From IMG/VR virus record IMGVR_UViG_3300045996_001341, positions 1 to 46,488 of that record: a stretch of 46,488 nucleotides of DNA; one strand, 5' to 3'. The stretch is from a virus. Both the position numbers and the translations under genes were made by a program. Under the pieces are notes generated by a model. It saw only the letters and a list, made by a program, of their open reading frames with translations. It was not told the DNA's origin and made no database searches. This document shows positions 1-46,488 of the stretch, one piece after another. Position 1 is the first letter of the stretch, and each line of letters begins with the position of its first letter.

Positions 1-127
1 AGGCGCGGCAAGAGATCATGAATGCCTTGGGCGCGGCAGGCCTGGGCCAGTTTCAGGAACTGATCGGTTTCTCGCAGGACTTCCGGGGGCAGTTGTCGAA
101 CATCTTTCGCGGGCTGGACCGGACCAA
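1..127. repeat. Left copy of 127-bp terminal repeat (circular junction)
   Basis: These 127 bases are identical to 46362-46488. The repeat lies inside an open reading frame that continues across the junction, so the molecule is circular or circularly permuted and the repeat is assembly overlap rather than a biological terminus. The unique genome length is 46361 bp. Confidence 0.97.
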
Positions 128-1757
128 CTTCCCGACCGAGTTGCAGGGAATTATGGAGCGGCTGCCCGGGGGCATGGATGCGTCCCGCGAACTGATGCAT
201 AACGGTGGCCGGACTGAGCGCACCGACGAGATCTGGAACCAGCTTCGGAATATCTCGGTGTTTGGTGATGGCTTTGCGCGGCAGCGGTCGCAGGAAGTGA
301 TCGACCGCCAAGGGTTCAATCAGTCAAACGCGGAACTGCGGCAGGGGGCCGGGAACGTAATCGCCAACAACGGCATGACGGCAGACCTGGCTGACGCCCA
401 GCGGATCGCCATGGGGCTGATTTCGTCCGGCGGGCAAACGCCCGAAACCCGCGAGATGGTCGGTCGAGCGATGGAGGTTATCCGGAACGGTGGCCGGGAT
501 CAGGGGACGCAGGCGCTGTCCCGGGCCGGTCAGAACATCCTGGATTCGGGCGGGATGACCCAGGACATGTCCGGGTTCCTGGCCCGCATCATGCCCCTGA
601 TTCAACAGGGCGGTATGACGCCAGAGGCGCGGCAGTTGTTCGGAGAGATGATGGAGATCGTTCAGGCGGGCGGTGCCGGTGGCGCAGTCCGGCCAGACAC
701 TGAGGCTCTGTCGCTGGCCCGGGACCAGGTGGCGACGGCTACTCGGCAGGCCAGCGAGTCGGCGCGGCGGCAGGCGTTGCAGCGGCAGGGCGGGGCGGCA
801 GTCAGCGGTCTGTCGATGGACGTCATGAATCAGTTTGAGGACTCGGCCATGCAGGCCGAAGCGGCGGCCTTGAGAGAAACCACGGCTGCTCAGACGGCAG
901 CCAGACTCCAGCAGTTGGGCATGGCCAGCGGGGTGGCCGGTGATGTCTCCAAGTCGGCACAGGCACTGCTGGGCCAGTTGAGCCAGTCGGGCGCGGATGT
1001 GTTCCGCAGTGCTGCCAGCAACATGAACACCGGTGCCGGTCTGATGCAGGCGGGCGAGACGGCGGCGATCCAGCGGCTGGGGCTGGGGCAAGAGGGCGTC
1101 TCTCAGGGGCTCCTGTCGGAGTTGCAGCGCATGGGGATTGGTGGAGATCTCTTGGGCACGGCCAACCAGGCCGCCCTGGGCCGGTTCAACACGGCCATGA
1201 ACACCGCGCTCGGAACAGAACAGATTGCCTCGGGCAACTTCCAGCAGGCCATTCAGTCGCTGCTCAGTGAGACAGGTTTGAGGATCGGGGCCGGTGAGGG
1301 CCTCAGTCGCCTGTTCGGTGTCGAGACGGGGCGGTTTGCCACCGGGCTTCAGGGGCTCCAGGGGCTGGCCGGTCTGGGCGTCAATGCGTCACTCGGGCAG
1401 CAGGGGATGGACCTGTCGCGGGTCCAGGGGCAGTTGCAGGCGCAGTTGTCATCCATGGGGCTGGACCAGGGCACGATCAATTCTCTCGTGGGCCAATGGC
1501 TGAACGGGTCGCAGGGCCTGACCGGACTGGCCGGGATCTTTGGCGGGCTGGCCAACACGAGCCTGGGCGGATTCTCCTCGATCTCGAACAGTCTCATCCA
1601 GGCGGCCATGCAGCCCGGGTTCTGGGAGCGGCTGGCGAACACGGCAGTGAGTGGGGCCGTTGGTGGGCTGACCGGCGGCCTGGGTGGCGCATTGGCCGGT
1701 GGTGGCGGCCAGCGGGGCGTCCCCAGTCCCCGTGGCAACCTCGGAGGTAATCTCTAA
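1..1757 (+). CDS. Internal virion/ejection protein candidate, 3' part of junction-spanning gene
   Basis: This is the larger part of a 617-residue protein whose ATG is at 46265 at the other end of the window; the ATG at 18 is internal. The protein is rich in Gly, Ala, Gln and Leu, looks mostly helical and has no signal peptide. Six consecutive 20-residue helical repeats occupy 309-668, most opening with GG or NG followed by MT or QT. The C-terminal third is Gly-rich and mildly hydrophobic. The next gene starts on its stop codon (TAATG). Its place after the nozzle-like gene and before two more large helical proteins matches the ejection proteins of podoviruses. That role is inferred from position and composition; I recognise no family. 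Confidence 0.8.
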   Translation, partial: ARQEIMNALGAAGLGQFQELIGFSQDFRGQLSNIFRGLDRTNFPTELQGIMERLPGGMDASRELMHNGGRTERTDEIWNQLRNISVFGDGFARQRSQEVIDRQGFNQSNAELRQGAGNVIANNGMTADLADAQRIAMGLISSGGQTPETREMVGRAMEVIRNGGRDQGTQALSRAGQNILDSGGMTQDMSGFLARIMPLIQQGGMTPEARQLFGEMMEIVQAGGAGGAVRPDTEALSLARDQVATATRQASESARRQALQRQGGAAVSGLSMDVMNQFEDSAMQAEAAALRETTAAQTAARLQQLGMASGVAGDVSKSAQALLGQLSQSGADVFRSAASNMNTGAGLMQAGETAAIQRLGLGQEGVSQGLLSELQRMGIGGDLLGTANQAALGRFNTAMNTALGTEQIASGNFQQAIQSLLSETGLRIGAGEGLSRLFGVETGRFATGLQGLQGLAGLGVNASLGQQGMDLSRVQGQLQAQLSSMGLDQGTINSLVGQWLNGSQGLTGLAGIFGGLANTSLGGFSSISNSLIQAAMQPGFWERLANTAVSGAVGGLTGGLGGALAGGGGQRGVPSPRGNLGGNL

Positions 1758-3202
1758 TGGCCGACCAATCGAGCAGCCTGATCGCGCAAATGATGCAGGG
1801 TGTGCAGGCGCAGCAGCAGGACGCGCAGGCGCAGCAGGCCCAGCAGGAGAAAGACGAACTCGGGGATTTGACCGGGAACCTGCTGAAAGGCTTCCTGATG
1901 CAGACCGCCCCGGGGCAGCCCGTCTCACGCGAGGAGTTCGACCAGCGGTTCCGGCAGAACATGTCGCCCGCCCGCGAGATCCTGGCCAACGTGATGATGG
2001 GGATTTCGAGTTCGTTTACCGGGCAGAAATTCCAGGCCGTCCGAGAGCAAGCCTGGCAGCAGGAGCAGCAGACAGAGGTCCTGCGGCAGCAGGCAGAGCA
2101 GCAGCGTTCGCAGCAGATGATCGGGATGATGACCATCTTGCAGCGTGAGGCCGAGGCGCGACGGCAGGCTGCCGCCCAGAACGAACTGACCCAGATTCGG
2201 CAAATCAGCGATGCCAACACGCGGCAGATGAAGATGCTCGAACTGGCCATGAAGAACCACTGGGACGAGAAGAGGTTCAACTCCGAGGTGGAACTGAATA
2301 CGGCCAAGATGAAGCAGGACGCCGAGAAGATGGAGTGGGAAAAGTGGAAGGCTCGGTCGAAGAACAGCGATCCACTGATGGACGCCGCAGTGAACAGCGT
2401 GATCCCGCAGCTTGAGGCCGCCGGTCTGGATCTCACCAAGCCTGAGAACCAGGACCAGATGTGGAAGCAGGCGTTTGTGGTTTATGAACAGCTTCTGGCC
2501 AAGAAAGAATCCACCGAAGCCAAGTTCAACCCGAAGAGCGAGAGGCCGTTGCGGCTCCAGCTATTCCAAGTGACCGGCGAGGACGGCAAACAGTACTCAG
2601 TCGGCGTAAACCCGTACACCAATCAGGTGATCGGCGGGACCAAGATCGGGACCAACCTGAACGGCGAAAAACTCCAGAAGGTCCTCGCGATGCAGCAGGC
2701 GACCTCGTCTCTCCGGATGGCCCTTGAGTTCGCCAAGCAGTACCCCCAAGACCTGGGGACGTATGCCAACATGCTGTCGCCAACTATCAGGGCGAGGCTG
2801 GGGCAGCTTCCGGCCAGCGAACGAACAGTCCGAGGGCTGTTCAACAACGCCATCGCAGAGTACCTCCGAAGCGAGTCCGGTCTGTCGATGACCGAGTCAG
2901 AGCGGTCCTTCCTGCGCGAAGGCGTCCCGGAGACTTTTGAAAAACCCGAAGTCTTCTTCCCTGCCGCCCAGTCGTTCCTCGTGATGATGGAAGCCGGGAA
3001 GTTCAGGACGCAATACGGGCTCGACCTCGACCTGACCAAGACGCTGAAGAAGATGCACACGCACTCGGTCGAGCAGATTAAACGGGGCAACCTTCAGGGG
3101 GTCAAGATCCCATCCACGGACTTGCTCCTTCAGGACGCCGCATACGAGAACGGTGTGACCCTGGTCAAAACGCCGACAGGAGGATGGGAAATTGCCCGAT
3201 AA
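1757..3202 (+). CDS. Gln-rich coiled-coil virion protein, ejection-protein candidate
   Basis: A 481-residue protein starting in a TAATG overlap with the gene before it. Residues about 15-35 are almost pure Gln/Ala, residues 90-200 are a long charged and Gln-rich coiled-coil region, and the C-terminal 250 residues look globular. There is no signal peptide or catalytic motif. It is the second of three large helical proteins after the nozzle-like gene, the usual place for internal virion proteins in podoviruses. The stop lies 11 bases inside the next gene. Function is inferred from position only. Confidence 0.75.
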   Translation: MADQSSSLIAQMMQGVQAQQQDAQAQQAQQEKDELGDLTGNLLKGFLMQTAPGQPVSREEFDQRFRQNMSPAREILANVMMGISSSFTGQKFQAVREQAWQQEQQTEVLRQQAEQQRSQQMIGMMTILQREAEARRQAAAQNELTQIRQISDANTRQMKMLELAMKNHWDEKRFNSEVELNTAKMKQDAEKMEWEKWKARSKNSDPLMDAAVNSVIPQLEAAGLDLTKPENQDQMWKQAFVVYEQLLAKKESTEAKFNPKSERPLRLQLFQVTGEDGKQYSVGVNPYTNQVIGGTKIGTNLNGEKLQKVLAMQQATSSLRMALEFAKQYPQDLGTYANMLSPTIRARLGQLPASERTVRGLFNNAIAEYLRSESGLSMTESERSFLREGVPETFEKPEVFFPAAQSFLVMMEAGKFRTQYGLDLDLTKTLKKMHTHSVEQIKRGNLQGVKIPSTDLLLQDAAYENGVTLVKTPTGGWEIAR

Positions 3203-4808
3203 GTCGCCGCTGGAACAATTCTTCGAATCGAATGAATCTGTGGCCCGTCAGGCCGCCCCCGAAGTCGGCCATGCGGTCGAGGAGACGGCGCGGCAGGTTG
3301 TAGGCCGTGGTGCCAATGCTGTCGGTCTGGGTGTGTCCGGGGCGCAGATGGCAGGCCCGCTGGGAGGTCTGCTGGGCGGGCTGGCCGGTGCCGCTATGCC
3401 GCCGTCCGGTAACCCCGGAATGGACGTCGGTATGGTCGGCGGCGAGGCCCTGGCCGGGATGCTGACCGGCGGCAAGGGCAGACTCATTCAGGGATTCGCG
3501 AAGTTGCTCGGGGCCGGGACCGGCGGTGCGACCGGCGCGATGGTGGATCGACTCTCCAAACCCGACATGACTCACGAAACGCCCTGGGGCCAGATTGGTT
3601 TGTACGTCGGAATTGATGCGCTGGCGCTGGCGGCAGGCGGCGTGATGGGCAAGCTTCTCAGCCCGACGCCCCTGGTGGACGACGTTGCGAAGGTAAAAGG
3701 GGCAACTGGGGTCGATGTCCCGCTCGGGATGGGCGAGAGGTTTGGCGGCCCGATTGAAACCATGAGCCGCTTCTTCTCCCCGGGCCAGGGGGCCGGTGCG
3801 CGGCTGACCAAGATGCAGTCGGATGCGCTGACGAAGGCGACCGACAAGCTGTTGAGCATCGACATCCGGAAGCCGACGCCTGCGGTCGAGGCCGCCGGTA
3901 AGAGCCGCGTCGATCTCAAAGGGGCCGTCGAGGACTGGCGCGAGGCCAACGCTGTGACCGTGCGCGAACCGACCGGAATGGTTGACTCGCGGGGTCGGGA
4001 CCTCTTCCGCGACGTCAAGAAGCTTCCGCCCCGGGAGGACTTCGGGCGCAGCCTCGGCATGGACAAAGAGGAAACGAGTCTGTTCTTCTCGGCCATCGAA
4101 TCGGACACCCAGGGGTTCCTCGACAAGCTTCTGGGCGGGAACAAGGAGACGCGCCTGCGGGGCCTGATTGCCCTGCGCGGCGTCATCAAGGCTGCCGACG
4201 ACACCGACGATACCCTGGGGGCCACCATCGGGGCCGGTCTGGTCACCCGGGTCCTGAAAGAGGGCGGTGCGTTCTCGTGCGATATTGCGTGCGGGCAGCA
4301 GTTCCACAAGGCCCTGTTCGAGAACTTCGGGAAGGACAAGTTGCAGTTGGTGCTGGGCCGGGAAAAGACCGAGGCCCTCGAAACTCTCGCCAACGTGATC
4401 CAGAAGATCGATCCGGCGGCCAAGCTGAACCTGGTCGAGAATGGTGTCTCGCCGGGGCAGCGGGGCGCGTCATACGTCGGCCAGAAGCTTCTGTTCACGA
4501 TGTCTTCGACTGGTGCTGGCATTCTGGGCGGCACCCGGGTCGGATCGGAGCCGCTACTGACCGCCATGGCCGGTGGCGCAATCGGTCTGACGCTGGCCCT
4601 TCCGGCTTACGCCTTTATTGCGCAAACCCTGAGCAACCCGGCCCTGGCCAAGATGTTCCAGGCGTTCGCAGAAAATGGTGACCCTCTCCTCGGTGCCAGA
4701 CTGGTCCGCACAGTCATGTCTGGTCAGCAGTCGCAACGGCAGGAACGGCAGGCCATCGCGCCCACATCGACGCCCCGGACCAAGCTCGAAGAACTCTTCG
4801 CCAAGTGA
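3192..4808 (+). CDS. Gly-rich, membrane-active-looking virion protein (ejection candidate)
   Basis: A 538-residue protein. The TTG start at 3192 is chosen because AGGAGG lies eight bases upstream and the frame overlaps the previous gene by 11 bases; no ATG serves as well. Residues about 35-125 are Gly/Ala-rich helices with GLLGGLAGAA-type segments, followed by a mixed charged region and another hydrophobic stretch near residues 435-480. Such Gly-rich amphipathic segments are typical of podovirus ejection proteins that cross the host envelope. No lytic transglycosylase or other enzyme motif is visible. The role is inferred from composition and position. Confidence 0.7.
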   Translation: MPDKSPLEQFFESNESVARQAAPEVGHAVEETARQVVGRGANAVGLGVSGAQMAGPLGGLLGGLAGAAMPPSGNPGMDVGMVGGEALAGMLTGGKGRLIQGFAKLLGAGTGGATGAMVDRLSKPDMTHETPWGQIGLYVGIDALALAAGGVMGKLLSPTPLVDDVAKVKGATGVDVPLGMGERFGGPIETMSRFFSPGQGAGARLTKMQSDALTKATDKLLSIDIRKPTPAVEAAGKSRVDLKGAVEDWREANAVTVREPTGMVDSRGRDLFRDVKKLPPREDFGRSLGMDKEETSLFFSAIESDTQGFLDKLLGGNKETRLRGLIALRGVIKAADDTDDTLGATIGAGLVTRVLKEGGAFSCDIACGQQFHKALFENFGKDKLQLVLGREKTEALETLANVIQKIDPAAKLNLVENGVSPGQRGASYVGQKLLFTMSSTGAGILGGTRVGSEPLLTAMAGGAIGLTLALPAYAFIAQTLSNPALAKMFQAFAENGDPLLGARLVRTVMSGQQSQRQERQAIAPTSTPRTKLEELFAK

Positions 4809-4825
4809 CCTGGTACAATGTGGGC

Positions 4826-4936
4826 ATGAAAGCCGAGACAAAAGCGCCGTCCCTGGGAGAAGGCTTGCTGGCCCTGGCGGGCCTGGGCCTTATCCTCGTT
4901 CTCTTCTTCCCGTTGCTGATTCTGCTTGTCGGTTAA
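4826..4936 (+). CDS. 36-residue single-pass membrane protein
   Basis: A tiny frame 17 bases after the large virion gene. The N-terminus is polar (MKAETKAPSLGEG) and the rest is one unbroken hydrophobic segment ending LILLVG. It is the last gene of the rightward operon, and its stop overlaps the stop of the leftward ATPase gene in the palindrome TTAA. A TACAAT hexamer at 4814-4819 could be a -10 element. Small hydrophobic proteins like this can act in lysis or membrane targeting, but no family is recognised. Confidence 0.5.
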   Translation: MKAETKAPSLGEGLLALAGLGLILVLFFPLLILLVG

Positions 4937-5754
4937 CGCCATCTCTTCTTCGGTTTGGCCGGTTCGTCCTCCACGGGTTCAAGGACCGGCCTGACCAGCC
5001 CGCCTTCAGTCAGTCCCAGCTTGATGATGTCGTCGGGGCGCTTGGCGTGCCTCAACTCCATCCCCGCGTGCAGCCGCCACCATTCGTCTGCCCGCATGGC
5101 CGGAAACCGCTGGAAGGTGATCAGGCTATCAGGGCTGTCGAACCACTTGGCCGCGCCCCGAAAGTTGTACGGCGAGTAAGGGTCCCAGTTGGCGGCGTCT
5201 TCGCCTTTGGGCGGCTTACCGTAGTGATGCAGCAGGATCAATCCCATCTCGGGGAACTCACTCAGTAAGTTATCCAGGTTCAGGAACAACCTGTTGACAT
5301 CGTTGTTACTGTTCTCGTCGCCCGCCAGGCACTTACTGATCGGGTCGAGGATGACCACCTTTGCGCCGGTGGCCTTGACCTCTTCGCGCAGCTTGGCGAT
5401 CCCCGGGCCGGTATCCAGATAGAAATCCGGCGGCTTGGACAGGAAGAAGAGATTGTCCGGCGGCCTGATCCCCAACTCCTTGTATCTCATCTGGACCCGT
5501 TCCTGGAATCCGTACACACCGAGTTCTTTATCGACGTAGAGGGTCGGCGTCGGCTCGATCACATGATGATTCAGCCCCCATACCTGCCCGCCAACGCCCA
5601 GACTGTGCGCCAGGTCGAGCCCCAGGAAGGTCTTGCCGATCTTCGCGGGGCCGCCCATCAACAACACGCCACCCTTCAATAAAAGGCCCCCACTTATGAT
5701 CGCGGGGGCCTCAGGAAGGGGACGGAGGTAAAGGTCTAATAGCCTCTGGGCCAT
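4933..5754 (-). CDS. RepA/RecA-like AAA ATPase, putative replicative helicase
   Basis: A 273-residue P-loop ATPase. The Walker A motif GGPAKIGKT is at residues 34-42, a Walker B strand (VVILDP) ends at about residue 138, and an ILLHHYGK motif follows. This is the pattern of the plasmid RepA hexameric helicase family (AAA_25), which unwinds DNA 5'-3'. It starts in a TAATG overlap with the diphosphohydrolase-like gene and ends the replication operon that includes the DNA polymerase. No primase domain is fused to it. The Lys/Arg-rich tail (KPKKRWR) may bind nucleic acid. The family assignment is firm; the exact replication role is inferred. Confidence 0.8.
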   Translation of the reverse strand: MAQRLLDLYLRPLPEAPAIISGGLLLKGGVLLMGGPAKIGKTFLGLDLAHSLGVGGQVWGLNHHVIEPTPTLYVDKELGVYGFQERVQMRYKELGIRPPDNLFFLSKPPDFYLDTGPGIAKLREEVKATGAKVVILDPISKCLAGDENSNNDVNRLFLNLDNLLSEFPEMGLILLHHYGKPPKGEDAANWDPYSPYNFRGAAKWFDSPDSLITFQRFPAMRADEWWRLHAGMELRHAKRPDDIIKLGLTEGGLVRPVLEPVEDEPAKPKKRWR

Positions 5755-6182
5755 TAGGCCGCCGGTCGGGACATCAGCAGACGCGCAAGAATCGACCGGG
5801 CGTCACCCGGTTCTTTGGTGGCTTCCTCTTTCTCTGGGGCCTCTTCGGGCCGGTTCTCTTCGATCCAGGCCAGCATGGCCAGGTTGGTAATGGCAGCCTT
5901 GAGATGGTCAATGGGTGTGTCATACTCGCCGTATTTGTCCGGCCCGGTGGTGTTCCCATTGGCATAGTTCATCAGGTGCTCGATGGCGTGGCTGGTGCGG
6001 TCCTTGATGAACACGGGATCGTTGACGCCTTTCTTGTAATTGTTCTCGCCATGGTGTTCGGCGCCCAGGCCCAGCCGCTCGGCAATGTAGCGCACCGCTT
6101 CGACGGGCACCAGGTCATACCGGGGCTTTATCTCGGTGCTCTTTGCCCCGCTGGAAAACTCGGTCATCTTAGCGTTCGCCAT
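5754..6182 (-). CDS. dATP/dGTP diphosphohydrolase N-terminal-like protein
   Basis: A 142-residue protein with the features of the dGTP_diPhyd_N family: an early KPRYDLVP motif, then an AEHHGENNYKKG segment, and His/Asp/Glu-rich helices (HAIEHL, IDHLKAAITNLAM). The family is known from phages and is linked to hydrolysing dATP or dGTP to the monophosphate and pyrophosphate. The C-terminal 35 residues are acidic linker. It lies in the replication operon between an unknown gene and the RepA-like ATPase. No PurZ-type adenylosuccinate synthetase is present, so a full 2-aminoadenine pathway is not supported. Confidence 0.65.
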   Translation of the reverse strand: MANAKMTEFSSGAKSTEIKPRYDLVPVEAVRYIAERLGLGAEHHGENNYKKGVNDPVFIKDRTSHAIEHLMNYANGNTTGPDKYGEYDTPIDHLKAAITNLAMLAWIEENRPEEAPEKEEATKEPGDARSILARLLMSRPAA

Positions 6183-6447
6183 CGACTAATACTCCTCCTT
6201 CCGTAAGCTCGACCATCCGGCGAATCATGAACCACGGCAGGATGAATCGGTTATGTAACTCCGAGTTGCTCGGGTCGATGTGGGACACAAAGACCGCGTG
6301 GTCGTCATCGTAATGGACAAGGAAGCCCACAAACGAGAACTGCTTCGTTGTGTTCTTTGCGACACTCTTGCGGGTGAACTGGCCTGTTTCTTCTGAGGCG
6401 TCGTCCCAGACGACCAGAACGGGCACCGGGATATTTGTTTCGTCCAT
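6169..6447 (-). CDS. Hypothetical acidic/aromatic protein
   Basis: A 92-residue protein with strand-rich predicted structure (VPVLVVW, FSFVGFLVHY, AVFVSHI) and an acidic character. It overlaps the start of the diphosphohydrolase-like gene by 14 bases and begins directly after the exonuclease gene, so it is co-translated with replication genes. No motif or family is recognised. Confidence 0.7.
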   Translation of the reverse strand: MDETNIPVPVLVVWDDASEETGQFTRKSVAKNTTKQFSFVGFLVHYDDDHAVFVSHIDPSNSELHNRFILPWFMIRRMVELTEGGVLVDGER

Positions 6448-7029
6448 TTACAGGGACCTCCTTGTATGCTTGGCAAACCGCTTGACCGCGTGGAATAGCT
6501 TCTCAAGGTCCAGCACGTCCTTGCGGTTGTGATCGAGGATGTATTTGAGGCTGTCTTGGTCGCCCCGGACTCCGCCGCGCCAGTATTTGCTGTCAACGCG
6601 AGTCTTCTGGGTCTTGCCCAGCAGGACCCTGTTGGCGTTCTCCAGCCGGTTACTGGACAGCTTGAACCTGCCCCGGACGACATAGTAGAGATCGGTGTGG
6701 AGGATGGCTCCGTAGTCGGGGAATTTCACGCCGTCGGTCATCGCCCTGGTCCGGATGTACGGGACGTCGAACCGGGTGCCGTAGTAAGTCACCAGCCGGT
6801 CAAAGTGGTGCATGGCCACAATGAGCGACTTGACGATCCGGGTGTCCTCCTGACCGGGCGGGTAGGTCTGGATGTCTTTCAGAGTGATGACGTCCTCGTA
6901 GATCGTCTTGCCTCTGCCGTCTTTGATGGCCCAGGTCAGGATGATGCCGAAGTCGGCTACCAGGTTCGAGGTTTCTATGTCGAGGAAACCGATCTTCTCT
7001 TCTTCAGGCCGAAGGTGCCTTATTGCCAT
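6448..7029 (-). CDS. YprB-like RNase H-fold 3'-5' exonuclease
   Basis: A 193-residue protein with the DEDD pattern of the RNase H-like/YprB exonuclease group. LDIET places Asp17 and Glu19 as metal ligands, YYGTRFDVPYI is the second motif with its Asp, and HNRKDVLDLEKLF supplies the last acidic residue. Its frame begins 26 bases before the end of the upstream gene. It may act as a separate 3'-5' exonuclease beside the phage polymerase, whose own exonuclease domain lacks one expected acidic residue. The fold assignment is good; substrate and partner are inferred. Confidence 0.75.
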   Translation of the reverse strand: MAIRHLRPEEEKIGFLDIETSNLVADFGIILTWAIKDGRGKTIYEDVITLKDIQTYPPGQEDTRIVKSLIVAMHHFDRLVTYYGTRFDVPYIRTRAMTDGVKFPDYGAILHTDLYYVVRGRFKLSSNRLENANRVLLGKTQKTRVDSKYWRGGVRGDQDSLKYILDHNRKDVLDLEKLFHAVKRFAKHTRRSL

Positions 7030-7261
7030 TCTTTGCTCCCTTCACTAAGTCATAGGCAACCGACACCAGGGCGGCAGCCAGTTCGTACGGAGTGAGTGTT
7101 GTGTCGGAGAGAGCGGCGGAGAGTTCGAGTTTGTAGTGGTAAACGAGCGGGATTTGTTGGTCGGTGACCCGGTCGGCCAGGACTAACTGGGCGTTGTGGA
7201 CGAAGCCCAGTATGTCGCGGTCGTTAAGTTTGTCGTAGCGTTGGCGACGGGGCCGTTTCAT
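7004..7261 (-). CDS. Hypothetical small basic protein
   Basis: An 85-residue protein with a basic N-terminus (MKRPRRQRYDK) and three amphipathic helices. It overlaps the gene before it by four bases and the exonuclease gene after it by 26 bases. No family is recognised; the operon suggests a DNA-replication accessory. Confidence 0.65.
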   Translation of the reverse strand: MKRPRRQRYDKLNDRDILGFVHNAQLVLADRVTDQQIPLVYHYKLELSAALSDTTLTPYELAAALVSVAYDLVKGAKNGNKAPSA

Positions 7262-7512
7262 TTGTTGTCGGCACCGGTTTCCCGCCCGACGTCCAGACCG
7301 TTCATAAAACCGATAGCTTGCCCGTTGTCGGAGCCCTCTTTATAGGCTTCGATCTCGCGCTGGTCAACAAAATCGGTAAGCTGGGCGGCAAATTCTTTAA
7401 TTTGCGTTTTGGTAGGACGCTTTGGCATCGACAACACCTTAGATGTCTTGCCGGATTCGGCCAAAAAGAAGACGTATTCGCTTTTAATACTCTCAACTCT
7501 AAGGTCGTTCAT
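7258..7512 (-). CDS. Hypothetical small protein after DNA polymerase
   Basis: An 84-residue protein starting in an ATGA overlap with the polymerase stop codon. The first 25 residues look like beta strands and the rest like a charged helix (FVDQREIEAYKEGSD). No motif is recognised. Confidence 0.65.
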   Translation of the reverse strand: MNDLRVESIKSEYVFFLAESGKTSKVLSMPKRPTKTQIKEFAAQLTDFVDQREIEAYKEGSDNGQAIGFMNGLDVGRETGADNK

Positions 7513-9449
7513 ACCTTCCCTATCTCCTGTTGATCGAGCCAGTTCGGCCCGCGTGATACCTTTACAGGTCCTGAAAAGCCGGGTAGTAATCGGGATTCAG
7601 CGGAGAAAACGGAGAAGAATTCCAGTAATTCGGAGTCGGTGGTGGTGACGGGTAACTCGAATACCAACTCATCGTGGACCTGGATGAGCGGCGTATAACC
7701 CATTTCATAATAGCGCAGCATGGCCTCTTGGACGTCGATGGCACCGCCGCCCTGGCCATAAAACGCGAACGCGATCTTTGCTTTGTCCTCGGGGGAGCCG
7801 TAGAGTTCGAGGTAGTTACCGGCAGCCGACCGGACGTAGCCCCTCTCGGCGTCCCGTGTCACTGTCTTCTGCCAGGCGCGTATCTCAGGAAAAGCCTCGA
7901 AGTATGCTTCCTGGATCGCGAGGGCCTTGGCCCGGTTCGGCCACGAGGCATCGCCAAAGAGTCTGACGGCCAGGTTGCTGCCGGTGAACCCCACAAGGCC
8001 CCCGTGATACTCCCAGTCCCGGTGGACCACCAGCGCCCCGTCCTCGATCATGCGTTTGATCCGGGGCGAGTCGAGGTCCTTGGAGTAATACAGCTTGAAG
8101 CCTTCGCCGTAGTCGGCACCGTGACTTACTGACTTGGCGTGGTCGCGGGGCGTCCAACCCTTCTGCGCGATCTCTTCGGCTTTCTCGAAGACGCCGTTCC
8201 CGGCCTCAACCAACCACGAGAAGGCGTCCTTGTTTTTGGGGAGCTTCTCGAACACTCCCGCGTACCAGAGAACCATCCGCAGTTCCAACTGCGACTTGTC
8301 GGCCTTGGCCAGCAGCGAGTCCGGCGACCTGGGGACGATGACCCGCCGGACGTTCTTCCCGAAGCCCACCCGGGGGATGTTCTGGAAGTTGGGCCGGGAG
8401 GACGAGAGCCGGATTGTGCTGGTGCCGACCGGATTAAACCGGGGGTGCATCAGGCCGTCGGCGGCAAAGTATCGGCTGTCGAACCAGGGCGACAGACCCT
8501 TCCCTTCGGCCTTGTAGTCGTAGAGATGTTCGAGCCACTGGGCAGCTTCCGGATCGACCCGGCTGGGCAGATGAGCGAGTGCATACCCGATGTCCTCTTT
8601 GCTGGCCGATTCGAGCGAGATGCCGTGGCCGCCGAACCACTCGACGACGGCCTGCGGAGCCCGGGGGTTAAACGGGGCGTCCCAGACCAGTTCCTTGGTC
8701 TTCAATTCGACGCCGGTCTTCTTGTGGTACCTGGGTTCGAGCCGCGAAGGGAACAGCTTGTCCTTCCGCGTCTGCATCTCGCGTTCGAGGCGCTCGACCT
8801 CGGGCCGGTCAACCGTAATCCCCTGCCGCTGCATCGCATCGCAGACCAGCATCAAACCTTTGAGGTGGTCGATGATTTGCTGCGGGATTTGCTTCTGGGC
8901 CAGGTCCTGGTAGAGATTCGGCAGGGCCAGGTCTACCGCGTACGCATCGACGCCGTTGTATCCCAGGTGGTCGTGGACGCGACAGGGGCCCTCGCAGTGC
9001 GTCCCCCGGCACCGCTTCCACTGTGGGAGGTCGGTGTAGAGAGAGGACATGCTCCAGAGGTCCATGAAGCCCTGGCCCCGGGGGTCCTCTTCGTCTTCAT
9101 CCTTGGCGGCGCTTTTGCACAGGTGCGCGTTCGCGGCATAGTGCAAGATCATTGTGTCTTCGCAACGGGACAGCGGGACCGGGCGGCCCAACTCGGATTC
9201 GATGATTTTCTTTTCGGTCGTAAGGAAGTTATGTCCGACCCAGAGGCACTCGCCCCGGTCGAGCCTCTCCATGAGGTCGCGGGAGCGAGGACCATACACG
9301 CTGGAGACTGGGCGGCTGCCGGACGAGAAGCTGACCTCGGTCGGGTTCAGCATGTCCGACGGGTGGAACTCGAAGTCGATGCTGACCCACTTGTGCCGCT
9401 GGGTGAACTCCTCGGGGCGGTTCTTGATGACCTCGGGGTAGGGGGTCAT
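7509..9449 (-). CDS. polA: Family A DNA polymerase with 3'-5' exonuclease domain
   Basis: A 646-residue replicative polymerase of the Pol I/T7 family, lacking a 5'-nuclease domain. The exonuclease domain shows D25xE27 and Y164xxxD168; the expected second-motif Asp is replaced (GHNFLTTEKK, residues 72-81). A Cys/His cluster (C147, C152, C156, H159, H161) sits beside the third motif. The polymerase domain has motif A DKSQLEL with Asp384 and Glu389, O-helix residues R435, K439, H443 and Y447, and motif C VHDE at 591-594. Position 443 corresponds to E. coli Phe762 and is His here. The start overlaps the preceding 59-residue gene in GGATGA. Family assignment is certain; the exonuclease may be weak. 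Confidence 0.95.
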   Translation of the reverse strand: MTPYPEVIKNRPEEFTQRHKWVSIDFEFHPSDMLNPTEVSFSSGSRPVSSVYGPRSRDLMERLDRGECLWVGHNFLTTEKKIIESELGRPVPLSRCEDTMILHYAANAHLCKSAAKDEDEEDPRGQGFMDLWSMSSLYTDLPQWKRCRGTHCEGPCRVHDHLGYNGVDAYAVDLALPNLYQDLAQKQIPQQIIDHLKGLMLVCDAMQRQGITVDRPEVERLEREMQTRKDKLFPSRLEPRYHKKTGVELKTKELVWDAPFNPRAPQAVVEWFGGHGISLESASKEDIGYALAHLPSRVDPEAAQWLEHLYDYKAEGKGLSPWFDSRYFAADGLMHPRFNPVGTSTIRLSSSRPNFQNIPRVGFGKNVRRVIVPRSPDSLLAKADKSQLELRMVLWYAGVFEKLPKNKDAFSWLVEAGNGVFEKAEEIAQKGWTPRDHAKSVSHGADYGEGFKLYYSKDLDSPRIKRMIEDGALVVHRDWEYHGGLVGFTGSNLAVRLFGDASWPNRAKALAIQEAYFEAFPEIRAWQKTVTRDAERGYVRSAAGNYLELYGSPEDKAKIAFAFYGQGGGAIDVQEAMLRYYEMGYTPLIQVHDELVFELPVTTTDSELLEFFSVFSAESRLLPGFSGPVKVSRGPNWLDQQEIGKV

Positions 9450-9625
9450 CCCTGCTCCCGCTCCAGCCGCGTCCTGAGCCGCCGGACCTTGTCGGCCCCG
9501 ACTTCGAGATCTCTGAACGTAACCTCTGTCTCAAGGCCCATGTCGAGATACTCGGCAAATGCCAGCCCCAAGTCCCTTGCCGCCTGGTCCAGCTTCTCTT
9601 TGGTTGTCTGTCGTGGTTTGGGCAA
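9446..9625 (-). CDS. 59-residue helical protein translated into polA
   Basis: A short frame beginning MPKPRQTTKEKL from TTG at 9625, with a purine-rich AAAGGGGG stretch upstream. Its stop overlaps the polymerase ATG (GGATGA), which is strong support for coupled translation. It is basic and helical, ending in an Arg/Leu heptad-like segment (RRLRTRLERE). No family is recognised; a small DNA-binding or polymerase-associated role is a guess. Confidence 0.55.
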   Translation of the reverse strand: MPKPRQTTKEKLDQAARDLGLAFAEYLDMGLETEVTFRDLEVGADKVRRLRTRLEREQG

Positions 9626-9736
9626 AAAGAAGGCCCCCTTTCCTCCGCGTTTTTATGAACGGTTTGAGCGGAGGTCCGGGGGCTTGAAAAGAGAGTCGAT
9701 TCTCGGGAGTTAAAGCCAACCCTTAACTGGGTGGCT

Positions 9737-9931
9737 CTATTCTTTCAGACGTAAGAAGTTGTCGACAGGTTGCAGGAACCGGCGGTAGTATCCCCCGCGC
9801 GGAAAGGCTATACCAACGTTCACATAAGAGCCGTGGGGCATCATTAAATCGCTTGGGATCGTCAGCGCAACAGAATGATACAGCCAGAGTCGCAAATATG
9901 TCCTTACTGGCTTCTTGCCAGAGTGTCCCAA
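9737..9931 (-). CDS. Doubtful 64-residue ORF between attP and polA
   Basis: This frame ends at 9737 and could start from TTG at 9931. Its composition is protein-like, with strands such as SVALTIP and YVNVGIAFP and the tail DNFLRLKE. A second open frame (9723-9965) overlaps it and looks less natural. There is no clear ribosome site. It may be a real small gene, a decayed fragment, or non-coding sequence between attP and the replication genes. Confidence 0.3.
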   Translation of the reverse strand: MGHSGKKPVRTYLRLWLYHSVALTIPSDLMMPHGSYVNVGIAFPRGGYYRRFLQPVDNFLRLKE

Positions 9932-10023
9932 GCATCTTCGAATAGGGACTACGTGGTCGCATCATGACTTACCAGGTGCATCCGGACGCTAAAAGGTTTC
10001 AGCAAATTGTTTGTGTCTGGTCG

Positions 10024-10045
10024 GCTGTCCAAACGCTGTCCAAAA
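10024..10045 (+). repeat. Tandem arm-type-like integrase sites (left arm)
   Basis: GCTGTCCAAA occurs at 10024-10033 and again at 10035-10045, one helical turn apart, about 95 bases from the tRNA-like core. The same sequence recurs on the other side of the core. Paired direct repeats flanking a tyrosine-integrase core are the expected form of arm-type binding sites. Confidence 0.6.
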
Positions 10046-10062
10046 CGGTGACTGCTATGCAT

Positions 10063-10093
10063 AAAAAATGGGCCGCCCGGTTAAGAGCGGCCC
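10063..10093 (-). terminator. Rho-independent terminator
   Basis: Read leftward, GGGCCGC (10093-10087) pairs with GCGGCCC (10076-10070) around a ten-base loop and is followed by six T (10068-10063). It sits downstream of the sigma-factor gene pair and past the tRNA-like att core, so it would end the upper early transcript or protect the host tRNA unit after integration. Confidence 0.75.
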
Positions 10094-10135
10094 TCAAGTT
10101 TCAACACACAAGGCCAACAAAATCAACAACTTCCG

Positions 10136-10184
10136 TGGTAGGCGCGGCAGGACTCGAACCTGCGACCCTCTGCTTAGAAGGCAG
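10136..10184 (-). other. attP: attP core: 3' half of a tRNA-Arg(UCU) gene
   Basis: On the minus strand this segment reads as the 3' half of a bacterial tRNA: anticodon loop CTTCTAA (anticodon TCT), 3' anticodon stem, variable loop, T arm with GGTTCGAGTCC, a 7-base acceptor strand (CGCGCCT), discriminator A and encoded CCA. Nothing upstream resembles a D arm or a 5' acceptor strand, so it is not a full tRNA gene. A tRNA 3' end in a phage that carries a tyrosine integrase is the classic attP core; integration would rebuild the host tRNA. The host gene should begin with about AGGCGCG. Confidence 0.88.
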
Positions 10185-10197
10185 GCAGTACGGAAGG

Positions 10198-10434
10198 TTA
10201 AGTGGTTTGTTTCTTAGAGTTTGGGACAGCGACTGTCTGGCGGCTGTCCAAAAATTCTTCAATACGACGCTCGACTTCGGCCAGTCGGATCGAAATGACG
10301 TCGTCTTTGGGGGTCGCCGCGAACCACTCGCGCATGTGCTCGATCAGGTTTCGAATACCGGCCCGTTGCCCGCCATCTGGATTGTTCCAGCCATAGCGAA
10401 CCATCTCCGCAATGATCTCTTCAGGCGTCGGCAT
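10198..10434 (-). CDS. Hypothetical protein paired with sigma factor
   Basis: A 78-residue helical, acidic protein starting on the sigma-factor stop codon (TGATG). The middle is Trp/Arg-rich (HMREWFAATPKDD) and is followed by a helix RLAEVERRIEEFL. It is the last gene before attP and its end contains the right-arm repeats. The tight pairing suggests a sigma partner, but no anti-sigma motif is visible. Confidence 0.65.
   Translation of the reverse strand: MPTPEEIIAEMVRYGWNNPDGGQRAGIRNLIEHMREWFAATPKDDVISIRLAEVERRIEEFLDSRQTVAVPNSKKQTT
10220..10253. repeat. Arm-type-like integrase sites (right arm)
   Basis: GCTGTCCAAAA at 10243-10253 repeats the left-arm motif exactly. A weaker copy (GACTGTCTGG) starts about 12 bases earlier at 10231, and an inverted near-copy (TTTGGGACAGC) lies at 10220-10230. 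They are inside the end of the small gene 10198-10434, about 45 bases from the att core. Confidence 0.55.
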
Positions 10435-10907
10435 CAGGCCGCCCTCCTCAGTTCTTTCAGCGCCCTACTCTTCAGCAGGCGTTCCTGTGTTTCGTTCAGC
10501 GATAACGCGGAGCGGATCTCGGCAACCGAGGCCCCGCGCAGGTGCATCCGCACAACCTGCTGCCGCCGCTCGGGCAGGCTGTCGATGCGCCGGTGCAGAA
10601 TCCGGCGCTGCTCGTCCTTGATCGCGGCGGCTTCGAGGTCGCCGTTCGGGTCGGCAATGCTGTAGGCAAGCTGATCCAGCGTGACATCCGAGAGCCGCTT
10701 GCGGCGGTATACGGATCGGCGCATGTCGCGCATGGCGACATGGTGAGCGATCCCGTAAAGGTAGCCTTCGGGGTCTTTGATGGAACCCCTGGCCTGCCCC
10801 TGAAGAAAGCCAACGATGGTATCCTGCACCTGATCATCGACGTCCCAGCGCTTTAGCAGATGCCTGAGACGCCGCTTCACAGATGACAGGATCTCATGCG
10901 TTGGCAT
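10434..10907 (-). CDS. ECF-type RNA polymerase sigma factor
   Basis: A 157-residue sigma-70 family protein with only regions 2 and 4. Region 2 covers about residues 20-70 (DPEGYLYGIAHHVAMRDMRR). Region 4 covers residues 105-155 with SLPERRQQVVRMHLRG, a helix-turn-helix (ASVAEIRSALSLNETQ) and the recognition-helix RALKEL. It overlaps the preceding Cys-rich small gene by 14 bases. It would redirect host RNA polymerase, either to phage promoters or to host genes in the lysogen. The family is clear; its targets are not. Confidence 0.85.
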   Translation of the reverse strand: MPTHEILSSVKRRLRHLLKRWDVDDQVQDTIVGFLQGQARGSIKDPEGYLYGIAHHVAMRDMRRSVYRRKRLSDVTLDQLAYSIADPNGDLEAAAIKDEQRRILHRRIDSLPERRQQVVRMHLRGASVAEIRSALSLNETQERLLKSRALKELRRAA

Positions 10908-11052
10908 TCATTGCTCCTTCGGTGCGGGCAGGGCAAGGAGTGGCCGGAAGGTCCTCGTTTGCGAACACGACACACTCCTCGCCGCAGAACACGCAGACGA
11001 GGTACTGTTTTATGTTGCTGCCCTTTTGGCGCACCCAGACGTGGGGGAGCAT
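10894..11052 (-). CDS. 52-residue zinc-ribbon-like protein
   Basis: It starts at MLPHVWVRQKG on the stop codon of the exported-protein gene (TGATG). It contains CVFCGEEC followed by a later Cys, consistent with a small metal-binding knuckle. It overlaps the sigma-factor start by 14 bases. No family is recognised. Confidence 0.55.
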   Translation of the reverse strand: MLPHVWVRQKGSNIKQYLVCVFCGEECVVFANEDLPATPCPARTEGAMNANA

Positions 11053-11444
11053 CAGGCCTCGAAATCGATGTGCCCCATGAGCCACAGCGAATCGACTCCC
11101 GGGTACACGGTCACAAACCCGTCGGTCGTAATCTGCACTGCTGCCGCTCGGCTGTTGTTCGCCAGCACGCCCGCCTGCGCAAACCGGGGCCGGAAGGGAA
11201 GCATGGTGATGACTCCGGGGCCGCCGCCGGTCACTGCCACATGCAGCCGGAACTTATTCCCGCCCAGGTACTCTACTCTTATTCCGCCCTGGGTGCTGTA
11301 GACACCGTTGTTCTGTGAGAGAGGCTGCCAGCCGCTCAGCACGACGAGACTCTGAGGCCCGGTCGTCATCTGCCCGTGAGACAGTCCGGCTGCACCCAGG
11401 AGGGTCGCAGCACCAGCAATCATGTTACGTCGCGTCTTCGTCAT
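11052..11444 (-). CDS. Exported protein with twin-Arg-like signal, fibre-tip-like domain
   Basis: A 130-residue protein from the ATG at 11444, chosen for the GGAG seven bases upstream. The N-terminus TRRNMIAGAATLLGAAGLSHGQ is a signal peptide with a twin-arginine-like motif and likely cleavage after SHG. The mature part is beta-rich and ends VQITTDGFVTVYPG...WLMGHIDFEA, resembling C-terminal tips of phage fibres. It lies beside the integrase and sigma genes, where lysogenic-conversion genes often sit. Export is well supported; surface function is inferred. Confidence 0.65.
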   Translation of the reverse strand: MTKTRRNMIAGAATLLGAAGLSHGQMTTGPQSLVVLSGWQPLSQNNGVYSTQGGIRVEYLGGNKFRLHVAVTGGGPGVITMLPFRPRFAQAGVLANNSRAAAVQITTDGFVTVYPGVDSLWLMGHIDFEA

Positions 11445-11574
11445 TGAGTTCTCCAAGAGGTAAAATTGAACACCAAAATGTTCTTGTCGGGTCACTCTTC
11501 AGCCGCCGCAGTTCTTCCTTGAGATACTGCTTCAAGTCGGCCTCTAAGCTATCCCTGTCGTTGGCGTCTGCCAT
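11425..11574 (-). CDS. 49-residue charged helical protein
   Basis: A short frame whose ATG at 11574 is inside the end of the integrase gene and whose end overlaps the exported-protein start by 20 bases. The first 30 residues form a charged amphipathic helix (LEADLKQYLKEELRRLK). The tight overlaps suggest it is translated, but there is no other support. Confidence 0.4.
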   Translation of the reverse strand: MADANDRDSLEADLKQYLKEELRRLKSDPTRTFWCSILPLGELNDEDAT

Positions 11575-12776
11575 TGTGTCTCCACCCTGGCAGATGAGTC
11601 ACTGCCTGGTTGAGATTCAGTTATTCGAGCAGAAACCTGGTCGAGATAACGTCGCCTGCGTTCGATGTCGGATTCGGTGTAATGGTCGGTCATTTGGTCG
11701 TTGCTGTGGCCCATCAGAGCAATCCGGTCGGCCTTCGACATACCGACCTGGTTGGTGAGTGTTGCGGCGGTTCGCCTGAAGGAATGCCAGGATAACCCCG
11801 GGACACCTATGGCTTTTCCGACCTTTTTCCAGATTCGGTTGTTGGCGTTGTGGGCGTCGATAGGAGTGCCGTTCCGCGAAGCGAATACAGGGGCATCGTC
11901 TGAAGCTTCAGTAGATCGGAGATTTCCGAGAGCCTCTGCGAGATCGTCGCTAATTGGCTGGACACGATTTCTAGCTGTCGTTTTAACTGATCCATACTTT
12001 CCTCGGTAATAATTCTGGATCACCCCGAAGCTTTTCGGCGGCAGCGTCAGATCGTCGTTCGTCAGGTAAACCGTCCGGTCGGTCAGGTTGACCCGGCCCC
12101 ACTTCAGCCCGGTCAGTTCGGCCACATTGAGACTCGTCGTCATCGACATCAGGGCCATGGTCCGGTATGGCTCCGGGGTGATCATGAGCGCCTTCTGGGC
12201 CTGCTCCCAGTTCAGTGCCGGTTTAGGGTGGCGCACCATGGGCGGCATCCGGACCAGCGATGCCGGGTTCTCGCCGGTGAACATGCCCAGGCGCTTGGCG
12301 TGCGACACGATGGCACTGATGGCGTTCTTGGCGTGGGTGGCGGTTTGGACCGACAGCCCCCGGGACATCAGCGACCGGACGACGTTCTGGACGTCGGCCA
12401 CCGACAGTTCGCGCAGTTGCCTCTTGCCGATCAGCGGCAGCAATAACTTAAACATGTACTTGTAGTGCTGCTTGCCGCTCTCCTTCATCGTCCAGACGAT
12501 CTCTGGGTCGAAGTGCCGGGTGACGAACTGGTCGACGCTGATGAGGGTTTGCGGGACCCAGGCTTGCGCGTTCAGGTGATTCAGAACCTGCTCGTCGGCC
12601 TGCCGCTGGGCCGCCTTTTTGGATAGCTTCTGGGGCCCGACCGCCGGGCCCACGATGACACTGGGCCTGGTTTTCTTGATAGTTCCGTCCGGCTGCCTCT
12701 GGTCCTGCCACCACCGGACCCTCCAGAAGTTGCCGTCCTGGTATACATAGCCACGTTGTAGTCGCTTACGGGGCAT
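11544..12776 (-). CDS. int: Tyrosine recombinase (phage integrase)
   Basis: A 410-residue integrase from ATG at 12776; an alternative TTG start at 12830 would add 18 residues and couple to the upstream gene. The N-terminal part has an arm-binding-like beta fold (GYVYQDGNFWRVRWW), then a SAM-like core-binding domain, then the catalytic domain. Visible catalytic elements are the Lys region (SVKTTARNR), HSFRR, GHSNDQM and the HYTE tyrosine. The first catalytic Arg, normally in TGLR, is replaced: the segment reads TSLNVAEL. It would recombine attP at 10136-10184 with a host tRNA-Arg gene. It is about 1.4 kb from attP, separated by the sigma gene group. Confidence 0.9.
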   Translation of the reverse strand: MPRKRLQRGYVYQDGNFWRVRWWQDQRQPDGTIKKTRPSVIVGPAVGPQKLSKKAAQRQADEQVLNHLNAQAWVPQTLISVDQFVTRHFDPEIVWTMKESGKQHYKYMFKLLLPLIGKRQLRELSVADVQNVVRSLMSRGLSVQTATHAKNAISAIVSHAKRLGMFTGENPASLVRMPPMVRHPKPALNWEQAQKALMITPEPYRTMALMSMTTSLNVAELTGLKWGRVNLTDRTVYLTNDDLTLPPKSFGVIQNYYRGKYGSVKTTARNRVQPISDDLAEALGNLRSTEASDDAPVFASRNGTPIDAHNANNRIWKKVGKAIGVPGLSWHSFRRTAATLTNQVGMSKADRIALMGHSNDQMTDHYTESDIERRRRYLDQVSARITESQPGSDSSARVETQWQTPTTGIA

Positions 12777-12826
12777 TGCCTCGTCATTGACCTCCTGTGG
12801 CCAGGGTACCAGGTTCGGCAGCGATG

Positions 12827-13060
12827 TCAAGCGGCTCTCCGCGCCAGCCCAGAGATTTTGTCTGTCTTGCGCCAGTTGCCCACGTACCTGGGAAGTCCGG
12901 CAGCCTCGGCAATGCTGGTGAGCGACATGCCGTTATAGTTGCGAGGAGTCAGCGTCACGTTGCTCAACGTGGATTGCGGAGTTACGACAGTCTTGCGTGC
13001 CGCTGCCCACTCTTCGTCGGACCAGAGAAGGGGAGTTTCCCAGTTGCTATTTCGCGGCAC
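12827..13060 (-). CDS. Small putative DNA-binding protein upstream of int
   Basis: A 77-residue protein from GTG at 13060, seven bases after AGGAA. The C-terminal half (MSLTSIAEAAGLPRYVGNWRKTD) resembles a helix-turn-helix. Its stop overlaps the alternative TTG start of the integrase (TTGA). It could be an excisionase or regulator by position and size, but this is inference. Confidence 0.5.
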   Translation of the reverse strand: MPRNSNWETPLLWSDEEWAAARKTVVTPQSTLSNVTLTPRNYNGMSLTSIAEAAGLPRYVGNWRKTDKISGLARRAA

Positions 13061-13244
13061 AGTCGGTTCCTGCTCTGTTGATAAGTGGGTCGGTGCCTTG
13101 ACCGGCCTGTGGATGGAACATGGCCCATTCGCCCGGGGTGTGAAGCCTGAGATTGACGCAAGCAGAGCAACCGGCGACAAAGTTCTTGCTTGTTGTCTGC
13201 CGTTTCAAATCTTCAACAACGATCTCTTCTCGCGTCCTAACCAA
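13047..13244 (-). CDS. Small hypothetical protein downstream of lysozyme
   Basis: A 65-residue frame from TTG at 13244, overlapping the lysozyme stop by eight bases and the next gene by 14. The N-terminus is a charged helix (TREEIVVEDLKRQTT) and a CSAC pair follows. No family is recognised. Confidence 0.5.
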   Translation of the reverse strand: MVRTREEIVVEDLKRQTTSKNFVAGCSACVNLRLHTPGEWAMFHPQAGQGTDPLINRAGTDCAAK

Positions 13245-13695
13245 GCTTCACCTCCCCGGTGAGAAAGAGTGTCTTCTCGGCCTGGCGACGACGCACCAGC
13301 CCCGGGAGTCTCCGACCGCCCCCGTTGACCCACCGCTCGAACTCCTGGGCGGCCTCGTCGTACGCGCCAGCGATCAGCTTCTTCTTCAGCGTTGACTTGC
13401 CGAAGTTGCCCGCGCCAGCGTTAAAGACGAAAGACACCAGGGCGTCGAACATGTATTGCTCGGGCGGGATGATGAACTGCGCCCCGTCGGTCAGCAGGTT
13501 GATCGTGCGCTCGGCCTCGGCAACGTCCTGCATGAGGAGCCGCAGGCCTTCGGCGGTGCCAATCATGTCTCCCTCTCGGACGTTGCGCGTGTGCCCAAAC
13601 CCGATGGTCCAGACCCCGCCTGCGTCCCGATAGGCTTCCGACTTGAAGCCCTCGAAGTGAGTAATGAGTTCGATTCCGTTGCGTGATGTGATCAT
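13237..13695 (-). CDS. T4-type lysozyme (GH24 endolysin)
   Basis: A 152-residue lysozyme that cuts the MurNAc-GlcNAc bond of peptidoglycan. The catalytic triad spacing is exact: Glu15, Asp24 and Thr30 in HFEGFKSEAYRDAGGVWTIGFGHT-type context. The later LVSFVFNAGAGNF and RR segments also fit the family. There is no signal peptide or SAR anchor, so it would need a holin. It is placed in the leftward early operon between small unknown genes, some 19 kb (around the circle) from the holin gene at 40163. Confidence 0.9.
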   Translation of the reverse strand: MITSRNGIELITHFEGFKSEAYRDAGGVWTIGFGHTRNVREGDMIGTAEGLRLLMQDVAEAERTINLLTDGAQFIIPPEQYMFDALVSFVFNAGAGNFGKSTLKKKLIAGAYDEAAQEFERWVNGGGRRLPGLVRRRQAEKTLFLTGEVKLG

Positions 13696-13937
13696 GTAAG
13701 CCTCACGTACTGAGTTGTTGTGATTTCGAGAAAGATGGTCTGATCCTTCTCAATGTCAGACGATTCTCTGGCGTGCTGAATAGCTTTCGGTAACCCGGGA
13801 GCGTCAATACTGAAGCTAGAGCCTGCAATGCTTGAAGAGTGCCAGGTGCGTCGACTCTCGTTCCAGTACCAGGTTTCCGGCAAAGTCCCGACTGATTTGT
13901 CGGGATGATGGAAAGTCACAATTTGTACTTCGGTCAT
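13692..13937 (-). CDS. Hypothetical protein upstream of lysozyme
   Basis: An 81-residue protein starting MTEVQIVTFHHPDK in a TAATG overlap with the gene before it and ending in an ATGA overlap with the lysozyme. It looks strand-rich and contains ETWYWNESRRTWHSS. No family is recognised. Confidence 0.65.
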   Translation of the reverse strand: MTEVQIVTFHHPDKSVGTLPETWYWNESRRTWHSSSIAGSSFSIDAPGLPKAIQHARESSDIEKDQTIFLEITTTQYVRLT

Positions 13938-14182
13938 TAGTAACCTCTCTCCCATCTGTCATGGGCCTGTTTGCATTTCTTGGCGGCCCGCTGGTATCTG
14001 TCCCAGGCCAGCTTCTCTCCGAAATCTCTGGTGGCGTACTGGCGGCGGTTCCAGATCGCGCCCCAGGCGAGGAAGGCTTCGTCCATCTCCTCGCAGGCCG
14101 ACGAGACTTCATTACCCGTGTTGATCGGGTCTTCGGTGGCGGCGGCACCCACAGGGACCAGAAGGAAGAAGCGGCGGGTCAT
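13937..14182 (-). CDS. Hypothetical protein, possible N-terminal signal/anchor
   Basis: An 81-residue protein in an ATGA overlap with the P-loop gene. It begins MTRRFFLLVPVGAAAT, which could be a short signal or membrane anchor, followed by a charged helical region rich in Trp, Arg and Lys. Placed just before the lysozyme cluster, it could be a lysis accessory such as a spanin-like protein, but there is no direct evidence. Confidence 0.55.
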   Translation of the reverse strand: MTRRFFLLVPVGAAATEDPINTGNEVSSACEEMDEAFLAWGAIWNRRQYATRDFGEKLAWDRYQRAAKKCKQAHDRWERGY

Positions 14183-14526
14183 CGTGTCTCCGTGGTTATT
14201 GCCACATCAACACCGTCAAAACGAAAGGCTGATTCATCAAGAAACACCGGCGTTCCTGGATCATCCTTGATCGTCACGTTTGCACCTAAGTCGATAAGGG
14301 TGTCCTGTAGAACTTGAGCCATACGTGACTTGCCGCTCTTGCGACCTCCAGCAATCGTAATTGTTATGTTTGCCATACGTTGCACTCCCGTTAAGTAATC
14401 AATCTCGTCCAGCCAGTCAGTGAGTCCCAGGTGTAACTCGTACGCTCGGTACTTGCCCGTTTGGCCGTCGTTGAAAATTCGCTGTATCTCGGCTAGGCAG
14501 CGCGAGATTGGTCTGTCACCAACCAT
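14179..14526 (-). CDS. Small P-loop NTPase
   Basis: A 115-residue protein from ATG at 14526, overlapping the upstream gene by 11 bases. The first 50 residues are a Trp/Asp/Glu-rich helical region. Then ITITIAGGRKSGKSRMAQ carries a Walker A motif (GGRKSGKS) on a beta strand, followed by one more strand-helix unit. It is too short for a complete kinase. Small P-loop proteins of this kind are common in phages and have no known function. Confidence 0.6.
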   Translation of the reverse strand: MVGDRPISRCLAEIQRIFNDGQTGKYRAYELHLGLTDWLDEIDYLTGVQRMANITITIAGGRKSGKSRMAQVLQDTLIDLGANVTIKDDPGTPVFLDESAFRFDGVDVAITTETR

Positions 14527-14698
14527 ATGAGTTTCGGTGCCAGTTGCGATCACACACCTTGCAGATGAATTCGTAATCTGAGGACGGAGGTTGCCTCTTC
14601 CACCAGGTGGAATGAAACAGCCAGCAGATAATTGCGCCAGGAACGCGAAAGAGTGGAACGAAAACATCTTCCCAGAACTCGCCTAAGAAATACTTCAT
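14516..14698 (-). CDS. 60-residue Trp-rich membrane-associated protein
   Basis: It starts in an ATGA overlap with the glycosylase-like gene. Residues 10-33 are hydrophobic and aromatic (VFVPLFRVPGAIICWLFH) and the end has CKVC plus His/Trp. It may be membrane-associated with a small metal site. No family is recognised. Confidence 0.55.
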   Translation of the reverse strand: MKYFLGEFWEDVFVPLFRVPGAIICWLFHSTWWKRQPPSSDYEFICKVCDRNWHRNSYGW

Positions 14699-15252
14699 GC
14701 AGCCGTCCTTTCTGTCGTCCACCAATACCCCTGCCATTCCTTCTGGCTTCCATGAAGCCAGGGCGCGTAAGTCTCGCGGGCCTCTTCGCCCATCAGCAGC
14801 ACCGGCCTGTAGCCCTCGTCCGCAAGCTTCCGGAGCTTGTTCAGCGACCGCTTCAGAAAGCAGGCCTGGTTCGGGGTGGCCAGCAGCATCGACGGCGCAA
14901 TCGTGACCACCCAGGCGTTCGGTTGCCAGGCTTCCAGGGGGCTGTCCCACCGGCGGCACGCAGTCACTGCCTCTTGCCTCGACCGCCCCGTCGGGAACTG
15001 TCCCACGTTCGGCCAGCACCGCAGCACCGACATGATGAGGAGCCGTTCCCTCTTAAAGCCCGCCGGGATGAGAAACTCGCGCTCCCACAGCCGACCGGGC
15101 CGCGATGCCCACGGCTCTCCGATGACCAGGTCGTCTTTGAGGGGCAGGCGGCCAATCAGCGCTGCCTCGGGGGCCAGCGGCACCAGGTCGGGTAAGAACC
15201 CGGTAGACTGTCGGGCGAACGGGCAGGTGCGGCAGAGGTCCGGCTTAGTCAT
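14695..15252 (-). CDS. Fe-S uracil-DNA-glycosylase-like protein (family 4 pattern)
   Basis: A 185-residue protein with the four-cysteine arrangement of iron-sulphur uracil-DNA glycosylases: C7 and C10 near the N-terminus, then C79 in LIMSVLRCWPN and C99 in EAVTACRRW. GEPWASRPGRLWEREFLIPAGF corresponds to the substrate-pocket segment. The usual GEAPG motif is weak (GRLPLKDD), so activity may be altered. It would remove uracil or another base from DNA. It overlaps small genes on both sides (ATGA). Confidence 0.7.
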   Translation of the reverse strand: MTKPDLCRTCPFARQSTGFLPDLVPLAPEAALIGRLPLKDDLVIGEPWASRPGRLWEREFLIPAGFKRERLLIMSVLRCWPNVGQFPTGRSRQEAVTACRRWDSPLEAWQPNAWVVTIAPSMLLATPNQACFLKRSLNKLRKLADEGYRPVLLMGEEARETYAPWLHGSQKEWQGYWWTTERTAA

Positions 15253-15332
15253 CCGCGACCCTTGTCGATAGCCCAGACGAACAATGCAACGATGAGGAGC
15301 CCCAGGACCGTGCCAATCAGAAACTCGATCAT
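15249..15332 (-). CDS. 27-residue single-pass membrane protein
   Basis: A tiny frame (MIEFLIGTVLGLLIVALFVW...) linked by ATGA overlaps to both neighbours. It is one transmembrane helix followed by a short charged tail. The overlaps support it being translated; its role is unknown. Confidence 0.5.
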   Translation of the reverse strand: MIEFLIGTVLGLLIVALFVWAIDKGRG

Positions 15333-15484
15333 TCGATCACCACCACATGTCTGTCTTTGATAACTCGCGAGATCGAGATATAACCGAACACGGTTATCTT
15401 CTCGTTATCGCCTGGCGTGTCGATCACCACGTCGAACTGCAGCGGCATCTTCGCGAGTTCTTTGATAAGTGTCTCGACTGTCAT
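15329..15484 (-). CDS. 51-residue hypothetical protein after HD hydrolase
   Basis: It starts MTVETLIKEL in an ATGA overlap with the HD-hydrolase stop. One helix is followed by three strands (FDVVIDTPG, ITVFGYISIS, HVVVIE). No family is recognised. Confidence 0.55.
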   Translation of the reverse strand: MTVETLIKELAKMPLQFDVVIDTPGDNEKITVFGYISISRVIKDRHVVVIE

Positions 15485-16017
15485 CGTCCCGGCCCCCATG
15501 ACGCCGACCACATGTCGGCCTGGTGAAGAATCAAAGCTTCCTCGGTTTGTGGCTCGACCGGCGAACCCCACTCGTGCCGACCGTGGTGAGCGAGGATGCA
15601 GTGGCCGACGGCGTCAAAGAACTTGCCGTCTATCTTCTCTTTGTTCGCGTGCTCCATCCAGGCGGCATACGAACCGGCGACGTGCCGAATCTTGCTCCGA
15701 TACTCAGTCTTGTTGCCGTCGTGGTCGTAGTCGTAGATCTTGGCGTAGTCGTGCCAGATGGCGGCGGTCAGCAGGACCTTTTTGTCCAGTTGCAGGTCGT
15801 TGGCCAGTGACATGCAGTAATCGACCACTTCACCGGTGTGGATCAGCAACCCGCCCGCATACGCATGATGCTTGTCATGCGAACCGTACCCGGCTGCAAA
15901 GAGGGCGCTCTTGAGCACCGGTTCGACCGGCAAATCGTACCGTTTCGCCAACTCATCCAGCAGTTGACTGTACAGACCGTACTCAACATTCTGTCTGTCT
16001 GTCATCGCTGCTCTCAT
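15481..16017 (-). CDS. HD-domain phosphohydrolase, YhaM-like
   Basis: A 178-residue metal-dependent phosphohydrolase; the ATG at 16017 overlaps the stop of the previous small gene. The pattern HHAYAGGLLIHTGEVV, IWHDYAKIYDYD (His89-Asp90), GHCILAHHGRHEWGSP and LHQADMWSA matches the HD domain of YhaM-type 3'-5' exoribonucleases. The OB-fold half of YhaM is absent. It could act on RNA, nucleotides or DNA ends. Family assignment is firm; substrate is unknown. Confidence 0.8.
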   Translation of the reverse strand: MRAAMTDRQNVEYGLYSQLLDELAKRYDLPVEPVLKSALFAAGYGSHDKHHAYAGGLLIHTGEVVDYCMSLANDLQLDKKVLLTAAIWHDYAKIYDYDHDGNKTEYRSKIRHVAGSYAAWMEHANKEKIDGKFFDAVGHCILAHHGRHEWGSPVEPQTEEALILHQADMWSASWGPGR

Positions 16018-16172
16018 CTCTTCACCCCTTTCGTTTGCCACTCGACCAGCCGGTCGAAACACTCCTGCCAGGTATCAAACTTGTCGATGGTGTCCTGGTA
16101 CATCACAAACCAGCGACCGCTGGACGGCCCCCGGAAGATGTGCCCCTGGTCGCCCCACTTATTGGCCCTCAG
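16014..16172 (-). CDS. Small aromatic protein, start uncertain
   Basis: The end of this frame (IFRGPSSGRWFVMYQDTIDKFDTW...KGVKR) looks like real protein and its stop overlaps the HD-hydrolase start. No standard start gives full length: CTG at 16172 yields 52 residues, and the first ATG only 29. It overlaps the end of the zinc-finger-like gene. Confidence 0.4.
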   Translation of the reverse strand: MRANKWGDQGHIFRGPSSGRWFVMYQDTIDKFDTWQECFDRLVEWQTKGVKR

Positions 16173-16329
16173 AGCACCACTCTTCGTGGACCGTCCCTTC
16201 GTCGTCCCGCTGGCCGCACGCGCAGACGTACACGAGTCCGGTTTGCTCACAGATGTCGCAGCCGTCTCTGTGGCAGCCTCGGCAGGGCAGGACCAGCAAC
16301 TCACGCCTGACCTCGGGAGTGGTAGGCAT
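16159..16329 (-). CDS. 56-residue zinc-finger-like protein
   Basis: It starts MPTTPEVRRELL at 16329 inside the end of the previous gene. It contains CRGCHRDGCDIC, a DnaJ-type CxxC pair, followed by a CAC pair and a later Cys, giving two probable zinc sites. It may bind nucleic acid or protein. Function unknown. Confidence 0.6.
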   Translation of the reverse strand: MPTTPEVRRELLVLPCRGCHRDGCDICEQTGLVYVCACGQRDDEGTVHEEWCSEGQ

Positions 16330-16666
16330 TCCAGACCTTTCTGCGATACTCTTTGGGCCAGCCCAGCTTCGCGATGGCACGCTTGAGGGCCAGCTTCCGG
16401 CCTGTCTCTTTGCAGAAGCGGTCGTTGGTGTGCTGAAAGGCGTACCCATAGCCGCCCGTCCAACGGTTGCGCGGATTCTCGGGCTCGATATAGGCATACG
16501 TGTTGCGTGTGCCATCGGGCATAAGGCCGCCATACTCGAACCGAATGCGGTACCACTCGTCGCCGGGGCCGGTGAAGCGCATCTGGCCAGCCCGCCGGGA
16601 AGTAATTTTGTAAATCGGCGTCGGAGCGAATACCGACGACTGAAGAAGCTGTAGCAGAATGCTCAT
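16301..16666 (-). CDS. Hypothetical basic protein
   Basis: A 121-residue protein with a CGAGG ribosome site. It is rich in Arg, Trp, Tyr and Gly, with strands (EWYRIRFEYGG, NTYAYIEPE) then a basic helix (KLALKRAIAKLGWPKEYRRK). A strong hairpin (16695-16714) lies just upstream. No family is recognised. Confidence 0.65.
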   Translation of the reverse strand: MSILLQLLQSSVFAPTPIYKITSRRAGQMRFTGPGDEWYRIRFEYGGLMPDGTRNTYAYIEPENPRNRWTGGYGYAFQHTNDRFCKETGRKLALKRAIAKLGWPKEYRRKVWNAYHSRGQA

Positions 16667-16694
16667 AAATTTTTCCTCGGATTTTTGGAGTTTT

Positions 16695-16714
16695 GGGGGA
16701 GGTTGCCCTCCCCC
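16695..16714. promoter_or_regulatory. Strong GC hairpin between early genes
   Basis: GGGGGAGG at 16695-16702 and CCTCCCCC at 16707-16714 form an eight-pair stem with a four-base loop. In the leftward transcript no T-run follows, so it is unlikely to be a simple terminator; it may stabilise or process the mRNA. Confidence 0.5.
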
Positions 16715-16723
16715 CGGGTTTTG

Positions 16724-17305
16724 TTACTCGAACGTGAGCACGAGCGGGCGCTTGCGGCGGCCCTTGCTGGCTTCGACAATGTCGGCCAGCCCCTGCGAAT
16801 CGGGAACGAAGAAGCGATCAACCTCGTACTGCTCGGTCAGTTCGCCGGACTCGTCCTTGCGCTGCCGCAGGATGTAGCCGACCTCGGCACCGGACAAGAA
16901 CTCGTTCAGAAGTTGCTCGATGGCCTTCGGGTCGATGTCTTCCATCTGATCGACGGCGGCAGACAGTTTGTCAAAGCCGCTCGGTTCTGCGCTGTTGGCC
17001 AGCACCATGAGGGTCGAGGTGCGGGTGACTTCGCCCCGGCTGTTGACCGTCGGCGCAATGTGCATCCGGTAGACCTTCACCTGGCGCTCGTCGGGGTGGC
17101 GTGCCGGGTTGAAGTCGGGCGCAAAAAACTCGGGCAGGAAGACCAGGTGGAAGCGGGCGTCGCGGCCTGCGTACTGGCTCTTGATTTCAAAGGGAAGAAC
17201 CTGGTAGTCGCTCGACTCGGACTTCTTTACCGGGCCGACTTTCTTGATGTTCCCAATGCACGCGAGATCGGGAAGTTCGGGGATAGGTGTAGAGGCAAAT
17301 GCCAT
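16724..17305 (-). CDS. Protein in SSB position beside Sak4-like ATPase
   Basis: A 193-residue protein preceded by AAAGGAG. The first 110 residues are beta-rich (DYQVLPFEI, DARFHLVFLPEFF, VKVYRMHIAP) and could be an OB-like fold; the rest is acidic helix followed by a polar tail. In many phages a Sak4-like ATPase is followed by an ssDNA-binding protein, which is the reason for this suggestion. No diagnostic motif is seen. Confidence 0.55.
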   Translation of the reverse strand: MAFASTPIPELPDLACIGNIKKVGPVKKSESSDYQVLPFEIKSQYAGRDARFHLVFLPEFFAPDFNPARHPDERQVKVYRMHIAPTVNSRGEVTRTSTLMVLANSAEPSGFDKLSAAVDQMEDIDPKAIEQLLNEFLSGAEVGYILRQRKDESGELTEQYEVDRFFVPDSQGLADIVEASKGRRKRPLVLTFE

Positions 17306-17497
17306 TTATTGTTTCTCCTTTAGAGTTTGTGAATACTTGCGAAATGCGACCGAAGCGTTGTAAATGTTCAGGAACAGGATGCCGATACAGAGTAAGTACC
17401 AGGCAGCATCGCCCTGATATAATACCGCTAGTGCGACACATAACGCATTGATTACGCAGCAAATCACCAATACAATGCCAAGAATGAGGTGAATCAT
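17306..17497 (-). CDS. Two-helix membrane protein
   Basis: A 63-residue protein in an ATGA overlap with the ATPase gene. Two hydrophobic segments (residues 3-27 and 32-47) are separated by a short loop and followed by a basic tail (FRKYSQTLKEKQ). The stop is directly followed by the ATG of the next gene. Possible membrane effector; no family recognised. Confidence 0.6.
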   Translation of the reverse strand: MIHLILGIVLVICCVINALCVALAVLYQGDAAWYLLCIGILFLNIYNASVAFRKYSQTLKEKQ

Positions 17498-18387
17498 TCT
17501 TTGATTTCTTTCGTAGTCGTCTGCCCGCCGGTGGACTTGATGACGTTCCAGACCCGTGGGCCGTCGGCGGGCTCGACCGGTTTCAGGTCATACCCCCGGG
17601 ACTTCAAGAGATACTTCTCGCTGTCGCCGTTGCAGCGGTAGTAATACTTGACCTCGCCGTCCTTGGTTTCCTTGTAGGACTCCATGATGACGTCAAAGGC
17701 CGGGCCCATGAGTTGCTTGCCGGTGCCGTGAACCAGGGGACCTTTGGCGGCCTTCCCGGTCAGGTCGAAACTGTCTGCCGAACCGGCTTCGAGACACGTC
17801 AGGATTCTGGCGACGTTTCGACCACTCGGGTAAGTGTGCGAGAGGAACTTCCGGAGACACCTGACTGTCCCCCGCTTCATCCCCTGCCAGTCCTGCTTGG
17901 TGTGCGTGAATCCTGCGTGGCGCAGTTCGCCGCTGTTCTCGGCCCCGGGCGCGTGACTCAGGATGTACTCGTCCAGGATGTCGATGTTGAACGACGCGAA
18001 GCCTTCCCAGACTTCCACGGTCGGGCCCCAGTCGTCCAGGTCAGCGACAAAGTCCAACGGGTTCGTAAAGAACTCCTCGATGTCCTGGTAGGTCGACAGG
18101 TCGATGAACCTGACGTTCTTGAGTAAGTCGGTCCTGCCCTGGCGGATGAGTTCGTTCCGGACTGTGGCCAGCCCGTTCGATCCGAAGTCAGACGAGACAA
18201 CGAAGACCTTCTCGCCCGCCAGCAGCAGCCATACGATGAAGAACGTCTTGCCGGAACCCGAATGGCCGTACAAGAAGATCTTCGGCGGGCTGGACTGGTC
18301 GTCGGCCAGCGACTGAGCCTTTGGCCGGACCCGACCGCCGCCGGTCCTGGTCTTGGCTTGTGCCAGCAGTTCGGCTACTTTGCTCAA
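17494..18387 (-). CDS. Sak4-like RecA-fold ATPase (AAA_24)
   Basis: A 297-residue ATPase from TTG at 18387, overlapping the stop of the 58-residue gene (TTGA). Walker A is GHSGSGKT at residues 41-48. The core VFVVSSDFGSNG, FIDLSTYQDIEEF and later segments fit the Sak4/AAA_24 group of phage recombination mediators, which promote single-strand annealing. Neighbours are a RecB/Cas4-like nuclease upstream and an SSB-position protein downstream, forming a recombination cassette. Confidence 0.75.
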   Translation of the reverse strand: MSKVAELLAQAKTRTGGGRVRPKAQSLADDQSSPPKIFLYGHSGSGKTFFIVWLLLAGEKVFVVSSDFGSNGLATVRNELIRQGRTDLLKNVRFIDLSTYQDIEEFFTNPLDFVADLDDWGPTVEVWEGFASFNIDILDEYILSHAPGAENSGELRHAGFTHTKQDWQGMKRGTVRCLRKFLSHTYPSGRNVARILTCLEAGSADSFDLTGKAAKGPLVHGTGKQLMGPAFDVIMESYKETKDGEVKYYYRCNGDSEKYLLKSRGYDLKPVEPADGPRVWNVIKSTGGQTTTKEIKE

Positions 18388-18560
18388 GCGGCCACCGCCG
18401 TCCTGAACTCCTGGTGATCTGTCTCGACCACCGCACCGGCGTCGATTTCGTCTACGATTTTGGCCGGATTTTCAACCCCAATGAGTCTCAGCCGGGTGAT
18501 GAGTGACTCGCGGGAGTGTCTGGACACACGTCCGGTGTGACTGTTTAGCTCTTCATACAT
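18384..18560 (-). CDS. 58-residue hypothetical protein upstream of ATPase
   Basis: It starts MYEELNSHTGRVSRHSR after a GAGG site and ends overlapping the ATPase TTG start. It has a basic helical first half and an acidic second half (KIVDEIDAGAVVETD). It is the first gene after a structured leader. No family recognised. Confidence 0.5.
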   Translation of the reverse strand: MYEELNSHTGRVSRHSRESLITRLRLIGVENPAKIVDEIDAGAVVETDHQEFRTAVAA

Positions 18561-18596
18561 ATGAACCTCGTTGTTGGTTTTAAGTAAGAACTTGGT

Positions 18597-18660
18597 GGTT
18601 GGTGTCGGGGTGCCGTGAGATCGTTTGGAACCCCCGAACTTACTGCGATCTCTACCAACC
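18597..18660. promoter_or_regulatory. Nested inverted repeat in 109-base leader
   Basis: The gap between the nuclease gene and the 58-residue gene (18561-18669) has no gene. It holds an outer inverted repeat GGTTGGT (18597-18603)/ACCAACC (18654-18660) and an inner one GAGATCG (18617-18623)/CGATCTC (18646-18652). TCGGGG and CCCCGA inside offer an alternative pairing. This could be an operator, a promoter region or an RNA control element. Confidence 0.5.
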
Positions 18661-18669
18661 TTACACTTA

Positions 18670-19482
18670 TTAAGACGTTACTAAACTGTTAGTGGTTCCA
18701 CTTACCTGGAAGATATCTTTATAAAGCATCTCCATTAACTGGTGGAAAAAGTCGCCACTAACATTCGCGCCCTCGCCGTCTTCCTCGGGCTGGTCGAGAG
18801 ATCGCATAAGCCGGTATCTCTCCGGGCATCTCATGAACTCTTTGACCGACGAGTGACTGAAGGCCTTCTCGATGCGGACGAGGTCTGTCGCCGGGACTCG
18901 CACCCCGTTCCAGCAATAGTCCTCGTATTCGCACTTGTACGCGGGCCCATACAACCGACACCCGGCCTCGTGCCTGGGCCAGGGATACTGTCCCCTTTCC
19001 ACAAGCGTGTGCCGCATCGCCTCGACATCGCGGACGTGCCTGACGGCCTCGGCGGCCTCGGACTCGGTGATGACGAACGAGAGGGTCTTGGTGGCTGGCT
19101 TCTCGTCGCCCAGCCTGATCCCTCGGACCTCGTACCGGATCGGGAAGATATCTGGGCTCCACAGTGTTGCTGCGGCTGCCGCATAGATCTTCCGTTGCGG
19201 CGACCGGCTTTCCCGCAACTCCCACTTGTCGTCCAACTGGCCGGTCCACTTGGTCTTCCAGTCGCACAACTTGTGCCCGTCGCTGGTCAGCACCAGGTCG
19301 ATCTTGTGCGGCACCGGCTCCTGGCCCGACAGTTCTGTCGCGAAGAGTTTATAACCGGCCAGGTCTTCCTGGGCCCACGTTTCCCAGACCTTCACCAGGC
19401 CATGCCCGATGGCCTCGCGGTCCCACTCGGGCACCTTGGCCGTTGAGAGTCGGTCGAACAGGCTGTCCCAGTTGGGCGTCAC
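18670..19482 (-). CDS. RecB/Cas4-like PD-(D/E)XK nuclease with permuted order
   Basis: A 270-residue nuclease. The catalytic core is near the N-terminus: Glu50, Asp62 in HKIDLVL and Asp74-Trp-Lys76 in LCDWKTKW. A Cys cluster (CRLYGPAYKCEYEDYC) around residues 175-190 resembles the Cas4/AddB iron-sulphur site. The C-terminal part (HSSVKEFMRCPERYRL...GDFFHQLMEMLY) looks like the segment normally found at the N-terminus of this family, so the order appears circularly permuted, or a second domain is truncated. It overlaps its upstream neighbour by four bases and precedes the Sak4-like cassette. Confidence 0.75.
   Translation of the reverse strand: MTPNWDSLFDRLSTAKVPEWDREAIGHGLVKVWETWAQEDLAGYKLFATELSGQEPVPHKIDLVLTSDGHKLCDWKTKWTGQLDDKWELRESRSPQRKIYAAAAATLWSPDIFPIRYEVRGIRLGDEKPATKTLSFVITESEAAEAVRHVRDVEAMRHTLVERGQYPWPRHEAGCRLYGPAYKCEYEDYCWNGVRVPATDLVRIEKAFSHSSVKEFMRCPERYRLMRSLDQPEEDGEGANVSGDFFHQLMEMLYKDIFQVSGTTNSLVTS
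18717..18726. repeat. CTTTATAAAG palindrome, copy C
   Basis: Third copy, inside the 3' end of the nuclease gene and close to the structured leader of the next transcript. Confidence 0.45.
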
Positions 19483-19754
19483 TGCACCACCGAAGTGACC
19501 GGCGTCTGGATCTCCAGCGGCTCCTCGGTGAGGATCTTAATGACGAACGGTTCGCCCGGTGCGTGAGTCAGCAGCAGCCCCTGGCTTTCATCCATGACGG
19601 TCACCGCTTCGAAGGCCTCTTCCTCGGTCACTTGGATTTCGGTGATTCCCTTCTTGTGCATATACCCCAGCACCAGAAGCATCAGCGTCGTCTCGGTGTC
19701 CGAGGTCTTACCCGGCACCATTTCTCCATTCTTGCGTTCGACTTTGTTAAGCAT
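19479..19754 (-). CDS. Hypothetical protein
   Basis: A 91-residue protein with ATGA-type overlap to the nuclease and an eight-base overlap with the gene before it. It looks mixed alpha/beta with a central acidic helix (TEEEAFEAVTVMDE) and a strand-rich end (PFVIKILTEEPLEIQTP). No family recognised. Confidence 0.65.
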   Translation of the reverse strand: MLNKVERKNGEMVPGKTSDTETTLMLLVLGYMHKKGITEIQVTEEEAFEAVTVMDESQGLLLTHAPGEPFVIKILTEEPLEIQTPVTSVVQ

Positions 19755-20172
19755 TCTCTTCTGTCTCCCTGTCGGGACTTAGTCCCAGTGATTTAAGTGC
19801 ATCCAAAATTGCGGGGTCGGTCGGCGGGCCGCTCGACACCTGGTTTATAACGTTGACCTGCGTCGTGTCGCCGCCCAGGAGGGCCTTGGCGGCCCGTATC
19901 GCTGCCCCCGGGTCCTCGTCCTGCATCATGAGTTCTACGAGCCGCGCCCGGGCCAGCTTGTTCTGGTTCTCGTCCAGGAGTAAGTTGGCCTCTCCGACCC
20001 GTTGTAAGAGCCCCCGGACGGCCCTGGTAAGCTGCCCGCCGACTCGTAACTGAGCCAGGGTTACTCCGACCTGTTCCTCGGCCTCGGGGAGCGGCGTACC
20101 GGCCTCGACCAACTCGACCAGCTTGCGGGCCTGGCCCTCGCGGACTGTGGAACCGGGTTTATATTCGGTCAT
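19747..20172 (-). CDS. HTH-containing protein, weak small-terminase resemblance
   Basis: A 141-residue protein. Residues 15-45 (KLVELVEAGTPLPEAEEQ...TLAQLR) look like a helix-turn-helix; the middle is helical (ARARLVELMMQDEDPGAAIRAAKALLGG) and the end is flexible with VNVINQ. That layout resembles some phage small terminases, but it sits in the early leftward operon, far from the large terminase. It may instead be a regulator. Confidence 0.5.
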   Translation of the reverse strand: MTEYKPGSTVREGQARKLVELVEAGTPLPEAEEQVGVTLAQLRVGGQLTRAVRGLLQRVGEANLLLDENQNKLARARLVELMMQDEDPGAAIRAAKALLGGDTTQVNVINQVSSGPPTDPAILDALKSLGLSPDRETEENA

Positions 20173-20573
20173 CCCTTACTGTCCTCTTTGACCGTGGCGC
20201 GGCCCTTGATGCGCTTTGCGGGCGCTTTGGCGGACTCCCAATTGGGCGGGCGGTCTGGCACCGGCCCCAAGAGCGTCGGCACGTCAGGGATGCTCAGAAC
20301 GGCCTCGCGGAGGTCGTCAGCGAACCTCGGGTGTATGTGCGTGAACTGCATCGCCCTAAACCCGAACCGGGGCCGCTGCATCGGGACCCTGATGACCCTA
20401 TAGGGGTCAATCGTGAAGCCCTGCTGCGTCCACAGGGCCTCGCCGTCGTCGTCCACGAGCGAGACGCTGAAGCGCACACGCGGCTCCGACATCTCGACCG
20501 ACTTGTTGGTCACCGGGTCGGGCCGCTTGGTCTTGACCTGAAGCTCCTGCGGCTCTGAGACTGTGACCTTCAT
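20169..20573 (-). CDS. Hypothetical beta-rich protein
   Basis: A 134-residue protein in an ATGA overlap with its upstream neighbour. The first 90 residues are strand-rich (RVRFSVSLVDDDGEALWTQQ) and the C-terminus is basic (KAPAKRIKGRATVKED). No family recognised. Confidence 0.65.
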   Translation of the reverse strand: MKVTVSEPQELQVKTKRPDPVTNKSVEMSEPRVRFSVSLVDDDGEALWTQQGFTIDPYRVIRVPMQRPRFGFRAMQFTHIHPRFADDLREAVLSIPDVPTLLGPVPDRPPNWESAKAPAKRIKGRATVKEDSKG

Positions 20574-20863
20574 TTGGCCTCGTAGTACTCCGCGATTTCG
20601 ATGTTGATTTTGGAAATCGGTTTATAAACGTCCGGGTCGAGTTCGTTATGGTAGTAAATATTGCCGCTGCCGTCGTAGTCGCTGATGACGGTGAACTGCG
20701 CATCGCCATCTTCGTCGTCACTCAAAACCAGCAGCAGAACATTGCTCTGCCAGCCCTTGATCCGGCCCTCAAATATGTGACCGACCGTGTCGAAGGCTTC
20801 CTTGTTGGGCAACGGGTTGTCCTGCGGACCCTTCGACTTCAGGTTTATATATGTGTTCGTCAT
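20570..20863 (-). CDS. Hypothetical acidic protein
   Basis: A 97-residue protein starting MTNTYINLKSKG, preceded by GAGGAGA. It is acidic and beta-rich (SNVLLLVLSDDEDGDAQFTVIS), ending in a helix. The longer frame upstream to 20917 is less likely because the good ribosome site is at this ATG. No family recognised. Confidence 0.65.
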   Translation of the reverse strand: MTNTYINLKSKGPQDNPLPNKEAFDTVGHIFEGRIKGWQSNVLLLVLSDDEDGDAQFTVISDYDGSGNIYYHNELDPDVYKPISKINIEIAEYYEAK

Positions 20864-20963
20864 CGCTGTCTCCTCGTAACTCTGCTTCTTCTTGCCAGCA
20901 CCGCTGACATATCCCATCGATCAGCCGCCGGTTGGCGTTGCATACCTGGCACAAGGGCTTCAT
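20769..20963 (-). CDS. Small zinc-ribbon ORF overlapping its neighbour
   Basis: It starts MKPLCQVCNANRRLIDGICQRC in an ATGA overlap with the first operon gene. Two CxxC pairs about 11 residues apart make a classic zinc ribbon. The last third of the 64-residue frame overlaps the next gene in another frame, so the true length is uncertain. Confidence 0.5.
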   Translation of the reverse strand: MKPLCQVCNANRRLIDGICQRCWQEEAELRGDSDDEHIYKPEVEGSAGQPVAQQGSLRHGRSHI

Positions 20964-21235
20964 GCGGCCACAACCTCGTCTTCGACGCCGAGTAACCGCT
21001 CGACCTCTTCCAAGATCCGGTTGAACAGCACACCGGACATCTTAGTCATGTCGTGATAGCTTCCGTTGCCCTTCTGGGCCGCCGGAAGTGCAATCGTGCG
21101 CTTGTCCGGGAAGTATCTGAACCCGCTGACGCTAACCCAGAGGTCGCCTGAGAAGACTCGAACCCAGAAGGTCCAATACTCTCGCGCGGCATCCTTCTTA
21201 GTCCCCGGCTTCAACTGCTCAATGAGAATACGCAT
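20960..21235 (-). CDS. First gene of leftward operon, hypothetical
   Basis: A 91-residue protein from ATG at 21235 (MRILIEQLKPGTKKD). Upstream sequence stays open to 21382 but crosses the repeat-rich control region, so the shorter form is preferred. It is beta-rich with Trp/Phe (YWTFWVRVFSGDLWVSVSG) and ends in an acidic helix. No family recognised; its first position suggests an early regulator. Confidence 0.6.
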   Translation of the reverse strand: MRILIEQLKPGTKKDAAREYWTFWVRVFSGDLWVSVSGFRYFPDKRTIALPAAQKGNGSYHDMTKMSGVLFNRILEEVERLLGVEDEVVAA

Positions 21236-21375
21236 GTTGGTGTCTGTAATCCTGCTCCCACTAACTACGACGTTACTAACTGCTATCGGGTTGCGGCACG
21301 GTTGCAGGTTGTGAGGAATTATGTTAGGTCCCGTGCGGCCCCCTAGGGTCCCTGGCGGTACCCCTTGATACAACC

Positions 21376-21445
21376 GATACAACTGATCGGTACATCAGTT
21401 CTATCAGTTCCATCAGCGTCAGCGTCATAATCAGTTGTATCAGTG
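21376..21445. repeat. Nine-base iteron array with inverted copies
   Basis: From 21392 to 21445 six adjacent 9-base units follow the consensus NNATCAGTT, four of them closely. GATACAACTGAT at 21376-21387 is the exact inverse of ATCAGTTGTATC at 21430-21441, and GATACAAC also occurs at 21367. An unlikely 62-residue frame crosses it on the other strand. Such arrays bind replication initiators or repressors. Confidence 0.7.
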
Positions 21446-21531
21446 TGTTAACAAGAGACACGAGGCCAATCGGGCCTATCGCGGCCTTCAGCTTCGCTTC
21501 GGCCCGAGTCACTGAGTCACTTTGGCTCTCC

Positions 21532-21541
21532 CTTTATAAAG
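21532..21541. repeat. CTTTATAAAG palindrome, copy A
   Basis: A perfect 10-base palindrome repeated at 21772-21781 and at 18717-18726 (end of the nuclease gene). Three copies of an A+T-rich decamer are unexpected in this G+C-rich genome. Confidence 0.5.
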
Positions 21542-21555
21542 AGGACGCCAACAAA

Positions 21556-21590
21556 GGGCCCTACGGGGGCCCTAATTGGGCCCTATTTTT
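21556..21590 (+). terminator. GGGCCCTA triplet with hairpin and T-run
   Basis: GGGCCCTA occurs at 21556, 21567 and 21578, exactly 11 bases apart. The last two can pair as a six-base GC stem with loop TAATT, followed by TATTTTT. That reads as a rightward intrinsic terminator or attenuator, while the exact helical spacing also suits protein binding. Confidence 0.45.
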
Positions 21591-21728
21591 CGGCTAAGGT
21601 AAACACCCGGGGAAATTAAGGTCAAAAGGTCAGACTCGGGCATGGGTCATCAACCCGATTGCGACAAATGGTTCATTCTCAGCACCATAGTGATTGGAAA
21701 CGCACCTGGGACGAAAGGAGTAGTACCC

Positions 21729-21779
21729 ATGCAGGATGAACCGATTATTTTGTTGCCGCCGCTGGTATGGGCTTTATAA
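21729..21779 (+). CDS. Possible 16-residue leader peptide
   Basis: ATG at 21729 follows AAAGGAG by eight bases and encodes MQDEPIILLPPLVWAL. The stop overlaps palindrome copy B. It is too short to trust as a protein but could be a leader peptide controlling the accessory genes. Confidence 0.25.
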   Translation: MQDEPIILLPPLVWAL

Positions 21780-21781
21780 AG
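21772..21781. repeat. CTTTATAAAG palindrome, copy B
   Basis: Second copy of the decamer, 240 bases from copy A and about 250 bases before the first accessory gene. Confidence 0.5.
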
Positions 21782-21964
21782 GGTATTTCTGATCGTTGAG
21801 TTTATATATGAGGATGGATGCCGAACCACAGGGGGCCGCCGGTGCGCCGAGTCACCGGGTCGAGTCACACTCGACGCGGGGAGTCACCGGAGTCACCAAA
21901 AACATTTTCTCAAAGCTGCAACCCGAGTCACTCAGGGCGCATCTCTCGTATAGATCTCACTTAC

Positions 21965-21988
21965 GACGCCGCAAGAGACGCCGCAAGC
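21965..21988 (+). repeat. Tandem 12-base repeat
   Basis: GACGCCGCAAGA is followed directly by GACGCCGCAAGC, about 40 bases ahead of the first accessory gene. Confidence 0.55.
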
Positions 21989-21997
21989 GAGATACTT

Positions 21998-22008
21998 CAA
22001 CACACAAG
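21998..22008 (+). promoter_or_regulatory. Start-associated motif CAACACACAAG, copy 1
   Basis: The same 11-base motif precedes 25074 at the same distance (about 15-16 bases from the ATG) and is followed in both cases by RGAG, a possible ribosome site. It may be a conserved leader for accessory genes. Confidence 0.55.
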
Positions 22009-22024
22009 AGAGTACAGGGACACA

Positions 22025-22234
22025 ATGAGCGCTGCTGCAACGTGCTATGTCACAGAGGCGATCTACGAGATAAAGCGGGTCGCTGGTCGTCATAAGACTG
22101 TCAGCTTCAATCCGCCGCTTCGGGTACCCGAAAGCAAATTGTCGGTGATTGCGCCTATCGTCAATCGGCAGTTTGGACCGATTGTCGTTGTTGCGGCGGA
22201 TGGTTCAGTAAGCCCTGTGACGGAGGAAAACTAA
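22025..22234 (+). CDS. Accessory hypothetical protein
   Basis: A 69-residue protein from ATG at 22025 after the start-associated motif; the longer open frame from 21818 runs through control repeats and is rejected. It is beta-rich with a proline-containing centre (VSFNPPLRVPESKLSV) and IVVVAADGSV. The next gene starts directly after its stop. No family recognised. Confidence 0.6.
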   Translation: MSAAATCYVTEAIYEIKRVAGRHKTVSFNPPLRVPESKLSVIAPIVNRQFGPIVVVAADGSVSPVTEEN

Positions 22235-22573
22235 ATGACATCGATAGAGGAAATCATGGTTAACAATGACTCATTGCAGGATGAGACGCTGACTCGGGAA
22301 GCAAACCGCCCGTGGCATCCGGAGTCATACAGCGAATTCGAGCAGGTGCTCGAAAAGCTTCCGATGAGTCGCACGGCGGACCTGAGCACTCGTCACATTC
22401 TGTACGACTACATTATGACGACCGTACAGAACGTTGACGCCGACCTGAAGCGCTATCATCTGACGCATCCGGCGGATTCGTACGCGGTTGATTGGAGGAT
22501 TGCGGAGCACGTTAGCATTGTTGCCTACCGGCGGCGACGGTGCGGCGATTCGATTGTGGAGGTGGCAGCATGA
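22235..22573 (+). CDS. Accessory hypothetical protein
   Basis: A 112-residue acidic helical protein, followed by an ATGA overlap with the next gene. Contains HPESYSEFEQVLEKLP and a polar Arg-rich segment near the end. No family recognised. Confidence 0.6.
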   Translation: MTSIEEIMVNNDSLQDETLTREANRPWHPESYSEFEQVLEKLPMSRTADLSTRHILYDYIMTTVQNVDADLKRYHLTHPADSYAVDWRIAEHVSIVAYRRRRCGDSIVEVAA

Positions 22574-23016
22574 ACGTCAAGCTCCTCAAACGCGTCAAAA
22601 AAGCCATTCTCGCGGAACCGCAGAGAGTGAACATGGACGTGGGAATTGCGACCCGTGAGCACGAAGGCGACAATGTTTACGACTATCCCGCATGCGGGAC
22701 AATCGGTTGCATTGCGGGCTGGTCAACGATTCTTGCTCGGACTCCCCGCGCCACCGTCAAAGCGATAGAACAGACGGCCAACGTTCTACCGCACGCATGG
22801 TGGTACAGCGTAAACGACAACGCAATCGCGGCGCTTGACATTACCTCGGAGCAGGCCAGTATTCTGTTTCACGTCGAAAGCTGGCCTGGGGACCTGCAAA
22901 GCGAGATTGAAGATTACGCCGAACAAACACCCGAATACGCCGCAGTGGTCGCCAAAGCAATCAACCGATTCATTGCGGACCCTGACAAGTTTGTGCGGGA
23001 AGGATGGCGGCGGTAA
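22570..23016 (+). CDS. Accessory protein with CGTIGCIAGW motif
   Basis: A 148-residue protein. YDYPACGTIGCIAGWST near residue 40 is a motif seen in uncharacterised phage proteins, with paired cysteines. The rest is helical and acidic. It overlaps both neighbours (ATGA and TAATG). Function unknown. Confidence 0.6.
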   Translation: MNVKLLKRVKKAILAEPQRVNMDVGIATREHEGDNVYDYPACGTIGCIAGWSTILARTPRATVKAIEQTANVLPHAWWYSVNDNAIAALDITSEQASILFHVESWPGDLQSEIEDYAEQTPEYAAVVAKAINRFIADPDKFVREGWRR

Positions 23017-23441
23017 TGTTCACTCTCCGCAAGCACTTCAATCTTCACCTGCCCATGGTCCCGTGCGATCAGTGCGGGAATACGGCACAGACGACGTTCA
23101 GCATTGATGCCGTGGTGACCGCGCGGGAGCTTTGCCCAGCGGGCTACATCATCGACAACGGACTCATTACGGACGAGTCCTTACGGCGTTACTTCGATGC
23201 AGCTCCACTGTGGCAGGGAAGCTGTGAGCAACTCACGGCCATGATTGGCCAGTGGCTTGCCAGTCATTGCGGCGACCGGGTTGTATCGGTTGATGTCGCC
23301 GTCGAAAACAGGGACATTCCGCCACCGGCCAACAGCCGCATTACGTACCACTGGACCCCGGGCTGCAACTGCCCGACTCTCACGCCGATCTATGATCCGG
23401 GTACAGTGGATCGCTTGTGCTCATTGGGGGTGCTGGCATGA
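23016..23441 (+). CDS. Accessory Cys-containing protein
   Basis: A 141-residue protein from the TAATG start at 23016 (an in-frame ATG at 23004 would add four residues). An early PCDQCGN pair, a later SCEQL and GCNC suggest metal binding. It ends in an ATGA overlap with the next gene. No family recognised. Confidence 0.55.
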   Translation: MFTLRKHFNLHLPMVPCDQCGNTAQTTFSIDAVVTARELCPAGYIIDNGLITDESLRRYFDAAPLWQGSCEQLTAMIGQWLASHCGDRVVSVDVAVENRDIPPPANSRITYHWTPGCNCPTLTPIYDPGTVDRLCSLGVLA

Positions 23442-24082
23442 GCGGCAACCTATTCGCGCAACTTGACTCGCTCGTCCGCGCCATTGCTAAGGCATGGGAC
23501 GCCGCGCCATCGGCTAACGACGGCATTCCTTACCGCATGCTCGTAGACGAAACAGTAAGACTCAGCCATGAGCTTGTGCTGCGTCGCGGAGTCACCATTA
23601 TCCCGGTTAACGACGCGGAACCATACCGCAATGCCGAAGATATGTTCCGCGACATCGAGACGAACGAGAAGCTGCTCGTCTCGGACGTCATGCCGCCGTA
23701 TGAACCCGGGCATCCGTTATTCGAGCAGGTCTATTTCGCGTACCTGTTCTCAGGGGAGCGGAACCAGATTTCAGCCGATACGTTGTTTCGGGCAGTTCAT
23801 GACTACTTCGGCCATTTCGTTGCCGAATCGCCGTTTAATGGCACTGGAGTATACGCGGGAGAAGTGGCAGCATGGCGCACTCACTCGCGGCTGCTGTCAG
23901 GTCCCGCACGTCGGGCCCTCTTCTCTGAAGTCATCGGCCAGTTGGCCGTCTACTATGTGACCGGGAGCTTCCCGCCGGTCCAGCGGGCTGTGCTTCTGCC
24001 CGATGCCCTGTATGACGCATTCGAGCGTTATACCCGTCCGTTTCCTCTGGAGGTTCGACCTGATGTCTCGAAAGCTGTCTAA
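23438..24082 (+). CDS. Uncharacterised phage family with HDYFGH motif
   Basis: A 214-residue protein. Conserved-looking elements are FRAVHDYFGHFV, GEVAAWRTHSRL and an ALFSEVIGQ segment, similar to unannotated proteins in several phages. The His/Asp/His cluster suggests a metal-binding enzyme. It overlaps the next gene by 20 bases. Function is unknown. Confidence 0.6.
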   Translation: MSGNLFAQLDSLVRAIAKAWDAAPSANDGIPYRMLVDETVRLSHELVLRRGVTIIPVNDAEPYRNAEDMFRDIETNEKLLVSDVMPPYEPGHPLFEQVYFAYLFSGERNQISADTLFRAVHDYFGHFVAESPFNGTGVYAGEVAAWRTHSRLLSGPARRALFSEVIGQLAVYYVTGSFPPVQRAVLLPDALYDAFERYTRPFPLEVRPDVSKAV

Positions 24083-24677
24083 CGACATCGTAAACAATCT
24101 CCTCTGTGCCTACCGCACCGTTCCCGTTCAGACCATCGAGCGGGGGCGTATGTGGTACGCCGATGCCCGCGAGGAGATAATCGCCGTCGGCAAACCATAC
24201 GGCGTCTCGTGTGACGCATTGTGTGCGGCGACTGCCGCTCTGTCACCGGGTAGCTCATGGGAACGCAATGTGAACTCACTCAGGCGCTTGCTTGGGGGCG
24301 ATACGCGGGTCGGTTCGTACGGTGAGGCAAACGTCCGTAAGGCGCTTCGATGTCTCACCGGTGAGTCGCCACTCGCCGTATTGTCAGGCCCAAAGGTTGT
24401 CAGCTTCTACCAGTGCTTGGCGACCGGTGGCAAGCACCCGCGTGCGGTCACCATAGATCGGCATATGAAGCGTATCTGTGCCATGTCGCTGCTCGACGAC
24501 CGAGACTCGGTTGTCCGACCGCACGAGTATGACTGGTATGCCCGACACATTCGGGTTGCCTCTTACATACTCCAACTGCGTCCAGCGTGCTTACAAGCAA
24601 TCCTCTGGTGTCATTGGCTGGACGTCGGGGCGGAACTGATCGCCGCTGTTAGACCGTGGGAGGATATTGCAGCTTAA
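24063..24677 (+). CDS. Uncharacterised phage protein resembling an HhH/glycosylase fold
   Basis: A 204-residue protein from ATG at 24063, nine bases after GGAGG. The pattern AALSPGSSWERNVNSL, GSYGEANVRKAL, LSGPKVVSFYQ and ATIDRH-type (VTIDRHMKR) matches a widespread phage family of unknown role. The layout recalls helix-hairpin-helix DNA glycosylases. It is paired with the HDYFGH gene, suggesting a joint function. Confidence 0.55.
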   Translation: MSRKLSNDIVNNLLCAYRTVPVQTIERGRMWYADAREEIIAVGKPYGVSCDALCAATAALSPGSSWERNVNSLRRLLGGDTRVGSYGEANVRKALRCLTGESPLAVLSGPKVVSFYQCLATGGKHPRAVTIDRHMKRICAMSLLDDRDSVVRPHEYDWYARHIRVASYILQLRPACLQAILWCHWLDVGAELIAAVRPWEDIAA

Positions 24678-24727
24678 CCCGAACTTAGTTGCAACCCTAT
24701 AGAGCACTTAACATCTAACTAAGCACC

Positions 24728-24886
24728 ATGACCAACAACAACCAATATCCACTGTGCGCGAAATGCGGCAAGCCACTTACTGAAGTCGAGCGCGACATGC
24801 CCGAAAATCCGCAATACTTCTATTCGACGCATTTTAGTTGCCAGCAGGCCGCACGCGAAACACGGGTTGCTCATGACACCCGATGA
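24728..24886 (+). CDS. 52-residue zinc-finger-like protein
   Basis: From MTNNNQYPLCAKCGKPL, with CAKC and a later HFSC giving a possible zinc site. Too short for many predictors; it overlaps the following tiny gene by 14 bases. A spacer (24678-24727) without a gene precedes it. Confidence 0.5.
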   Translation: MTNNNQYPLCAKCGKPLTEVERDMPENPQYFYSTHFSCQQAARETRVAHDTR

Positions 24887-24986
24887 GATCGAAATCTGGG
24901 AGCGGGACAACGGGCTGGAGTATTACTCCATCCCTCCTCCTTCTCCCGACTTTGCCGTAGACGCAACGGGCATTGCGTCCGAGTGA
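24873..24986 (+). CDS. 37-residue acidic ORF
   Basis: Starts MTPDEIEIWERDNG, overlapping its upstream neighbour. Acidic, with a PPPSPD stretch. It lacks a clear ribosome site; support is the overlap only. Confidence 0.35.
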   Translation: MTPDEIEIWERDNGLEYYSIPPPSPDFAVDATGIASE

Positions 24987-24997
24987 ACGGCACCTAT

Positions 24998-25022
24998 CCC
25001 GTAAGACTCCTCCACTTGCGGG
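24998..25022. promoter_or_regulatory. Hairpin in leader of 25074 gene
   Basis: CCCGTAAG (24998-25005) pairs with CTTGCGGG (25015-25022), using one G-U pair, around the loop ACTCCTCCA. The loop contains CCTCC, complementary to a Shine-Dalgarno sequence. Confidence 0.4.
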
Positions 25023-25047
25023 ACTGGTAGCGTCCACTGGCCGCTTA

Positions 25048-25058
25048 CAACACACAAG
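25048..25058 (+). promoter_or_regulatory. Start-associated motif CAACACACAAG, copy 2
   Basis: Same 11 bases as at 21998, again about 15 bases before an ATG and followed by GGAG. A third copy at 10102-10112 lies next to attP with no gene start following it. Confidence 0.55.
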
Positions 25059-25073
25059 GGAGATAAAAACAAT

Positions 25074-25460
25074 ATGTGCTTCACCATATACGGACTGATT
25101 GACGAGATACTCAACACTGACATACCGACCGACACCCGCACCCGCATTGTCGGCCTGATGACGCCTGTTACCGGCGGCGATAAGGTCCTCGGGGAGCTTC
25201 CGGCGCAGCTTATTGACCTGACGCTTGCTAAAGCGCATCTGCTCATCGAATCGGGCAGCAACCCAGGCGACTATGGGCTTGTGTTCCGGGCCCAATTGGC
25301 CGATGCACTGTGGGTATCCGCAATGCACCGTCAGTATGGTGATTCGGCAGCGATTGAGATCAAACAGGGCTGGACGGTTGTCGAGACGCCGTCCGAACCG
25401 CCGAAGCTGCTCATTCGGGAGCTTGACGCACTCATGGCCGAATTGGCCTCAGTGGAGTAA
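25074..25460 (+). CDS. Accessory hypothetical helical protein
   Basis: A 128-residue helical protein with ATG after GGAG and the start-associated motif. Segments such as LIDEILNTDIPTDTRTRIVGL and ELDALMAELASVE are amphipathic helices. No family recognised. Confidence 0.6.
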   Translation: MCFTIYGLIDEILNTDIPTDTRTRIVGLMTPVTGGDKVLGELPAQLIDLTLAKAHLLIESGSNPGDYGLVFRAQLADALWVSAMHRQYGDSAAIEIKQGWTVVETPSEPPKLLIRELDALMAELASVE

Positions 25461-25465
25461 CCCTC

Positions 25466-25549
25466 ATGCTCCTCAAAGGTATCGGATCACTTATTGGATT
25501 GCTGACTGTCCTCGCCCTGTTTGTCGTCGGCATCCTAGTGGCCTGTTAG
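25466..25549 (+). CDS. 27-residue membrane peptide
   Basis: A tiny frame (MLLKGIGSLIGLLTVLALFVVG...VAC) directly after the previous gene: one transmembrane helix ending in Cys. Likely membrane-inserted; translation unproven. Confidence 0.35.
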   Translation: MLLKGIGSLIGLLTVLALFVVGILVAC

Positions 25550-25636
25550 CGCATACTTAACTGAATAGGGCCGTGCCGAGATGTCAGCGAAACATCAGGC
25601 GCGGCTTGCTCCGACCCGGTTACAGGAGATTTCTCG

Positions 25637-25804
25637 ATGTCGCATGACGAAGCACTTACGATGATACTGATGGGCGGCCCGACCGCGCCCGCCGCCGACC
25701 CGGTTAACACTCTGCTGCTGCTGGCCGTTTTGGTGGCTTTGGCACTGGCCGCCGGACTACTCGGGACTGGTAACGGACACCGGCCCACTCACTGGGACGT
25801 GTAA
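25637..25804 (+). CDS. 55-residue single-pass membrane protein
   Basis: ATG at 25637 follows GGAG by nine bases. A Thr/Pro/Ala-rich N-terminus precedes one strong transmembrane helix (NTLLLLAVLVALALAAGLLG), then a short His/Trp tail. Last gene before the late control region. Confidence 0.5.
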   Translation: MSHDEALTMILMGGPTAPAADPVNTLLLLAVLVALALAAGLLGTGNGHRPTHWDV

Positions 25805-26064
25805 TCAGTCACTTACGGCCATGACCTACTGCTCATAGAGCAGCCAGTCCTACAGGTGACCGGTCCACAATGCCATGAGGCGAACCAACCAACACCCGGT
25901 CACCCGTGGGCTGATACGAGCAAGCGGCATGCCATAGTAAGCGCCCGTACAATGGCCCTATGGTTGCGCGAGTGTGAGCCCTATGACAATGGCCCGTTAA
26001 ATCAAATGGCCACAGTAAGGCCGCGTACACAGCATGCCATGGGCCACTGTAAGCCAGGTCACCA

Positions 26065-26105
26065 TGTAACCGTTACAACTGTGACGTTGCGTACAGGTTC
26101 GAACC
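26065..26105. promoter_or_regulatory. Two operator-like palindromes
   Basis: TGTAAC-C-GTTACA (26065-26077) and the perfect palindrome GGTTCGAACC (26096-26105) lie about three helical turns apart, upstream of the late genes. Confidence 0.45.
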
Positions 26106-26297
26106 GTACTTGGAAGGTTCCTTACACTTTCACGGGGGCGGGTACCCCCAAGCCCCCCACGGCCCCGGCCCGCCGGGAGGAGGGACGACGAAGGAGTCCC
26201 TGGCGGTTGAACTCTCCAGTTTGTTTTTAATTTTTCTGAGAAAGTTGGAGTTTCTGGCCGGGGGAGTAAGTGCCGAGTAACTGGGCCGCCGGTGGGT

Positions 26298-26303
26298 TAC
26301 AAT
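26298..26303 (+). promoter_or_regulatory. Candidate -10 element (TACAAT) for the late operon
   Basis: TTACAAT followed by AGGGTTAGT recurs as TTACAAT...GGGAGTTAGT before the gene at 39789. The shared pattern suggests a common late promoter; no clear -35 is visible. Confidence 0.4.
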
Positions 26304-26389
26304 AGGGTTAGTAAGCCGTTCCGCCCGCCCCGCTCCGCCCCACGCGGTGCTCAACGGGTTGGAGAAGTCTTGACTTACTGCGAGGTACC

Positions 26390-26671
26390 ATGGCCCGTCC
26401 CAAGAGCATCCATCACACGACAGTCTCTGACGAGGTGTCGATTGACATCGGCAGCGTCACCGCCAACACGACCCTCGACGTGACCGCGACCGTCACCGGG
26501 CTGCGGGTGGGCCGCCCCGTCATCGCGTGGACCGAGGGCGCACTGAACGCCGGACTGGTGATCGGCAACTATCACTGCTCGGCGGCCAACACGCTCAAGT
26601 TCACCGTCCAGAACACGACCGGCAGCGCGGTAAACCCGTCGGCGCTGAACTTTTCGGTGGTGCAGTTCTAA
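26390..26671 (+). CDS. Small virion protein (first late gene)
   Basis: A 93-residue beta-rich protein (VSIDIGSVTANTTLDVTATVTG) with no signal peptide, followed by a TAATG overlap. It looks like a small capsid-decoration or fibre-base protein, inferred from position and composition. Confidence 0.65.
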   Translation: MARPKSIHHTTVSDEVSIDIGSVTANTTLDVTATVTGLRVGRPVIAWTEGALNAGLVIGNYHCSAANTLKFTVQNTTGSAVNPSALNFSVVQF

Positions 26672-26982
26672 TGGCCGCCTTTCAGGTCACCCTCACGACT
26701 GCCGACACCAACTACGACCTGCTGACGCTGTGCCGCGCGATTGACGCCAACCTCGTGGACGGCTTCAGCCACATCGTGATCCAGTCGGACGCCAACAACG
26801 GTGCCGCCAAAGTCAAGGTCGGCAAAGACAGCAGCCTGTCGAACACCCGGTTCGGGTACGAACTGGGGGCGGGCGAGGGGCACGTCTACCCCGGCAACAG
26901 CCGGAAGCGGTACGGGCTGTACGGGCTTGTGGCCCGCACCGACACCAACGGTTCGAAGCTCAACCTGGAGTTGACCCGATGA
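26671..26982 (+). CDS. Small virion protein
   Basis: A 103-residue beta-rich protein starting MAAFQVTLTTADTNYDL on the previous stop codon. KVKVGKDSS and YPGNSRKRYGLYG suggest a compact beta-sandwich. It ends in an ATGA overlap with a 42-residue ORF. Confidence 0.65.
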   Translation: MAAFQVTLTTADTNYDLLTLCRAIDANLVDGFSHIVIQSDANNGAAKVKVGKDSSLSNTRFGYELGAGEGHVYPGNSRKRYGLYGLVARTDTNGSKLNLELTR

Positions 26983-27107
26983 TTGCCAACGACGACAAAG
27001 AGAGGCTGCTCCGGACGCGGCTGCTGACAATACGGGATCGCCAGATAGCGACCGAAGGGAGCTATTGGCGACGGCTATGGCTCAGGTTCACGCGGAGGTG
27101 GGTATAA
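26979..27107 (+). CDS. 42-residue basic protein
   Basis: Starts in an ATGA overlap and its stop directly precedes the next ATG. Basic and Trp/Arg-rich (YWRRLWLRFTRRW). Tight linkage suggests it is translated. Confidence 0.5.
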   Translation: MIANDDKERLLRTRLLTIRDRQIATEGSYWRRLWLRFTRRWV

Positions 27108-27539
27108 ATGGCTTCGTTTTTCTACGATACCTTCTGGCGCGATATTCAGAACGGCACGATTGACGTCGACACCGACACCATCAAGGTCGCCCTGGTGACG
27201 TCGAGTTATACGCCCGACCAGGCCACCCACGACAAGTTTGACGACGTGACGAACGAGGTGTCGGCGGCTGGCTACACGGCAGGCGGGGCCACCCTGGCCA
27301 ACATCGCGCTTCAGCTTGACACGACGAACCACTGGTGCGACGTCAACGCCGACGATGTGCAGTGGACCGCGAATATCACCGCCCGGGCGGCAGTTGTTTA
27401 TATGAGCACCGGGACCGCCGCAACGAGCCCCCTGATTGCCTACCTGGACTTCGGTTCGGACCAGACGTCGTCCGGCGGCGGAACGTTCACCCTCCAACTT
27501 AACGCCGAAGGTCTGTGGAGACTTGGTCCGGCGGCCTAA
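27108..27539 (+). CDS. Virion protein of a common phage type
   Basis: A 143-residue protein after a GGAGG site. MASFFYDTFWRDIQNGTIDVDTDTIKVALV-type openings are common among phage structural proteins of unknown exact place. Gly/Thr/Ser-rich beta structure. Confidence 0.65.
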   Translation: MASFFYDTFWRDIQNGTIDVDTDTIKVALVTSSYTPDQATHDKFDDVTNEVSAAGYTAGGATLANIALQLDTTNHWCDVNADDVQWTANITARAAVVYMSTGTAATSPLIAYLDFGSDQTSSGGGTFTLQLNAEGLWRLGPAA

Positions 27540-27550
27540 CGGGAGTACGC

Positions 27551-28141
27551 ATGAAAGTTTTTGGTTTGCTTTTGGTTTCTGCTTTGGCCGGTCTGGCGCA
27601 GATGGTATCGCTCAACGGTCCCGCGACGGCCAAACCGGGCGAGAAGGTTACGCTTACGGTTCAGTTTACCGGAACCGGTAATGCAGCAGCGGCCCAGTGG
27701 GCAGTCGTCGGGCCGGAAGGCCTGGAGATCGCCGCCCCGGTGGCCTCGCCTGCGCTCGTCGCCGCCCAGAAGCTTCTCCACTCGTTCCAGGGGAAGACGC
27801 TGGCGGTCGGGATCAACAGCAACATGCTGCCGACGGGCGCGGCGGCCAGCTACTCGGTCACGCTGCCGGACGGGTTTGCGGACGTCGCCTTTTCGCTCAA
27901 GGACGTAGAGTTGGTTGCGCTGGACGGGACGCCGGTGGCTGCCTCGACCGGGCCCGATGTGGTGATCAAGATGATCCGGCGGGCAGATTTGAATGGTGAC
28001 GGTCGGGTTGACTCGGTCGATCTTCTCATCTCGGTGAACCAGATTCTGGGGATCGCGGAGTGCACCCCGGCGGTCGATCTGAACGGCGACGGCAAGTGCA
28101 GCCTGCTCGACGCCCAGTTGCTGATCAAGGAGGCCCTCTAA
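27551..28141 (+). CDS. Secreted cohesin-like and dockerin-like protein
   Basis: A 196-residue protein from ATG at 27551 after GGGAG. A signal peptide (MKVFGLLLVSALAGLAQ) is followed by a beta-sandwich beginning VSLNGPATAKPGEKVTLTVQF, in the style of cohesin domains, and ends with two dockerin-type calcium loops, DLNGDGRVDSVDLL and DLNGDGKCSLLDAQLL, separated by a Cys pair. Cohesin/dockerin pairs assemble extracellular complexes. Exported, calcium-binding and phage-encoded, it may decorate the cell surface or the virion. Domain calls are inferred from pattern. Confidence 0.65.
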   Translation: MKVFGLLLVSALAGLAQMVSLNGPATAKPGEKVTLTVQFTGTGNAAAAQWAVVGPEGLEIAAPVASPALVAAQKLLHSFQGKTLAVGINSNMLPTGAAASYSVTLPDGFADVAFSLKDVELVALDGTPVAASTGPDVVIKMIRRADLNGDGRVDSVDLLISVNQILGIAECTPAVDLNGDGKCSLLDAQLLIKEAL

Positions 28142-28536
28142 TGGCGATCTTTCTGCTGCGTGACAGCGACCGGGGAACCAACGACTACAAGCAGGGCGAC
28201 GTGGTCGAGGTCTTTACGGACGACGTGCCGGTGCGCCTGCCGCCCTCGGAGCCCTTCTGGATTGTGAAGGTGACCGGGATTGACATCGAGACGGCCCGCC
28301 AGTTCATGGTCAGCGATGACACCAACAAGCGGACCTGGGGGATCAGGTCCAACCGGGTGCCGACGGCCTATGTGAACTTTCTGGTCGGTCATCGGTTCCT
28401 CGGGTTCGGGTCCCCGGAGGACCAACTGAAGTTCGGGGCGGTCGTCCAGGGCGACTTTGTGATCACCTGGACCGAGATGCAGGACTGGCTGATCAACAAG
28501 AACACCAACCGGTCGGCGGCCCAGCAGCGGACCTAA
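28141..28536 (+). CDS. Hypothetical virion protein
   Basis: A 131-residue protein starting on the previous stop (TAATG). It has no signal peptide, looks alpha/beta (RQFMVSDDTNKRTWGIRSN) and ends polar. No family recognised. Confidence 0.65.
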   Translation: MAIFLLRDSDRGTNDYKQGDVVEVFTDDVPVRLPPSEPFWIVKVTGIDIETARQFMVSDDTNKRTWGIRSNRVPTAYVNFLVGHRFLGFGSPEDQLKFGAVVQGDFVITWTEMQDWLINKNTNRSAAQQRT

Positions 28537-28545
28537 TGGCAGCGT

Positions 28546-30030
28546 ATGGCCCAGATTTATGTTGACACCGGGGGCGCAGTCGGCGCGGCAGGAACGATTG
28601 GCGATCCGCACCGTTCGCTGAATGTTGCCGAGGCGACCCTACCGGCGTCTCTGACTGAGCCATACGACGTAATCTGTGACAACACTCTCTCGACAGCCGC
28701 CGATGGCACATCGGTAGACTTCAACGGTTCGACAACCACTTCGACAAACTACGTTCACATCTATACGACCTCGAATGCCCGCCATGCGGGAGTTTGGGAC
28801 ACGTCGAAGTACCGGCTGGAGCAGGGAAGCTCGGGCTATACGATGCGGCTGTACAACCGGTATACGCGGGTGACCGGTTTGCAGATTAAGCAGTCGGGGA
28901 CAGGCGGAAGCAACCATGCCGCTCTGGGGTTCTTCGGCGGCGGCGATCACATCATTGACGCCTGCCTGATCATCACGCTGGGCGGCAGCGGTTCGGCGCA
29001 CGGGCTGTATGTGTTCAGCAATGGCGCGGGGGCAGCCGGGACGGTTAAGAACACGATCTCGTTCGGTTGCACTCAGAGCGCCTTTCATTGCTCCGCCAGC
29101 ACAAACCTTGACAACTGTACCGCTGTGTCGAGTAACTACGGCATCCGGAGAGACGGCGGGACGTGCGTTGCGAGGAACTGCTACGCGGGCGGGAATACGA
29201 CCGGCGACTTCAACGGCACGATAACCAAGACGGCGTGCGCCTCGGCAGACGCCACTGGGACGACGACCGGGATTGCGTTCAGTACCTCCAATTTCGTCAA
29301 CGTCACCCCGGGCAGCGAGGACTTCCATGTGACGTCCGGGACGAGCGTCCCGACGGCAACCCGGCTGGCGACAGCCCTGACCGACATCGACGGCGACAGC
29401 CGTACCGATCCCACCCGGGTCGGTGCCGACGAGTTTGTGTCCGGAGGGACCAACGCGACGGTCAACCTGGCGCTCTCAGAAGGCGAGGCGACCCTCTTTG
29501 AGCCGACCGTGCTGGCGGTTCGGAACGTCAGCGTTGCGCTAAGTCTCATGGAGGGCGAAGGGGCCCTGTTCGACCCCACGGTGGTAGCTGTCAACAACGC
29601 CCTGTTCGAGGCCTCGTTGCTGCTGGGTGCGGGGACCTTGTTCGCGCCGACTGTCCTGACCGGCGGCAATGTCAGCGTTGCCCTGGGGCTGCTGGAGGGC
29701 GAGGGAAGTCTTTTCGCGCCGACCGTGGCTGCCGTCCGGCATGCCTCTGTCACACCGGCCCTTATGGAGGGCCTCGGGGTCATCTACGAGCCCTCAGTCT
29801 CGACCGGCGGCAACATCCTCGTCGTCCTCGACCTGATGACCGGCCAGGGGGTTCTGTTCGAGCCTTCTGCACTTACTGTCAACCACGTAAGCGTCCCGCT
29901 CGACTTACTCGTTGGTCGTGGGCAATTGTTCGATAATATATTTAGTGCCTCTGTTAGTTCTAAGTATGTGCCCTACCCGGTCTTTTACGCGCCCTGGATC
30001 TCGGCGCACCGGTTTGGAAGGAAGCAGTAA
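28546..30030 (+). CDS. Right-handed beta-helix protein with seven C-terminal repeats
   Basis: A 494-residue protein without a signal peptide. Residues 1-300 look like a right-handed parallel beta-helix ending DGDSRTDPTRVGADEF, a common end of such folds. Residues 303-466 (29452-29943) contain seven repeats of about 23 residues with core VALxLLEGEGxLFxPTV. It is probably a tailspike, fibre or adhesion protein; the repeats may form a stalk. Confidence 0.7.
   Translation: MAQIYVDTGGAVGAAGTIGDPHRSLNVAEATLPASLTEPYDVICDNTLSTAADGTSVDFNGSTTTSTNYVHIYTTSNARHAGVWDTSKYRLEQGSSGYTMRLYNRYTRVTGLQIKQSGTGGSNHAALGFFGGGDHIIDACLIITLGGSGSAHGLYVFSNGAGAAGTVKNTISFGCTQSAFHCSASTNLDNCTAVSSNYGIRRDGGTCVARNCYAGGNTTGDFNGTITKTACASADATGTTTGIAFSTSNFVNVTPGSEDFHVTSGTSVPTATRLATALTDIDGDSRTDPTRVGADEFVSGGTNATVNLALSEGEATLFEPTVLAVRNVSVALSLMEGEGALFDPTVVAVNNALFEASLLLGAGTLFAPTVLTGGNVSVALGLLEGEGSLFAPTVAAVRHASVTPALMEGLGVIYEPSVSTGGNILVVLDLMTGQGVLFEPSALTVNHVSVPLDLLVGRGQLFDNIFSASVSSKYVPYPVFYAPWISAHRFGRKQ
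29912..29939 (+). promoter_or_regulatory. Candidate internal promoter before the fibre gene
   Basis: TTGGTC (29912-29917), a 16-base gap and TAATAT (29934-29939) make a good sigma-70-like promoter in an unusually A+T-rich patch near the end of the beta-helix gene. It could express the signal-peptide fibre genes independently. Confidence 0.35.
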
Positions 30031-31881
30031 ATGAAGCAGTTACTTCTATTGTTAGTGCTGGCCCTGCCCGGGTTCGGGCAGTTCTTTGGCGGCGGCAGTA
30101 TTCGTCTGGTCGGCAGCGACCCCACGGGGAACGCCTGCGCGGCCCGCGACGTGGTCAATTACCAGGGAACGCTGTACTCGTGCCAGGCGGGTGTGTTTGC
30201 GGTGGTGGCCGGTTCGGCGGGCCCGCCGATGGACATCAATGCGCTGACAGAGCAGACCAGCCCGGTGTTGGCCAACGACTCGGTGGCGACCTACGATGCG
30301 GCGGCGGCAGGCTTGAGGAAAGTCAAGCTGATCAACCTCCCGTTCTTGGTCAAAGCGAACAACCTGAGCGACCTGGCCAATGCGGCGACCGCCCGAACTA
30401 ACCTCGGCCTTGGGAACGTGACCAACGATGCACAGTTGAAGGCGGCAAGTAATCTGTCCGACCTGGCGAACGCCACCACGGCCCGCGACAACCTCGGGGT
30501 CGAGATCGGGGTCGATGTGCAGGCGTATCATGCCTACCTGGCCGACCTCGCGGCCCTGACGGCCACCAACGGGTACGTCCTCATGTTCAACGGGACGACA
30601 GTGGTTCGGGTCGAGATTCCGGACTGCGACGGCACGAGCGAGAAGCTGTCGTTCACGCAGGCGACCAGGACGTTTGCTTGCACGACCGACCAGACGGGCG
30701 GCGGCGGTGGAGCGACCGACTACGAGATCTCGGGCACCGGCACGGCCACCCTGGCCATCGCGGCTGGCTCGGTCGATATCAACGGGACGTATTACGGGCA
30801 CTCAGCCGCAACCGTCGAGATCACGGCAGGGACTTCGACCGGCACAGCGAAGGTCTATGTGGACCCGAACGGAGTCATGACGGTCATCGTGCCGACCGGC
30901 GTGACGACGACCTGCACCAACTGCACGTCAGCCGAGAGCGCCTCGCCTGCGTTCCCCGGCGGCAGCATCAAGCCGATTGCCAACGTGACGATCAGCTACC
31001 CGGGGTCGGGCACGAGCATCTGGAACACATCGACAGCCCAAAAGGGCACCTACTCGTTGCGGGCATTCGAACCCAGCACCGGCCTCGAATGGACCGACAG
31101 CAGCAAGGGTGCCATGAAGATCGACAGCACGGTGCTGACGACCAGCGGCGACCATGTGGTTGCCGGATCGCTCGATCACTCGGCATCGACGCGGACCAAG
31201 CCCTACCGGCAGGTGGCCAATGCGGCAGCCAGGACGACGCCCTGTACGGCGTACGAACGGGTTCTTCAGATTGACACCAACGTGGTTTATGGGTGCGCGG
31301 CAGACGGTTTGTCGTGGGCGGCAGACGGCGGCGGTGCCAGCGGCTCGATGCTCCACAACTACTACTTCCCGGCTGGCAGTGTGTACTCTTCGACGTCGTC
31401 TTACGGCGCAGGATGGGGCGCTCCGTCATCGGCTGGCGCGATTGCGACCACGACGGCGTCGGGAGCGATCAGGTACGCCTCGATGCTGTTCGAGGATGGC
31501 GTTGCAACGCGCTCGGCCTCGCTGGCGTTCCGGCTGCCGGATAACTGGGACGATTCCAAGGACGTTTCGCTTGCGCTCGACTGGGCCAACGGATCGGGGT
31601 CCGGGACCGGGATTTTTGTCTCGATCTCGACCGGCTGCACGTCGCCCGGTGATGCCGCCATCCCATCGTTCAATACCTCGCAAGATGCCACGCTGACTCC
31701 TATCTCTTCGTCCAACTGGGGCACTCACACAGTCAGCACGCTGACTGCAACCGGATGCCTGGCTGGCGACCGCATGTTCATCCTTGTCACCCGCGATCCA
31801 AACAACGTGGCCGATGATTTCGCGGGCAACATGCTCGTTCTGGGAGCAACCGTAAAAATCTATGAAGACATTACTCAGTAG
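30031..31881 (+). CDS. Tail-fibre-like protein with signal peptide
   Basis: A 616-residue protein. MKQLLLLLVLALPGFGQ is a clear Sec signal peptide. The NLSDLANAATARTNLGLG-type motif occurs twice near residues 110-155 (second copy NLSDLANATTARDNLGV), a hallmark of phage tail fibres. Ten cysteines, an even number, may form disulphides outside the cytoplasm. The C-terminal part is beta-rich and may be the receptor-binding tip. A signal peptide on a fibre is unusual. Family evidence is good; the export is predicted. Confidence 0.75.
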   Translation: MKQLLLLLVLALPGFGQFFGGGSIRLVGSDPTGNACAARDVVNYQGTLYSCQAGVFAVVAGSAGPPMDINALTEQTSPVLANDSVATYDAAAAGLRKVKLINLPFLVKANNLSDLANAATARTNLGLGNVTNDAQLKAASNLSDLANATTARDNLGVEIGVDVQAYHAYLADLAALTATNGYVLMFNGTTVVRVEIPDCDGTSEKLSFTQATRTFACTTDQTGGGGGATDYEISGTGTATLAIAAGSVDINGTYYGHSAATVEITAGTSTGTAKVYVDPNGVMTVIVPTGVTTTCTNCTSAESASPAFPGGSIKPIANVTISYPGSGTSIWNTSTAQKGTYSLRAFEPSTGLEWTDSSKGAMKIDSTVLTTSGDHVVAGSLDHSASTRTKPYRQVANAAARTTPCTAYERVLQIDTNVVYGCAADGLSWAADGGGASGSMLHNYYFPAGSVYSSTSSYGAGWGAPSSAGAIATTTASGAIRYASMLFEDGVATRSASLAFRLPDNWDDSKDVSLALDWANGSGSGTGIFVSISTGCTSPGDAAIPSFNTSQDATLTPISSSNWGTHTVSTLTATGCLAGDRMFILVTRDPNNVADDFAGNMLVLGATVKIYEDITQ

Positions 31882-34024
31882 CCTCGTTCTCGCGATTGCT
31901 CTGTCGAGCCAGAGCGCATATCACACCATCTCGGTGTGCGCCTCGGGGTGCGACTATACGGACGCCGATACGGCAGTCGATGCGGCGGCTGCCTACCAGA
32001 CCGCCACGTCCTGCATCCCGGTGTTTGTGAACCTGGCGGCTGGCGAGACGTTCGGGCGGATCACGCTGCCCAGCAAGCCGCACTCGTCGTGCGGATGGCC
32101 GGTGTACGTGCAGTCGTCCCAAATCAGTTCGCTGGCCGAAGGCGTCAGGGTCGGCCCCGGCGACGAGGTCTACATGGCCGAGGTGAGGGCCACTTCCGCC
32201 AGCGGGCTCGATGCTGTGATCATCGCGGCGTCTGGTTCGCAGTCTGATAACTGGGTGATCAGAGGTCTGGAGGTCACCGGATCGAATCAGGACTACGGGA
32301 TTTTGTTTGATGATGCGGCGTCAGGCTTGCACAAGAACATCATCGTCGACCGGGTGTACATGCACGCCGATAGCGATGCCGACGCCCCGTGGGATAACTG
32401 CATTGCCCTACTCGCGGACAAGTTCAGGATCACCAACAGCCACTTTGGCAACTGCGCCGCCAGCGTATCAGGGAACAACAAAGAATCGAAAGGGATTCTG
32501 ATCTCGGCAGGGCGGTCTGGCCTGGTCCGGAACAATCTGATTCAGTCTTACTCGATTGGTTCGCTGGTCGGCGGCGGCTCTGTCGCCCACATCGAAACTG
32601 GCCACCTTCAGAGTGACTTGCAGTTTCAAGGTAACTATTACACACGGCTAATCCGCTGGTGGCACCGTGAAGGTACCGCACCGCCGAGTGTCGGCAATGG
32701 CTGCTATGACGGCCAGTATTACAAGAACACGTCGGATGCGAACGATTCGCGGGTGTGCGTCGGGAGCGTCTGGACGGTGACCAGCGAGAGCCGCACATCG
32801 ATGTCCACCGGCCCGAAGAACGGGTTCGAGTTGAAGGCTGCGGCACGAGTTGTGGCCGAAGGCAACGTGTTCGAGAACTGCTGGCTGGATACCGCGAATC
32901 AGTCGCAACGGTGCGCCGTCATCATCATGAATCTGTCGCCCAACGACTACTGGAGCACGATCAAGAATGTGACCTTCAGATACAACCGGGCCAAGAAGTA
33001 CGAGGCCTCGTGGGTTCTCGGTTTGCCGATTGCCGACTATGTGTTCAACGCGCACCACAGGAACATCACAATCACGAACAACCTTCTGACCAATGCCCGC
33101 AATGCGCTGCTGGCCTATAGCAACACCGGCGGCGGAGTCGATGGTTCGGCAACCGGCGGCACGGTGACCCAGAAGGTCAAAGAGTTATTCATCGGGCACA
33201 ACACCTATGCGATTGACGACAACACGGTGCTCGGGTCACAGGTCACCGGGAGCACCTACACGCTCGATGTGAGTTCGACCGGAGTAATCGACGGGACGCT
33301 CGAAATCGTCCAGCACTCGAACATCCTGCCGTTCTATGCGCGGGGTGTGTCGCGCTCGGGGGCGCAGGCTGGTCTGTGTCTGCACGCGCAGGCGAACATT
33401 GGCGTTGTGAGCCCGGTGGTGACGAACCTATCTGGCATCGGCTCGGTTCACTGGCGGAATGACCTGTACGTCAACAACTACATCTCTTCCTACGCCGCCC
33501 CCACCATCGATGACGCCATGTCGGACATCTGTTCCGGCAGCCATACCAAGTTCCGGTCGCCGTCCACTGGTCGCAACCCGTCCATGTGGAGCGGCTACAA
33601 CACCAACGCTGACGTGTTCACCGACGCCGCTGGCGACAACTTCAGGCCGCTCTCGGGCGTCCTGTCGGCAACCTACGGGCTCGACGGCGGGCCCATCGGA
33701 GCAGACATCGATGCGGTCGAGGTGGCCACCGCGCACACCGAAGCCGGGACGCATAATCCATGGTTCGATATGTCCATCAGGAAGGTCGTTCCGACGTCCG
33801 ACGGTGCCGAGATCCACATCGTCAAGCCCACGAGCGGCTCTTGCACGGTGACCGTGGACACCAATCGCGCCTTCGACAGCGACCTCGGGACCGACTCGCC
33901 GGTAACCTCGGGCCGGACTCTTGTGGTGACCGTGTCGGGGCTCAATGCGAAGACGGCCTACTACGCCAAGGTGGACTGCGACGGCTACCCCCGCGAGACA
34001 GATATGTGGATCACCCTTCCGTGA
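31862..34024 (+). CDS. Tailspike-like parallel beta-helix protein with signal peptide
   Basis: A 720-residue protein beginning MKTLLSSLVLAIALSSQSAY, a Sec-type signal peptide, overlapping the previous gene by 20 bases. The long middle region is right-handed beta-helix-like (repeated N/G/I-rich turns, NITITNNLLTNARNALL), and the end (residues about 635-720) is an FN3-like sandwich. Fourteen cysteines, an even number. It could cleave or bind surface polysaccharide; no catalytic triad can be confirmed by eye. The terminase begins in its stop codon. Confidence 0.7.
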   Translation: MKTLLSSLVLAIALSSQSAYHTISVCASGCDYTDADTAVDAAAAYQTATSCIPVFVNLAAGETFGRITLPSKPHSSCGWPVYVQSSQISSLAEGVRVGPGDEVYMAEVRATSASGLDAVIIAASGSQSDNWVIRGLEVTGSNQDYGILFDDAASGLHKNIIVDRVYMHADSDADAPWDNCIALLADKFRITNSHFGNCAASVSGNNKESKGILISAGRSGLVRNNLIQSYSIGSLVGGGSVAHIETGHLQSDLQFQGNYYTRLIRWWHREGTAPPSVGNGCYDGQYYKNTSDANDSRVCVGSVWTVTSESRTSMSTGPKNGFELKAAARVVAEGNVFENCWLDTANQSQRCAVIIMNLSPNDYWSTIKNVTFRYNRAKKYEASWVLGLPIADYVFNAHHRNITITNNLLTNARNALLAYSNTGGGVDGSATGGTVTQKVKELFIGHNTYAIDDNTVLGSQVTGSTYTLDVSSTGVIDGTLEIVQHSNILPFYARGVSRSGAQAGLCLHAQANIGVVSPVVTNLSGIGSVHWRNDLYVNNYISSYAAPTIDDAMSDICSGSHTKFRSPSTGRNPSMWSGYNTNADVFTDAAGDNFRPLSGVLSATYGLDGGPIGADIDAVEVATAHTEAGTHNPWFDMSIRKVVPTSDGAEIHIVKPTSGSCTVTVDTNRAFDSDLGTDSPVTSGRTLVVTVSGLNAKTAYYAKVDCDGYPRETDMWITLP

Positions 34025-35751
34025 CAGAGCGCGAGATACAGCTTCGTAAGGAGGGCCGCCACAAGGCCCGCACCGACCTAATGTGGCTCTGCCACAACAT
34101 TCTCGACATGAAGAAGATCGTGCCGCATGTTCACGGGCCGATCATTCAGACCCTCCAGACCTTTGACAGGTGGCAAGGCGAGGACAAGTGGAACGCGACC
34201 ACCAAGTCGTTTTTCTACGAGCCCATCTCGCCGGACCCGGTCGATGTGATCCAGGACGGAGACTTGCGGCGCAGGCTGATCCTGGCCCCACGCGGCTGGT
34301 ACAAGACCTCGCTGAACGTGATCGCGCACACGATCCAGTGGCTGCTGAACTATCCCGACGCCACCATCCTGATCATGCACGCCAGCCAGGAGACAGCAGA
34401 GCAGATGTTGGGTCTGGTCAAGCACCACTTTCACCACAACAAGGTGATGCGGTACTTCTTTCCGGAGTTCTGTGCCCCAGAGAAGTCGAAAGAGTTCGGG
34501 ACCCAGAGCCAGTTCAACATTCCGGCTCGGCGGCGGTACACGACCGCCCCCAGTGTCTCAGTGGCCGGTATCGAGTCGGTGCGAACGGGTATGCACTACC
34601 ACGTCATCAAGTTCACCGACATCGTTGATGTCAAGAATTCGACGACCAAGGAACAGTGCGAAAAGATTATCTATGCGTACGGCATGGCCAGGAACCTGCT
34701 CATCGGGCCCAGTTACTGGATCGATGTCGAGGGGACGCGGTATAACTTCTCGGATCTCTATGGCCGAATCGTGGACGAATGGGAAGCGGTTGAAAAACCC
34801 GGCTCGACCAAGAAGCACACCTTCAAGTGCTTCACCATGGGCTGCTTCAAGAAGGACGTGCGCGGGACCAAGGAGCAGGAAGAGTACACCCCGGATGAAC
34901 TCTCGATGCCGTACCTGCTGGACGCCGACGGCAACCCCATCAGCCGCTTTCCCGAAGAGTTCCCGTACGAGGCCCTGATCAACCTGCGCGACGACCCGGT
35001 GACCGGTGAGCAACTCTTTGCCTCGCAGCAATTAAACAACCCGGTCGAAACCGAGAACGTCATCTTCGGAATCAAGGACATCAAATGGAAGACCGAGGAC
35101 GAACTCAAGAAAATCCCGATCCTCTACTACCAGACCACCGTTGACCTGGCCGAGACGGCCAACAAGCGGTCGGACTATACGGCCATCACGACCGTTGGCG
35201 TCGACCGGATGAACCGCCGGTACGTTGTAGACATCCGCCACGGGAAGTTCCTCCCCGACCGGATTGTCGATCACATCTTCGACGTCCAGCAGAAATGGCG
35301 ACCGGTCAAAATCAAGGTCGAAGAAACGGGCTTCACCCGGGGCCTCAAGCCGACCATCGACCGGCGGATTCAGATGACCGGCATCCGGCCCAACTTCGAC
35401 TGGCTCCAGCGGGACACCCAAATCGCCAAAGTGGACCGGATCATGTCGCTTCAGCCGTGGTTTCGGAACGGCCTTATCTTCTTCGCCTCGGCCCTGGACG
35501 AGCACGTCAGGGAACAAATCAAGCACGAGCTTACCCGGTTCCCCAAATACATGCACGACGACATACTCGATACCCTGGCCGACCAGTTCCAGGGCGAACA
35601 GGTCTTCGGGCCGGTCAAAGAGGAGCCCTCTATGCAGCAGATGCTTCTCTTCGCCCGCAACCACATGCTGACTAAGATGGAAGAGCACAGCCGTATTTAC
35701 GGCACTTCGGACGAACAATCTAACTCTGCGTGGTCCGGACTGGGCCAGTAA
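34021..35751 (+). CDS. terL: Terminase large subunit
   Basis: A 576-residue packaging motor from GTG at 34021, overlapping the upstream stop (GTGA). The ATPase domain has an atypical Walker A (APRGWYKTS, about residues 89-97) after RLIL and an acidic strand (VIKFTDIVD). The nuclease domain is RNase H-like: TTVDLAET, then VEETGF, then HDDILDTLADQF give the metal-binding acids. Together they cut concatemers and drive DNA into the capsid through the portal encoded next. No recognisable small subunit adjoins it. Confidence 0.9.
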   Translation: MTEREIQLRKEGRHKARTDLMWLCHNILDMKKIVPHVHGPIIQTLQTFDRWQGEDKWNATTKSFFYEPISPDPVDVIQDGDLRRRLILAPRGWYKTSLNVIAHTIQWLLNYPDATILIMHASQETAEQMLGLVKHHFHHNKVMRYFFPEFCAPEKSKEFGTQSQFNIPARRRYTTAPSVSVAGIESVRTGMHYHVIKFTDIVDVKNSTTKEQCEKIIYAYGMARNLLIGPSYWIDVEGTRYNFSDLYGRIVDEWEAVEKPGSTKKHTFKCFTMGCFKKDVRGTKEQEEYTPDELSMPYLLDADGNPISRFPEEFPYEALINLRDDPVTGEQLFASQQLNNPVETENVIFGIKDIKWKTEDELKKIPILYYQTTVDLAETANKRSDYTAITTVGVDRMNRRYVVDIRHGKFLPDRIVDHIFDVQQKWRPVKIKVEETGFTRGLKPTIDRRIQMTGIRPNFDWLQRDTQIAKVDRIMSLQPWFRNGLIFFASALDEHVREQIKHELTRFPKYMHDDILDTLADQFQGEQVFGPVKEEPSMQQMLLFARNHMLTKMEEHSRIYGTSDEQSNSAWSGLGQ

Positions 35752-35779
35752 CTTGCTATCCTGTTAGTAGCAGGTGTAA

Positions 35780-37750
35780 GTGCCGCAGGAAGTAATACCA
35801 GAGCAGTTACAAACGGTCGATCTCGAAGACGCCCCGTACCGGTGGAATACACCGGAGGACTATGTTGCGCTCGAACTGGTCAACCGGACGTTCAGGCAGT
35901 ACGAGAACGGGCGTCGTTCGCACGACCAGCGTTGGCAGGTTGCCGACCGTCTCTACCACGGCTACGTCGAGAAGAGGTACTGGGAGGGGACCAACCGGGA
36001 GCGGGCCAACCTGGCCGTCCCAATCGTCTACGATCAGGTCGAGAGCGCGTTTCCGATCATCACCGAGGCACTCTTCGAGCACTACCCGACCTTCTTTGAC
36101 GTGGTGCCAGAACCGGGCACTTCGCCCGCCGAGGCCGACCAGCAGAGGAACCTTCTGGCAGCCTTCTTTGAGCAGCCGTTTGATGCGTCCGGGCTTAATG
36201 CCATTGCCGAGATGTCGCTGGCTGTCAAGCAGCAACTTCAATACGGCGACGGCATTGTCGAGTTGGCCTGGGATTTCGGACTTAAACGCCCAGTAATCGA
36301 ATGGGTCGATGTCAGGGACATTTTCCTCGATCCGCAAATCCCAGGTCCGGTTATCGATTGGTCGCCAGCGGTGATCCACCGGCAGAAGCTGTCGGTCGAG
36401 CGGTTGAGAGAGTTGAGAGGCGTCGAAGGGGTCAACATTCCGCCGGACGTCATCCTGAACCACCTGGCCAAGCGCCGAACGACCACGGCCAGCGAACAGA
36501 CCAAGATGATGGCGGCAGCGGCCCGAAAGGAACGCCTCGACCTCCTGGAACTCAAGCCGGACCCCCGGCACCAGGAAGTCGACGTGTTGAGATACTGGGC
36601 CGACGACCGGCTGATCTGGGTCCTGGGCGGGGTCTGGGTCGCGGTCAACCAGCCGAACCCGTATGGCTTCAAACCGTACTGCAAGGCCCCGCTGACGGTC
36701 GTCACCGGCAGACCTTACGGGATGTCCCTGCCGGACGTCCTCGAAGGCGACCAGAAGTATGCCCAGGGCATCCGAAACGCACGCCTGGACAACCTGAACT
36801 TGTCCCTGATGCCGCCCAGAAAGCGGGTCGGCGGCGGCATTACCTCGCCGTCCAAGATCGCGTGGCGGCCCGGGCTGATTGACGAAGTCTCCAAAGCCGA
36901 CGAATCGGACGTCTACCGGGTCGAAAATGTGACCGCTGACGCCTATCGCGAGGAGCAGATTATCCACGCGGGCGCGGCCAAGCGCACTGGCGTCTCAGAA
37001 ATGGTCCAGTCGGGCGTTCCGACCCCCTCGAACGCCAACCGTTCGGCCACTGGAGTCTCGGCGCAGCAGCAAAATGTCTCGCGGCGGCTCAAGACAGCCG
37101 TGAAGAACTTCGAAGATTTCCTCATCGTCCCGCTGTTGTACAAGATGCGCCGGATGATGCAGCAGTATGCGCCCGAACAGCTTGAGGCTGTGGCCCCTAC
37201 GGGCGAGTCATTGTCGATCCACAAGGCCACTTTGGACCGCCCGGTCAAGTTTGTCATGCAGGCGGCCAGCCGAATGGTCGCCCGGGACCGGCTGGGGATG
37301 TTCCTGCCGACTATTTCGCAGCTTCTGTTCAACGACGTAGTCTCCAAACAGGCCCAAATGCAGGGCAAAACGGTCGATTTTGGAGAATTTAACCGATTTT
37401 TCCACGATGCGACCGGAACTTCGCGGATTTACAACTTCTTCCGCGACATGACGCCCGAAGAGCAGCAGAAGGCCGCCCAACCGGACCCCGAAACGATGGC
37501 CCAGATGCAGATGCAGGAGCAGTCCAACCAGACCAGGCTCCAAATGGGCCAGATGAAGGCCCAAACGGACCTCATGAAGATCCTTCAGGAGGGTGCGGCC
37601 ATGGGCGAGAAGTCGGCAGTCGAGGTTTTGAAGCTTTTGGGAGGCAGCAGTGGAGCTAACGCTGGAGCAGAGGCGGGCAATAGCCAGTCTGGCAACCGTC
37701 CCGGGGTACGAGGCAGTTCTTCAGGCAGTAATGGACGCAGCAAAAAGTGA
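35780..37750 (+). CDS. Portal protein
   Basis: A 656-residue protein from GTG at 35780. It has the length, order and style of podovirus portals: an N-terminal polar part, SYRQLYHGYVEKRYWEG-like region, long helices, then a flexible Gln/Met-rich and Gly/Ser/Asn-rich tail. It follows the large terminase and precedes the scaffold-like and capsid genes. As a dodecamer it would form the DNA entry channel at one capsid vertex. The call rests on size and context as well as general sequence pattern. Confidence 0.85.
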   Translation: MPQEVIPEQLQTVDLEDAPYRWNTPEDYVALELVNRTFRQYENGRRSHDQRWQVADRLYHGYVEKRYWEGTNRERANLAVPIVYDQVESAFPIITEALFEHYPTFFDVVPEPGTSPAEADQQRNLLAAFFEQPFDASGLNAIAEMSLAVKQQLQYGDGIVELAWDFGLKRPVIEWVDVRDIFLDPQIPGPVIDWSPAVIHRQKLSVERLRELRGVEGVNIPPDVILNHLAKRRTTTASEQTKMMAAAARKERLDLLELKPDPRHQEVDVLRYWADDRLIWVLGGVWVAVNQPNPYGFKPYCKAPLTVVTGRPYGMSLPDVLEGDQKYAQGIRNARLDNLNLSLMPPRKRVGGGITSPSKIAWRPGLIDEVSKADESDVYRVENVTADAYREEQIIHAGAAKRTGVSEMVQSGVPTPSNANRSATGVSAQQQNVSRRLKTAVKNFEDFLIVPLLYKMRRMMQQYAPEQLEAVAPTGESLSIHKATLDRPVKFVMQAASRMVARDRLGMFLPTISQLLFNDVVSKQAQMQGKTVDFGEFNRFFHDATGTSRIYNFFRDMTPEEQQKAAQPDPETMAQMQMQEQSNQTRLQMGQMKAQTDLMKILQEGAAMGEKSAVEVLKLLGGSSGANAGAEAGNSQSGNRPGVRGSSSGSNGRSKK

Positions 37751-37907
37751 ATCGATGCGCCAGTTGCGCCTGATTGGCGATATGGAGCGGACTTATGGCA
37801 CGGCGGTCGAACTTAGGACCATCGATGTCCTGTCAGAAAGACTTCGGAGCCTACCGAAGGAGTTAGTAAGAGAGCTACAGGAAGAAGGAGATCAGATTTA
37901 TGGATAA
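37650..37907 (+). CDS. Small protein overlapping the portal end
   Basis: An 85-residue helical protein from GTG at 37650 with GGGAGG upstream. It overlaps the low-complexity portal tail by 101 bases and the next gene by eight. MELTLEQRRAIASLATVPGYEAVLQAV is natural-looking helix. It fills what would otherwise be a gap; no family recognised. Confidence 0.6.
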   Translation: MELTLEQRRAIASLATVPGYEAVLQAVMDAAKSESMRQLRLIGDMERTYGTAVELRTIDVLSERLRSLPKELVRELQEEGDQIYG

Positions 37908-38604
37908 CGAGTTTCTAAAGCAGGCGCTTGGCGAACTGAGCGACGAGGATATTCAGACTTTGCTGGCGGAATTCGGCGGCGGCAAGCCGGACGAGAAACC
38001 GGTCGAAAAGGCAGCCCCCGTGGTCGATGAGAACCGGCTGGCCGACTCGGTGGCCGACAAGCTGGTCCAAAAGGCCAACAAGGAGCCCCGGCAGGCCCCC
38101 GCGCCCGAACCGGTCGAGTTTGACCAGGATCAATACGCCAAGCTTCTCGTTAAGGACGCCCGCAAGGCGCAGCAGTATCTCGAACAGGCGACCTATGGGG
38201 TGGCCGTCGGGCAGTTGGTCCCGGCCCTTGTGGCAGGTATGGCGGGCCTCGTGTCCAAGGTCCAGGAACTCGAACGGGGCTCGTTCAACTCGCAGGTCCC
38301 CGAATACGCCAACCCGGAAACCAGGGCCGTCATCGAAGCCGTAATGGCCGAGAACGGATGGGAGCCCTCCAGCCGGAACCTCCAGAACGCCGTCGCGATT
38401 GCTCGTGGTACTGGCCGACTGGAAGCCTCCGAAGAGCCCGCTCGGCGCTCGGGTCCTCCTCCGCGTCTCCCCCGGGCCAAAGGCCAGGAGATCCCCGAAA
38501 TGACCGAAGAAGCGATCCTCGACCGGGCCGCCAAGATGTCCGACGAGGAGTTGGAGAACTTTCTCCTCCGCGCCGGTGTCATCCAGGGGCGGCATTTGAC
38601 GTAA
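37900..38604 (+). CDS. Scaffold-like protein
   Basis: A 234-residue acidic, helical protein with Pro/Ala/Glu-rich linkers directly before the capsid gene. That composition and place are typical of capsid scaffolds, which guide assembly and leave before packaging. No protease motif is visible. Confidence 0.7.
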   Translation: MDNEFLKQALGELSDEDIQTLLAEFGGGKPDEKPVEKAAPVVDENRLADSVADKLVQKANKEPRQAPAPEPVEFDQDQYAKLLVKDARKAQQYLEQATYGVAVGQLVPALVAGMAGLVSKVQELERGSFNSQVPEYANPETRAVIEAVMAENGWEPSSRNLQNAVAIARGTGRLEASEEPARRSGPPPRLPRAKGQEIPEMTEEAILDRAAKMSDEELENFLLRAGVIQGRHLT

Positions 38605-38612
38605 GAAAGTTT

Positions 38613-38643
38613 GCGCGAGTTACAACTTTTTTCTAACTCGTGC
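38613..38643. promoter_or_regulatory. Hairpin in capsid leader
   Basis: GCGCGAGTTA (38613-38622) pairs with TAACTCGTGC (38634-38643), one G-U pair, around a loop containing six T. It lies in the 97-base gap between scaffold and capsid genes, so it may be an mRNA stabiliser, processing site or attenuator. Confidence 0.55.
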
Positions 38644-38701
38644 GTGTAAGTGATAACATGAAAGTGTAACCGCTTGTCGGTTGAGACTTTTTGGAGGCTG
38701 C

Positions 38702-39691
38702 ATGGCATACTCTCCTGCCGGTAATCTTACTAGCACTGCAACGCTGACTCATCTTGCGTCGGTGTTTTATGAGCGGGCTGCTCTTACGCCGCTCCGCAAG
38801 GTGTTCATGTTCTGGAATCTGGTGGATAACCGGACGCTGCCGAAGCGCAACGGCAAAACGGTTCAGTTCTACCGCTACTCTCAGCTTGGTGCCAACACCA
38901 CGGCAGCCACCGAGGGCGCGGTCGGTACCTCTCTCGAACTGACCAGCACCACGCTGTCTGCCACGGTGGCCCAGTATGCTGACTTCATCAGCTTCTCGGA
39001 CCTCCTGGTTGACACCGCAATCGACAACGACATCATCGCCGTCGGTGCCGACCAGCTTGGCTATCGGGCCGGTCTGACGTGCGACACGATCCTCCGGAAC
39101 GAGTTCGACTCTGTGGCGGCCTCGATTGACGTGACGCCCCTGGGCGACTACTTCTCGGGTGCCGACCTGGCCAACATTCGCCACAGAATGGCAGGCCTCG
39201 ACATCATGGGGATGAACGGCGGCGACACCTTCCCGACCGTGGCGCACCCGTATGTCACCTACGACCTGATCCACGATCCCAACGTGGGCGGATTTGTGGA
39301 TGTGAACAAGCAGCCTGGCGCGGCTGGTCAGTCGAAACTCCAGTCGGTTCAGGGTCGCGGGCTCCTGCTGCGGTTCAACAACTGCGAGGTGTACGAATCG
39401 ACCAACTGCACCGTGGTCGCCGGTTCGCCCAACAAGTACCGGACCTACTTCGCCGGTCAGGAGGGCATCGCGGCTATCGATCTGGCCGGTCGCGGCCCGA
39501 CCCGGTCCAAGGACCAGAACCGGCAGAAGTTCAACATCCACGTCATTCGCGAAGAGAAGCCTTCCATCGCGAACCCCGAAGGTAAGATCCGGGGCGCGGT
39601 ATCTTACAACTTCGTCTGGGTGACCAAGATCCTCGATACGAACCCTTACCGGATTCGCAAGATCGACTTCCCCAGTTCTCTCGGCCTCTAA
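38702..39691 (+). CDS. Major capsid protein, N4-gp56 family type
   Basis: A 329-residue protein from ATG at 38702, five bases after GGAGG; an earlier in-frame TTG is rejected. The pattern LPKRNGKTVQFYRYSQL, ATEGAVGTSLELTSTTLSATVAQYADFISFSDLL and LGYRAGLTCDTILRN matches N4-gp56-type capsid proteins with an HK97-like fold. It forms the icosahedral shell and is followed by a strong terminator, consistent with high expression. Confidence 0.88.
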   Translation: MAYSPAGNLTSTATLTHLASVFYERAALTPLRKVFMFWNLVDNRTLPKRNGKTVQFYRYSQLGANTTAATEGAVGTSLELTSTTLSATVAQYADFISFSDLLVDTAIDNDIIAVGADQLGYRAGLTCDTILRNEFDSVAASIDVTPLGDYFSGADLANIRHRMAGLDIMGMNGGDTFPTVAHPYVTYDLIHDPNVGGFVDVNKQPGAAGQSKLQSVQGRGLLLRFNNCEVYESTNCTVVAGSPNKYRTYFAGQEGIAAIDLAGRGPTRSKDQNRQKFNIHVIREEKPSIANPEGKIRGAVSYNFVWVTKILDTNPYRIRKIDFPSSLGL

Positions 39692-39718
39692 GTCTGTCTC
39701 CTGTCTCCCTTCCTCAAA

Positions 39719-39742
39719 GGCCCGGTAAAACGGGCCTTTTTT
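39719..39742 (+). terminator. Rho-independent terminator after capsid gene
   Basis: GGCCCG (39719-39724), loop GTAAAA, CGGGCC (39731-39736), then six T. It should end or reduce transcription after the capsid gene and leave the lysis/tail genes under the next promoter. Confidence 0.9.
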
Positions 39743-39765
39743 GTTTGTCTCCCTACTAACTCAGT

Positions 39766-39771
39766 TACAAT
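39766..39771 (+). promoter_or_regulatory. Candidate -10 (TACAAT) before the lysis/tail genes
   Basis: TTACAAT is followed by GGGAGTTAGT, like the site at 26297. ACTAACTC and GAGTTAGT flank it as an inverted repeat. TTGTTT at 39741-39746 could be a weak -35 with a long spacer. Confidence 0.45.
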
Positions 39772-39788
39772 TGAAATAGGGAGTTAGT

Positions 39789-40166
39789 GTGAAGGCTCAA
39801 CTTACCACTGCTGCGCCGATAACCTGGTCCGACGGCGAATTATTCAACGGCTACATTCTGTTGATCCTGTCGCCGCCGACCGGCGCGGGAGCCCCCTTTG
39901 TCCTCTCGGGCACAGGGATGGCAATTGCGGTGCCGCTTCGTTTCTTTGTCAGGATCGTGGATGGTGTCATCCAGTCCCAGGACAAGATCTGGCGCACCGA
40001 CAGCCTTCAGCCGCCCGGGGCGAGATACTCGTGCTTCTGGTACGCCTGGACGACCTCGCTGCTGGCCAGTGAGCCGACACTCTTTGCGGTCGAAGCGGAC
40101 GAGTACACGATAACGCCGCCGACACTCACGGCACTCACTCCCGAAGTTACGGAGCCGACCCCATGA
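39789..40166 (+). CDS. Small beta-rich virion or fibre-base protein
   Basis: A 125-residue protein from GTG at 39789, overlapping the holin by four bases. Strand-rich and Thr/Pro-rich (TWSDGELFNGYILLILSPP), without signal peptide. It resembles N-terminal domains of virion proteins; exact role unknown. Confidence 0.6.
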   Translation: MKAQLTTAAPITWSDGELFNGYILLILSPPTGAGAPFVLSGTGMAIAVPLRFFVRIVDGVIQSQDKIWRTDSLQPPGARYSCFWYAWTTSLLASEPTLFAVEADEYTITPPTLTALTPEVTEPTP

Positions 40167-40531
40167 AGGACAAGTTCACAGCCTTTGTTGCGGCGGCGGC
40201 AGCCGGTTGGGCAGCCGTCCCGGTGCTCTTGCAGGCACTCATCTTTCTGACGATCATCGACGTGGCCACCGGCTACATGAAAGCGATTATCAAGAAGGAT
40301 CTGGCCTCAGACGCGGCCCGCAAGGGCATGGTCAAGAAGGCGATGAACTTCTTTCTCGTCGGCACCGGATGGGTGGCGCACAACCTCATGGGGGTCCCGG
40401 TGCCGCTCGACCAAATCCTGGCGGGCTATCTGTGCTCCATCGAGATCATCTCGATCATGGAGAACTTTGACGACGCTGGAATAAAGATGCCGCAGGTAGT
40501 AAGAGACATTTTGAGGAAACGGGTGACATGA
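40163..40531 (+). CDS. Holin (Phage_holin_4_1 type)
   Basis: A 122-residue membrane protein. Hydrophobic segments (residues 4-37 and about 64-95) and the pattern LTIIDVATGYMKAIIKKDLAS...RKGMVKKAMNF...EIISIMENFDDAGIKMP match this holin family. It would open the inner membrane at the end of infection so that the lysozyme can reach the wall. It overlaps both neighbours by four bases. Confidence 0.88.
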   Translation: MKDKFTAFVAAAAAGWAAVPVLLQALIFLTIIDVATGYMKAIIKKDLASDAARKGMVKKAMNFFLVGTGWVAHNLMGVPVPLDQILAGYLCSIEIISIMENFDDAGIKMPQVVRDILRKRVT

Positions 40532-41103
40532 GAAAGAGTTCGTATATTGATTCGGAGTTACGGCAGCATAACAGGAAGATCGGGCAGCAGTTACAAAACC
40601 GGGCCATGTTGGCAGAGACGGCCCAGTATGAAGCCCGGCATGCCAGCCTTGTGGCGTCGAAAGATACCTCGGTCGCTAACGAGGATCGGCAGAAGGGCCG
40701 GGTATTTACGGCCACCGGATTTATGAGGAAGCTGCGGAAGCTGAACCGGGATTTGGTCCTGGTCCCGCACCCGCACCAGGAAGGGATTGGGAATCTGTAT
40801 CTCGAAGTCGGAGATCAGCGGGTTCATCTGTTCCCTTGCCAGTCGGACTGGATGCCTGAGTGGTCGGTGATGGGCCGGGGCGAGGTCCGGCGGCCAGATG
40901 ACATAGCCCGACCGGAAGGCTTCTGGAGCAAGATCCCGGTGCCGTGGCGCGAGGTCAGGCGCGGCTGGCGCACAGTTCTGGCCCGCTTGGTCCAGAAGAG
41001 ACTGGTAAGCCTCGAAGCCGCAGAGCGCGAGTTTGGAGCCCCGACCGACAGAGAGTCGTGGGCACTGTTGACAGGGAAGCAGACCGGCACACCGGTCATC
41101 TGA
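40528..41103 (+). CDS. Hypothetical basic protein
   Basis: A 191-residue basic protein linked to the holin by an ATGA overlap. Charged helices are followed by a Trp/Pro-rich middle (FPCQSDWMPEWSVMGRG). No lysis motif or signal peptide; possibly a head or packaging accessory. No family recognised. Confidence 0.65.
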   Translation: MRKSSYIDSELRQHNRKIGQQLQNRAMLAETAQYEARHASLVASKDTSVANEDRQKGRVFTATGFMRKLRKLNRDLVLVPHPHQEGIGNLYLEVGDQRVHLFPCQSDWMPEWSVMGRGEVRRPDDIARPEGFWSKIPVPWREVRRGWRTVLARLVQKRLVSLEAAEREFGAPTDRESWALLTGKQTGTPVI

Positions 41104-41113
41104 AGGAGACACG

Positions 41114-41536
41114 ATGGCACAGAACAACAGAAAGCTGGAAGGTTCGGCAACCGTAGGCGAGGGAGCGCTGCCAATTCTGGCGGCGGCGGCCCTGCAAAGC
41201 GCTGGCGCGACCGACGACAATCTCAAGGCTCTTATCAACGAGCTACTGAGCGATGCGGTCGAGAAACGGCGCAAGGAGAAGCAGCGACAGGAACGGCTGG
41301 CAGAGCAGGCCGTCCGCTCTATCGCGGAGCACGCGGCGATCAAGGAAGCCGCCAAGAGTCGTTGCAGCCACCGCAAGCAGGACGGCTCGACCCGGCTGGC
41401 CGGACAGCGCTTGTCCAACGGCCAGGAGGTCTTTGTTTGCCAGTTCTGTCAGAGCGAGTTTCACAACCCGCCAGCGTCTGGGCAGTCACCAATACCGCCC
41501 GGGCTCAGGCCGCCCCAGGACGAGATCGGAGGATAA
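41114..41536 (+). CDS. Small charged protein with zinc-binding C-terminus
   Basis: A 140-residue protein after GGAG. A helical charged middle (VEKRRKEKQRQERLAEQ) is followed by CSHRK and VCQFCQSEFH, a CxxC...H pattern that could bind zinc. The next gene starts directly after it. Confidence 0.6.
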   Translation: MAQNNRKLEGSATVGEGALPILAAAALQSAGATDDNLKALINELLSDAVEKRRKEKQRQERLAEQAVRSIAEHAAIKEAAKSRCSHRKQDGSTRLAGQRLSNGQEVFVCQFCQSEFHNPPASGQSPIPPGLRPPQDEIGG

Positions 41537-42220
41537 GTGCCGACGCCGCAGCAAGCCCTCGACTACGCCAAGAGGTTCATCGGGAACATCCCGGTGGACG
41601 ACAGCGCGATGAACGTGCGCATTCTCGACAGCGCACATAAGCGCTTGTGGATGCGTGCGCCCTGGCGTTGGACCGTAGGGATGCTCGAACCGGCGGCCAT
41701 GGTGAACGGGCAACAGGAAATCAATCTTGTTGCCACGGCTGCCGATTTGTCGTATCTGCTGCACGCTCGTGTCGTTAATACGGACAATCCGCACGATCTT
41801 CAAGTTGTGTCGCATATTCCAGAGAATTATGGACTAATCTCTGGGCGACCGTCGCAGATTGCGTTTGTCTCCGGGACGCCACAGAAGCTGCGTCTGTCGC
41901 CATCGCCGTCTGGCTATACGACACTCCCGACTATCTTTTCGGCATATAAGCGCACCGCTACCGAACTGACCAGCGGGAATATCGGTAGTTCGTATTCGAC
42001 TCTTGCTGGCGTTCCCGATGACTGGTTCTGGGTCTACGAGGAGATGGTGCTGTTGAGGGCGTTGCAGTTTGTGAACTCGCCCCGGGCCGGTTCGGTGACC
42101 GTCAACGGCAACCAGGCTCAGTACACCGGCCAGATGGGCGTGGTCGAGGCCGCCATTCAGGAAATGCTGGCGCACGAGAAGAAGTTCTTCGATTCGTTGG
42201 GAGGTCCGGTCAATGGCTAA
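41537..42220 (+). CDS. Head-tail adaptor-like protein A
   Basis: A 227-residue protein from GTG at 41537. An N-terminal helix pair (MNVRILDSAHKRLWMRAPWRW) is followed by a beta-rich core and a C-terminal helical region (WVYEEMVLLRALQFV). Size, order and layout match podovirus head-completion/adaptor proteins that join portal and nozzle. It has the same layout as the following gene. Confidence 0.65.
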   Translation: MPTPQQALDYAKRFIGNIPVDDSAMNVRILDSAHKRLWMRAPWRWTVGMLEPAAMVNGQQEINLVATAADLSYLLHARVVNTDNPHDLQVVSHIPENYGLISGRPSQIAFVSGTPQKLRLSPSPSGYTTLPTIFSAYKRTATELTSGNIGSSYSTLAGVPDDWFWVYEEMVLLRALQFVNSPRAGSVTVNGNQAQYTGQMGVVEAAIQEMLAHEKKFFDSLGGPVNG

Positions 42221-42866
42221 GACGATGACGCCCGGGATGGCGCTGGACCTGTTTGCCGTCCGCGCCCCCAGAATCCTGACCGATGGTTGGGGTGCCAGGT
42301 TTTGTGACTCGGCACATGGTGACATCTGGGAGCGGTATCCGTGGCCAGAGACTCTGGCCGGCTTGACTCCGTTCTATCTCGTGTATGACTTGCAGGGGTA
42401 CGGGGCACCAACTATCTCAATCCCGAGTGACTTTGACTATCTGCATGAGGCCTACCTGGCCAACAGCAATCGTCAAATCCGGGAGTTGAAGGTCCAGCGG
42501 CATCTGCCCACCACTGACATGTCTGGCTTCCCGACGACCATCATGTACAAGGAAGGTCAGTTTCTGCTCCACCCACGGTCGTCAGTGAGTCAGCCGGACT
42601 GGTGGGTCGGCGGAACTTACAAGAAGACCCCGACCAAGATCACCAACGCGAACCTGAACTCGTACACGCTGCCGTGGGAAGACAAGCACTTCGATGTCTT
42701 CCGGCAGGGGGTCGAGTGGCGCGTAAAGCAGTACCTGGGAGATCGCGACTGGATGGCCAGCAGGCAACTGTTTGAGCTTCTCCTGGAAGACATGGCGGTC
42801 GGAGAGGGGCTGGCGGCGGGACCGTATGTTGTCTCACCCAGCGAGAGTTTGGAACTCGGAGGTTGA
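42213..42866 (+). CDS. Head-tail adaptor-like protein B
   Basis: A 217-residue protein with layout close to the gene before it: SAHGDIWERYPW near the start, a beta-rich middle and a helical end (FRQGVEWRVKQYLGDRDWM). Probably a duplicated adaptor or a partner in a two-part adaptor ring. Overlap of eight bases with protein A. Confidence 0.65.
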   Translation: MAKTMTPGMALDLFAVRAPRILTDGWGARFCDSAHGDIWERYPWPETLAGLTPFYLVYDLQGYGAPTISIPSDFDYLHEAYLANSNRQIRELKVQRHLPTTDMSGFPTTIMYKEGQFLLHPRSSVSQPDWWVGGTYKKTPTKITNANLNSYTLPWEDKHFDVFRQGVEWRVKQYLGDRDWMASRQLFELLLEDMAVGEGLAAGPYVVSPSESLELGG

Positions 42867-42869
42867 TTG

Positions 42870-43397
42870 ATGAACGGACTTGCAGAACTGATCGCGAAGC
42901 TGTCCGGCAACACGCGCCAGAACGTCGAGCGGGCACGCCAAACGGACTTCTCGAATGCGCCGGTAATGATGGGCGATGCGTCCAATCCTGCTGTTCATGC
43001 CATGCTGCGCCAGTTGCTGACTAAGAGCGGTTTGAAGGGCGTTCTGAAGATGAACGCGACCGAGATGAAGGGGCTCGATAAGACGATGCCAACGATGGCC
43101 GACCCGGAGGTTACCGGGCTGGTTGACATGGCGCAGAAGTTTCCGGCGCAGGCGGCAGGTCGAACGTACAACGCACTTCGGGGGCTGCCCGGGGCCGACC
43201 ATCTTCCCACCGGCGCGGCAGCGGCGACCGGCCAGGCAACCGGCCAGGTGTCGCTCAAGCAGTTGATTGACGGGATGGTCGAGAACGTGAACCGCACCGG
43301 AGCCAGCGGGCAGAAGCTGATGAACCCCCGGGCGCAGGCCAAAGAGCTTGATGCCCTGGTTGAATTCATGACCCAGTTCGCAAAGAAGTCGAAGTAA
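42870..43397 (+). CDS. Hypothetical helical structural protein
   Basis: A 175-residue protein from ATG at 42870, seven bases after GGAGG. Mostly helical, Met/Ala/Gly-rich (MNATEMKGLDKTMPTMADPEV). Between adaptors and nozzle, so possibly a head-tail joining factor. No family recognised. The stop overlaps the next ATG. Confidence 0.65.
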   Translation: MNGLAELIAKLSGNTRQNVERARQTDFSNAPVMMGDASNPAVHAMLRQLLTKSGLKGVLKMNATEMKGLDKTMPTMADPEVTGLVDMAQKFPAQAAGRTYNALRGLPGADHLPTGAAAATGQATGQVSLKQLIDGMVENVNRTGASGQKLMNPRAQAKELDALVEFMTQFAKKSK

Positions 43398-45505
43398 TGG
43401 CAGACTCGTCCCAGTTTGATGTCCTGTGGCTCGATAACCTGACTCTCGGGTACGATGTTCAGACCAAAGAACTCTCTGACCGGCCCCGGATCGTGTCCGG
43501 CAACGACACCATCATCTCGTCTCGCGGAACGATTGACTCGCGGCCCGGGCTGTCGGTACCAGACAACCTGGCGGCAGCGACATCGATCTACAGAATCGAC
43601 CGGCTGTTCGAGTACCGGATCAACCACCAGGGCGAACAGCGGACATATCTCCTGGCCAGTATGTGGGACGGGACTTACTGGACGTTCTACTTCAACCTCC
43701 CCGGAGACACCTCGATTAACAACTGGGACCAGGGGTGGCATAATCACACGACCTTTCTGAACGCAAACACGCTCGGGCCTCATGTGTCGCTCTTCCCGCA
43801 CGAGTTTCTGGTGGCCAGAGACTTGGCCTTTGTACGGGCGGTGCCCGACCCGGCTGTCTCTCTCATTGGCACGTTTGTGTTCGACGGCTGGCCCTCGTTC
43901 TCCAGCGATACGCCGGTGTGGAGCCAGTGGGGGATTCCGGTCCCGTCGACTAATGCAATAGTCAATATGACCGGCGCGGCAGCCAGCGGTTCGACCTATA
44001 CCACTCTGCATGGCTGGAAGTACTGCTACGCCGTCGTGAATTACCTCGGGCATGTCTCGTGCCGTGGGCCGCTGATTGACGTCTATGCCCAGCAGACAAC
44101 CGGAGCTATCACAACGGTTGTCCCTCGGTACTTTGTGCTGGACCGACCGACTGACTTCATGACCATCGGCGGGACCGGTATCTCGGACACACTCTATATC
44201 TATCGGACCACGGACGGCGGCGGCAACTTCTGCAAGGTGGGCACGCTGGCAACAGGTGCCGGTGTCGCCCCGTTTTTGTTCGAGGACGAAAACAGCGGCG
44301 TGCTGACCTTTCCAAGCCCCCTCACCGACTTCGAGCTTGACCTTCGGGACATCGCGCCCGACCGGACGATCAACCATCCGCCCCCAACTGTCTCCTGGGG
44401 GAAGACTCCGTTTGTCGATGACGTCGAGCACTCTTCCACGATGGCTTACTTTGCCCGCCGGATCTTCTATGCCATCGGGAATACGATCTGGTTCTCGGGC
44501 CAGGAGGAGATCTACAACGGCATCCCTGAGATGTGCTTCCCGAATGCGTATGGCCTCGGTGGCAACAAGTGGATCGTGGACGAGAACATTGTGGCGTTCA
44601 AGGCCGTCTCGGATGTCTGCTATGCATTCGGCGTCAACAGCCTGTATTTCATTCGGGGCGAAGACCGGGCCAACCTGCGCATTGCTGGCCCGCTGAAGAA
44701 CTTCGGTATGTCGCCGGACCACCCGTGGGCCGTGACAGCTTTGCGCGATGTCGTTTTTTACATGACGAATAACTACGACATTGCGGCCATTCTGCCGGGG
44801 GAGCAGCCCCGGGTCATCAGTGAGCCGCTCGGGAGCGAGTTTCGGGATTTGGTGACCTCGTCAGCAGACAAAAAGGTAGAGATTGTCCCGATGGTAAAGC
44901 ACGGGTACGAGTGGCTGATTGTGGCCGTACACGATCACAATAACTCATACCTGTCGCGTCAGTATGTCTACGACCTCAAACGGGGCATCTGGTTCACGCC
45001 CTGGACGATGCCGATAACGGCCATCACGGTGGCCCATATACCAGAACCAGAAGTAGTGGTTGCGATCCCGGGTGCCAATCCCTTTGTCGGTGTGTACAAG
45101 GTAGCCGTGATCGACTTCGACGCCGTCGATGATTCCGGAGGGTACACGTTTACTCCCTCGTTCGCTACCAACCTGGTCAGCAACCCGTACGGGAACCATC
45201 TGAACGCCTTGCGGGCCCCCGGGCACAACCCGATTGTGTCTTATGCGCTGGCAGAGCGGACCAAGTTCTCGCCGGACAGCGAACCGACGGTCCAGTACCG
45301 GCTGGACGAGTTCTCGGGCGCGTGGACCTCAGTCTCGCCTTCGACGACGCCACCGTACCGAACCCAGAGCACATCGCACGGCGACAACTGGTACCCGATT
45401 CAGAAAGTCTGCCGACGGGTTCAGGTGCAGGTTACCGGCACAGCAGGCAGAAAGCTGTCCATCCAAAACCTCGGGTTTGTGTTCATGCCAGAACTGGGGG
45501 CCTGA
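43397..45505 (+). CDS. Tail nozzle-like protein
   Basis: A 702-residue beta-rich protein, opening MADSSQFDVLWLDNLTLGYD with repeated strand pairs and many aromatic residues, as in beta-propeller tail nozzles of podoviruses (P22 gp10/T7 gp12 type). It lies straight after the adaptors. It would form the distal tube through which DNA leaves. Assigned from size, order and fold impression. Confidence 0.65.
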   Translation: MADSSQFDVLWLDNLTLGYDVQTKELSDRPRIVSGNDTIISSRGTIDSRPGLSVPDNLAAATSIYRIDRLFEYRINHQGEQRTYLLASMWDGTYWTFYFNLPGDTSINNWDQGWHNHTTFLNANTLGPHVSLFPHEFLVARDLAFVRAVPDPAVSLIGTFVFDGWPSFSSDTPVWSQWGIPVPSTNAIVNMTGAAASGSTYTTLHGWKYCYAVVNYLGHVSCRGPLIDVYAQQTTGAITTVVPRYFVLDRPTDFMTIGGTGISDTLYIYRTTDGGGNFCKVGTLATGAGVAPFLFEDENSGVLTFPSPLTDFELDLRDIAPDRTINHPPPTVSWGKTPFVDDVEHSSTMAYFARRIFYAIGNTIWFSGQEEIYNGIPEMCFPNAYGLGGNKWIVDENIVAFKAVSDVCYAFGVNSLYFIRGEDRANLRIAGPLKNFGMSPDHPWAVTALRDVVFYMTNNYDIAAILPGEQPRVISEPLGSEFRDLVTSSADKKVEIVPMVKHGYEWLIVAVHDHNNSYLSRQYVYDLKRGIWFTPWTMPITAITVAHIPEPEVVVAIPGANPFVGVYKVAVIDFDAVDDSGGYTFTPSFATNLVSNPYGNHLNALRAPGHNPIVSYALAERTKFSPDSEPTVQYRLDEFSGAWTSVSPSTTPPYRTQSTSHGDNWYPIQKVCRRVQVQVTGTAGRKLSIQNLGFVFMPELGA

Positions 45506-45897
45506 TGAAGAACGAAGACCGTATCCGCCGGGGCGAACAGCAGTCGCGAACTGGTTCGCTCTGGAACTTTATCGGGGCGCAGTTTGATAGCCGCATTCCG
45601 GTGCCGACCAGTGTCAAGGCCTCGACCTCGTTTAACACAACCTCGCGCCAGAACCGGGTGACGGTGACCTGGGTCGAAGAATACGATCCAATGCTGGACT
45701 ACTACGACATCTGGGTCCGGCTGCCGTCCGGCGATCTGATCATGGCGCATACGGCCAAGGGGTCGCCCGCAGTCTGGGACATGGGGTCGACTGAGTCACT
45801 CGGGGCAGCCGTGGCATATGTCCAGCCGGTTACAAGGAACGGATTGAGACTGGACCTGGACCGGTGCCCCAGTGCCCCGTTTCTTTTGCAGATTTAA
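45505..45897 (+). CDS. Small beta-rich tail protein
   Basis: A 130-residue protein in a TGATG overlap with the nozzle-like gene. Segments such as NRVTVTWVEEYDPMLDYYDIWVRL suggest an FN3-like sandwich. Possibly a tail accessory; no family certain. Confidence 0.6.
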   Translation: MKNEDRIRRGEQQSRTGSLWNFIGAQFDSRIPVPTSVKASTSFNTTSRQNRVTVTWVEEYDPMLDYYDIWVRLPSGDLIMAHTAKGSPAVWDMGSTESLGAAVAYVQPVTRNGLRLDLDRCPSAPFLLQI

Positions 45898-45909
45898 GGA
45901 AGGTGCGAT

Positions 45910-46236
45910 ATGGAACAAGCCGAAGAGCGAATCAAAGAAATTCTGGCTGCCGGTGTGACCCAAGAGCAGATTGTGAAGCTGATCCAGAAGGTCCAGAAAG
46001 AGGTCGAGTTAGAAGAGTGCCTGACTGAGATCAAGGCCATTGTCGCCAAGCCGGACTACTGGGACGAGTTGCGGGTGTACGTGATGGAGGACCATGGGCA
46101 CGTCTGGCGGCAGGTTGCCCCGATGCTGCTGGGCGAGTTCGAGACGGCCCAGGGCCGAGAGTTGCTGCCGATCCTCCTGTTATTCGCCAAGTTAGGTTAC
46201 GAACTTAGTAAGCGCAGTAAGTTCAACAGTTTCTAA
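45910..46236 (+). CDS. Hypothetical small helical protein
   Basis: A 108-residue protein (MEQAEERIKEILAAGVTQEQIVKLIQ...) with AAGG upstream: two amphipathic helices followed by WDELRVYVMEDHGHVWRQ and a Leu-rich end. Last gene before the junction-spanning virion gene. No family recognised. Confidence 0.65.
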   Translation: MEQAEERIKEILAAGVTQEQIVKLIQKVQKEVELEECLTEIKAIVAKPDYWDELRVYVMEDHGHVWRQVAPMLLGEFETAQGRELLPILLLFAKLGYELSKRSKFNSF

Positions 46237-46264
46237 CTGATAAAATAGTAACAGAGGTCCACCT
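46219..46264 (+). promoter_or_regulatory. Leader with inverted repeat before the junction gene
   Basis: CAGTT-TCT-AACTG is a five-base inverted repeat at about 46225-46237, followed by TAAAAT and AGAGG before the ATG at 46265. It could be a promoter or operator for the internal-protein genes. Confidence 0.3.
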
Positions 46265-46488
46265 ATGCCCAGCAGCAGCGTGAAAGAGGGTCGCTCCCAG
46301 GCGGCCCAGATGCGCGATTACATCCAGTTGTTCCTGTCTCTCACGCAGAACATGGGCGGCGAGGCGCGGCAAGAGATCATGAATGCCTTGGGCGCGGCAG
46401 GCCTGGGCCAGTTTCAGGAACTGATCGGTTTCTCGCAGGACTTCCGGGGGCAGTTGTCGAACATCTTTCGCGGGCTGGACCGGACCAA
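46265..46488 (+). CDS. Internal virion/ejection protein candidate, 5' part (true start)
   Basis: The ATG at 46265 follows a modest AGAGG ribosome site at about 46253. It opens a frame that passes without a stop through the 127-bp overlap and continues at base 1, adding 38 residues (beginning MPSSSVKEGR) to the piece seen at the window start. The combined protein is 617 residues and ends at 1757. The added segment is polar then amphipathic and contains no signal peptide. The leader at 46210-46260 carries a small inverted repeat and an A+T-rich stretch that could be a promoter. Confidence 0.9.
   Translation, partial: MPSSSVKEGRSQAAQMRDYIQLFLSLTQNMGGEARQEIMNALGAAGLGQFQELIGFSQDFRGQLSNIFRGLDRT
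46362..46488. repeat. Right copy of 127-bp terminal repeat
   Basis: Exact copy of bases 1-127. Joining the copies restores one uninterrupted gene running from 46265 to 1757. A length of exactly 127 matches a common maximum assembler k-mer, which favours an assembly overlap. Confidence 0.97.

Follow-up and report, generated by a model that had tools for sequence, protein, structure and literature searches.

We identified, in the late operon of a phage that is podovirus-like, a gene whose predicted product combines a Sec-type signal peptide, a diverged cohesin-like domain and a type I dockerin domain on a single chain. That a late phage protein combines an export signal with both a cohesin-like domain and a dockerin appears to be new; cohesin adaptors in bacteria and dockerins in viral proteins are already known. 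Keyword searches of the open-access literature found no description of a phage protein with cohesin and dockerin on one exported chain. As read from the sequence, the firm elements of this finding are the domain layout, the late-operon position, the signal peptides of two neighbours and the existence of a diverged homologue in a phage of unrelated type. With regard to function, we tentatively propose that the protein is an exported connector with one plug and one socket, similar to ScaC or the planctosome adaptor (see below), which may act at the surface of the infected cell and be deployed with its fibre-like, signal peptide-containing neighbours.

The window, i.e., the whole stretch of DNA analyzed (46,488 nucleotides), is a single virus record, IMGVR_UViG_3300045996_001341. 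A 127-bp exact direct repeat is present at both ends, and because of these terminal repeats the genome of ~46.4 kb is probably complete. It codes for an SU10-type portal, an N4-gp56-type capsid protein, a terminase, a family A DNA polymerase and an integrase-family recombinase; no Rfam families or tRNA genes were found in the window. The recombinase (window 11544-12830, minus strand; Phage_integrase, PF00589, E 1.1e-16) has a 51% identical counterpart in G001, one of the related phage records described below, and its presence suggests that the phage may be temperate. The gene of interest and its late neighbours are arranged as follows:

27108..27539 (+), upstream neighbour, phage family phrog_644 (E 3.7e-38)
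27541..27545 (+), probable ribosome-binding site GGGAG, immediately past the phrog_644 stop codon (from the sequence)
27551..28141 (+), complete ORF of 196 aa (ATG at 27551, TAA at 28139-28141) with signal peptide, cohesin-like domain and dockerin
27551..27598 (+), Sec-type signal peptide MKVFGLLLVSALAGLA, residues 1-16, predicted cleavage before Q17 (rule-based scan; low-confidence N-terminus in the model)
27599..27973 (+), cohesin-like beta-sandwich, residues 17-141 (intermediate-sequence link, model and Foldseek; sub-threshold in the direct Pfam match)
27983..28138 (+), dockerin type I domain, residues 145-196 (Pfam PF00404)
27986..28021 (+), calcium loop 1 DLNGDGRVDSVD, D146LNGDGRVDSVD157, residues 146-157, complete
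28076..28111 (+), calcium loop 2 DLNGDGKCSLLD, D176LNGDGKCSLLD187, residues 176-187, complete
28139..28142 (+), TAATG overlap of the dockerin gene stop and the start of the next gene (from the sequence)
28141..28536 (+), downstream neighbour, 131 aa, no family match in family scans and no signal peptide by the Sec rule
28546..30030 (+), 494 aa, repeats in the C-terminal part, judged fibre-like by eye, neither signal peptide nor family match
30031..31881 (+), 616-aa tail-fibre-like protein (phrog_2282, tail fiber, E 6.1e-5) with signal peptide MKQLLLLLVLALPGFG^Q (Sec rule)
31862..34024 (+), 720-aa protein with signal peptide (Sec rule), beta-helix-like by eye, no family match
33760..35751 (+), terminase large subunit (phrog_38, E 4e-57), true start probably further downstream

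Cohesin-dockerin pairs form some of the tightest protein contacts in nature, and bacteria and archaea are known to use them outside cellulosomes as well. The dockerin assignment is direct: PF00404 (Dockerin_1) matched residues 145-194 with 42.1 bits (E 9.8e-11), compared to a Pfam gathering cut-off of 22.9. The domain contains duplicated loop-helix segments, with loops at residues 146-157 and 176-187 and model helices at residues 155-165 and 185-195, and shuffling the mature protein 200,000 times never produced two complete calcium loops. Both the signal peptide and the two dockerin-type calcium loops that a sequence-only reading of this gene had claimed were thus recovered, the former as a rule-based prediction.

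The N-terminal domain was more difficult to assign. Its direct score against PF00963 (Cohesin) was 13.5 bits (E 0.084; 12.1 bits in another scan), compared to a gathering cut-off of 24.1, and because this score is sub-threshold we designate the domain cohesin-like rather than cohesin. Profile-profile comparison with 38 cohesins gave a score of 22.4 (the maximum for 200 column shuffles was 16.0), but CARDB, an unrelated sandwich family, reached 23.2 on a stretch of 31 columns, and the scores of true cohesins ranged from 34 to 107, so that this comparison alone is not decisive; hhalign was dropped as decisive proof since it did not separate cohesin from CARDB. Stronger support comes from homology to cohesins that is detectable at the sequence level through intermediates. 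A model built from the protein and its phage homologue (described below) had a single match at E<=1e-6 across 300 Bacillota genomes, with an E of 3.7e-7 that becomes roughly 1e-4 when the 300 genomes are allowed for. This match, L140, is a tandem-cohesin protein with two Pfam-grade cohesins (Pfam Cohesin, 95.3 bits), and the same model without the signal peptide matched both of them (36.0 bits, E 1.7e-9). PKD and CARDB control loci remained below 10 bits, as did most other cohesin loci, the latter placing the domain at a considerable distance from typical cohesins.

Structure prediction points in the same direction. AlphaFold2 gave a pLDDT of 87.7 and a pTM of 0.72 on a 14-row alignment and a pLDDT of 36 without an alignment. 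For the alignment-guided model, Foldseek ranked non-cellulosomal and cellulosomal cohesins on top: ten of the top eleven PDB matches were cohesin or cohesin-like and one was a CLIPPER adhesin domain, with E down to 5.9e-8. Since 7 of the 14 rows carry cohesins and these rows guided the model, it indicates compatibility with a cohesin fold and not an independent discovery of it. The best structural matches were the non-cellulosomal cohesins 2xdh of Archaeoglobus fulgidus and 2jh2, 2w1n and 2vo8 from Clostridium perfringens glycoside hydrolases; they differ in being only 10-14% identical, and the C. perfringens modules are parts of enzymes. The cohesin-like sandwich proposed from the sequence alone is backed by the intermediate link and compatible with the model and its Foldseek matches, although it missed the Pfam cohesin cut-off; of the two profile searches suggested at that time, the dockerin search succeeded above cut-off and the direct cohesin match fell below. 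The domain is too diverged for its binding face to be predicted.

The late genes lie on the plus strand, and the dockerin gene begins 11 nt past the phrog_644 gene; at its other end, the stop codon overlaps the next start codon and the GGAGG of the next gene (28141-28536) sits within the dockerin gene. Its GC content (0.631) and GC3 (0.787) are similar to those of the late neighbours. Placement in a phage late operon, another claim of the sequence-only reading, is borne out by the strand run, the 11-nt spacing and the TAATG overlap, and the exported fibre proteins that it placed alongside correspond to the fibre-like neighbours at 30031-31881 and 31862-34024 with predicted signal peptides. Using a simple Sec rule, we called signal peptides in 3 of 30 listed genes (mostly late, plus strand), all of them among the six genes that precede the terminase (p ~0.005, a value that is indicative only because the list and the slot were drawn after the pattern was seen). 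The strong Sec signal peptides of the two neighbours are unexpected for virion parts assembled in the cytoplasm. In the protein at 28546-30030, the C-terminal half is built from repeats with the pattern LxxGxGxLFxPTVxxxxxxSVxL.

A full-length homologue was detected in two further virus records, L032 and L033 (IMGVR_UViG_3300027826_000052 and 3300005533_000107), with 27% identity over 177 aa (E 8e-10); as both carry an identical copy of the protein, they count as one independent occurrence. Similar to the window protein, it has a signal peptide, the same N-terminal domain and a dockerin loop. It differs in lying in a phage with an unrelated type of terminase (phrog_2/phrog_5902), in having only one complete calcium loop and in a dockerin score below the Pfam cut-off. 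This homologue was recovered with a dockerin-led alignment; single-sequence scans of IMG/VR, phages and plasmids found no full-length relative, and two further scans found no additional copies. One candidate, G006:C137, was rejected as a full-length relative, the match being a tandem dockerin. The other signal peptide-like protein of L032 (positions 4498-6168) has a sub-threshold cohesin match (13.2 bits) at about residues 437-539. The question of phage relatives raised by the sequence-only reading was thus answered by the L032/L033 homologue, and the family, with a dockerin found by profile search, is not limited to bacteria. Because a diverged copy occurs in an unrelated phage, viruses seem to export such connector proteins.

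These observations bear on the possibility that the gene is a passenger, that is, a captured host gene for a secreted cohesin-dockerin protein that benefits the host cell, if anything, and not the particle, like other accessory genes carried by phages. Proteins with this layout occur in bacteria, the related phage records yielded no dockerin, and the recombinase suggests that the phage may be temperate, all of which would fit capture of a host gene. However, the base composition agrees with that of the late genes, the overlap of stop and start codons ties the gene into the late operon, and an unrelated phage also has a full-length homologue near its terminase. We consider this reading somewhat unlikely.

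We further examined G001 to G005, phage records related via portal, capsid or terminase (G001 and G004 are ~50 kb and the rest are fragments of 4-17 kb). No dockerin was found in these two long and three fragmentary records by a profile search that could miss degenerate copies. Direct inspection of the counterpart region in G001 revealed large signal peptide-containing proteins in place of the dockerin gene: five consecutive large genes, each with a signal peptide (L008:1415-13117, minus strand, IMGVR_UViG_3300045996_000554). Two proteins in this run had domain matches, one to Phage_depo_C (depolymerase C-terminal, E 2.7e-7) and one to Beta_helix (E 5.6e-9). G004 has a fibre-like protein with a signal peptide and, in the corresponding region, a 184-aa Ig protein (L013:3730-4284; Big_7, E 3.6e-8) whose N-terminus is leader-like by eye and unflagged by the rule. 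The same Sec rule called no signal peptide in any of 19 late proteins of Tunturi_3.

The dockerin protein looks accessory and not part of the core virion architecture, because it carries the sole dockerin in the genome by family-profile search and none was found in the five related records. This weighs on the idea of a virion component that decorates or joins tail fibres or spikes, its signal peptide serving an unusual extracytoplasmic assembly or attachment after lysis. The gene does adjoin fibre-like genes, two of which also encode signal peptides, but no dockerin was detected in relatives with the portal, capsid and terminase genes in common, Sec export would part the protein from cytoplasmic assembly, and none of the other phage proteins contains a potential partner domain that scores above threshold, which makes such a role improbable. 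The proposal of the sequence-only reading that a virion assembly is built on cohesin-dockerin contacts is likewise disfavored by the lone dockerin, the lack of any cohesin above cut-off, the failure to detect a dockerin in the five related records (two long, three fragments) and the single intact loop of the homologue.

No cohesin above cut-off was found in the phage genome either. Since a second dockerin is absent, the partner of the protein probably lies outside the phage genome. The same absence, together with the location of both halves on a single polypeptide, could suggest a self-complementary module, as the sequence-only reading proposed, in which each dockerin would engage the cohesin-like domain of a neighbouring copy to form surface chains or dimers, or in which the two would form an intramolecular clamp. 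This is unlikely, as the modules of published adaptors reportedly bind proteins other than themselves (PMC5301203, PMC6461901) and the homologue has a single complete calcium loop.

The proposed connector, in turn, has several known counterparts. ScaC of Ruminococcus flavefaciens has a single cohesin and acts as an adaptor (PMC5301203); like the proposed connector, it is a non-catalytic chain whose single cohesin module would link binding partners, but it is bacterial and functions in a cellulosome with many dockerin enzymes, whereas the phage genome has no enzyme or scaffoldin partner and its cohesin-like domain is much diverged. The planctosome adaptor proposed for freshwater Planctomycetes (PMC6461901) likewise unites a signal peptide with a dockerin and a cohesin in a single polypeptide and is non-cellulosomal; it differs in an extra hyaline-repeat domain and in coming from a bacterium with matching peptidases, and its function is also only proposed. 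Archaeal scaffoldin-like proteins contain a dockerin and several cohesins (PMC9012536). We also found compact cohesin-dockerin proteins, with both domains above Pfam cut-offs, in rumen/gut Clostridia (L073 and L075). They share a signal peptide-like start, one cohesin and one dockerin in frames of about 226-264 aa, but are chromosomal, have a Pfam-grade cohesin and are only about 20% identical to the window protein. Compared to the adaptor scaffoldins, the layout of the phage protein fits, but its domain is cohesin-like (not Pfam-grade), its signal peptide is rule-based and matching cohesin/dockerin partners above cut-off were not found in the phage genome.

Other viral dockerins were also detected. 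Those of L031 (gut-phage-like) and L037 have no cohesin domain by Pfam scan, and a BFVD entry, 'Dockerin type 1 [Myoviridae sp. ctCL221]', is a viral dockerin with a weak match (E 2.3e-3). The L037 protein (L037:2182-3219) is a lysin of a viral contig with GH25, dockerin and LysM on a single chain, and the L031 dockerin protein (L031:1865-2386) is encoded a short distance upstream of a gene for a large fibre-like protein on a viral contig of 126 kb. Similar proteins hint that the host of the phage may belong to Acidobacteriota; no match was found in three Granulicella plasmids and one Tunturiibacter phage. Gln at position +1 of the signal peptide was not discriminating as a host marker (15% vs 12%).

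In favor of the connector we counted the domains with the export signal, the late-operon position, the late-like GC content, the clustering of signal peptides, the signal peptide genes of G001 and G004, the bacterial and published adaptor precedents and the lack of a second dockerin, which points to an outside partner; against it, the homologue with one complete calcium loop, a cohesin-like domain too diverged for its binding face to be predicted, and export that relies on a simple rule and assumed late Sec activity. If the connector reading holds, the protein would leave via the host Sec system late in infection, fold with calcium outside the cytoplasm and bridge a host surface protein that contains a dockerin or a cohesin to another extracellular protein. 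The infected cell surface would thereby be remodelled, for example by tethering the exported fibre-like proteins of the phage there or by covering receptors, and the function would be accessory and lineage-specific and not that of the core particle. A broader version, in which some phages export fibre and beta-helix proteins via Sec and assemble them on the infected cell by a cohesin-dockerin connector as a virus-encoded analogue of the cellulosome type, appears very unlikely at present. The occurrence in two unrelated phages of such a protein, alongside large late proteins with signal peptides, makes it a testable question whether tailed phages may rebuild the exterior of the infected cell before lysis.
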